Origin: Prevotella sp.
GTDB lineage: Bacteria; Bacteroidota; Bacteroidia; Bacteroidales; Bacteroidaceae
Assembly: GCA_024690505.1 (NCBI GenBank)
Contig: JAILPA010000098.1
Coordinates: forward strand, 1-42,735
Direction of reading: 5' to 3'
Length of the DNA stretch: 42,735 bases
The position numbers were made by a program, and so were the translations under genes. Under the pieces are notes generated by a model. That model searched no databases and was not told the DNA's origin. It saw only the letters and a list, made by a program, of their open reading frames with translations. Below, piece after piece: positions 1-42,735 of this stretch; the first letter of the stretch is position 1, and every line of letters starts with the position of its first letter.

Positions 1-187
1 CCAGTGGTTGATCGGCTTTCGCCTGCGTTCCCTGGGGCTGTTCAGCTTTCACTGGCGTTCCCTGTTCAGGTTCCGGTACTTCCTTCTTTGGTGCCCGTTT
101 TACTGTGGGTTTCCCGCAGTGTCGGCAGTATTGGTCTTCCGGATCAACCTCCTTGTAGCAGTATGGGCAAACTTGTACTCTTTCCAT
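1..187 (-). CDS. zinc-ribbon domain protein, N-terminal part (runs off the window start)
   Basis: Minus-strand translation from CAT at 185-187: MERVQVCPYCYKEVDPEDQYCRHCGKPTVKRAPKKEVPEPEQ..., with a CxxC...CxxC zinc ribbon followed by a P/E/Q-rich linker; open to the window edge. Confidence 0.75.
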   Translation of the reverse strand, partial: MERVQVCPYCYKEVDPEDQYCRHCGKPTVKRAPKKEVPEPEQGTPVKAEQPQGTQAKADQPL

Positions 188-207
188 ATTCCATAGTGAG
201 TTTTTTG

Positions 208-618
208 TTATTTCAAGCACCACTGCCCTTTGTGCTCCACCATGGGAACCACTATCTCTTCCTGTGTGCCGTTGCCGTAGCTGAGCAGGAGGAACACCTG
301 GATGATGCCCAGCGAGGGGTCGACTTCTGTGCGTGTCACCTCGACCTTATTCACGCCCTGCCGTTCGCTTTTTACTTGTGCCACGTGCTGAGCCAATGAT
401 TGGAGCATGGCCAGGCGGAAGTCCTGTGGCATGTCGGCGGCATGAAGCCGGGTGTCGAGGAACTTCTGCGTGTCACCGTGGTACAGGGCATCGTAGGCCG
501 TTGTGGCAGCCTTGGCAGCCAGCTCTTCCGGCTTGAGTTCCGGTTCCGAAGCCGACTCTTTCTTTCCGCAGGCGCCCAGTGCTGCCGCCAGAATAAGAAT
601 ATACAGTATGTGCCTCAC
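208..618 (-). CDS. small lipoprotein (DUF4878-like)
   Basis: 136 aa, lipobox-like [13 protein letters not shown] overlap with the der stop at 615-618. Confidence 0.75.
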
Positions 619-1928
619 TTCTGACGGATGAAAATGTTGATGGGACAGCCGGTGAGCTGCCAGTTCTCGCGAATCTTGTTCTCGAGGAAACGCTTGTAGG
701 GCTCCTTGACGTACTGCGGCAGGTTGGCGTAGAAGATGAAGGTGGGAATCTGGGTGTCGGGCACCTGACTCACGTATTTTATCTTGATGTACTTGCCCTT
801 GATGCTGGGTGGCGGTGTTGCCTCGATGATAGGGAGCATCACCTCGTTCAGCTTCGTGGTTCCTATGCGTGCCTTACGGTTCAGGTAGACCTGCTTGGCT
901 GTCTCCAGTACGCGGAAGATGCGTTGCTTCGTCAGTGCCGATGCGAAGATGATGGGGAAGTCGCGGAAGGGGGCCATGCGTTCGCGTATGGCTCCCTCGA
1001 AGGTGTCGATGGCTGCTTGCGTCTTCACTTCCACCAGGTCCCATTTGTTGACCACCACCACCAGGCTCTTGTTGTTCTTCTGTATGAGCTGGAAGATGTT
1101 CAGATCCTGTGCTTCGATGCCTCGTGTGGCATCAATCATCAGTATGCACACGTCGCTGTTCTCTATGGCGCGTATGCTTCGCATGACGCTGTAGAACTCC
1201 AGGTCTTCCGTCACCTTGTTCTTGCGGCGTATGCCGGCCGTGTCGACCAGGTAGAAATCGAATCCGAATTTGTCGTAACGGGTATAGATGCTGTCGCGCG
1301 TGGTGCCTGCAATGTCGGTGACGATGTGTCGGTCTTCGCCGATGAAGGCGTTGATGATGCTCGACTTTCCCACGTTGGGCCTGCCCACGACGGCGAATCG
1401 CGGTATGCCGTCTTCGGCCTCTTCCTCCTGTTTCTTGGGCAGCATCTCCACCACCTTGTCCAGCAGGTCGCCGGTGCCGCTGCCCGTGGCGGCGCTGATG
1501 CAGTAGGGGTCGCCCAGCCCTAGGCGGTAGAAGTCGTACTGCCCGTAGAGGTCTTTGCCGTCGTCGGCTTTGTTGGCCACCACCAGCACTGGCAGTTTGG
1601 CGCGGCGCAGTATCTGTGCCACGTCCATGTCCCAGTCGGTGACGCCGTTCTTGATGTCGCAGAGGAAGAGCACCAGGTCGGCCTCCTCGGTGGCAATGAC
1701 CACCTGCTTGCGTATCTCCTCCTCGAAGATGTCGTCGCTGTTTACTACCCATCCGCCTGTGTCGACCACAGAGAAATCCACTCCGCACCAATCGCATTTG
1801 CCGTACTGGCGGTCGCGCGTGGTACCAGCCTCGTCGCTCACAATAGCCTGACGACTGTTGGTCAGACGGTTAAACAATGTAGACTTGCCTACGTTCGGAC
1901 GGCCTACAATGGCTACTAAGTTTCCCAT
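615..1928 (-). CDS. der: ribosome biogenesis GTPase Der (EngA)
   Basis: Two G domains ([14 protein letters not shown] and [14 protein letters not shown]) plus C-terminal KH-like region; start trimmed from the 714-aa ORF to [16 protein letters not shown] (437 aa). Confidence 0.97.
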
Positions 1929-1946
1929 ATTATCTGCTTTTTGCTT

Positions 1947-1955
1947 GCAAAGGTA
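1947..1955 (-). promoter_or_regulatory. Bacteroidetes -7 promoter element for der
   Basis: TACCTTTGC on the minus strand, 19 bp upstream of the start codon. Confidence 0.7.
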
Positions 1956-2027
1956 CAAAAAAAATGTGAAAGATGGCATAGTTTGCCATTTTTTTCGTAA
2001 CTTCGCCGCTGATAAAACTATACCATT

Positions 2028-3242
2028 ATGAAACACTATCATTCCAGATTGATGCTTTCTGCCCTCTTGTTGCTGTTGTCGGCAGCCATGTGGGCCAACG
2101 ATGGCGTGTACTACGTGAGCGGCAACCAACTGGTGCCTGTGAAGGAGACCGACATCGCCGTGACCAAGGAGATTCTGACCATCGAGATTGGCGACGACGA
2201 GTACGCCAACGTAGATGTCTACTACGAGTTTACTAACAATGGCTCTGCCAAGACGGTGACGATGGGCTTCGAGGCCATGCTGCCTTATGAGGGCGGCGAG
2301 AGCGTGCTCAACCGGCAGGGCGTCCACCCCTACATCAAGGACTTCAAGGCCCTGTTCAACGGCACCCAGCTGATCTATTCCACCGGTGTGGTGGCTGTGA
2401 ATGGCGAGAATGGCTACAGCGACATGAAGCCGCTCGACATGCGTAAGTGGCGCTATGAATTCAATTTTCCCGATAACGACTATGCCCAACAGTGGGACAT
2501 GGTGGAGGGCCATCTGGTGAATGGGCACGACACCATAATGACAGTGGCCTATGCCTACTACTTCGAGGCCAAGTTCCAGCCGGGGAAGAACATTGTGAAG
2601 CACACTTACCGCTATCGCATGTCGAGCGACGTGATGCACGACTTCTCCATCCCTTACATGCTGACGCCTGCCACCCGCTGGGCCAACCATCAGATTGACG
2701 ACTTCACCCTCTGCATCAAGGCTCCGAAGGGCATCAAGCATTTCTACATGCCCGACCACATCTTCCGCTCAGCGCCTTTCCGCGTGGTCAGCGGAGTGGG
2801 CAAGACAAGACATTGCGACAAGAACGAGGACGATAACGTGTGGACCGACTACACCGAGGTGTCGCTCCGTCATGGCGCTGTGGAGTGGAAAGCCCGCAAC
2901 TTCCGCCCCACCGACGAGCTCTTCATCCGTTCGGCGAAGGGGCTTCCCGGTAATCTGCTGGTGGGCGCCTACTACAGCTCAACGCCCTTCTGGTGCTCGG
3001 AGGACGTCGATAGCCAGCTGTTCTACGGCCGTCCCGACTGCTCTGAGGAGGAGGAACAGGCTCTCGTCAAGCGCATCCGCCGCAATCTGCCCTATGCTGC
3101 CCGTGGCTACGTCTTCCGCGACAAGAAGTTGCAGCATTTCTTCGACAACCAGTGGTGGTACATGCCCGATCCCAACTGGAAGATGTCGACCGACGACTTC
3201 AGCAAGTTCGACTGGGAACTGATTAACGGCCTTGAAGAGTAA
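2028..3242 (+). CDS. secreted protein, DUF4424-like, copy 1
   Basis: 404 aa, signal peptide then [45 protein letters not shown]; strongly similar to the next ORF. Confidence 0.75.
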
Positions 3243-3285
3243 TCCCACAGCTATGAGTCAAACACCCCTAGTTCCTTTCCATACG

Positions 3286-4491
3286 ATGATAACCAAACGC
3301 CTTTTACTCACCTTTGCTGCCATGATGCTGATGGGCGGCTTGAGCGCCAACGACGGCGTGTACTACGTCAGCGGTAACCAGCTGGTTTCCGTCGAGGAGA
3401 CCGACATCGCCGTGGCGAAAGAGATACTGACCATCGAGATTGGCGACGACCAGTTTGCCAGGGTCAACGTCTACTACGAGTTCTATAATCCAGGCCCCGC
3501 CAAGACCCTTACCATGGGCTTCGAGGCCATGTTGCCCTATGAAGGGTCTGTCTGCGAACTGAATCCGAAGGGCGTTCATCCCTATATCCATGACTTTACC
3601 GCCACCATCAACGGCAAGTCCACACCCTATTCCACTGGCGTGGTGGCCAAACGCGACAGCGTGCCCACCGACATGAGGCCCCTTAACATGCGCAAGTGGC
3701 ACTTCGGTCCTGGCGACGGCTTTCAGGAAGAGGACGGCAACACCTATTGGGACATGAACGAAAGCTTCCTCACCAACGGCACTGACACCATCGACTTTGC
3801 CTCCTGCGCATACTACTTCAAGGCACGATTCAAAGAGGGGAAGAACATCGTAGTGCATTCTTACCGCTATCGCATGTCGGCCAGTGTCAACTATAATTAT
3901 GCTATCCCCTATCTGCTCACGCCGGCCACCCGCTGGGCCAACCACCAGATTGACGATTTCACCCTGCACATCACCGCTCCGAAGGGCATCAGGCACTTCA
4001 TGCTCTACAACGACGGATTCCTCGCAGCACCCTTCCAACTCGTCAGCGGCAAAGGGAAGATGAGACCTCGGGAAAGAGTCGAAGAGGACTTCAATCGGTC
4101 GGATATGCTCGAAGTCTACATGTACAACGGCACATTGGAGTGGAAATCCCGCAACTTCAGGCCAGAGCACGAGCTGTTTGTCTTCTCGGGAAATTTCTAT
4201 GGCGATGCGGGCGGAATAGGCTACGACAACAACTCGTTCTTCCAGGTAGACGACAGCCTGTATCAGGCATTCTATGGCAAGCCGGCAAAGAACGACAAGG
4301 AAAAGACCGACCTGGAAAAGCGCATCCGTCGCAACCTGCCCTATGCCGCACGCGGCTACGTCTTCAACGACAAGAACCTGCGGGCCTTCTTCGAGAAGCA
4401 GTGGTGGTACACGCCCGACCCTAACTGGAAAATGTCGACCGACGACTTTACCAGATATGACTGGGACATGATAGAATCGACTACTTATTGA
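3286..4491 (+). CDS. secreted protein, DUF4424-like, copy 2 (tandem paralog)
   Basis: Start placed at [43 protein letters not shown]; colinear with 2028-3242 along its whole length, including the [16 protein letters not shown] tail. Confidence 0.75.
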   Translation: MITKRLLLTFAAMMLMGGLSANDGVYYVSGNQLVSVEETDIAVAKEILTIEIGDDQFARVNVYYEFYNPGPAKTLTMGFEAMLPYEGSVCELNPKGVHPYIHDFTATINGKSTPYSTGVVAKRDSVPTDMRPLNMRKWHFGPGDGFQEEDGNTYWDMNESFLTNGTDTIDFASCAYYFKARFKEGKNIVVHSYRYRMSASVNYNYAIPYLLTPATRWANHQIDDFTLHITAPKGIRHFMLYNDGFLAAPFQLVSGKGKMRPRERVEEDFNRSDMLEVYMYNGTLEWKSRNFRPEHELFVFSGNFYGDAGGIGYDNNSFFQVDDSLYQAFYGKPAKNDKEKTDLEKRIRRNLPYAARGYVFNDKNLRAFFEKQWWYTPDPNWKMSTDDFTRYDWDMIESTTY

Positions 4492-4576
4492 TAGGCCCTG
4501 CCACAAAAGCCCGAAGCCAGACAAAATCTTTCTTGCTATCGCTATCCATTGGCAACGACGACCCACAAGTGTTGAA

Positions 4577-4620
4577 ATCATGACGCGGCCTGTTACAGTT
4601 TGAACAGGCTGCGTTATGAT
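4577..4620 (+). terminator. long hairpin, possible terminator of the DUF4424-like pair
   Basis: ATCATGACGCGGCCTGTT - ACAGTTTG - AACAGGCTGCGTTATGAT: 18-bp stem with two G-U pairs, followed by TTTGGGG. Confidence 0.6.
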
Positions 4621-4702
4621 TTTGGGGCCACTGGGGGGAATCATCTGAACAATCTTGTGCACAGGCTATATGCACCGCGAAAAACCGCAGGACAGAGACC
4701 AT

Positions 4703-4860
4703 AGTCCGAACGGCTTCGGACTCGCAGTCCAAACGGCGTTGGACTCGCAGTCTAACCATGTTTCGGACTCGCAGTCCGAAAGCAGTCTCGGACTCGCAGT
4801 CCGAAGCCCTCGGACTGGGAGTCCGAAGGCTCCAAACTCACAGTCCGAAGCCTTCGGACT
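4703..4860. repeat. array of seven ~20-nt palindromic units (AGTCCGAA...TTCGGACT) with 3-nt spacers
   Basis: Units at 4703-4722, 4726-4745, 4749-4769, 4773-4794, 4798-4816, 4820-4838 and 4842-4860; spacers CGC x4, GGG, CAC; most units are perfect or near-perfect stems. Confidence 0.9.
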
Positions 4861-4988
4861 GCTTTTGGGTGACAATAAGCAATGGCACAAGGGCCAAGAA
4901 CCAATAGTGCAAGGGACATGAAATAAAAATGCAAGGGACAATGACGACCCTTGCAAACTACTGCTTGTGATGATAATGGGGTGGGGTT

Positions 4989-6398
4989 TTACTGCTTCAG
5001 CTTGAAAGAATGCTCAATGCTGTTCAGCTCCTCGGCAAAGGCACGGTCTACCTTCAGGCGCTGCTCCACGGTGCTGCAGCTATGAATCACCGTGCTGTGG
5101 TCGCGGCCGCCGATGAGCTGTCCGATGCGGGCGGCAGGCATCTTCGTGTACTTCTGGGCCAGATACATCGACACCTGGCGCACCTGCACGTAGTCGCGCT
5201 TGCGGCTCTTGCTGAACACTTGCTGCTGGCTCACACCGAAGTGGTGGCACACCTTGTCGATAATATCGTCAATTGTCAGCGGATGGTCATCCATCTTCAC
5301 GGCACGCTTGATGACGCGCTCGGCCAGCCTCATGTCGACATGCGTGTTGTAGACTATGCTGAAGGCCAGCAACTGGTTCACCACACCCTCCAGGTCGCGC
5401 ACGCTGCCGTTGGCGCTCTGGGCAATGAACTGGATGACGTCGGCTGGTATCTTCAGACCGTCGCGACGGCACTTCGAGTTCAGAATGTCTACACAGAGTT
5501 GCACGTTGGGCTTCTCGAGCTCGGCAATAAGACCACACGAGAAACGTGTCAGCAGGCGATCCTTCACGCCGTCGAGGTCGACGGGCGGACGGTCGCTGGC
5601 CAGAATAATCTGCTTGCCCAGGCGGAATAGGTGGTCGAAGATGTGGAAGAACGTGTCGAGCGTCTTCGGGGCATTGATCCATTCCTGTATGTCGTCGACT
5701 ATAAGCACGTCGATGGTCTGGTAGAAATTGATGAAGTCGTTGGTGGTGTTTTGCCTTACGGCATCGGTAAACTGAACTTGGAACAGACGGGCCGATACGT
5801 AGAGCACGCGCTTCTGGGGATACATCTTCTTCGTGAGCACGCCAATGGCATTGATAAGGTGGGTCTTGCCACAGCCTGACGGGCCGTAGAGGAAGAAGGG
5901 ATTGAACGTCGATTTGCCCGGATGCTCGCCAATGGCGATACCCACGGTGCGCGGCAACTTGTTAGAGTCGCCCTCAATGAAGTTGTCGAAGGTCTGCTTG
6001 GGGTTCAGTTGGGGGTTCAGCTCCTGTGGCACGGCGGCGTCGAGCACAGTGGGAGCGCGGTTGCCGCGGGTAGTGGCCTGAGGTGCCTCGATGTCCGACG
6101 GACGGTCGCCCTCCCACTCCTGAATCTTCTTGTGCTCTCTATCGGTAACTAAGCGGTATTTCAGGCTCACGCTGGCCTTGAAGCTGTTGGTCAATGCCCA
6201 GGCCATCAGGCGCACGAAGTTCTGCTCCAAGTACTCGTAGATATACGCACTTGGAACCTGCACCAGCACTGTCTTCTGCTGCTCGTCGTAGCTCTCGAAG
6301 ACAATGGGCTCGAACCACGTCTTATATGTCTGCTCGGTGACGTTCTGCTTGATGAGTCGCAAGCATTCGTTCCAAAGCGCAAGATGTCCTTTCTGCAT
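4989..6398 (-). CDS. dnaA: chromosomal replication initiator DnaA
   Basis: Walker A GPSGCGKTHL, Walker B VLIVDDIQEW, DnaA signature IGQLIGGRDHSTVIHSC; 469 aa. Confidence 0.98.
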   Translation of the reverse strand: MQKGHLALWNECLRLIKQNVTEQTYKTWFEPIVFESYDEQQKTVLVQVPSAYIYEYLEQNFVRLMAWALTNSFKASVSLKYRLVTDREHKKIQEWEGDRPSDIEAPQATTRGNRAPTVLDAAVPQELNPQLNPKQTFDNFIEGDSNKLPRTVGIAIGEHPGKSTFNPFFLYGPSGCGKTHLINAIGVLTKKMYPQKRVLYVSARLFQVQFTDAVRQNTTNDFINFYQTIDVLIVDDIQEWINAPKTLDTFFHIFDHLFRLGKQIILASDRPPVDLDGVKDRLLTRFSCGLIAELEKPNVQLCVDILNSKCRRDGLKIPADVIQFIAQSANGSVRDLEGVVNQLLAFSIVYNTHVDMRLAERVIKRAVKMDDHPLTIDDIIDKVCHHFGVSQQQVFSKSRKRDYVQVRQVSMYLAQKYTKMPAARIGQLIGGRDHSTVIHSCSTVEQRLKVDRAFAEELNSIEHSFKLKQ

Positions 6399-6629
6399 TT
6401 TTTAGGTTTTACGACTGCAAAGGTCGCAAAAAAAATTGAATCCCACAAATTGGCTCAAATTGCCTCTGTGTTTACAATCGTTGTAACTAATTAAGAATAG
6501 GGTGCTTAGATTGTTTCACGATTTTTATTCATTTCGACCACTTGTGTATTTCAATGGTTCTGTAAAACAGATAGTTATAAAAATGTTTACGGGATTTCAA
6601 GGGCGTCGATTATTTAGACAAAATTGAAA

Positions 6630-7532
6630 TTACTTATCTTTTTTGCCGAATACCGACACGTTGATGTAACGGCGCGGGTGCTGTTTGAAGTCGATGAGGA
6701 GCGAGTCAACATCGCGCATGGTGGCGGTCAGGTTCTGGTAGAGCTGTGGGTCGTGCAGCAGCAGTCCGAGGGAGCCTTCGCGGCTGGCCAAGGCGGCCGA
6801 CATCTGCTCTACGTTTGCCAGTGTGCCGTCAATGCGTTTTACCAGGGCCTCCACGTCTATCTGGCTCAGGTTCTGCGTCAGCGTCTCGGTGCTGGCCAGG
6901 GTGGCGTCGGCCCTCTGCATCATGCCCGGCAGGCGCTGGCCCACGCTGGTCACCAGGCGCTGCAGGTCGTGCGAGGTGCTGGTCAGGGTGGCTGTCAGCT
7001 CCTCGGTGTTGTGGAGGGTGCCGGCCAGGGCTGGGTCGGCTACGAGGGTGTTTACGCAGACCAGGATGGAGTCGATGCGTGGCAGCATCTGCTCTATCTG
7101 CGGTATCATTTCCGCGGCTTTGCTCAGGGCCCCTTGCTGCAGGTGCCCTATCAGCGTGTCGCCTTCGGCCAGCGTACTGCCGCCGTTGTTGCTGAAGTGC
7201 AGCTCCAGCTTCACGTTGCCCAGGAAGTCGCTCACAATCTCGGCTGTGGTGCCGCGCGGAACGGGCAGCTTCTTGTCGAGGCCCACCACGGCCACGATGT
7301 GGTCAGGGTTGGCATAGTCGTACTCAATGCTCTTCACCACGCCCACACGGAAGCCGTTGGCGAAGATGGGGCTTGAGGGCGACAGGCCGCTGACATCATC
7401 GAACACGATGTAATAGCTCTTGTCGGACGAAAAGAGGCTCAGCCCCTTGAGGAAGTTCATGCCTATGAACAGTAACACGATGGCGAGAATGGCCGTCAGT
7501 GCTATCTTTACTTCTTTAGTGAAATATTTCAT
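6630..7532 (-). CDS. MCE/MlaD family protein
   Basis: N-terminal TM then YYIVFDDVSGLSPSSPIFANGFRVGVVKSIEYD, the MlaD domain pattern; 300 aa. Confidence 0.85.
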   Translation of the reverse strand: MKYFTKEVKIALTAILAIVLLFIGMNFLKGLSLFSSDKSYYIVFDDVSGLSPSSPIFANGFRVGVVKSIEYDYANPDHIVAVVGLDKKLPVPRGTTAEIVSDFLGNVKLELHFSNNGGSTLAEGDTLIGHLQQGALSKAAEMIPQIEQMLPRIDSILVCVNTLVADPALAGTLHNTEELTATLTSTSHDLQRLVTSVGQRLPGMMQRADATLASTETLTQNLSQIDVEALVKRIDGTLANVEQMSAALASREGSLGLLLHDPQLYQNLTATMRDVDSLLIDFKQHPRRYINVSVFGKKDK

Positions 7533-8719
7533 CGTTTGTTCTGGTTCTGCTTAAATTCTTGATAGGCTGCAGCGGGGTCTACTTTCTCGCCGTTCTTGAA
7601 GGCTATGATAAAGGCTTCGGGAAACTTGTTGAGTACGTCCTTGCGCAACTGTTTGATGGCGTTATAGTCGGTGGAGGAGCCCACGGTGTACTTCCATAGG
7701 TTGCCGTCCTTGAAGCATTCCACGCCCTCCAGCCCCTTCAGTTGTGGGTCGTTGGTAGGCAGCTTTGTGACGATGGCCATCAGCTGTACCTTGAACACGG
7801 GGGCATCGGCAGGTTCTGTGGTGGGCGTGGCGGATGTAGCAGGCTGTTCGGTTGTTGTGGGCGTAGCGGGCTGCTCGGGCGCGGCGGGAGTAGCAGGCTG
7901 TTCGGGCGCGGTGGGCGTAGTGGGCTGGGCTGGCGCGGCTGCCGGCTGCTGCTTGTTCTTGTAGGCTACGAAAGCCTGATAGATGCCCTTGCCCAGGGCA
8001 TCGATAGTGTTGGCATTGGTCAGGGCGGCCTCCTCTGACGGGGTGGTGATATAGCCCAGCTCTACCAGACAGGCGGGCATTGACGTTTCGCGTAGCACGA
8101 GGAAGGCGTCCTGCTTCACGCCCTTGTTTGGTCGGCCGGCCGTGGCGCAGGTCTTCTGCTGTATCAGTTTGGCCAGCTCCACGCTCTTCTTCATGTTCGT
8201 CTCGTTCATCATGTCGAAGATGATGTAGCTTTCGGGCACACGGGGGTCGAAGCCGTCGTAGTGCTGACGATAGTCGCTCTCGTAGACCACCACTTCGTTC
8301 TCACGCATGGCGGCGCTCAGTTTCTCACCGCTGCGGCGCAGTCCCATGGTATAGGTTTCCATGCCTGTCACTTTCTTGCTTCCTGCCACGGCGTTGGTGT
8401 GGATGGAGATAAAGACATCTGCCTTGTTCTTATTGGCAATGTCGGCTCGTTTGTGCAGGGGAATGAAGACATCGGTCTTGCGGGTGTAGATGACCTTCAC
8501 GTCGGGGCAGTTCCGTTCTACATATTGTCCGAAGGCCAGCGCCACTTTCAGGTTGATGTTCTTCTCCTTGGCCCGTACTCCCAGTGCACCGGCATCCCGT
8601 CCGCCGTGTCCCGCGTCGATGACGAGTGTGAACTTATGAGGCTCGGCGCCACCGGCGGCTATGGGCAGGATGAGTGCCAGCGCCAGAATCATCAGTATGT
8701 TTCTTTTCGTTATAATCAT
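7529..8719 (-). CDS. N-acetylmuramoyl-L-alanine amidase with Pro/Thr-rich linker and SPOR-like C-terminus
   Basis: FTLVIDAGHGGRDAGALG, SIHTNAVAGSKKVTGMET, LVELGYITTPSE; linker EQPATP repeats; C-terminal FKVQL...LWKYTVGSSTDYNAIKQLRKDV. ATGA overlap with the MlaD gene. Confidence 0.92.
   Translation of the reverse strand: MIITKRNILMILALALILPIAAGGAEPHKFTLVIDAGHGGRDAGALGVRAKEKNINLKVALAFGQYVERNCPDVKVIYTRKTDVFIPLHKRADIANKNKADVFISIHTNAVAGSKKVTGMETYTMGLRRSGEKLSAAMRENEVVVYESDYRQHYDGFDPRVPESYIIFDMMNETNMKKSVELAKLIQQKTCATAGRPNKGVKQDAFLVLRETSMPACLVELGYITTPSEEAALTNANTIDALGKGIYQAFVAYKNKQQPAAAPAQPTTPTAPEQPATPAAPEQPATPTTTEQPATSATPTTEPADAPVFKVQLMAIVTKLPTNDPQLKGLEGVECFKDGNLWKYTVGSSTDYNAIKQLRKDVLNKFPEAFIIAFKNGEKVDPAAAYQEFKQNQNKR
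7801..7935 (-). repeat. in-frame degenerate repeat encoding the (EQPATPxxP) linker of the amidase
   Basis: APAQPTTPTAPEQPATPAAPEQPATPTTTEQPATSATPTTEP in the translation. Confidence 0.75.
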
Positions 8720-8726
8720 TGTTGGT

Positions 8727-8814
8727 GTGTACGATGTGTTTTCTTCAATGCTTGTCGTTGCGTCTTTAGTGTGTACGATGTGTTCTCTTCTTTACTTGTC
8801 GTTGCGTTTGTTGT
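8727..8814. repeat. two imperfect 44-bp tandem copies upstream of the amidase gene
   Basis: TGTGTACGATGTGTTTTCTTCAATGCTTGTCGTTGCGTCTTTAG followed by TGTGTACGATGTGTTCTCTTCTTTACTTGTCGTTGCGTTTGTTG. Confidence 0.85.
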
Positions 8815-8824
8815 TAATTGTTCC

Positions 8825-9193
8825 TTAGCGCGAGCAGTGCAATTCCACGCCAGCACCGTCGCAGTCGGCACCCATGGGCGGGTTCAGCTTCGTCAGCTTC
8901 AGGTCTACGGCCGTCGCCTCGGGATAGGTGCGGAATATGGCGTCGGCCATGCGTCCTGCAACGTGCTCAAGGAGCTTCGACGGCTGTGCCATCTCCTGCC
9001 TTACCGTCTGCAGCAGGTCAGCATAGCTCAGCGTGTGGGCAACGTCATCGGTCTGCGTGGCCTTATATATATTATAATGTACGCGAAGATCCAAGCGGAA
9101 GTCGGCCCCCACGCGTTGCTCCTGCTCCATCACACCGTGGAAGGCGTACAGCCGCAGGCCGTCGATGAAGATGCTGCTGCTGTCCAGTGTCAT
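8825..9193 (-). CDS. folB: dihydroneopterin aldolase
   Basis: SSSIFIDGLRLYAFHGVMEQEQRVGADFRLDL...THTLSYADLL-like pattern, KLNPPMGADCDGAGVEL; start trimmed to MTLDSSS; ATGA overlap with the gene ending at 9190. Confidence 0.87.
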   Translation of the reverse strand: MTLDSSSIFIDGLRLYAFHGVMEQEQRVGADFRLDLRVHYNIYKATQTDDVAHTLSYADLLQTVRQEMAQPSKLLEHVAGRMADAIFRTYPEATAVDLKLTKLNPPMGADCDGAGVELHCSR

Positions 9194-9915
9194 GTCCGTG
9201 GCTTCTCTTGTGCGGGCTCTGTGGAGTCGCAGGCAGTGGCGTCGGTCTTGTCGGCCAGTTCCGACCGCTCGGGTAGATACTTCTTCAATGCCCGTTCCAC
9301 GCCGTTCTTCCATGTGTTGATGCTCTCATCGTGAAGCTGGAGCGACGCCACCAGCTTGATGACGTTCTCTATGGGCATACGGTATCGCAGCACGCCCGAG
9401 ATGAGCTTGGCATAGTTCCAGTATTCGGGTGCGAACTTCTCTGAGAGGCCTTCGACCGTAATCTTGTAGCCGCGTGTGTTCTCGAATTGGAAGTCGTAGC
9501 GTTTCGTTCCATCGGGCGACACCTGCTTCACTATCTTGCCTTTCGTCACCGACTTTGGCAGCATGATGCCTTCGTCGTCGTCCTGCAGGCCGGTGAATAT
9601 CTCGTAGGGATACCCGTTGAGCAGTCCCACCAGGGCCACCCACTTCTCTTTATTGTTCTGGAAGCGCACCACGTCGCACTCAAGCACCTGTGGCCGCACT
9701 TCGGTGACTGGCAGCGGCAGGTTCATCTGTGGCTGTGCTGAGGGTGTGATGCTATGCAGCCGGGCCAGCAAACGGGCTATCTGTCCTTCTGAAACGCCGT
9801 CGGGCTCTTGTGCCTCGAGTTCGGCCAACTGTGCTGCGAGCCGGTGCTCCCCGCCATAGCAGGCCATCAGCACCTGTAGCACGTCCTCACACGTGTTTGT
9901 TGTCTGTTGTTCCAT
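9190..9915 (-). CDS. free-standing protein resembling the C-terminal region of class II (cobalamin-dependent) ribonucleotide reductase
   Basis: VVRFQNNKEKWVALVGLLNGYPYEIFTGLQDDDEGIMLPKSV...RYDFQFENTRGYKITVEGLSEKF...WNYAKLISGVLRYRMPIENVIKLVASLQLHDESINTWKNGVERALKKYLP; no catalytic barrel. Start trimmed to MEQQTTN. Confidence 0.6.
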   Translation of the reverse strand: MEQQTTNTCEDVLQVLMACYGGEHRLAAQLAELEAQEPDGVSEGQIARLLARLHSITPSAQPQMNLPLPVTEVRPQVLECDVVRFQNNKEKWVALVGLLNGYPYEIFTGLQDDDEGIMLPKSVTKGKIVKQVSPDGTKRYDFQFENTRGYKITVEGLSEKFAPEYWNYAKLISGVLRYRMPIENVIKLVASLQLHDESINTWKNGVERALKKYLPERSELADKTDATACDSTEPAQEKPRT

Positions 9916-9955
9916 CGTTGGTGGGCTCGGCGTCTTTAGTTTCCGCCAAGTTGCT

Positions 9956-9964
9956 GCAAAGTTA
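9956..9964 (-). promoter_or_regulatory. Bacteroidetes -7 promoter element for the RNR-like domain gene/folB
   Basis: TAACTTTGC on the minus strand. Confidence 0.65.
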
Positions 9965-10006
9965 CAAAAAAAACAGAAATCAGGGGCTTTATTCCCAAGA
10001 AATTTG

Positions 10007-10015
10007 TACTTTTGC
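10007..10015 (+). promoter_or_regulatory. Bacteroidetes -7 promoter element for the M6-like protease
   Basis: TACTTTTGC, 29 bp upstream of ATG 10044. Confidence 0.7.
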
Positions 10016-10043
10016 ACGCAAATTCACCATTTTATTCTGTGAC

Positions 10044-11717
10044 ATGAAGCGACTTTTCACTTTATTGATGGGTTCTTTGGCTGCATGTTGCGTCATGGCC
10101 GTGCCGGCGAAACGCGGCGTATGGCGTCTGCTGACCCTTGCCGACGGCACTCAGGTGGAGGCCCTGCTGACAGGCGACGAATGTCTGCACTACTGGCAGA
10201 CCGCCGACGGTCAGCAGCTGGTGGAGGGCCCGGATGATGGTTTGGCTGTGGCTGCCGATATGGGGCGTCTACGCAGTAAGGCCCGCAACCGCGCCTCGCT
10301 GGAGCAACGCTGCCGTCAGCAGCATCGTACCCGTTTGGGCCGTCACAACGAGTTCCGTGGCTCGAAGCGTGGGCTAGTCATTCTTGTGGAGTTTGCCAAC
10401 CAGACGTTTCAGGCAGGTCACGACTCGCTGCTCTACACCCGCATCTGCAACGAACAGGGATTCACCTCGGACGAAGGATTCCGAGGTTCTGTGCACGACT
10501 ACTTCCTGGATCAGTCTTACGGGGTGTTCGACCTGACGTTCGATGTGTGCGGCCCCGTGGTGATGCCCGAGAACTACCAGTACTACGGCACCGACCTGAA
10601 GGAAAGCGGCGATGATGCCCATGCCGGTGAGATGGTGGCGATGGCCTGCCAAGCCATTGCCGACAACGTGAACTTTGCCGACTACGACTGGGACGGCGAT
10701 GGCGAGGTTGACCAGGTGCTATGTGTTTATGCGGGCCGTGGACAGGCCGACGGCGGCACATCCACCACCATCTGGCCACATGAATGGGTCCTTGCCGAGA
10801 GTGACTATGGCCGTAAGCTTGAGCTGCAAGGCGTCACCATCGACACCTATGCCGTGGTGAACGAGCGCTCGTCGAGGGGCATTGCCGGAATCGGCACTAT
10901 CTGCCACGAGTTTGCACACTGCCTGGGACTGCCCGATATGTACGACACAGAGTCTTCGGGCTGCTACGGCCTGAACGACTGGTCGCTCATGGATCAGGGA
11001 AACTACAACGGCAACAGCTTCTGTCCTGCTGGCCTTACCAGTTTCGAGCGCTATTCCTGCGGATGGCTGAAACCCACCGAACTCGGATCTGCTGACACCC
11101 TCATCGTGGCCATACCGCCTCTCAGCCAGCAGCCCGAGGCCTATATCGTGCGCAACGATGCCTGGACAGACGAGTATTTTATGATTGAAAACCGCCAGCA
11201 GCAGGGGTGGGACTCGAAACTTCCCGGAAGGGGACTGCTTGTACTACACGTCGACTTCGACAGCATCATCTGGGAGAATAACATCGTGAATGCCATTGTA
11301 AAGGCCGGAAATGCCGACTCCTTGCCTCCCAACAACCACCAGCGCTGTGCCCTGCTGAGGGCCAGCGAGAGTTGGGGACTTTACAGCTCGACATACGATG
11401 CCTATCCCTATCAAGGTAATGATTCGATTACCAACACATCGATGCCAGCTGCAAAACTCTATCACCCCTCGTCGGACGGCACCTTCCTGCTGAACCGTGG
11501 CATCCTCGGCATCACCCCTAACGCCGGCGGAACCATCAGTTTCCGCTATCGTGCCACTGCCACCGAACTGACTGAGACTCTCGATGCGGAGGGCATCCAG
11601 GTCGTCGGCGCTTCACCTGTGTCTCCCCACGGTGCCTTTACCCTCTCAGGACAGCCAGTGGCCGTGCCCCGCAAGGGCGTGTATATCGAAACTGGCAGAA
11701 AGCGCCTCGGCAGATAG
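10044..11717 (+). CDS. secreted M6-family-like metalloprotease
   Basis: Signal peptide MKRLFTLLMGSLAACCVMA; ICHEFAHCLGLPDMYDT (HExxHxxxxxD-like); start trimmed from the 635-aa ORF; C-terminal LSGQPVAVPRKGVYIETGRKRL resembles Bacteroidetes secreted-protein tails. Confidence 0.87.
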   Translation: MKRLFTLLMGSLAACCVMAVPAKRGVWRLLTLADGTQVEALLTGDECLHYWQTADGQQLVEGPDDGLAVAADMGRLRSKARNRASLEQRCRQQHRTRLGRHNEFRGSKRGLVILVEFANQTFQAGHDSLLYTRICNEQGFTSDEGFRGSVHDYFLDQSYGVFDLTFDVCGPVVMPENYQYYGTDLKESGDDAHAGEMVAMACQAIADNVNFADYDWDGDGEVDQVLCVYAGRGQADGGTSTTIWPHEWVLAESDYGRKLELQGVTIDTYAVVNERSSRGIAGIGTICHEFAHCLGLPDMYDTESSGCYGLNDWSLMDQGNYNGNSFCPAGLTSFERYSCGWLKPTELGSADTLIVAIPPLSQQPEAYIVRNDAWTDEYFMIENRQQQGWDSKLPGRGLLVLHVDFDSIIWENNIVNAIVKAGNADSLPPNNHQRCALLRASESWGLYSSTYDAYPYQGNDSITNTSMPAAKLYHPSSDGTFLLNRGILGITPNAGGTISFRYRATATELTETLDAEGIQVVGASPVSPHGAFTLSGQPVAVPRKGVYIETGRKRLGR

Positions 11718-11787
11718 TTGACGGTGTGTCTATATGACAACCGTATACGCACAAAACAAATATAATCCCTATTTTACCCATTTAGAT

Positions 11788-12522
11788 ATGAAGAATTTGC
11801 TTACTCGCCGTACCATCCGCCGCTATAGCAATCGCGACGTAGACCCCGCGCTGCTGAACCGACTGATGGATGAGGCTGCCCGCACCCAGACTATGGGCAA
11901 CCTGCAACTCTATAGTGTCGTCGTCACCCGCTCACAGGATGTGAAAAAGCGGCTAGCCCCTGCTCATTTCAACCAGCCCATGGTGACGCAGGCTCCTGTG
12001 GTGCTCACCATCTGTGCCGACTTCAACCGCACCAGCCAGTGGGCACGCTGCCGACAGGCCGAGCCGGGCTACGACAACTTCCTGTCGTTCATCAATGCTG
12101 CCACCGATGCTCTGCTTTACACGCAGACGCTGTGCAACCTGCTCGACGAGGAGGGGCTGGGCTACTGCTACCTCGGCACCACCGTCTACCAGCCGCAGAC
12201 CATCATCGACGTGCTTCAGTTGCCACGGCTGGTGATGCCCGTTGCCACGCTCACCGTGGGATGGCCCGACGAGGAGCCGTCGCTGAGCGACCGTCTGCCC
12301 TTGGCGGCCTTCGTTCACAGTGAGAGCTACCACGACTATACACCTGCTGACATCGACGCACACTATACGCCCAAGGAACAACTGCCCGAGAACCGCCACT
12401 TCGTGGAGATTAACCACAAGCAGACGCTGGCTCAGGTGTTTACCGACATCCGCTACACCCGGACCGACAACGAGGCCATGAGCTGCGGGCTTATTGAGGC
12501 TCTGCGCCGTCAAGGGTTCTGA
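11788..12522 (+). CDS. nitroreductase family protein (NfsA-like)
   Basis: MKNLLTRRTIRRYSNRDVDPALLNRLMDEAARTQTMGNLQLYSVVVTRS...GLGYCYLGT; 244 aa. Confidence 0.87.
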   Translation: MKNLLTRRTIRRYSNRDVDPALLNRLMDEAARTQTMGNLQLYSVVVTRSQDVKKRLAPAHFNQPMVTQAPVVLTICADFNRTSQWARCRQAEPGYDNFLSFINAATDALLYTQTLCNLLDEEGLGYCYLGTTVYQPQTIIDVLQLPRLVMPVATLTVGWPDEEPSLSDRLPLAAFVHSESYHDYTPADIDAHYTPKEQLPENRHFVEINHKQTLAQVFTDIRYTRTDNEAMSCGLIEALRRQGF

Positions 12523-12586
12523 GAGAAAGGCTGCTTTCTCATTACGTTTCAGTGGGGGCTCCCCTGTACATGATGTTAAGACTGCG

Positions 12587-12696
12587 AGCGGTAACGTGAC
12601 CGCTTAGAAGAACCGTTAAAACCGTAACACGGCTCGAAACGGAACGTAACACGGCGTGTTACGGGTCGTAACAGGCCGTGTTATGGTTTTAGCCCG
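12587..12696. repeat. nested palindrome cluster built on CGTAACACGG/CCGTGTTACG words
   Basis: AGCGGT-AACGTG-ACCGCT (12587-12604); outer arms AAAACCGTAACACGGC (12618-12633) and GCCGTGTTATGGTTTT (12675-12690); inner CGTAACACG-G-CGTGTTACG (12645-12663). Confidence 0.85.
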
Positions 12697-12751
12697 AATG
12701 TGTGAACATCCAAAACAGGCTGTGAAAGACGCTGCGGCCGTTTCCTTTGCT

Positions 12752-12864
12752 GCAACAGTGTTGCAGCATAGCTAACGAGGGGGCTCCTTCGTGCAACAGT
12801 GTTGCAGCATAGCTAACGAGGGGGCTCCTTCGTGCGACAATGTTGCAGCATAGCTAACGAGGGG
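12752..12864. repeat. 41-bp tandem repeat, about 2.75 copies
   Basis: GCAACAGTGTTGCAGCATAGCTAACGAGGGGGCTCCTTCGT starting at 12752, 12793 and 12834 (last copy truncated, GCGACAATGTTGC variant). Confidence 0.92.
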
Positions 12865-12896
12865 CTGCGCATTGGCCTCGTGAGATGCAGGCCGGT

Positions 12897-13451
12897 CTAC
12901 TTGAACTTGATGGAGTTGAACACGTGCTCAGCCACGGCACCACCCAGCTTGTCCTCGTTGTCAGGCTCATATATGATGACCACTGCCACCATCTCGGTGC
13001 CCTTGTACATATGCTTGTGAAGCTCGTTCACCATATTGCCCTTAATGGAGTAGGTGAAATAGTTGTCGCCGCATTCCTTGGCATCAATGTCTTCGCTCAG
13101 CGGGCCTGTCCAGTCTTCGAACTCCTCCCTCACCTTTTCAGGGGTGTACTCCTCGTCGAAGATGCTCTTGTGGCCTGTGATGTCAATGCGATTGAAGGTG
13201 ATGCCTTCAGCTCCGTCGTCAGAGAAGATGGTGCCGTCTTCGGGCAGCATGGTCTCGCGCTGGGTCAGTCCGGCGGGCACCTCCATGCTGAAGCCGTGCT
13301 TCTCGTTGGTGTAGGTTTTCCACTTCGGGGCAGCGGTCTCGGTGTTGTTATCTGCGTTGTCACCCTCTTTCTCAGTGTTGGTATTGTTCTTGTTGCCACA
13401 GGCCGTCAGGGTCAGGGCGATGGCGGCCAGAATCATTAGTTTCTTTATCAT
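12897..13451 (-). CDS. lipoprotein of unknown function
   Basis: MIKKLMILAAIALTLTACGNKNN lipobox; 184 aa. Confidence 0.8.
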   Translation of the reverse strand: MIKKLMILAAIALTLTACGNKNNTNTEKEGDNADNNTETAAPKWKTYTNEKHGFSMEVPAGLTQRETMLPEDGTIFSDDGAEGITFNRIDITGHKSIFDEEYTPEKVREEFEDWTGPLSEDIDAKECGDNYFTYSIKGNMVNELHKHMYKGTEMVAVVIIYEPDNEDKLGGAVAEHVFNSIKFK

Positions 13452-13484
13452 GTCGTTGTATGTTTTTAAGGTTTATAAATGTGG

Positions 13485-14444
13485 TCAATCGGGTTGCTGC
13501 TGTCGTTCGATGTCGCGACGGCTTTTCGACTTCGTCACGAGTGAGACGCCGCCGAAGACCAGTAGCACGGCTACGACGTGGGTCCATTTCATCACGCCGA
13601 TGCCCATGAGTATGCTTACCGTGACGGCCACAATGGGCTGCACGTAGTTGTATACCGACACCACCGTGGGCCGCAGCACCTGTTGGGCCACTATGACGAG
13701 GATATAGCCAATGAAGGTGCCGAAGACCACGACGTAGGCCGTTTCAAGAATGGTGGCGGTGGGCAGCGGATGGCTCAGCATGGCGATGGCGTGCGGGCCG
13801 ATGAGGGGGGCAAGGATGATGGTGGCCCAGAGGAACATCCATTTGTTCACCGTCACCACGTCGTACTTGCGGATGAGCTTGTTGAACAGCGACAGGTAGA
13901 GGGCATAGGACATCTGTGCCCCCATGCAGCACAGGTCGCCGCGGATGTCGCCCACCTTGTCGGACGTGTGCGTGGCCGAGGTGATGATGAGCATCAGGGC
14001 GCCGCTGCATCCCATGAACACGCCCAGCACCTTCTTGCTGGTGATGGGCTCGCGCAAGATGATGGCAGCCAGGATCATGGCGAAGATGGGCATCGAGGTG
14101 GTGACGATGGAGGCGTTGATGGGCGATGTGACCGACAGGCCGTAGGTGTAGCCGCATTGGTTGCAGATGATGCCGAAGACAGCGGCACCGGCAAAGGTCA
14201 GCTTGTCGCGTGTGGGCACGTGGATGGCAGGCTGGGCCGTGGTGCTCCTACGGCGCGACAGGGTCAGGCCCAGCGACGTGAGCCAGAACAGCAGGGCACC
14301 GCCAGCCACGCGCAGCATCACCATCGACAGGCCATCGAGCCCGTTGGTCATGGCCTCCTTGCCAAGCGGAGCCATCAGCCCCCAGATGGCACAGGCGCCC
14401 AGCATCGACAGGTGGGCCTGCAAAGGTTTGGTGCTGCTACTCAT
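13485..14444 (-). CDS. DMT/EamA family transporter
   Basis: About 10 hydrophobic segments; GACAIWGLMAPLGKEAM and duplicated EamA-like halves; start at MSSSTKPLQ is an alternative to 14459. Confidence 0.87.
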   Translation of the reverse strand: MSSSTKPLQAHLSMLGACAIWGLMAPLGKEAMTNGLDGLSMVMLRVAGGALLFWLTSLGLTLSRRRSTTAQPAIHVPTRDKLTFAGAAVFGIICNQCGYTYGLSVTSPINASIVTTSMPIFAMILAAIILREPITSKKVLGVFMGCSGALMLIITSATHTSDKVGDIRGDLCCMGAQMSYALYLSLFNKLIRKYDVVTVNKWMFLWATIILAPLIGPHAIAMLSHPLPTATILETAYVVVFGTFIGYILVIVAQQVLRPTVVSVYNYVQPIVAVTVSILMGIGVMKWTHVVAVLLVFGGVSLVTKSKSRRDIERQQQPD

Positions 14445-14451
14445 GGGGGAA

Positions 14452-15246
14452 TCACACACTCACCTCGGCCTTGATGTGGGGCCAGGGGTCGTAGTTCTCA
14501 AGTTGGAAGTCCTCGTAGTGGAAAGAGAAAAGATCCTTCACGTCGGGATTGATCTTCATGGTAGGCAGAGGGCGCGGTTCGCGGGTGAGCTGCAGACGGG
14601 CCTGCTCCAGATGGTTCAGGTAGAGATGGGTGTCGCCCGTGGTGTGGATGAACTCTCCTGGCTGCAAGCCGCATACCTGGGCCATCATCATGGTGAGCAG
14701 GGCGTACGAAGCAATGTTGAACGGCACGCCGAGGAACGTGTCGGCACTCCTTTGATATAGCTGCAGGCTCAGTTTGCCGTTGGCCACGTAGAACTGGAAG
14801 ATGGTGTGGCAGGGAGGCAGTGCCATCTGGTTCACCTCGGCCACATTCCATGCCGACACAATCATGCGGCGGGAATTGGGATTGTGCTTGATTTGGTTGA
14901 GCACCATCTGAATCTGGTCGATGGTGCCCCCTTCGTAGTCGGGCCAAGAACGCCACTGATGACCGTAGACTGGACCCAGTTCGCCGTTCTCGTCGGCCCA
15001 CTCGTTCCAGATGCGCACACCGTGCTCCTGAAGGTATTTCACGTTCGTGTCGCCCTGGAGGAACCAAAGCAGCTCATAGATAATCGACTTCAGGTGGAGC
15101 TTCTTCGTGGTGAGCAGGGGGAAGCCTGCCGACAGATCGTAGCGGCTTTGCGTGCCAAAGACCGAAAGCGTGCCGGTGCCCGTGCGGTCGCCCTTCTGAG
15201 TGCCATCGGTCAGTATCTTGCTGAGAATGTCTAAGTATTGCTTCAT
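14452..15246 (-). CDS. thyA: thymidylate synthase
   Basis: [33 protein letters not shown]; active-site [30 protein letters not shown]; 264 aa after trimming the start. Confidence 0.97.
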
Positions 15247-15268
15247 GTCGTTCTTGCTATAACATGGC

Positions 15269-15277
15269 GCAAAGGTA
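15269..15277 (-). promoter_or_regulatory. Bacteroidetes -7 promoter element for thyA
   Basis: TACCTTTGC on the minus strand, 23 bp upstream of the start. Confidence 0.7.
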
Positions 15278-15373
15278 CTAACAAAAAACCGAACCACCAA
15301 GCGATTTTTCTACCTTTACCGCAAAAACGTGTTTTTTTTCCTTTCTGATAGCAAGGATTACGGGGATTTTTTG

Positions 15374-15382
15374 TACCTTTGC
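15374..15382 (+). promoter_or_regulatory. Bacteroidetes -7 promoter element for typA
   Basis: TACCTTTGC upstream of ATG 15418. Confidence 0.7.
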
Positions 15383-15417
15383 ACCCGATTTTCAGCAACG
15401 GAATAATAGGAACGACA

Positions 15418-17220
15418 ATGCAAGACATCAGAAACATCGCAATCATAGCACACGTAGACCACGGAAAGACAACACTGGTAGACAAGATGATGCTGGCTGG
15501 CAACCTCTTCCGTGAGGGCCAGAACCTGAGCGATCAGGTGCTCGACGCCAACGACCTGGAGCGCGAGCGCGGCATCACCATCCTCTCGAAGAACGTCAGC
15601 ATCAACTGGAAAGGCACGAAGATTAACATTATCGACACCCCGGGACACAGCGACTTCGGCGGAGAGGTGGAGCGCGTGCTCAACATGGCCGACGGCTGTC
15701 TGCTGTTGGTCGACGCCTTCGAGGGTCCCATGCCCCAGACGCGATTCGTGCTACAGAAAGCCCTGCAGATAGGGCTGAAGCCCATCGTGGTGGTGAACAA
15801 GGTGGATAAGCCCAACTGCCGCCCCGAGGAGGTCTACGAGATGGTCTTCGACCTGATGTTCTCCCTGAATGCTACCGAAGACCAGCTGGACTTCCCGGTG
15901 GTCTATGGCTCGGCAAAGAACGGATGGATGGGTGAGGATTACAATAAGCCTACGGGCGACATCACATACCTGCTCGACAAAATAGTGGAGGTGATTCCCG
16001 CTCCGCAACAGATAGAGGGAACGCCGCAGATGCTGATTACCAGCCTCGACTTCTCAAGCTACACAGGCCGCATAGCCGTGGGACGCGTGCACCGCGGACA
16101 ACTGTCCGACGGACAGCAGGTGACCATCGCCCACCGCGACGGCTCCATGGAGAAGACGAAAATCAAGGAGCTGCACACCTTCGACGGCATGGGCCACCAT
16201 CGCACCGGTTCGGTGGACTGCGGCGACATCTGCGCTGTTATCGGTCTTGAGAAATTCGAGATTGGCGACACCATCTGCGACCTGGAGCAGCCTGAGCCGC
16301 TGCCCCCCATTGCCATCGACGAACCCACCATGTCGATGCTGTTCACCATCAACGATTCGCCTTTCTTCGGACGCGAAGGCAAGTTTGTTACCTCACGCCA
16401 CATCAACGACCGTCTGCAGCGCGAGCTGGAAAAGAACCTGGCACTTCGCGTGGAATCCTTCGAGGACTCCACCGACAAGTGGGTGGTCTCGGGACGTGGC
16501 GTGCTCCATCTCAGTGTGCTCATCGAGACCATGCGCCGCGAGGGCTACGAGCTGCAGGTGGGTCAGCCTCAGGTCATCTACAAGGAGATTGACGGCAGGA
16601 AATGTGAGCCCGTCGAGGAGCTCACCATCAATGTGCCCGATGAGTTCGCATCGAAGATGATCGACATGGTGACACGCCGCAAGGGCGACATGATCAGCAT
16701 GGAAAGTCAGGGCGAGCGCACGAACATAGAGTTCCTCATACCCTCGCGTGGCATCATCGGACTCCGTACCAACGTGCTCACCGCCAGTCAGGGCGAGGCC
16801 ATCATGGCACACCGCTTCAAGGAGTACCAGCCCTACAAGGGCGAGATAGAGCGTCGCATCAACGGCTCGATGATTGCCCTGGAGACGGGCACCGCCTACG
16901 CCTACGCCATCGATAAGCTGCAAGACCGCGGCAAGTTCTTCATCGATCCAGGTGAGGAGGTATATTACGGACAGGTGGTTGGCGAACATGTTCACGACAA
17001 CGACCTTGTCATCAATGTTTGCAAGGCCAAGCAGCTCACGAACGTGCGTGCTTCGGGCACCGACGAGAAGGCCCGCGTCATACCGAAGGTGCTCATGTCG
17101 CTTGAGGAATGTCTGGAGTACATCAAGGAGGACGAGCTGGTGGAGGTCACGCCGAAATCGATGCGTATACGCAAGTCTATACTCGACCACGACCAGCGCA
17201 AGAAAGCGAATAAGGTTTAA
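15418..17220 (+). CDS. typA: translational GTPase TypA/BipA
   Basis: [51 protein letters not shown]; 600 aa. Confidence 0.97.
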
Positions 17221-17241
17221 TTCTTAATTCTTTATTCAAAC

Positions 17242-17703
17242 ATGGGATACATTCAGAAGAATTTGATGCAGAGCGAGAAAGTGATTTACGAGGCCAAGCT
17301 TCACGGCATTGTGTTCTTGTGGCCGTGTGTGGTAGCCGTCCTGGCCCTTGGTCTGCTGTTCGTCAGCGCCTTCAGCTGGCCCGTACGTCTCATCCTGCTG
17401 GCAGCTGTGTGGCTGGTTGCTTTCTGCTGGGCAGTAAGCATTCACGGCGGCAAGCAGTACGTGCTCACCACAAGACGCCTCATCTTCAAGCGCGGCATCA
17501 TCAAGCGCACCTCGTTCGAACTGCTCCTTCGCAAGTGCGAAGCCATCCACATCGAGCAGTCCATCTTTGGCCGCATGATGGGCTATGGGTCAGTGCTCGT
17601 CACCACGGGCGAGGCCACCACGCGCTACGACTACATCAAGAATCCTGTGGCCTTCAGCACGAGCATCAATCAGCAGATTGATAACCTGAAGGAAGTGCAG
17701 TAG
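17242..17703 (+). CDS. PH-domain (bPH2/YdbT-like) membrane protein
   Basis: MGYIQKNLMQSEKVIYEAKLHGIVFLWP..., two TM helices, YVLTTRRLIFKRGIIKRTSFELLLRKCEAIHIEQSIFGRMMGYGSVLVTT. Confidence 0.75.
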   Translation: MGYIQKNLMQSEKVIYEAKLHGIVFLWPCVVAVLALGLLFVSAFSWPVRLILLAAVWLVAFCWAVSIHGGKQYVLTTRRLIFKRGIIKRTSFELLLRKCEAIHIEQSIFGRMMGYGSVLVTTGEATTRYDYIKNPVAFSTSINQQIDNLKEVQ

Positions 17704-17711
17704 AATAGTTT

Positions 17712-17776
17712 CTACGCCAGCAGCACCACGTCCTTACGTAAGTATTGCCACGTCCTTACGTCAGTAGCACCACGCC
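17712..17776 (-). repeat. three tandem copies of a 21-22 bp unit covering the 3' end and stop of the PPDK_N gene
   Basis: Minus strand: GGCGTGGTGCTACTGACGTAA / GGACGTGGCAATACTTACGTAA / GGACGTGGTGCTGCTGGCGTAG. Confidence 0.75.
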
Positions 17777-20764
17777 CTCTTGTTTCTTCCCGTCCATCAT
17801 TATCTTAAGAGGGGCTGGGAAGCGCACGTGGCGCACGTGCTCAGTCTCGTAGATGGCGGGCATACTGTCGAGTACTTCCTTTTGGAAGACGCCGTCGTTC
17901 TGATAGGTGCTGATGTTGAAATAGCCCACGCCGAACGATGTGAGGTTCTGGAAGAAGTGGGTGCCCTGCGAGGGGTCTACGTGGTAATTCTTCAGTCCCA
18001 GTTCCACAATGACGCGGGCGGCACTGATGTGCGGCCACTTCACGGGAATGCCCAGCCAGGGGTCGCTTGAGCCCCATCGGCCTGGGCCTATGAGGATATA
18101 GTTCCCGCCGCCGGCCTCGCCTTGCTGCTGTACGACTTCGCCGTTCAGGAAACGGCGGTTTATCTGTTCTATTTCTGAAGCGATGGTTGGGTTGGCCGAT
18201 GCGGTGAAGTCGTCGTCGGCCTTGACGTAGACCACGTCGGCCACGTCCTCGTAGATGCCGTGGCCCAGCGAGTTGTGGCTGCGTAACAGGCATTTCTCGT
18301 CGGCAATCTTCGCCAGGTCTTCCTCCAACACTTGCTTTGAGTCGACGATGGGTCGAATCTGTAGCAGGTAGAAGTCGCCGTTGCTGCCCTGCATGTTGCA
18401 TGCAAACTCTATCTCTACGGGTCGTTTCATCCCCTCGGCGCCAAACTTCTGCGACAGCTGTAGCAGCTCGGGCAAGGGGAACACCCCCTGTTGCAGCACA
18501 CCGCAGAAGGAGATGATCTTGCGCCCTCCCTCGTAGATGTCGTCGCGGATGACCTGGTCGACGGGATCGTAGGTCGAGGCGATATACTGCAGCGAACCGT
18601 GGGGCTCGGCCTGTTTCACCCGCAGGCTTTTGATGTTGAATCCGTCGTCAACCTTGAAATCATCGTCCATGTGGCTCATGTCCAGTGCATAGAAGCGGGT
18701 CTGGGTCTCGCGCAGGGCCGTCTCCATCTCGCTGGTTTGCAGCACCTGGTGGGGATGGTAGGGCGATACGCGCAGCGTCTGTCCGCCGTCGACTATGTAT
18801 TTGCCCAAGCCTAACGCCAGTGATGCTATGCCCTCCTCGGCCGTTTCGTCGCCGATGGGGTAGTAGTTCAGTGAGCGCAGCACGCCCGAGAATGTGGGGT
18901 AGTAGAGGTCGCCGTACTGCTGGCCTACCACCTCCTGAAGTATGACCGCCATCTTCTCCTGGTCGATGACGTTCTGCGTGGCCGTCATGTAGGCCTTCGA
19001 GTCGCGGTAGTACACCGATGCGTAGACGCCCTTGATGGCGCAGGCCAACATGCGCAGCATCTGGTATTTATCCTCCAGCCAGGGAATCATGTAGGTAGAG
19101 TAGATGCCGGCAAAGGGCTGGTAGTGGGAATCTTCGAGCAGCGAGCTGGAGCGCACGGCGATGGGGCTCTTGATGGCCTCGAAGAAGGTGAAGAAGTCGG
19201 CTATGAGGTCGTCGGGCAGCTGTGCACGCAGGAAGTGTCGCAGGATATCCTCGTCGGGTGCATCGGAGAGTGCGATGCCCCACAGGTTGTTGTCGTCCAT
19301 GAAGCGGTCGAAGAAGTCGGTGCAGAGGACTACCGTCTTCGGTATCTGCACGGTGGCGCCAGGCAGTTGGTTCAGCTCTGGGTGGCGCTTAATGATGTTG
19401 TCGAGGAAAGCCAGTCCGCGCCCTTTTCCACCCAGTGAGCCCTCGCCGATGCGTGCGAAGTGTGCATAGCGGTCGAACTTCATGCGGTCGAACACCGCCA
19501 CCACGCCGATGTTCTTCATGCGGCGGTACTGCACGATAGCGTCGAAGATGATCTGGCGGTGTGCATCCACGTCTTGCAGCTTGTGCCACGTGACGTGTTT
19601 GAGAAACTGGCTGACGGGGAAGATGGCTCTTGCTGTGAGCCATCGGCTCATGTGGTTGCGGCGGATGTGGCGCATGAGCGAGTCGTGGGGAATCTTGAAG
19701 ATGTTGTCCTGCAGTTCCTTCAGTGTTGACACGCGAGCCACCTCCTGCCGTGTGACGGGGTCGCGGAAGATGAAGTCGCCAAATCCCATGTGTTCCTCGA
19801 GCAGGTGCCGCAGGTCTACATTCATCTTCTTCGAGTTCTTGTCTACGAAGTGGAATCCCTCTGCCTGTGCCTTTTCGCGGTTCACCACCTCCGAGCTCTC
19901 CAGTATCAGTGGCACGTACTCATCGCGTCGACGAATCTCGCGCAGCAGCTTCAGACCAGCCTCGGGGTCTCCCTCCTCGACGTGTGCCAGTCGTCCGGCT
20001 GCCGTGGCTATGGGGAAGCGTGTGTCGCTGATGACGCCGAGCGTGTTCTCATGGTACTTCTCATACAGTCGCATGGCCTCCTCGTAGTTAGTGGCCAGCA
20101 TCACCTTCGGTCGTCCCCTCTTGCGCTGTGCGGCAGCGTGGGGGTTCAGGGCCTCGGTTGAGAAGTTCTTCGACTGCTGCAGGATATAGTTGTAGAGGTT
20201 GGGCAGCACCGATGAGTAGAAGCGTATGTTGTCCTCTACGAGCAGTATCATCTGCACGCCAGCCTCTTCTATGTCGTGGTCGATGTTCATCCTGTCCTCG
20301 ATGAGCTTGATGATGGAGAGGATGAGGTTGGTGTTGCCCAGCCAGCAGAACACGTAGTCGAACACCGACATGTCCTCGTCCTGCATACGTCGTGTGATGC
20401 CGTGGCTGAAGGGTGTCAGCACCACGCAGGGAATGTTGGGGTTCACGGCCTTCACCTCGCGTGCCACGGTGAATGCGTCGTTGTCGGCCGTGCCGGGCAT
20501 ACATATCACCAGGTCGATGTCGGTGTTGCTCAGCACGTGGTTCGCCTCGTCGGTGGTGCTCACCTGAGTGAACGAGGGCGGGTAGCGCATTCCCAGTTCG
20601 GTGTATTCGTCGAATATCTTTTCGTCTACGCGGCCGTCGTCTTCGAGCATGAAGGCGTCGTAGGGGTTGGCCACTATGAGCACGTTGAAGATGCGGCGTG
20701 TCATCAGGTGTGCGAACGACACGTCCTTTAGGTAGATGGCATTGAATTCTTGGGGGACTTCCAT
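17756..20764 (-). CDS. PEP/pyruvate-binding (PPDK N-terminal, ATP-grasp) protein with two receiver-like N-terminal domains
   Basis: Start trimmed from the 1249-aa ORF to MEVPQEFNAIYLK (1002 aa); receiver-like DLVICMPGTADNDAFTVAREVK and ILLVEDNIRFYSS...GVISDTRFP...GLKLLREIRRR; PPDK_N-like GEGSLGGKGRGLAFLDN, AVRSSSLLEDS, EIEFACN..GDFYLLQIRPI. Confidence 0.75.
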   Translation of the reverse strand: MEVPQEFNAIYLKDVSFAHLMTRRIFNVLIVANPYDAFMLEDDGRVDEKIFDEYTELGMRYPPSFTQVSTTDEANHVLSNTDIDLVICMPGTADNDAFTVAREVKAVNPNIPCVVLTPFSHGITRRMQDEDMSVFDYVFCWLGNTNLILSIIKLIEDRMNIDHDIEEAGVQMILLVEDNIRFYSSVLPNLYNYILQQSKNFSTEALNPHAAAQRKRGRPKVMLATNYEEAMRLYEKYHENTLGVISDTRFPIATAAGRLAHVEEGDPEAGLKLLREIRRRDEYVPLILESSEVVNREKAQAEGFHFVDKNSKKMNVDLRHLLEEHMGFGDFIFRDPVTRQEVARVSTLKELQDNIFKIPHDSLMRHIRRNHMSRWLTARAIFPVSQFLKHVTWHKLQDVDAHRQIIFDAIVQYRRMKNIGVVAVFDRMKFDRYAHFARIGEGSLGGKGRGLAFLDNIIKRHPELNQLPGATVQIPKTVVLCTDFFDRFMDDNNLWGIALSDAPDEDILRHFLRAQLPDDLIADFFTFFEAIKSPIAVRSSSLLEDSHYQPFAGIYSTYMIPWLEDKYQMLRMLACAIKGVYASVYYRDSKAYMTATQNVIDQEKMAVILQEVVGQQYGDLYYPTFSGVLRSLNYYPIGDETAEEGIASLALGLGKYIVDGGQTLRVSPYHPHQVLQTSEMETALRETQTRFYALDMSHMDDDFKVDDGFNIKSLRVKQAEPHGSLQYIASTYDPVDQVIRDDIYEGGRKIISFCGVLQQGVFPLPELLQLSQKFGAEGMKRPVEIEFACNMQGSNGDFYLLQIRPIVDSKQVLEEDLAKIADEKCLLRSHNSLGHGIYEDVADVVYVKADDDFTASANPTIASEIEQINRRFLNGEVVQQQGEAGGGNYILIGPGRWGSSDPWLGIPVKWPHISAARVIVELGLKNYHVDPSQGTHFFQNLTSFGVGYFNISTYQNDGVFQKEVLDSMPAIYETEHVRHVRFPAPLKIMMDGKKQEGVVLLT

Positions 20765-20765
20765 T

Positions 20766-20849
20766 GAATGAGGAATGAGGACTGAGAAATGAGAAATGAG
20801 GAATGAGGAATGAGGAATGAGGAATGAGGAATGAGGAATGAGGAATGGG
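20766..20849. repeat. 12 heptamers (GAATGAG; ATTCCTC in the sense of the downstream gene)
   Basis: GAATGAG GAATGAG GACTGAG AAATGAG AAATGAG (GAATGAG)x6 GAATGGG, directly before the start codon at 20764. Confidence 0.95.
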
Positions 20850-20856
20850 TATGGGG

Positions 20857-21576
20857 CTAAGGCAGGAGGCTGAGCAGATGGTCGAATCGGCTGATGGTTG
20901 TGAGGTTGGGATGCTCGAAGGCGTCGTGCTGTTCCAGTTCCCAAGTCACGTGGAAGGGGATGTGTACGGCCTGCCATCCTGCTGCCAGGGCTGGTGCTAC
21001 GTCGCTTCGTAGCGAATTTCCCACCATCAGCAGCTGGTCGGGCGATGCGCCCAGTCGCTCTGTCAGGGCCAGGAACTCGGCCTCGCCTTTGTCGCTGGTG
21101 ATTTCGAGATGACAGAAGAAATGCTGCAGTCCGCTCCGTTCCAACTTGTGCTGCTGATCTAACAACTCGCCCTTGGTGAAGACCACTAAGGGGTATCCAC
21201 GTCGTTGCAGCTCGGCGAGTGTGTCGGCAACGTGGGGTAGGGGAGTCGTTGGGAACTCGAGCAGTGTGTAGCACTTGTTCAGCAGCGCCTGGATGGTTGT
21301 CACGGGCATCTCGCCCTTGCTGACGCGCATGGCCGTCTCGATGATTGACAATGTGAAGGCCTTCACGCCGTAGCCCAGCAGGTGCATGTTCTTCCGCTCG
21401 GTGGCGAAGAGCTGTCGTGCCGACTCCTCGAGCGAATGTGTCCATGGCAGCAGCTCTTCGTAGAGCCGCTGCATCACTACCTCGAAATGTCCCTGACAAT
21501 CCCACAGCGTATCGTCGGCATCGAAGACGACGATACGCTGTTTCCCTTCACTCGTCATGTGATGGCTGGCACTCAT
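20857..21576 (-). CDS. HAD-superfamily hydrolase
   Basis: RIVVFDADDTLWDCQ; VVFTKGE; LLMVGNSLRSDVAPALAAGWQAVHIP. Start may be MTSEGK at 21558. Confidence 0.87.
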   Translation of the reverse strand: MSASHHMTSEGKQRIVVFDADDTLWDCQGHFEVVMQRLYEELLPWTHSLEESARQLFATERKNMHLLGYGVKAFTLSIIETAMRVSKGEMPVTTIQALLNKCYTLLEFPTTPLPHVADTLAELQRRGYPLVVFTKGELLDQQHKLERSGLQHFFCHLEITSDKGEAEFLALTERLGASPDQLLMVGNSLRSDVAPALAAGWQAVHIPFHVTWELEQHDAFEHPNLTTISRFDHLLSLLP

Positions 21577-21585
21577 TGCTGCCGG

Positions 21586-22104
21586 TCAGCGCACTTTGGT
21601 GAAGTCTATGGTCTCGCCGGTCTCGTCACGCAGAGACAGCTTTGTGCTGGTCAGCGTCACGATGCTCAGCTCGCCGCCACTGGGGAAGCCGTCTACGATC
21701 TCGCCCTTCGAGCTCTCCATAGCCTGCTTCATCTGGTCTTCGATCATCTTCTTCAGTTCGGGGCTCTGGCCTATGGCACCGGCAATCTCGGGCGTGAACT
21801 CCATCTTGTCGATGTTCAGCTTGGCCTGGCCGGGGTTCGTCTTCACGTTCAGCTTATTGCCGTTGCGGGTGTAGGTGCAGGGCACCTTTACCGATACCAC
21901 AATCTTTCCCACCTCGGGGTCGTCCATGCTGACCACGCCCTTCATGTTAAGCGTACTCTGGGTGAAGATGAAATAGAAGTCCATCTTCTGACCGTCTTCG
22001 GTCATGGTGGTTTTCCACGTACCGTTCAGGCTCTGTGCCTGCATACCCACTGCTGCCATGAGCATGAGGGCGAAAATAACGATTCTCTTTGTCATAGTCT
22101 TCAT
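21586..22104 (-). CDS. secreted lipocalin-like protein of unknown function
   Basis: Signal peptide MKTMTKRIVIFALMLMAAVGMQAQ then SLNGTWKTTMTEDGQKMDFYFIF; 172 aa. Confidence 0.68.
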   Translation of the reverse strand: MKTMTKRIVIFALMLMAAVGMQAQSLNGTWKTTMTEDGQKMDFYFIFTQSTLNMKGVVSMDDPEVGKIVVSVKVPCTYTRNGNKLNVKTNPGQAKLNIDKMEFTPEIAGAIGQSPELKKMIEDQMKQAMESSKGEIVDGFPSGGELSIVTLTSTKLSLRDETGETIDFTKVR

Positions 22105-22132
22105 TGTAAATTGTCTAATATTGATTGTTCAT

Positions 22133-22543
22133 TCACTTGAGCATGTTGAAGAAAAACAGCACGGCGGCATGTTGCTGCGATACGCCCTGGGCATGGCCTA
22201 TGGTGCGATAGTTGGAGTCCAGCACGGTGCCGTCGCTGCGGATGTGCCCCACGGTGCGGTAGTTAGAGTCCTGCACGGTGCCGTCGCTCTTGATATACCC
22301 CACGGTGCGGTAGTTAGAGTCCTGCACGGTGCCATCGCTCTTGATGTGTCCCACGGTGCGGTAGTTGGAGTCCTGCACGGTGCCGTCGCTCTTGATGTGT
22401 CCGATGGTACGGTAGTTGGAGTCCTGCACGGTGCCATCGCTCTTCACGTGGCCCACGGTGCGGTAGTTGGAGTCCTGCACTGTCTGTGCCTGCGACATGG
22501 TGCAGCACAGAGTCATCATCAACATAAACAGTAGTCTTTTCAT
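22133..22543 (-). CDS. secreted tandem-repeat protein (5-fold beta-flower-like)
   Basis: Signal peptide plus six 17-aa repeats TVQDSNYRTVGHIKSDG, the last diverged, then hydrophobic tail AAVLFFFNMLK. Confidence 0.75.
   Translation of the reverse strand: MKRLLFMLMMTLCCTMSQAQTVQDSNYRTVGHVKSDGTVQDSNYRTIGHIKSDGTVQDSNYRTVGHIKSDGTVQDSNYRTVGYIKSDGTVQDSNYRTVGHIRSDGTVLDSNYRTIGHAQGVSQQHAAVLFFFNMLK
22178..22483 (-). repeat. six 51-bp coding tandem repeats
   Basis: Near-identical 51-bp units such as CACGGTGCCGTCGCTCTTGATGTGTCCCACGGTGCGGTAGTTGGAGTCCTG on the + strand. Confidence 0.92.
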
Positions 22544-22587
22544 ATCTTTATCTCCTTATTGATGAACGTGTGTCTTAGTATTTCGGG

Positions 22588-22596
22588 ACAAAGATA
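22588..22596 (-). promoter_or_regulatory. Bacteroidetes -7 promoter element for the beta-flower-like gene
   Basis: TATCTTTGT on the minus strand. Confidence 0.55.
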
Positions 22597-22762
22597 GCTA
22601 ATTCTTTTGAAATATGCAATAATGGCAGGCTGAATCTTTGTTTTTTTCTGCATTGTTGCCTCTTGTTCCTCACTTTTGCTCTTTAGTCTTGCGGTGCCTC
22701 TCGTTCCGCCGTGTTGAAGCCGATGAAAAGCGCCTGTGTGTAGGGAAAGTGGAGCTGCGAGA

Positions 22763-22848
22763 GTTTCAGACGGTCTGAAACAACTAGTTCGGGGCCGCTG
22801 AACTAAAAGTTCAGGGCCCCTGAACCATTAGTTCAGCGGCCCTGAAAC
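22763..22848. repeat. palindrome cluster built on GTTTCAG/AGTTCAG words
   Basis: GTTTCAGACGGTCTGAAAC (22763-22781), AGTTCGGGGCCGCTGAACT (22786-22804), GTTCAGGGCCCCTGAAC (22809-22825), AGTTCAGCGGCCCTGAAAC (22830-22848). Confidence 0.9.
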
Positions 22849-22882
22849 ACTTTCTTCAAACCGCTTCGCGGATTGAGCGGTG

Positions 22883-23500
22883 TCATTTGCAGCGGAAGTC
22901 GAGCACGGGCCGCCCGTCGAGATAGCCCTGCAGGTGGTCGTTGATGGCCACTGGCCCTACGCCGACGGGTGTGCCAGTGAAGAGGAGGTCGCCCGTCTTC
23001 AGGGTGAAGAAACGCGACAGGTAGCTGATGATCTGGTCGATGCTGAACAGCATGTCGGCAGCACGCCCCTGCTGCACGGTGTTGCCGTTGATGTCGAGCC
23101 GGAACGATAGCTGGCCGAGGGGTGGCAGTTCGCTCTTGTCGACCCACTGTCCGATGGCAGCGGAGCCGTCGAAGCCTTTACAGATAGTCCACGGAAGCCC
23201 CTGCCGTCGTGCTTGCTGTTGCAGGTCGCGTGCCGTGAAGTCGATGCCCACGGTCAGGGCGTCGTAGTAGCGGTGTGCGAAGCGCTCGGGGATGCCTTTG
23301 CCCAGTCGGCAGATGCGTACCACCAGCTCGGCTTCGTAGTCAATGCGTGCCGACCAGTCGGGGATGAAGAATGACTTGCCGTTCTTCAGCAGTGCCGAGT
23401 CGGCTTTGGTGAAGATGACGGGCTCTTCGGGTCGATATGCTTGGCCGTCGAGTTCTTTGGTGTGTTGCAGGTAGTTCATACCTACGGCGAATATTTTCAT
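22883..23500 (-). CDS. fumarylacetoacetate hydrolase family protein
   Basis: MKIFAVGMNYLQHTKEL...PVIFTKADSALLKNG...YEAELVVRI...VGIDFTARDLQ...KGFDGSAAIG...GDLLFTGTPVGVGPV. Confidence 0.9.
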   Translation of the reverse strand: MKIFAVGMNYLQHTKELDGQAYRPEEPVIFTKADSALLKNGKSFFIPDWSARIDYEAELVVRICRLGKGIPERFAHRYYDALTVGIDFTARDLQQQARRQGLPWTICKGFDGSAAIGQWVDKSELPPLGQLSFRLDINGNTVQQGRAADMLFSIDQIISYLSRFFTLKTGDLLFTGTPVGVGPVAINDHLQGYLDGRPVLDFRCK

Positions 23501-23504
23501 GGGG

Positions 23505-23532
23505 AATGAGGAATGAGAATTGAGAAATAAAG
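23505..23532. repeat. four heptamers directly upstream of the FAH-family start codon
   Basis: + strand AATGAGG AATGAGA ATTGAGA AATAAAG; minus strand CTTTATT TCTCAAT TCTCATT CCTCATT CCCC-ATG. Confidence 0.8.
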
Positions 23533-23535
23533 ACA

Positions 23536-23560
23536 GGGGCGTGCATCAGTAGCACGCCCC
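23536..23560 (-). terminator. GC-rich hairpin after the 57-aa ORF, possible terminator
   Basis: GGGGCGTGC-ATCAGTA-GCACGCCCC, perfect 9-bp stem; minus-strand downstream TGTCTTTATTTC. Confidence 0.65.
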
Positions 23561-23575
23561 CGTTCCAGCCCAGTC

Positions 23576-23749
23576 TTAAAAGTTGATATCATCCTCCTCG
23601 TCCCACTCAAAGTTGCGAGCTTTGACGTATTCAGTGTGTGAGGGGGGTAATCCTAACTTGCCGCCATAGTCCTTGATGGTGTTGGCGATCATATCTTCTG
23701 TTTCTGTCTCCAAATTGCGCATGGAGGGAATGATATAGATTTTTTTCAT
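23576..23749 (-). CDS. 57-aa small protein (not in the ORF track)
   Basis: MKKIYIIPSMRNLETETEDMIANTIKDYGGKLGLPPSHTEYVKARNFEWDEEDDINF*; 21 nt after the stop of the giant surface protein gene and followed by a hairpin. Confidence 0.65.
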   Translation of the reverse strand: MKKIYIIPSMRNLETETEDMIANTIKDYGGKLGLPPSHTEYVKARNFEWDEEDDINF

Positions 23750-23770
23750 CTTCTTTGTGTTGTTAATGGA

Positions 23771-26700
23771 TTAGCGTATGACAGTCTTGTTACCGTTCAC
23801 GATGTAGAGGCCTCTCTCCAGCTTGCCGTTGACCTTGCGGCCCTGCAGGTCGTAGACGTCATTGGCGGTGCTTCGTTCGCTGGCTATCGACTCGATTCCG
23901 GTGCCTTCTTCACCGCTGATGACAACGTTGAGACGGGCGGGAGCAGCCTGTACCTTCAGGTATGCACGGAAGGGGTCGATGCTGGCGCCAGCGGCTACAC
24001 GCACGAACTGGCCTGCCTTCACCTCCTCACCTTCGTCCTCGGCTGCAAAACCGTAGATGTCGGGCTGGTCGGTGTCCCAGATAATCTGTTCGTAGGTGCC
24101 GATAAGCTGGCCCGAGGTGATCGACGTCTGGTCGGGAGCCAGGCCCTTCACTGCCACGTTCGTGGCCTCGAAGTTGCTTACGCCCGAGGCGGGAACGAAG
24201 ATGTAGGGCTTGTTGGCCTCGGTGCCGTTGGGCTCGGCCTCGTTGAACACGGCGTTAGCACCGCTGATTTCCTTGAACGTGTGGAAGCTGCCCAGGGCAT
24301 CGGCCTGTTCCTTCGACAGGGCGAAGGGCAGGAAGACGGTGGCCGTCTGATCCTCGGTGAAGGTGCGGTCGAGGGCTGCAACGGCAGCGTTGAAGTCGAG
24401 TGGCGTCTCAAAGTTGTTGGTGCCACCGAGGGCCAGGCTGCTGCACTCGCCGCCAATGACCACATTGTCCTCTCCACCGTCGCTGTTGCCAGCGGGCATG
24501 ATGATGAGGGTGTAGTCGCTGAAGCCATCGAAGGCGCCGGCATCGCGGTTGGCGGTGACATCGGTTACGGCCGTAGCCGACAGGTCAATGTAGCTGACGC
24601 GATCCTTGATGACATTGCTGAACAGGCCTGCACCCAGGTTGGTGATGGGCTTGCCATTGACGGTAGACAGCGAGATGTGGGTCATGTCCTTCAAGTCGTC
24701 CTTGGAGATGCCAAGAGCGCTGAAGTCGATGATGGTAACACGGTTGTCGACCACTGACGAGTTGGAGGTGAGGGCATTGGGCGTCACCACGCTCGACATG
24801 CTGGCATCGACGGAGTAGATCTTCACATGCACCGACGTCACCTTGTCGCGGTGGCTGCCGCGATAGCCGCGGGCTCCAGCGGGCTGCTGGGCGGGGTTGT
24901 AGATGTAGACGTAGGTGGGCTCGGTCACGGCGTAGGGTATCTCTACCTTGCCGCGAGTGGCCTGCGTGATCTCCACAGGCTCCTGGTTGCCAATCTTCAC
25001 GTGCAGAATGTAGTCCTCGTCGGTCTGCAGGTCGATGATGACCTTGCCAGTGCCTTCGGGAATCTTCATGGTCATGCCCTTGAACTTGTCGGCAAACTCG
25101 GTGGAGCCAGGTATGAGGTTCATGGCTGCATCCAGATCATCGCTCGTCACCTCCACATGCAGGTTGATACCGGCATCCTCTTTGCTCGTTCCGCCGTCGA
25201 AACCGTCAGTCTCGGTGTCGGTGGGCAGGGTGTAGAGAATGTCGCCGATGGTGGTGTTTTCAAGATTCACTGGCTTTTCGTCGCCACCTTCCTTGTTGAC
25301 GAAGTCGTCCTGGTTGAAGGTGATAGGATCCACGGGGTCTTCCTTTTCCTCGTCGTAGGTGATGGTCTTCAGCATCACACTGGAGATGATCTTCTTCTCA
25401 ACCAGGCCTAAGTCGTTCATATATTCAGGTGCTTTGAAACCTTGGAAGTCGATGTGTTCCAGATCCAGCGTGCCAGGAGTGTTGGGAGACGTGATGAAGC
25501 TGAGCGCAGCATCCTGCTTCGTCGACGTAATGGCGCTGATGGCATTCTCGCCGCCCAGGTAGACGATGAGCTCGTTGAGACTGCTCACTATGTCCTGGCT
25601 GCTCAATATGGCGCCATTGAGGATGAGCGTCTTGACGCCGTCGAACCTCACAGTGGCATCGGCATCGTTCAGCACATTGTCGCGGTTGGCATCGGTCACG
25701 GGCACGCCGGCCACAGTGATGCCATACTCGGTGGGCTTCACAGTAATCCAGCTGTCGGCCAGCTGCATGGTGCCACCGTAGTCGGGCGTGATGTCGGTGA
25801 ACGCCGTAGCACAGTCGATAAACAGTTTACCGGGCTTGTCGGCATCGGTGGTGAAGGCCACCACAGCATCGTCGGCAGTAGACTTGAAGGCCTGTGCCGT
25901 GGCGCTTGCGGTGCTGGTACCAACGAGGTGCACAGTGAGCAGGGGCATACTGGTCTGGATAGCCGTAGCCATGGCGTTGCTGCCCACGGTGGCGTTGTTC
26001 AGCATCAGCGTCTTGGTGTTGTCGTCGTAGCGCACACTCTTCGTGGCATCGCCAAGGACGTTGTCCTTGTTGAGCGAGGTCACGGTAATGCCGTTCACGG
26101 CCACCTGGTAGATGTCGATGACTGGCGGGAAGGTGTAGGTGGCTGTCAGGTCGTCGCTGCGCAGCTCGTTGCCTTCCACGTTCTTGTCCATGAGATAGGC
26201 AGTGATGGTTGTCGTCTCGTTCACGGTGACGGCATCGCCGTTGTAGTAGCGGGTGAACGAGGGAGCATCGCCAACCTTGATATAAGCCTGGGGATAGTCG
26301 TCCTCACCTTCGGGCAGCAGAGGCAGACCGGTGAGCTTCACCTGGCGCTCGCGGTTGTAGTTGCCACCCTCGGGACTGAACTGCGGCTCGCGCAGCACAT
26401 AGACATCGATGGTGTCGCCAAAGCTGATGAGCTGACCGCGGCGGACACGGGCCGTCACGGTATAGCGACCGACCTGGTTCAAGGTGACAGGCTCGCTATA
26501 GACGGTCTCGTCAATACCTTCCTGTGTGTCGTTGTTGAGAACAGTATAAACAATACGGTCGCCCGCGGCAGCATCGGTCTGAGTGATGGTTAGCACCTTG
26601 TCGGCATAGATGTCGGTGGTGTTGCCAACGACAATGGTGGGCTTCAGCGGGTCGGCATCCTCCACAGTCAGGATGTAGCTGGCCGAAGTAGCCAGATAGT

Positions 26701-28003
26701 TGCCGCCGGTCTCGGTGCTGGCGGTGATGGTGGTGACACCGGGCGCCTTGAAGGTCAGCTGGCCCTCGTCGTCGATGGTAGCCACGGCAGTAGCGGAGCT
26801 GCTATAGGTCACCTCGCGCTTAGTGGGGTTGTAGAGGAAGGGCTCGGCAGTGGTAAAGCCGGCGCCTACCTTGGCCGTTGCTGCTGCCATCTCGGTGACG
26901 GCGGCCTGATCGGTGGGGTCGATGAACATCAGAGGCGGCAACTGGCGGATGACGTAGTTCACTCGCACGGTGTCGCTGTAGAAATACAGACCATTGAGGT
27001 CGCGCACGGCCCACGCATTCAGACGGCAGCTTTCCGTGATGTCCAAAGGAGCAGAATAGGAAATGGCGTCGAGGGGAAGGTTTTCATCGCCGAAGTAGTA
27101 GCGAATGTCGGCATCGGGCGTGGTAGTCGCGAGGGCTACCTGTTGTGCCTCGTCGTAAGTGTCGCCGGCCACGCTCACCGTGGGAGCGGCAGGCTTGTCG
27201 GCAACGGCAACGTTTGCTGCCTCTTCACCGTCGCTAAGGAGGAGCATTCCTCCGTCATAAGAGTATTTGCCGCTCCAGACAAGGTCGGTGAGGGATACCG
27301 AGGAGAAATCGCGGATGGTACGCAAGGCGTCCATCATAAGCGAACAGTTGTCGCTGCCCTTGACGATGGTCAGCGACTGGTCGCCAACGAGCTCGGCCCT
27401 GATGGCGGTGCATGAGTCGGCAGAGGAAATGATGTTGTCGCCGATGAGGCAGATGGTGAGGCTACTCAGCTGGCTGATGATACAGCCACCATCCATGGTT
27501 CTTCCCTCAATCGTAGCGCCGTTCAGGGTCAGAGTGTTCGTCTCGCCGTTGAAGCTCACTTTGCCGTTGCCCAGAACGTTGTTCATGTTGTCGCCGGTGA
27601 CTTCGGTGCCCTGGACGAAAAGCCCGAAAGCACGATAGGTGAAGTTGACCGTGACCTCAACATCGTATTCGTCGGAGGGCATGTCGAACAGCCATGTGTT
27701 TGGCATGTCGCCCTCCGTAATCTCAAGAGGCGTATTGATGGCAGGCGCCTGCCTTCGTGCCTGAGCATTGTTCGCCTCGGTCATCTTCACGGCCGTGACG
27801 CTGGCAACGCTGTAGGCAAGGGCAGGAGTAACGGTAATGGTGCAAACATTTTCAGGACTGATATCCTTCTCCACTTTACCCACCGCCGCCTCGCTGGCTG
27901 CCCCATTCAGCAGGGTTTCGATTGTGACCGTTCCACCCGCCGCCGCTTCTGTGGCACACAGAAGCAGGGCAAGTGCAACGATAGTATTAAGGATTCTTTT
28001 CAT
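23771..28003 (-). CDS. giant secreted surface protein 1 (mosaic: N-terminal domain, three NxLxLNxA modules, chitobiase-like and Ig-like regions, C-terminal tail)
   Basis: 1410 aa; signal peptide MKRILNTIVALALLLCATEAAA; modules such as NNVLGNGKVSFNGETNTLTLNGA; tail VYDLQGRKVNGKLERGLYIVNGNKTVIR. Confidence 0.85.
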   Translation of the reverse strand: MKRILNTIVALALLLCATEAAAGGTVTIETLLNGAASEAAVGKVEKDISPENVCTITVTPALAYSVASVTAVKMTEANNAQARRQAPAINTPLEITEGDMPNTWLFDMPSDEYDVEVTVNFTYRAFGLFVQGTEVTGDNMNNVLGNGKVSFNGETNTLTLNGATIEGRTMDGGCIISQLSSLTICLIGDNIISSADSCTAIRAELVGDQSLTIVKGSDNCSLMMDALRTIRDFSSVSLTDLVWSGKYSYDGGMLLLSDGEEAANVAVADKPAAPTVSVAGDTYDEAQQVALATTTPDADIRYYFGDENLPLDAISYSAPLDITESCRLNAWAVRDLNGLYFYSDTVRVNYVIRQLPPLMFIDPTDQAAVTEMAAATAKVGAGFTTAEPFLYNPTKREVTYSSSATAVATIDDEGQLTFKAPGVTTITASTETGGNYLATSASYILTVEDADPLKPTIVVGNTTDIYADKVLTITQTDAAAGDRIVYTVLNNDTQEGIDETVYSEPVTLNQVGRYTVTARVRRGQLISFGDTIDVYVLREPQFSPEGGNYNRERQVKLTGLPLLPEGEDDYPQAYIKVGDAPSFTRYYNGDAVTVNETTTITAYLMDKNVEGNELRSDDLTATYTFPPVIDIYQVAVNGITVTSLNKDNVLGDATKSVRYDDNTKTLMLNNATVGSNAMATAIQTSMPLLTVHLVGTSTASATAQAFKSTADDAVVAFTTDADKPGKLFIDCATAFTDITPDYGGTMQLADSWITVKPTEYGITVAGVPVTDANRDNVLNDADATVRFDGVKTLILNGAILSSQDIVSSLNELIVYLGGENAISAITSTKQDAALSFITSPNTPGTLDLEHIDFQGFKAPEYMNDLGLVEKKIISSVMLKTITYDEEKEDPVDPITFNQDDFVNKEGGDEKPVNLENTTIGDILYTLPTDTETDGFDGGTSKEDAGINLHVEVTSDDLDAAMNLIPGSTEFADKFKGMTMKIPEGTGKVIIDLQTDEDYILHVKIGNQEPVEITQATRGKVEIPYAVTEPTYVYIYNPAQQPAGARGYRGSHRDKVTSVHVKIYSVDASMSSVVTPNALTSNSSVVDNRVTIIDFSALGISKDDLKDMTHISLSTVNGKPITNLGAGLFSNVIKDRVSYIDLSATAVTDVTANRDAGAFDGFSDYTLIIMPAGNSDGGEDNVVIGGECSSLALGGTNNFETPLDFNAAVAALDRTFTEDQTATVFLPFALSKEQADALGSFHTFKEISGANAVFNEAEPNGTEANKPYIFVPASGVSNFEATNVAVKGLAPDQTSITSGQLIGTYEQIIWDTDQPDIYGFAAEDEGEEVKAGQFVRVAAGASIDPFRAYLKVQAAPARLNVVISGEEGTGIESIASERSTANDVYDLQGRKVNGKLERGLYIVNGNKTVIR

Positions 28004-28015
28004 AATTGGCTTGCT

Positions 28016-30430
28016 TTACTTAACAAACACTTTCTTGCCATTAACAATGACCAGACCCTTGGCTGACGGAGCTATGCGCTGGCCTTGCAGGTTGTAGTAG
28101 AGACCGTTGGGCTGAACAGTGCTAACGACTTCGCTGATGCCGTTGGTCTCGTCGTCAATGACGATTGACAGCGAACGCGACTCGCCTCCATTGACGGCGG
28201 CGTCGAGTACCAGATAGGCACGGTTGGCGGGAATATTGCCGTGGGTGGTCTTCACAAACTCGTTGTTAAAGAGAACGTAGACGGTACCACCGGTGATGGA
28301 AGTAACAGCTTTGGCCGTAGCAGTGCCCTGCAGCAGGTTGTTGGTAAACTCCTGAGCAGCGCCTTCGTAGGCGGCAGCCGTGATGACGTCGGGAACAACC
28401 TCGTCGAATGTCAGCAGGACGCCCACGTTCTGGGGAATGTAGTCTATCTCGTTTACCACAGCCTGGTTATCGGCAACGCCAGTCACGATGTATGCCTTCA
28501 GACCGAAGGGAACCTCCAGATTCTCTTCTGCATAGTAGGAAGCCCATGTGCGATCCTCGTTGAGGACGATGTTCAGCTCGCGGACAATATTGAACATCCT
28601 TGTTACAGTACCCTGATAGTTGCCTATACCTGTAAACGTCATGGTAGCGGTACCAACATTGACGTTGTTCGTGTAAGTCACGTTGTAGTCTACGCCCTCA
28701 TGCAGCTCAGCACCTATTTCTTCATCGTCTGCACCATATAATTCGGGATTTAACGTCTGCTCCTGACCATTATAAATGTTCTCATCGCTCTCAGTCCATA
28801 CCATGCCGTCAGTCAGCATCTTCGGATTGATGACGAGGGTGGAGTTCACTGGAGCAAAGCTGTAGTTGACATCGTCTGAAACAATCTGTACGTAGTAGGT
28901 TTTGGCATCCTGGGCAACCTCAATTTCGTTTTCTCCAGCCTCGCGGTCGTCAGCGGTTAGGTAATAGTGAACCAAGACGGCTATGTTGGCAGCACCTTCA
29001 TAGTTGGTGAACAATTGAGGATTGCCATTATAGATCTCGACCTGCTCTTCGGCGGTAACCACAACCTGGGCAGGCAAAATCTGGAAGGTCTTCGACGGAT
29101 TGGTATCGCCAGCAGTAAAGTTCACACCCTTCGTGGTCAGCGTAACGGTGGCCTGACCCACGTTTATGTCTTCGTCATAAGTAACAATGTACTCAGAAGC
29201 ATCAACGGGATTGCTCTTGAAAGTAACGGTGATAGCAGGCTTAATAGAATTGCCGGTGAACGTCTGGTCTGCGATGTCGGCAATGACAACCTGCGAGAAG
29301 TCGGCTTTGGCAATGCTGAATTCGGTAGTCACCTCAGCACCATTGTAGTTTGCTGTTGCGTCGATGGTGGCCTTGACGATGTAGCGACCAGCTGCGGAGG
29401 GGACGGTAGCGGAGTAATCCGGGGTGTCTGCAAATACTGCGTAGGCATAGGCTACGGTGCCGTTACCCGTGTTGCCGTTCACAGAGGGTGCATTAGCAGC
29501 ATCGCCGTAAGTCCAGCCTTGAAGGTTGACGGTGGGGGTGATGTCGGCCTTGGCCACAGTAAACGTCGAAGTTGCTTCGCCGCTCTGATAGTTGGTCGTC
29601 TCAGCAACAACAGCCTTCACGGTGTGCGTACCGGCATTTTCGGGAACAGTTGTTGTAAACTCTGTGGCGCCTTCTGCCTTGTAAGTGTAGGTCACTGCGC
29701 CTTGACCAAGGTTCCCAATGATGCGGGGAGCATTGACTTCAGAGTTGTATTGGCCGTAGACCCAGTCCTCAACTGCCACAGCCAGGTTGCTGAGCGCAAT
29801 CTTGTTGATGGTAAACGTAGCGGTAGCGGTACCAGTGTAAGTGTTCTTACCTGTGACATAGACAGTCACCGTACCGGCATCGATGTTGTTTTGGTCGTTG
29901 TCGCCATAAACAACGTCGTAGTTGGTAGCAGCAACGGCCTCCTGGCCCAGCATGACACTGGTAATAGCGGGCTCCTTGGCCTCACCATCGTAGTCGAACG
30001 ATGTGGCAGCAATGGTCACGACAGCCGTACTGATGTCGGTGCACTGCTGGAAGTTGGCGATAACCTCAACGTCGTAGTCTTCGTCGGGCATCGTGAAGGT
30101 CCACGTTGTCACACCGCTGGGGTCGGCAGCAGCATCGGTGGCTGTCACTGTCAGCATGTTGTCGAAACCAGGAGCTCGGCGTGCCTGGGCCACATCGCCG
30201 CTCACGGTCTTCTCGGCCGTGATGACACCGATGTAGTAACTGGTGGCTGGGGTAACGGTAATTACACACTGTCCGTTTTCTTGGTTAACCTGAGAGGTCA
30301 CGGTTCCTACCGAGTTGTTTTCTGTGCCGTTCAACATCTTGATGATGTTTACTGTACCACCGGCAAGGGCGTTTGTTGCCATCATCAGTGTGGTAACAAA
30401 CAGGATTAAGGTTTTTTTGTTTAGTTTCAT
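28016..30430 (-). CDS. giant secreted surface protein 2 (MBG-type repeats)
   Basis: 804 aa; several MBG-like modules (YGDAANAPSVNGNTGNGTVAYAY...TVPSAAGRYIVKATIDATANYNGAEVTTEFSIAKA); tail YYNLQGQRIAPSAKGLVIVNGKKVFVK. Confidence 0.85.
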   Translation of the reverse strand: MKLNKKTLILFVTTLMMATNALAGGTVNIIKMLNGTENNSVGTVTSQVNQENGQCVITVTPATSYYIGVITAEKTVSGDVAQARRAPGFDNMLTVTATDAAADPSGVTTWTFTMPDEDYDVEVIANFQQCTDISTAVVTIAATSFDYDGEAKEPAITSVMLGQEAVAATNYDVVYGDNDQNNIDAGTVTVYVTGKNTYTGTATATFTINKIALSNLAVAVEDWVYGQYNSEVNAPRIIGNLGQGAVTYTYKAEGATEFTTTVPENAGTHTVKAVVAETTNYQSGEATSTFTVAKADITPTVNLQGWTYGDAANAPSVNGNTGNGTVAYAYAVFADTPDYSATVPSAAGRYIVKATIDATANYNGAEVTTEFSIAKADFSQVVIADIADQTFTGNSIKPAITVTFKSNPVDASEYIVTYDEDINVGQATVTLTTKGVNFTAGDTNPSKTFQILPAQVVVTAEEQVEIYNGNPQLFTNYEGAANIAVLVHYYLTADDREAGENEIEVAQDAKTYYVQIVSDDVNYSFAPVNSTLVINPKMLTDGMVWTESDENIYNGQEQTLNPELYGADDEEIGAELHEGVDYNVTYTNNVNVGTATMTFTGIGNYQGTVTRMFNIVRELNIVLNEDRTWASYYAEENLEVPFGLKAYIVTGVADNQAVVNEIDYIPQNVGVLLTFDEVVPDVITAAAYEGAAQEFTNNLLQGTATAKAVTSITGGTVYVLFNNEFVKTTHGNIPANRAYLVLDAAVNGGESRSLSIVIDDETNGISEVVSTVQPNGLYYNLQGQRIAPSAKGLVIVNGKKVFVK

Positions 30431-30470
30431 AATGTATTGTGTTTTATTTTGTTTTGTAATGTGAATGATT

Positions 30471-33400
30471 CTATTTAATGATTACCTTTTTGCCGTTCAC
30501 GATGAACAAACCCTTCGTGGGATTCGTCACACGTTGTCCGTTGAGATTGTAAACGCCCTCCTTGCTCTTCGGAGAGGGCAAGGTGGTGAGGCTGCCAATG
30601 CCCGTCACGGCCTCGTCGAAGCTGATGGCAAGACGTGAGCCTGCGCTGACTGTGGTGGCGAGGGGCAGGTAGCAGCGGCCTGCGGCAATGGTGCCACTGG
30701 TTGCTTTGACGAAGTTGTCGTTATAGAGCACGTAGACGCTCGTGCTGGCAGAGGCAAGGCTCGACACTGCTGTTGCGGCCGTAGTGGCGACCAGCTTGTT
30801 TGCAGAGAACGTGGTGGTCTGGCCTTCGTATGCAAAGGTGGTGTATTGCTCTGCACCTGCACCTTGCTCTTCTTTATACAGCAGCACGCCTATGCCCTGG
30901 GGCAGGTATTCTACCTGCTGGACAGTGGCCTCATTGTCGCTCACGCCAGTAACGATATAGGCAGTCAGTTCCTCCGGCACTTCCTGGTTGACCGGGGCGG
31001 CGTAAGTAGCCCAGTGGCGTTCACCAAAGGCTATACTTATATTATATACGTCCTTAATGGTGACCGAGAGCACGGGAAGGTACTCATTTTCCTCTTGGCC
31101 AGGCGTACACAATCCGTTAGACTCAGGGTCGTACGTTGCTGCCCCATCAGAGAGCAAGGTCAGATTGTTGCCCGTGGCGTTGCCAATATCGTTGACGCCG
31201 TTGACTTGGCTGAAACCAGAGGAGATGACGGTTTCCTCTTCGGTACTTATCGTCAGCGAGCATGGCTGAGCATCGCCCTTGGCGAAGGTAAGCGTGGGAT
31301 GAGACTCATAGCCATTGTAGCGGATAGCTTCGCAGCCACCATTGCTTTCAATCGTGTTGGCTCCAATCAGGCTGATGGTCAGATTGGCCGTTCCCATATA
31401 ATCGATGGCAGGCCGCTCTTCGGCAACAGAGATGGAAGCGTTGTTCAGTGTCAGCGTGTTAGTCTCGTTGTTAAAGCTTACCTTTCCATCGCCCAGCACA
31501 TTCGTTGCGTTCAGTTGCGATACGAGAACGCCATCCACTTCGATGTTATAGCTCGGCACTCTTGTCAGGGCTACGCTTATCGGAACGATTGAGAACTCCT
31601 GGTTGGAAGAGAAGTAGAGTTGTATGTACTCGGAAGTAACGGTAGACGTCAGAGGTATCTCGATGATACCATCAGCATCGGCCGTTGTCAGGGAGATGGC
31701 ATCTGAGTAGTTTATTCCGTCTGATTGCCACGAGTATAGCTCTGTCTGCTCGTTATAAGCGAATTTCATGTCCTTCACTTGTACAGTCACTGCCGTGTTT
31801 TCACAGGTACCCCAGTCGAACTGGAACGTTACCTTGTTGATGAGTGATGGATTTGCAAGATCACTCGGCCAGAGGCTAGCCGTTGCAGTTGTCTCACCTT
31901 GTGATAACACCTTAACATATAATGGATTTTCATGGCTCAACTCTGCGTGGGAACCTCTGAAGGAGCTGTTATTCGTGTACATAAAATCAGAGTCATCCTC
32001 ATCATTGACTACCGACACGAATCCACTGATTCTCGTAACATTAAAAGTCGTGGTGGAAGGAACGCCAATTGTAATATCGTTTAATGCCAATCCGTTCTGA
32101 CAGCTTATGGCTGTGGAGTTTGACATGTGACCGTAAACCCCTAGATTCTCATCATCGTAAGGAATGCTGTAAGATACCATCTCGCCAGGCAGGGACTCGC
32201 TGGTGGTAAAGGTCAGCGTGGTGCTTTCGTCAAGGAACTCGAAGGCGTACATGCCGCTGCCTCCAATCTGATTATATCCTATGAGGTGAACCGTGAGAGC
32301 ATTGATGGTCTCACCAATAATAAACGAAGAACCGTTCATGTCTGCGACAGATGCACTCTTCAGTGTCAGCGTTCCGTTGCCGTTGTAGCTGACCGACGAG
32401 AAATCGTCGCCCAGCACATTGGCTTTGTTTTCTGCCGTCACTTGTTTGTAGTAAGCAACACTATAGTCTGAATGGTCAAGCACCCAAATGGGATAAACGG
32501 CAGTTGTGGTCAGTGTCAGCTGCGTGACAACGTCTTCTCCGTTGGCACTTTGGGGCAAATGTGTTTGCTCATTCAACTTGAAGCCCGGCGAAGACTCTGA
32601 CGTCAGGTTGAAACTACCGAAGTCGACTGAGGCGAATCCCGTGATGACGCCATCGCTGTTGGAGATTGCCAATGATCCTGATCCAGTGAACGACAATGTG
32701 CCGTTATCGCTTCCATCGTAGTAGATGCCGCCATCGACGGTGTTCGTGCCCGTCAGGTTGATGGTCAGGTTGTCCAGCTCGCTGTTGATAGACAGCGACT
32801 CCCATTCTGAAGACAGATTCACGCCGTTCAGCGTCAGTGTGTTCGTCTCTAAGTTGAAGCTGGCTTTGCCGTTGTTGACTATGTCGTCAGCTAAGATGTT
32901 TGCTGCATTTCCTGAGTTAACGGGCACGTTGCCCACTATGAGGTGATAATCAGCCAGGCTGATTTCAAGATATGGAACGTAGTCGCCATCTTCTCCTTCC
33001 GATGTGCCCAGACCGTTGATATAATTCACGGTATGGCCCGTAGATACATCGTCGTAGAGTATCAGCTTGCCAGCATCATTCACGGTCGTTGTGAAAGTTG
33101 CGGTGTAGTTTTCACCTCCAGCATCGCTCTTGGCCAGGAACGATGAATAGCCTCTTATTTCATTGTCGCCCACCAAGCTGATGGTCAAATTGCCGATTCC
33201 GTTGGTGATAAAGGGCGGCACGATCTCAGAGTCATTGTTCTGAGAGGAATAATTGTTGAGGGTCACGGTGTTGTTGCCGTCAAAGCTGACGAAGCCGTCA
33301 TTATAGCTAACAATTTGCTCGGCATTTACCGAATTTGCCTGTGTTCCTTCTACCCACAAATTGTAAAATGTCACGTTAGCTATTATTATCGCTGAGTTTT

Positions 33401-34358
33401 TCGCTTCTGCAAAGGGGCTACCGTCTGTCGCTGTATCCAAGTCGGTGGAAATGTTGCTCTCAGTAAATCCGTTGATGAGATAATCTGTGGATGAGTTTCC
33501 TGTATTCCACTTAGCCTTGATTGTTGCGCCGTCTTGCAACACGAGGTTCAGGCTGCTGTTCTCACCGCTTGCACCTGTGTACTGGAACACCATGCAGTTG
33601 GAAATGGGTGATTCCATAATTATTTCATTGCTACCGCTTGCCACGATATTCAAGTTAGCCAGATTGCTTTTGACTAAATTGTAGGCAGCATAATCGGTCT
33701 GGAATTCTGTGAAAGTCAACGTATTGGTGTCCTTGTTGAAATTAAGATTTCCGCCCGATGCGTACTCGTCCAGGTTGCTGTCGTCAATGGGTTCGCCAGC
33801 CACCCAAACGTATGGCTTTGAGATATGACAATACCAAAGGCTATTCACGTCGATGCCTGTAGTATAGACCCAATAGTTTGAATTGCCTTCACTAAATTCT
33901 ATCGAATACCAGTAAACATCGTTGAGTTTGTTGTTCGACGATGTTGCATGAGCACTCAGTGATGCACCGATGTTATCTGTGCTCACAGTCAATGTCGGGC
34001 TCTGTTCTGCACCGGTGTATTCGAAGAGAGTGGCTTTTTCTTGCTCCGTATTAACGGTGAATACTGAAGAGCCGACGAGATGCAGGTTCAGGTTTGTGAT
34101 GGACGAAGTGATGGTGCCATTAACCTGAGCGTTGTTGAGCGTCAGCGTGTTTGTAGAGGAGTCAAACGTGACGGTAGGTGTTCCATTGTCACCCATCACG
34201 TTGGTTGCATTATTGCTCGTAACAGCGACGCCTCCTATGGTGATGCCATAGTCCGTCTGTGCCCATGACCCAAGTGGTAGGAGCAGCAAGGCAAACAGCA
34301 AGTAGAGCCATCTTGGCCTTCTTGTCGGGTCTTGTTGATAGAGTAATCGTTTTCTCAT
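30471..34358 (-). CDS. giant secreted surface protein 3 (about six NxLTLNNA repeat modules)
   Basis: Start taken as MRKRLLYQQDPTRRPRWLYLLFALLLLPLGSWAQ; repeats such as ATNVLGDGKVSFNNETNTLTLNNASIS; tail VYNLNGQRVTNPTKGLFIVNGKKVIIK. Confidence 0.85.
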   Translation of the reverse strand: MRKRLLYQQDPTRRPRWLYLLFALLLLPLGSWAQTDYGITIGGVAVTSNNATNVMGDNGTPTVTFDSSTNTLTLNNAQVNGTITSSITNLNLHLVGSSVFTVNTEQEKATLFEYTGAEQSPTLTVSTDNIGASLSAHATSSNNKLNDVYWYSIEFSEGNSNYWVYTTGIDVNSLWYCHISKPYVWVAGEPIDDSNLDEYASGGNLNFNKDTNTLTFTEFQTDYAAYNLVKSNLANLNIVASGSNEIIMESPISNCMVFQYTGASGENSSLNLVLQDGATIKAKWNTGNSSTDYLINGFTESNISTDLDTATDGSPFAEAKNSAIIIANVTFYNLWVEGTQANSVNAEQIVSYNDGFVSFDGNNTVTLNNYSSQNNDSEIVPPFITNGIGNLTISLVGDNEIRGYSSFLAKSDAGGENYTATFTTTVNDAGKLILYDDVSTGHTVNYINGLGTSEGEDGDYVPYLEISLADYHLIVGNVPVNSGNAANILADDIVNNGKASFNLETNTLTLNGVNLSSEWESLSINSELDNLTINLTGTNTVDGGIYYDGSDNGTLSFTGSGSLAISNSDGVITGFASVDFGSFNLTSESSPGFKLNEQTHLPQSANGEDVVTQLTLTTTAVYPIWVLDHSDYSVAYYKQVTAENKANVLGDDFSSVSYNGNGTLTLKSASVADMNGSSFIIGETINALTVHLIGYNQIGGSGMYAFEFLDESTTLTFTTSESLPGEMVSYSIPYDDENLGVYGHMSNSTAISCQNGLALNDITIGVPSTTTFNVTRISGFVSVVNDEDDSDFMYTNNSSFRGSHAELSHENPLYVKVLSQGETTATASLWPSDLANPSLINKVTFQFDWGTCENTAVTVQVKDMKFAYNEQTELYSWQSDGINYSDAISLTTADADGIIEIPLTSTVTSEYIQLYFSSNQEFSIVPISVALTRVPSYNIEVDGVLVSQLNATNVLGDGKVSFNNETNTLTLNNASISVAEERPAIDYMGTANLTISLIGANTIESNGGCEAIRYNGYESHPTLTFAKGDAQPCSLTISTEEETVISSGFSQVNGVNDIGNATGNNLTLLSDGAATYDPESNGLCTPGQEENEYLPVLSVTIKDVYNISIAFGERHWATYAAPVNQEVPEELTAYIVTGVSDNEATVQQVEYLPQGIGVLLYKEEQGAGAEQYTTFAYEGQTTTFSANKLVATTAATAVSSLASASTSVYVLYNDNFVKATSGTIAAGRCYLPLATTVSAGSRLAISFDEAVTGIGSLTTLPSPKSKEGVYNLNGQRVTNPTKGLFIVNGKKVIIK

Positions 34359-34492
34359 TATGGTTAATTGTTCTGTTGTTAATTCTTGATGGGCTTCTTC
34401 TTCCATCGCTTTCCCCTGTAGGGCTCAGTAATCAGTGTGCCCGTTTCTGCGTGGTGGGTGAGCGAAGCCTCTGCCTTACACCCGAGGTTCAA

Positions 34493-34540
34493 GGCATGAA
34501 AGGCGATGCCAAAATGAGCCGTAGCCTCGCCTTTCGTGCC
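34493..34540. other. hairpin between the STAS gene and surface protein 3
   Basis: GGCATGAAAGGCGA (34493-34506) and TCGCCTTTCGTGCC (34527-34540): 14-bp inverted repeat with one mismatch/wobble. Confidence 0.7.
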
Positions 34541-34556
34541 GACATCTTTTCAGATT

Positions 34557-34865
34557 TTAGTTTTTCTGCTCCACGGTCATGAACTTGGTGAAGCCGGTCA
34601 TGGCCAGCACCTTGTAGATTTCCGGGCTGACGTTGGTCATCTTGAACTTGCCCTTCTTCATCATCACGGTGCGCATGGTCTTCTGTATGATGCGCAGTCC
34701 CGAGCTGGCCATGTAGTTCAGTTCTGTGCAGTCCATTTCCAGGTCCATGCCAGCATCTTGCAGTGCGGGCTCAATGTCTTTTTCAAACTGTCCGGCATTG
34801 ATGGTGTCAATGCGCTTGTCGGTCTTGATGATGGTCTTGCCACCTTCTTTGATAATCTCTGTCAT
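34557..34865 (-). CDS. STAS-domain protein (anti-sigma factor antagonist-like)
   Basis: RIDTINAGQFEKDIEPAL...LEMDCTELNYMASSGLRIIQKTMRTVMMKKGKFKMTNVSPEIYKVLAMTGFTKFM; STAS S/SSGL motif. Confidence 0.87.
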   Translation of the reverse strand: MTEIIKEGGKTIIKTDKRIDTINAGQFEKDIEPALQDAGMDLEMDCTELNYMASSGLRIIQKTMRTVMMKKGKFKMTNVSPEIYKVLAMTGFTKFMTVEQKN

Positions 34866-34910
34866 ATTCGCAATAGTTTGTGTTCTTGTTGATACTGTTT
34901 TCTGAAAATA

Positions 34911-35327
34911 TTAGTTGCTGATTTCTTTCTTCATCGTGAGCAGGTTCTTGCCCTCCAGTCGTTGGTAGGTGACGTTGTTCATTATGTTTTTCACGATGAA
35001 GATGCCCATTCCTCCCAGTCCTTCGCGGTCGATAGGATTGATGTCTACATTGGCATCTTCCTTCAGTGTGGGGTCGAATTCGCGACCTTGGTCGCTGAGC
35101 ACGAAGGTCAGTTCCTTGCCATCGCTTTCGGCAGTCAGCTCGATACTGGCCTCGGTTCCTTCCGGGTATGCATAGAAGATGATATTCGACACCATCTCCT
35201 CCATCACCAGATTCAGATTCATCTGGAGTTCCATGTCGAGGCCCAGTTCTTCGCCTATCTCCTCGACGAACTGTGCCACGTGCTCCAGTTCTTCTACTTT
35301 GTTCTTGATGCGAATCTCTTTTTTCAT
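34911..35327 (-). CDS. RsbW-like ATP-binding (GHKL) anti-sigma kinase-like protein
   Basis: LVMEEMVSNIIFYAYPEG (N box), LSDQGREFDP (G1), GGMGIFIVKNIMNNVTYQR (G2); start at MKKEIRIKNK. Confidence 0.87.
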   Translation of the reverse strand: MKKEIRIKNKVEELEHVAQFVEEIGEELGLDMELQMNLNLVMEEMVSNIIFYAYPEGTEASIELTAESDGKELTFVLSDQGREFDPTLKEDANVDINPIDREGLGGMGIFIVKNIMNNVTYQRLEGKNLLTMKKEISN

Positions 35328-35346
35328 GTCATATAGTACTTGGTTT

Positions 35347-37506
35347 TTAGTCTTGGTTCTTGATGTTGATGCACAGCATGGTGAGGTCGTCGTTAGGTTC
35401 GGCTCCGTTGCGGTGTTTCTCAACTTCTTCTTTCAGCATCTCCACTGTCTGTCGTGAGCTGACGAATGTGTGGGTGTTCATAATATCCAGCAGGTGGTCG
35501 TCGCCAAACTGCTCCTGGCTCATGTTCTCGGCTTCGTTCAGTCCGTCGGTGTAGACGAAGATGGGCCGGCAGCGTATGTCAGTTATCTCTTCTCCGATGT
35601 ACTCCAGTCCCGGCCATAGTCCTACGGGTGCGTTGGGCTCCATTTCCATGAAGCTGTAGCTTGTTTGTGCGCCTTCTCCGTTGCCTATGACGGGTGGGTT
35701 GTGGCCGGCATTGCAGAAGTAGAGGTGTCCGGTGCTGAGGTCGATGAGCCCCATGAACATGGTTACGAACATGCCCTGCTCGTTGTCCTCGCCCAGTTCG
35801 TCGTTCATGCGTGTGGCAATCTCTGCCGGCATCAGTCCTTGCTTGGCCAGTGTTCGGAAGAGTCGTGTGGCCTGTGCCATGAAGAGCGATGCCGGTACGC
35901 CCTTTCCGCTGACGTCGCCCAGTGCGAAGTAGAGCTGGTGGTCGATGAGCAGGAAGTTGTAGAGGTCGCCTCCCACCTCCTTGGCGGGTGTCATGGATGC
36001 ATAGAGGTCCATCTGTTCGTCCTCTGGGAATGTGCTGGGCACCATGCCCATCTGTATGTCGCGTGCTATTCGCAGTTCGCTCTCTATGCGCTCCTTGGCT
36101 GCCGTTGTCTCCTCTATCACTTGGTTGGCGGCTTTGAGGTCGGCGTAGGCCACCTGTAGCTTGCCGTGTGCCTGCTTCAGCCGGCGTGCGCTTCTGATAC
36201 GGAAGAAGAGGAAGATGGCCAGCGAGACGATGATGATGGAGATGATGATGATGATGTTGCGGAAGCGTGTGCGCTCCTGCTCCATCCTCATGCGTTCCTG
36301 GTCCATGCGCAGCCGCTCGTTCTTCATCTCGAGCACATTCAGTCCGAACTTCGAGCTGAGGGTGTTCAGTGCCTCTTTCGTCTCGGCTTTGTTGATGGAG
36401 TCGTTGATGATGTACATCTCGCGGTACAGCTCGGCAGCTTCCTCAAATCGGTTCAGTCCCATCATAATGGCAGCCCTCTGCTGGCGCACCTTCACGGCCA
36501 CCGACATGTCGCTCGATGCCTTCATCTGCTCCATGCGGCGGGTGTTGTAGCCCAGTGCCTCCTGGTATTTGCCCTGTCGCAGGCTCAGCTCGGCGCGGTA
36601 GAGGTTCCATGCCATGCCCACGTAGTCGTCCTCCAGTCCTACGCGCTTGATGTGGGCCTCGGCTTCCTGCAGTGCTGTGGCGGCGTTTTCAGTCAGTCCC
36701 AGTCCCAGGTCGGCCTGTGCACATGCGATGTTGTAGTAGGAGAGGTAGATGTCATCGTAGCCAGTGCCTGCCATGTGTTTCTCCTCAATGAAATGGTTGA
36801 GGAATTCTTTCCATCTTACCGTGAGCTGCTTCAGGTCGTTGTACTGCTTGCTGTCGTTGAGCACGTTGCCGTACGTGACATAGAGCTCTGAGAGGTTCGA
36901 GGGCAGCGGCTTTACCTGCGACAGGAAGTCGACTGCCTGCTGGAACGACTTGATGCTCTGCTCGGTGTCGTGGGTTCCTTCGTAGGCATTGCCCAGTGCG
37001 AAGTAGGCAATGCCCATGCCGAAGTTGTCGTTGCGCTGGCGGGCATCATCGAACATGGCTTGGGCTTCGCGTATGCCATCGTCGGTCTTGCCTTCGTAGA
37101 TGTAGGTGTTGGCCAGATACGACCATGCCTCATAGTAGAAGTGCCACTGCTGGTGCTTTTTCAGGAACTCCAGGTCGGCAGGTACGGTGGCATAGACCGA
37201 GTCGTTCATATCGTTGTTGTAGAACAGCACCACGCGGTTCAGACGTGCGTCGGCCTCTTCGTGCGCGTTATGCTGGCGCTGGGTCTCGGCCAGGAGCTCA
37301 TTCACGCAGCGCAACTGGTAATTTATGTCGCCTGTCTCCTGGCTTAGCTGGAACAGGTTGCCGTAGATGACGATGCGCAGGGAGTCGTTGGCGGTGGCCA
37401 GTTTTGCACGCAGGTTATCAGCCAAATCAGCCTTTGCCGGCAGACTTTTTCCGCAGGCAATAATGGCACAAAGTGCCACAAATAGAACTTTTTTAATCGT
37501 GTTCAA
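35347..37506 (-). CDS. TPR-containing SpoIIE/PP2C-type serine phosphatase
   Basis: Signal/TM N-terminus, TPR-like helices, TM, coiled coil, then MTPAKEVGGDLYNFLLIDHQLYFALGDVSGKGVPASLFMAQATRLFR...TGHLYFCNAGHNPP...FVYTDGLNEAEN. Confidence 0.9.
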   Translation of the reverse strand: MNTIKKVLFVALCAIIACGKSLPAKADLADNLRAKLATANDSLRIVIYGNLFQLSQETGDINYQLRCVNELLAETQRQHNAHEEADARLNRVVLFYNNDMNDSVYATVPADLEFLKKHQQWHFYYEAWSYLANTYIYEGKTDDGIREAQAMFDDARQRNDNFGMGIAYFALGNAYEGTHDTEQSIKSFQQAVDFLSQVKPLPSNLSELYVTYGNVLNDSKQYNDLKQLTVRWKEFLNHFIEEKHMAGTGYDDIYLSYYNIACAQADLGLGLTENAATALQEAEAHIKRVGLEDDYVGMAWNLYRAELSLRQGKYQEALGYNTRRMEQMKASSDMSVAVKVRQQRAAIMMGLNRFEEAAELYREMYIINDSINKAETKEALNTLSSKFGLNVLEMKNERLRMDQERMRMEQERTRFRNIIIIISIIIVSLAIFLFFRIRSARRLKQAHGKLQVAYADLKAANQVIEETTAAKERIESELRIARDIQMGMVPSTFPEDEQMDLYASMTPAKEVGGDLYNFLLIDHQLYFALGDVSGKGVPASLFMAQATRLFRTLAKQGLMPAEIATRMNDELGEDNEQGMFVTMFMGLIDLSTGHLYFCNAGHNPPVIGNGEGAQTSYSFMEMEPNAPVGLWPGLEYIGEEITDIRCRPIFVYTDGLNEAENMSQEQFGDDHLLDIMNTHTFVSSRQTVEMLKEEVEKHRNGAEPNDDLTMLCINIKNQD

Positions 37507-37531
37507 TGTGACAACTGGTAATATATTCGCT

Positions 37532-37540
37532 GCAAAGATA
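37532..37540 (-). promoter_or_regulatory. Bacteroidetes -7 promoter element for the SpoIIE/RsbW/STAS operon
   Basis: TATCTTTGC on the minus strand, 26 bp upstream of start 37506. Confidence 0.7.
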
Positions 37541-37704
37541 CAAAAAACGTGAGAAATCTGAAAGAAAAAGCCCGTTTTATTTTCAGATTTCTCTGCTATT
37601 CTTGTGTAGGGGCTGGATTGCGCTCCGTAACGCGCCGTGTTACAGTTTTAGGGCGGGGGCGTCGTTGGGCGGGGATAGGAGCTTTATGGGTACAAAAATA
37701 AATT

Positions 37705-38035
37705 TTGCTGTCCGCTAAACATTGCAACAGCTTGATTGGGTGGGCGGAATGTCAGGAAAATTCTAATTTGTGAAAATTGCCGTGCGACGGGATTTTTGGA
37801 AAAGCACCGCTTTGAGGGTGGAAAAGGACAGCTTCTTGACCCGAAAAGCGGTACTTTTCCGCCCTTGAAGCTGTCCTTTCCTTTTTGCAGAAATAACGAT
37901 GTAAAGAAAATTCACCATCCGATGCCGTCTTGCATGGATCATTATCCAGCCAAGCCCTATCATCGTCATAACAGATGAGAGCACCCTGATGAAGGATGAA
38001 ATCTGAAAAACGGTAACCGTTTCAGCGGACAGCAA
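37705..38035. mobile_element. possible MITE-like element or remnant (331 bp)
   Basis: Perfect 12-bp terminal inverted repeats TTGCTGTCCGCT (37705-37716) / AGCGGACAGCAA (38024-38035), subterminal palindrome AACGGTAACCGTT, internal four-arm inverted repeat; no clear target-site duplication. Confidence 0.4.
37798..37881. repeat. four-arm crossed inverted repeat
   Basis: A GGAAAAGCACCGCTTT (37798-37813), B GGAAAAGGACAGCTTC (37820-37835), A' AAAGCGGTACTTTTCC (37845-37860), B' GAAGCTGTCCTTTCC (37867-37881). Confidence 0.87.
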
Positions 38036-38042
38036 TAGTACA

Positions 38043-38080
38043 AAAGAAGTGGCACTGCGTGAAAGCAATGCCACTTCTTT
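38043..38080 (-). terminator. rho-independent terminator after tsf
   Basis: AAAGAAGTGGCA (38043-38054) / TGCCACTTCTTT (38069-38080), ~22 bp downstream of the tsf stop on the minus strand, ending in a T run. Confidence 0.8.
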
Positions 38081-38102
38081 ATTGATGATGCTATGGATGA
38101 GC

Positions 38103-39098
38103 TTACTCGGCTACGAGCGTGAAGCGACGGAAGGCAGTGATCTGCAACTCCTTGTCCTGCTTCTTCAGCCATTCGGCAACGTTCAGCTTGTCGCCGTCGC
38201 CAAACTGGAACTCCTGGTCTACGAGGCAGCTCTCCTTCTTGAACTTCTGCACACGGCCCTTGGCAATGCCCTCAATCATGGGCATCTTCAGCTGAGCCTC
38301 GCCCTCGACCTTTGCCTCGGCAATGATCTTACGGGCCTCGTCGGCCTGCTCCTTTGTAATCCAGCCCTTGGCGGTGTTGCTCTCGATGTGATCCTCGCTG
38401 TCCACGTGGGCGGGGTTGATGCCGGCCTTGTTCAGCTTCATGTCAACATACTTCTGAACCTGCTCCAGCTTCGACTTCTCAACGGCGGTCTTGTACTCCT
38501 CGTCAAGAATCTTCGGGTCGATGCTGTTGGCATCAAGTGCGATGGGCTTCATGGCAGCCACCTGCATGGCCAGCTTGTGGCCCACCTCGGCGTTGTCCTT
38601 GTTCAACTGAACCATGGTGCAGAGCATGTGCTTGCCCATGTGGTCGTAGACCTCAACGTTCTCGCCCTCGAGGGTGAGGTAGCCGTCGAGCTCCATCTTC
38701 TCACCGGTGATGCCCGAGCGCTGTGTGACAGCCTCCTGAGCAGTCTGGCCGTTGATGCTGAGTTCCTTCACCTCGTCGATGGTCTTGCACTTTGCAGCAA
38801 CGGCAGCGTCGAGGATGCTGCGGGTCAGGGCGATGAAGTCGGCACCATTGGCCACGAAGTCGGTCTCGCACTTCAGGGCAATCATGGCGGCAAAGCCATT
38901 CTCGCTCTTCACCAGCACACAGCCGTTCGAGGTCTCGCGGTCGCTGCGCTTGGCAGCGATAGCCAGGCCGCGCTCGCGGAGCAGCTCCTTGGCACGGTCA
39001 AAGTCACCCTCAGCCTCGGTCAAGGCTTTTTTTACGTCGGCCAGACCGGCACCGGTCATGGCACGGAGTTTTTTGATGTCGTCTATTGAAATAGCCAT
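38103..39098 (-). CDS. tsf: elongation factor Ts
   Basis: MAISIDDIKKLRAMTGAGLADVKKALTEAEGDFDRAKELLRERGLAIAAKRSDRETSNG; 331 aa. Confidence 0.98.
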   Translation of the reverse strand: MAISIDDIKKLRAMTGAGLADVKKALTEAEGDFDRAKELLRERGLAIAAKRSDRETSNGCVLVKSENGFAAMIALKCETDFVANGADFIALTRSILDAAVAAKCKTIDEVKELSINGQTAQEAVTQRSGITGEKMELDGYLTLEGENVEVYDHMGKHMLCTMVQLNKDNAEVGHKLAMQVAAMKPIALDANSIDPKILDEEYKTAVEKSKLEQVQKYVDMKLNKAGINPAHVDSEDHIESNTAKGWITKEQADEARKIIAEAKVEGEAQLKMPMIEGIAKGRVQKFKKESCLVDQEFQFGDGDKLNVAEWLKKQDKELQITAFRRFTLVAE

Positions 39099-39107
39099 TT
39101 GTCTATG

Positions 39108-39249
39108 CCCCCCAGAGTGAGGGGGCTGGGGGTCTGAACAAGCGTTGAATCAGACCGTTTAATTTGTTGGTTGTTCGGTTCTTTTTAGTGAGGGGGTTGG
39201 AGTGTTTGCGCTTGTTCAGACCTCCACCCCCCTCACTTCAGGGGGGGGC
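39108..39249. repeat. large inverted repeat in the rpsB-tsf intercistronic space
   Basis: AGTGAGGGGGCTGGGGGTCTGAACAAGCG (39116-39144) versus CGCTTGTTCAGACCTCCACCCCCCTCACT (39209-39237), extra copy AGTGAGGGGGTTGGAG (39187-39202), outer GCCCCCC/GGGGGGGC arms. Confidence 0.9.
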
Positions 39250-39254
39250 TAAAG

Positions 39255-40094
39255 TTACTCAGCAGCGGGAGCTTCTTCCTCCTCCTTGGCAGCGGGAGCA
39301 GCCTCTTCCTCGGCCACAGCCTCTTCCTTGCGGGCGCGGCGTGCGGGGCGCTTCTCCTCTGCTTCGGCTTCAGTCTGGGCGTCAGCAGCCTTTTCGTCGG
39401 CCTTCTCAACCTTGCGCTCCTCAATGCCCTCGGCAATGGCGGCGCAGCAGGCGTTCAGAATCACCTCGACGGAGTCCTTGGCATCGTCGTTGGCGGGAAT
39501 GACGAAGTCGATGTTCTTGGGGTCGCTGTTGGTATCGACGATACCAAACACGGGGATACCCAGGCGGTTGGCCTCAGCCACGGCGATGTGCTCCTTCATC
39601 ACGTCGACAACGAACAAGGCGCTGGGCAGACGGGTGAGGTCGGCAATAGAACCGAGGTTCTTCTCCAGCTTGGCACGCTGGCGGGTGATCTGAAGCAGCT
39701 CGCGCTTCGACAGGTTGCTGAACGTGCCGTCCTGCATGAGCTTGTCAATGTTGGACATCTTCTTCACGGCCTTGCGGATGGTGGGGAAGTTGGTGAGCAT
39801 ACCGCCCGGCCAACGCTCGATGACGTAAGGCATAGCGATGCTGGTTGCCTTCTCGGCAATCACTTCTTTAGTCTGTTTCTTAGTTCCTACAAAGAGGATT
39901 TTCTTGCCCTGGCGGGCAATGTTCTTCAAAGCCTCGGCGGCTTCGTCGATCTTGACCACGGTCTTGTGGAGGTCGATGATGTGGATGCCGTTACGCTCGG
40001 TGTAGATATAGGGAGCCATAGCGGGGTTCCACTTGCGCTTCAGGTGGCCAAAGTGGCAACCGGCCTGGAGCAGCATGTCAAAATTAGTTCTCAT
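39255..40094 (-). CDS. rpsB: 30S ribosomal protein S2 with Glu/Ala-rich C-terminal extension
   Basis: LLQAGCHFGHLKRKWNPAMAPYIYTERNGIHIIDLHKT; tail EERKVEKADEKAADAQTEAEAEEKRPARRARKEEAVAEEEAAPAAKEEEEAPAAE. Confidence 0.98.
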   Translation of the reverse strand: MRTNFDMLLQAGCHFGHLKRKWNPAMAPYIYTERNGIHIIDLHKTVVKIDEAAEALKNIARQGKKILFVGTKKQTKEVIAEKATSIAMPYVIERWPGGMLTNFPTIRKAVKKMSNIDKLMQDGTFSNLSKRELLQITRQRAKLEKNLGSIADLTRLPSALFVVDVMKEHIAVAEANRLGIPVFGIVDTNSDPKNIDFVIPANDDAKDSVEVILNACCAAIAEGIEERKVEKADEKAADAQTEAEAEEKRPARRARKEEAVAEEEAAPAAKEEEEAPAAE

Positions 40095-40277
40095 TGTTTT
40101 CGATGCTTAATAATGTTGTTTACTTTCTTTTTAATCTTTGTTCAGACCAACCCTGTGGTAATCAAATTAGTAATGAGTAATTGAGTAATGATGGTTACTC
40201 TTGCCACTCCATCACTTAAGAGTCCTCAGAGTTTAGATACTAAACCGTTCAGTTTCCTTGGGGGTAATGCGCTCATA

Positions 40278-40286
40278 GCAAAGGTA
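40278..40286 (-). promoter_or_regulatory. Bacteroidetes -7 promoter element for rpsB-tsf
   Basis: TACCTTTGC on the minus strand, ~185 bp upstream of rpsB. Confidence 0.65.
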
Positions 40287-40321
40287 ATCATCATTGCTCA
40301 TTGCTGACACCCTCACAAGGA

Positions 40322-40708
40322 TTAACGCTTACTGAACTGGAAGCGACGACGTGCCTTCGGCTGTCCGGGCTTCTTGCGCTCCACCTCGCGGCTGTCGCGG
40401 GTGAGGAATCCCTGGAGCTTCAGGGCCTTCTTGTCCTCGGCATTGATCTTTACCAGTGCACGGGCGATGGCCATGCGAAGTGCCTGGCTCTGACCGGTGA
40501 AACCGCCACCGTCGAGGTTAGCCTTGATGTCATACTTCTCGGCGCATTCCAGCAGGTTCAGGGGCTGCTTCACCACATACTGCAGAATGGCTGAGGGGAA
40601 ATATTCGGTTATGTCCTTCTTGTTGATCGTAATCTTGCCGGTACCCTCCGACAGGTAAACGCGAGCCACTGAGCTCTTGCGACGACCTATTGCGTTAATG
40701 TATTCCAT
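40322..40708 (-). CDS. rpsI: 30S ribosomal protein S9
   Basis: AIGRRKSSVARVYL...GGGFTGQSQALRMAIARAL...DSREVERKKPGQPKARRRFQFSKR. Confidence 0.98.
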   Translation of the reverse strand: MEYINAIGRRKSSVARVYLSEGTGKITINKKDITEYFPSAILQYVVKQPLNLLECAEKYDIKANLDGGGFTGQSQALRMAIARALVKINAEDKKALKLQGFLTRDSREVERKKPGQPKARRRFQFSKR

Positions 40709-40723
40709 CTCTATACCTATTTA

Positions 40724-41185
40724 TTATTTATACTGGTTAATATCGATAGCCTTTGGCTTCTGAGCCTCATGCTTGTGCTCGGTGCCCTCGTAAATGAAGA
40801 GGTTGTTCAGCAGGTGACGGCCTAAGGGGCCTTTGGGCAGCATACCTTTCACGGCATGTTTCAGGATGCGCTCCACGCCGAAGGGCTTCTTGCGCAGCTC
40901 GGCAGGGGTGTTGAAACGCTGTCCGCCGGGATAGCCAGTGTAACGGGTGTAAACCTTGTCAGTCTCTTTGTTGCCGCTGAACTTCACCTTGGCGGCATTG
41001 ATGATGATGACGTTGTCGCCGCAATCCACATGGGGGGTGTAGCTGGGCTTGTACTTGCCACGAATCAGCTTGGCGACCTTAGAAGCCAGTCGGCCCACTA
41101 CCTGATCGGTAGCGTCGATCACGACCCACTCCTTCTTGGCGGTCTCTTTGTTAATCGAGACGGTCTTGTAACTTAAAGTGTTCAT
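40724..41185 (-). CDS. rplM: 50S ribosomal protein L13
   Basis: WVVIDATDQVVGRLASKVAKLIRGKYKPSYTPHVDCGDNVIIINAAKVKFSGNK...MLPKGPLGRHLLNNLFIYEGTEHKHEAQKP. Confidence 0.98.
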   Translation of the reverse strand: MNTLSYKTVSINKETAKKEWVVIDATDQVVGRLASKVAKLIRGKYKPSYTPHVDCGDNVIIINAAKVKFSGNKETDKVYTRYTGYPGGQRFNTPAELRKKPFGVERILKHAVKGMLPKGPLGRHLLNNLFIYEGTEHKHEAQKPKAIDINQYK

Positions 41186-41334
41186 TTCTCCTTGTTAATT
41201 ACTAAAAAACAGATGTTTACTTTTAAAAGTTTAATAAGCTGAGCGCCGATTCACAAACCACGCCGCCTGGCCATAGACGGACGCTATTTACACGACGTTC
41301 ACGGGGGATTCTAAGACCCTCCCCCAATAATCGG
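41186..41334 (-). promoter_or_regulatory. putative structured 5' leader of the L13-S9 operon
   Basis: About 150 nt from the TACCTTTGC promoter to rplM; leader 5' end CCGATT can pair with AATCGG ~85 nt downstream; inner GGGGG...CCCCC and ATAG-CGTCCGT-CTAT hairpins. Confidence 0.45.
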
Positions 41335-41337
41335 ACT

Positions 41338-41346
41338 GCAAAGGTA
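41338..41346 (-). promoter_or_regulatory. Bacteroidetes -7 promoter element for rplM-rpsI
   Basis: TACCTTTGC on the minus strand. Confidence 0.7.
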
Positions 41347-41453
41347 CTACTTTTCCTTGGGATAATCGGCACAAACGGGCGCTATTCCTTAAAGTTTATG
41401 ATTTTTTAACAACATTGCCACAATCGAACGGGTGCACTCTGTTAAATAATTGC

Positions 41454-41462
41454 TATCTTTGC
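41454..41462 (+). promoter_or_regulatory. Bacteroidetes -7 promoter element for the gene at 41511
   Basis: TATCTTTGC, ~48 bp upstream of ATG 41511. Confidence 0.7.
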
Positions 41463-41510
41463 AATTTGAAACCGTGGCAAGTTTCACGAAACAGCAATAG
41501 ACCAAATCAA

Positions 41511-42735
41511 ATGAAAATGATGAAAAACTATTTTCTCGCTTTTCTCCTTACGCTTCTGCTGCCCACATTAGGTAAGGCACAGTCGTTGTCGCATGAGGAG
41601 AAGCTTGTCAACTACAAGATGGAAGCCATTGAAACTGAGGGGGACTCCTATACCGAGGTGACGGTGTCGTACCTTCAGCCTGCAAAGATTCCTGCACAGT
41701 TCGAGGTGCGCTTCTCTATATGGCAGGAGCCAGACTGCCTGCGTCCTTTCGTCAGGGTTGCAGACGGCAAGGGAGTGAATGTAGACTGGAATCGCCTCGA
41801 GTGTGTGTTGATTAATGTTGACAAGGAACAGCCCGAGCCTGTTGGCGGCTATGCAATGGACAAAGACCGCTGCTGGGTGCTGCCCTACTATTCTGTGCGC
41901 CGCACAAACAAACAGACGTTCAAAGTGCGGTTCAGCCCCGATGCTTTCACGCCCAAGGTGAAGGGCGATGTGAGGAAGATGATGGAAAGGAATCACCTGT
42001 TGCGCTTCTGTGCCCATACGTTTCTAAGGGTTGACCTCTACACCCTTGGCGGAATGCTCATCACCAACCGTCCTTCCACCACGCCCCCTGCAGCATCCAG
42101 CTGCTGGGAGGCAGACGGATGGATTCCCAGCGCAGCGAAGGAGCAGAAGGAGTTCGTCCTTGGCGACATGGGCAACGGCCCCGCTCTAGGCCCTGTACGG
42201 CTGGGGTGGCGGCTGGCCGACGTGCCAAAGAGTGTGGATGGACTCTACGACAACTGGATACGCAGGGTGGAAAAGGAAAACGATCCTGCCGTGGACGAAT
42301 CCGACCTGCGTGAGTGGGTGACGCTCCTCTATTATGACCAAGAGCACAGGCCTGTGCTGGAAAGCAATGTCGTCGACGACCGCATCATCAGTTTCCACGT
42401 GTTGCCCTCAGCCACCAATGTGGTAACAACCAACGGGGTGCGCCTCGGCTCATCGGTTGCCGACTATCAGAAGCGGTTCGGCAATCCCATGTGGGTGGTG
42501 TCGCGCGAGGAGGGAAAGGCCGAGACCTACTATCAGGATGCTTTCACTTTCTGTACCGACCTCAAGAATGTCTATACACGGACTGACGGTGCCAACATCA
42601 ACAGGTTCAAGCCGGGAGCCGTCATCAGCAGGATAGAATATTCCGTCTCGCCCGACAAAGTGAAGGACGTGCCTGCACCCCCCAAGCCAATAGGCACCTA
42701 TACTACCACTATCACCGCGGGAACACAGGATACTG
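41511..42735 (+). CDS. secreted protein of unknown function (partial, runs off the window end; not in the ORF track)
   Basis: Open from ATG 41511 to the window edge: MKMMKNYFLAFLLTLLLPTLGKAQSLSHEEKLVNYKMEAIETEGDSYTEVTVSYLQPAKIPAQFEVRFSIWQEPDC...; read codon by codon with no stop. Confidence 0.82.
   Translation, partial: MKMMKNYFLAFLLTLLLPTLGKAQSLSHEEKLVNYKMEAIETEGDSYTEVTVSYLQPAKIPAQFEVRFSIWQEPDCLRPFVRVADGKGVNVDWNRLECVLINVDKEQPEPVGGYAMDKDRCWVLPYYSVRRTNKQTFKVRFSPDAFTPKVKGDVRKMMERNHLLRFCAHTFLRVDLYTLGGMLITNRPSTTPPAASSCWEADGWIPSAAKEQKEFVLGDMGNGPALGPVRLGWRLADVPKSVDGLYDNWIRRVEKENDPAVDESDLREWVTLLYYDQEHRPVLESNVVDDRIISFHVLPSATNVVTTNGVRLGSSVADYQKRFGNPMWVVSREEGKAETYYQDAFTFCTDLKNVYTRTDGANINRFKPGAVISRIEYSVSPDKVKDVPAPPKPIGTYTTTITAGTQDT

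Follow-up and report, generated by a model that had tools for sequence, protein, structure and literature searches.

A seven-unit palindrome array beside dnaA as a probable expanded copy of a dispersed, RPE-like palindromic element of Prevotella

The window analysed here is a 42,735-nt stretch of contig JAILPA010000098.1 of a Prevotella sp. genome. Between dnaA and a YARHG-domain gene it contains an array of seven short units spaced 3 nt apart. The array is probably an expanded member of a class of dispersed, non-autonomous palindromic elements of Prevotella that resemble the Rickettsia palindromic elements (RPEs). The class is dispersed, prefers intergenic positions, has in-frame genic copies in related species, keeps a fixed geometry with unrelated arm sequences, and is also found on phage-like contigs. 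An earlier note on this DNA held that no standard feature class explains the array; a class can now be given, that of dispersed, partly protein-coding palindromic elements. In the open-licence literature, no description of 22-bp-period trimers in Prevotella was found.

Structure of the Array

The features of the site are as follows.

3322–4491, plus strand: left convergent neighbour, YARHG domain, DUF4424-like (DUF4424 just under the Pfam cut-off)
4703–4860, no strand: seven-unit palindrome array, a member of a dispersed Prevotella family with 20 further loci in this genome
4703–4722, no strand: unit 1, AGTCCGAACGGCTTCGGACT, 20 nt, arm match 8/8
4726–4745, no strand: unit 2, AGTCCAAACGGCGTTGGACT, 20 nt, arm match 7/8, compensated
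4749–4769, no strand: unit 3, AGTCTAACCATGTTTCGGACT, 21 nt, arm match 5/8, decayed
4773–4794, no strand: unit 4, AGTCCGAAAGCAGTCTCGGACT, 22 nt, arm match 7/8
4798–4816: unit 5, 19 nt, arm match 7/8
4820–4838: unit 6, 19 nt, arm match 5/8
4842–4860: unit 7, 19 nt, arm match 8/8
4798–4860, no strand: trimer of units 5–7, exactly 63 nt, 3 × 19 nt, 22-nt period, spacers GGG and CAC
4930–4955, minus strand: hairpin TGCAAGGG...CCCTTGCA, followed by the T-run ATTTTTATTT (by sequence inspection)
4989–6398, minus strand: dnaA, right convergent neighbour

All spacers of the array are 3 nt long: CGC four times, then GGG and CAC. The longest ACT-NNN-AGT chain reaches 6, whereas shuffling the intergenic sequence 2000 times gave a maximum of 2. 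Thus, the seven units and constant spacers described in the earlier note stand and are beyond chance. The palindromic character ascribed to the units is borne out for most of them, with arm matches of 7–8 of 8, and fails for units 3 and 6, which at 5/8 are poor palindromes. The paired G-to-A and C-to-T change of unit 2 is present as described. RNA folding is much more stable than in shuffles on both strands, with z scores of −7.7 and −7.5. Units 5–7 have the usual dispersed trimer form, which is also seen at home-genome loci L034, L037, L044, L047, and L051 and in relatives.

No Rfam family scores above its gathering score at the array. The sole Rfam match in the window lies elsewhere, and is an L13-Bacteroidia ribosomal protein leader at 41248–41325 on the minus strand (RF03127, 67.9 bits). 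A tandem repeat of 41 nt, palindromic in parts (TGCAACAGTGTTGCAGCATAGCTAACGAGGGGGCTCCTTCG), lies between two genes at about 12751–12850 of the window. Named phages and plasmids gave no match to the intergenic region that holds the array, and a phage or plasmid origin was rejected on that ground.

The dnaA Site

The array does lie between convergent genes, as had been noted: the YARHG/DUF4424-like gene ends at 4491 and the minus-strand dnaA ends at 4989. Two YARHG/DUF4424-like genes form a tandem pair, 2028–4491, adjoining the array. On the minus strand, the hairpin at 4930–4955 with its T-run ATTTTTATTT is the probable dnaA terminator, as judged by sequence. Because this hairpin and T-run precede the array, dnaA transcripts may stop short of it.

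The dnaA 3′ flank is not a special position for the array. The same family occupies 20 other loci, and among the dnaA 3′ flanks of about 22 relatives an array is found in G140 only, where it lies 390 nt beyond dnaA and at the end of a contig. A dnaA-specific regulatory or origin element was rejected for these reasons. A dedicated function at the dnaA/YARHG site is not supported, and any effect on the convergent transcripts would be incidental. Other tandem repeats, with an 85-nt period and of the AGTCCGCTG type, are found 3′ of dnaA in two relatives (L226 and L227).

The Family in the Home Genome

The core sequence GGACTCGCAGTCC, with at most one mismatch, has 52 matches in the 2.9-Mb home genome versus 9 for the reversed control. 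At least 21 arrays of three to eight parsed units were found. All are intergenic, none being within a gene, and they adjoin unrelated genes, e.g., rpsL-, mutS-, ileS-, and hisS-like genes as identified by eye. The AGT/ACT invariance among parsed units is by construction, as the parser demands ACT-NNN-AGT. At the 17 arrays for which gene orientation could be assigned, the flanking genes are convergent at 6, tandem at 8, and divergent at 3.

Modules of three to four units, spacers and off-consensus units included, are common to several of these arrays. A AGTTTCAA-type module is found in L031, L033, L048, L049, and L040, and a AGTTTTTGG-type module in L035, L036, L046, L039, and L050. The sharing of multi-unit modules, down to the spacers and off-consensus units, indicates that modules have been copied between loci. 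No target-site duplication was seen by eye at home-genome arrays. At L041, the orthologous site is array-less in G140, G093, G155, G144, and G013; the intergenic flanks align poorly, so this empty-site comparison is weak.

Spread Among Prevotella and Beyond

Exact matching against 84,980 species genomes returned 98 stretches, nearly all from Prevotella, mostly rumen MAGs together with the isolate tc2-28. The sequence TCGGACTNNNAGTCCGA is present in 25 of 398 Prevotella species, most strongly in rumen lineages. The usual element consists of three 19-nt palindromes with 3-nt spacers and a period of 22, for a length of 63 nt, or 21 codons.

Larger forms exist in which the array is one end of a dispersed composite. 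In tc2-28-like rumen species the composites are about 360–440 nt long. Those at L095, L104, L140, L102, and L161 have the array at the end plus an element of ~250 nt with inverted ends CGATTTTACCCTCCC and GGGAGGGTAAAATCG, and also hold palindromes of the form AATAAGG..CTTATT with 4-nt spacers. In G140 the composites are about 160–220 nt long, and the array copies are bounded by A/T tracts. Trimer arrays are also found between genes of IMG/VR phage-like contigs (L082 and L435–L439), four of which share one 383-aa protein, phage-integrase-like in appearance, upstream of the array.

The geometry is not tied to one arm sequence. A second arm family, TTCCCA/TGGGAA, likewise has a 22-nt period; it occurs in 108 of 398 species, at up to 84 copies per genome, and its reversed control has zero matches. 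A sequence-blind detector, set for three palindromes with a period of 22 and run on 1.69 Mb of loci, gave hits with the arms AGTCCG, AGTTCG, TTACCAG, and TTCCCA, and no hits in shuffled sequence. In loci that had not been selected for arrays, 22 is the recurrent period.

Copies Inside Protein Genes

Among 103 arrays examined in relatives, 23 lie within genes and in frame: 14 of 73 AGTCCG arrays and 9 of 30 TTCCCA loci. The genes were called on MAG contigs with a simple codon-usage caller. With the arm families pooled, array length is divisible by three in 19 of the 23 genic arrays versus 29 of the 80 intergenic ones (Fisher p = 1e-4). The host genes are as follows.

AGTCCG arrays: cobyrinate a,c-diamide synthase CbiA (two species), GldL (two), THUMP-like methyltransferase (two), MG2-domain protein (four), NRPS (one), the C-terminus of an ABC-F protein (one), and the CarA–CarB junction in a putative fused frame (two)
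TTCCCA arrays: CbiA (two), RsmF (two), GH106 (three), OEP efflux protein (one), and acyltransferase (one)

The genic arrays checked against Pfam fall outside domain matches, the acyltransferase being the one exception, and nearly all occupy interdomain linkers. Peptides predicted to be encoded by arrays include TVRRRRTVSPKASDCESEGVGL and SVRSRRTHSPKPSDSQSEAVGL and, in CbiA, TVSPKASDCESEGVGL.

CbiA is the case in which one position can be followed across species. In the ortholog alignment a single linker, which joins the ATPase and GATase_3 domains, contains trimers whose arms have at least three different sequences: AGTCCGA in L169, L121, and G093; GTTCCCA in G018; and ATTCCCA in G025. Imperfect or decayed forms are found in G080 and G013. 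In orthologs that lack an array the linker is about as long, 20–22 aa, so that old arrays that have decayed or been replaced fit as well as insertion. In other species (L395, L394, L378, and L381) the linker carries the repeat-derived peptides VGAGLVPARKP, DSSLFTLHSS, GTEVSST, and LPSPPREGSGE.

Pairing and Covariation

The change in unit 2 had been taken as a sign of selection on pairing, and a search for covariation in related genomes had been proposed. In the home genome, within-unit arms that are both variant and complementary number 6, against 1.2 expected by permutation (p = 0.0008); in relatives, the count is 24 against 8.9. Among variant units of the home genome, however, only 6 of 46 are compensated and 40 are not, the compensated units being a minority that are mostly 20–21 nt long. 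For 96 distinct 19-nt units, pairing is 79.8% versus 80.4% in shuffled units and the covariation score is 0.101 versus 0.106. All covariation measures on these units are at or near the shuffle values, and none is seen genus-wide. Orthologous arrays differ chiefly at the centres of their units, and most of the changes in their arms are uncompensated. Selection on pairing is thus unsupported, and the proposed search gives no covariation above the shuffled background. The few compensated units are explained by arm-to-arm copying or by a mixture of subfamilies.

A second pairing register across the 3-nt spacer had also been suggested. It shows no covariation: complementary variants number 1 versus 1.0 expected in the home genome and 0 versus 2.3 in relatives. 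Although the single arrays L045 and G028 contain perfect 19–20-bp hairpins centred on a spacer, the junction register was rejected as a functional hairpin.

Proposed Origin and a Possible Mover

We propose that a factor acting in trans inserts or copies the elements. Such a factor would probably recognise folded hairpins or palindromes spaced 22 bp apart, a strict period that would correspond to about two helical turns. Purifying selection would then leave copies where they are harmless, i.e., between genes or in interdomain linkers. Copies may be tolerated in linkers because 63 nt preserves the reading frame and the units are mostly free of stop codons. Local duplication of units would give rise to longer arrays, that at 4703–4860 among them, and units would afterwards decay, one arm at a time.

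The search for a mover gave the following. No PF01797 (Y1/RAYT transposase) protein was found in the home genome, which is 82% complete, or in G061, G065, G067, G069, and G070, and no such hairpin lies close to the Y1_Tnp loci fetched from other genomes with arrays. Comparison of flanks made no autonomous, transposase-holding copy evident among 20 G140 copies and the tc2-28-type composites.

A more far-reaching proposal, which we advance only tentatively, is that dedicated Prevotella machinery writes or spreads 63-bp palindrome trimers with a 22-bp period, whatever the arms. Positions such as that in CbiA would be kept while the arms are replaced genome by genome, a concerted turnover in which selfish DNA would repeatedly rewrite protein linkers.

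Alternative Explanations

The arrays might have arisen with no transposition, each originating in place through slippage or hairpin-driven template switching, with conversion between arrays then keeping them alike. The range of three to eight parsed units in the home genome is consistent with this, as is the excess of compensated units over permutation, which arm-to-arm copying can produce. The CbiA linkers likewise hold their position while the sequence varies between species. Nevertheless, dispersal is needed to account for the same arms, and for modules of several units held in common, at many unlinked loci; the larger composites of relatives are themselves dispersed, always with one fixed end formed by the array; and the 63-nt trimer predominates. 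Local birth is unlikely.

A little less likely still is the direction taken in the earlier note, in which the array, lying between convergent genes, is under selection for pairing and serves as a bidirectional terminator or stabilises RNA. Both strands fold strongly, convergent sites look over-represented (6 of 17 assignable home arrays), and the arrays of one relative, G140, have A/T-tract borders. Against this stand the 8 tandem and 3 divergent sites, the terminator-like hairpin that dnaA has ahead of the array, the lack of covariation among distinct units, and the many copies in relatives that sit translated within genes. T-tracts are also missing from the ends of home arrays: at least five T in eight positions are found at 1 of 42 ends, where 8% is expected, and an intrinsic terminator was rejected on this count. 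Terminator function is thus unlikely in the home genome, the A/T borders of the G140 copies notwithstanding.

The possibility that the arrays are binding sites for a nucleoid, partition, or regulatory protein, placed two helical turns apart, is a rather poor one. Such a role would suit the strict 22-bp period, the conserved AGTCCG/CGGACT cores with variable centres, and the sites that keep their position across species. It sits badly with arrays scattered by unrelated genes and within coding sequences, with different arm sequences at the same site in different species, and with the degeneracy of one arm in many units.

Least likely is that the array is a REP/BIME element mobilised by a REP-associated tyrosine transposase (RAYT, Y1). 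REPs are defined by a GTAG or CGTC tag (PMC3733652). REP, BIME, and REPIN elements do share with the Prevotella element the form of short intergenic palindromes that are dispersed, clustered, and mosaic. Further, the Chloroflexi genomes G076, G077, and G078 carry CGGACTNNNAGTCCG at 111–338 copies per genome, with the same CGGACT-NNN-AGTCCG hairpin as the Prevotella junction. These 15-nt hairpin matches appear to be GTAG-type REPs, and their likeness to Prevotella is taken as coincidence. In contrast, the GTAG tag is missing from the unit spacers and array flanks of the home genome, no CGTC tag is present, and in-frame genic copies are frequent in relatives. Y1_Tnp is absent from the home genome and the five other array-bearing genomes named above, and elsewhere it is not near the hairpins. 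A CGTC-type REP was rejected, since stems beginning with AT and a CCA tail (PMC3733652) are not seen and the tag is missing.

Relationship to Known Elements

The dispersed Prevotella element is closest in behaviour to the RPEs, which are dispersed palindromes found between genes and also translated in frame in conserved proteins, in non-structured segments (PMC10969869, PMC2229807, and PMC2996958). The 23 intragenic arrays of relatives match this pattern, being in frame in conserved genes and nearly all outside Pfam domain matches. RPEs differ in being single long stem-loops of ~105–150 bp with terminal inverted repeats, whereas the Prevotella elements are 63-bp trimers of 19-bp palindromes with a 22-bp period and several unrelated arm sequences. 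The Prevotella element thus behaves like an RPE and is not assigned to the RPE family. Coding palindromes have also been reported in Wolbachia and Methanocaldococcus, according to work cited in PMC2996958.

Three further repeats bear comparison. The BrickBuilt MITE of Porphyromonas gingivalis is likewise from the Bacteroidales, dispersed, and built of tandem repeats of similar period (a 23-nt minisatellite; PMC4596501). It differs in having direct repeats of another sequence, a leader, a tail, and IS5-type TIRs, and no such TIRs were seen here. PINSR likewise lies between genes and has been amplified within one lineage of Prevotella (PMC4755523); its described length of 188 bp and its confinement to the P. 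intermedia/nigrescens clade set it apart. PARCELs (palindromic amphipathic repeat coding elements) are tandem palindromic coding repeats (PMC2996958); their units are amphipathic, 75 nt or 25 residues long, and found in membrane proteins, unlike the dispersed intergenic trimers of Prevotella.

Significance

To our knowledge, palindromic elements that code for protein have been described mainly in Rickettsia, Wolbachia, and one archaeon. Prevotella is abundant in the gut and rumen, and a class spread across this genus, with a conserved geometry, unrelated sequences, and the same protein linkers used in frame more than once, would offer many natural comparisons of the conversion of selfish DNA into protein. 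A fixed period of 22 bp suggests a specific enzyme, which a phyletic-profile screen could find. Many annotated Prevotella proteins would carry repeat-derived peptides. MAG assemblies may also break at such repeats; in G140, a dnaA-flank contig (contig 200, L268) terminates within an array.
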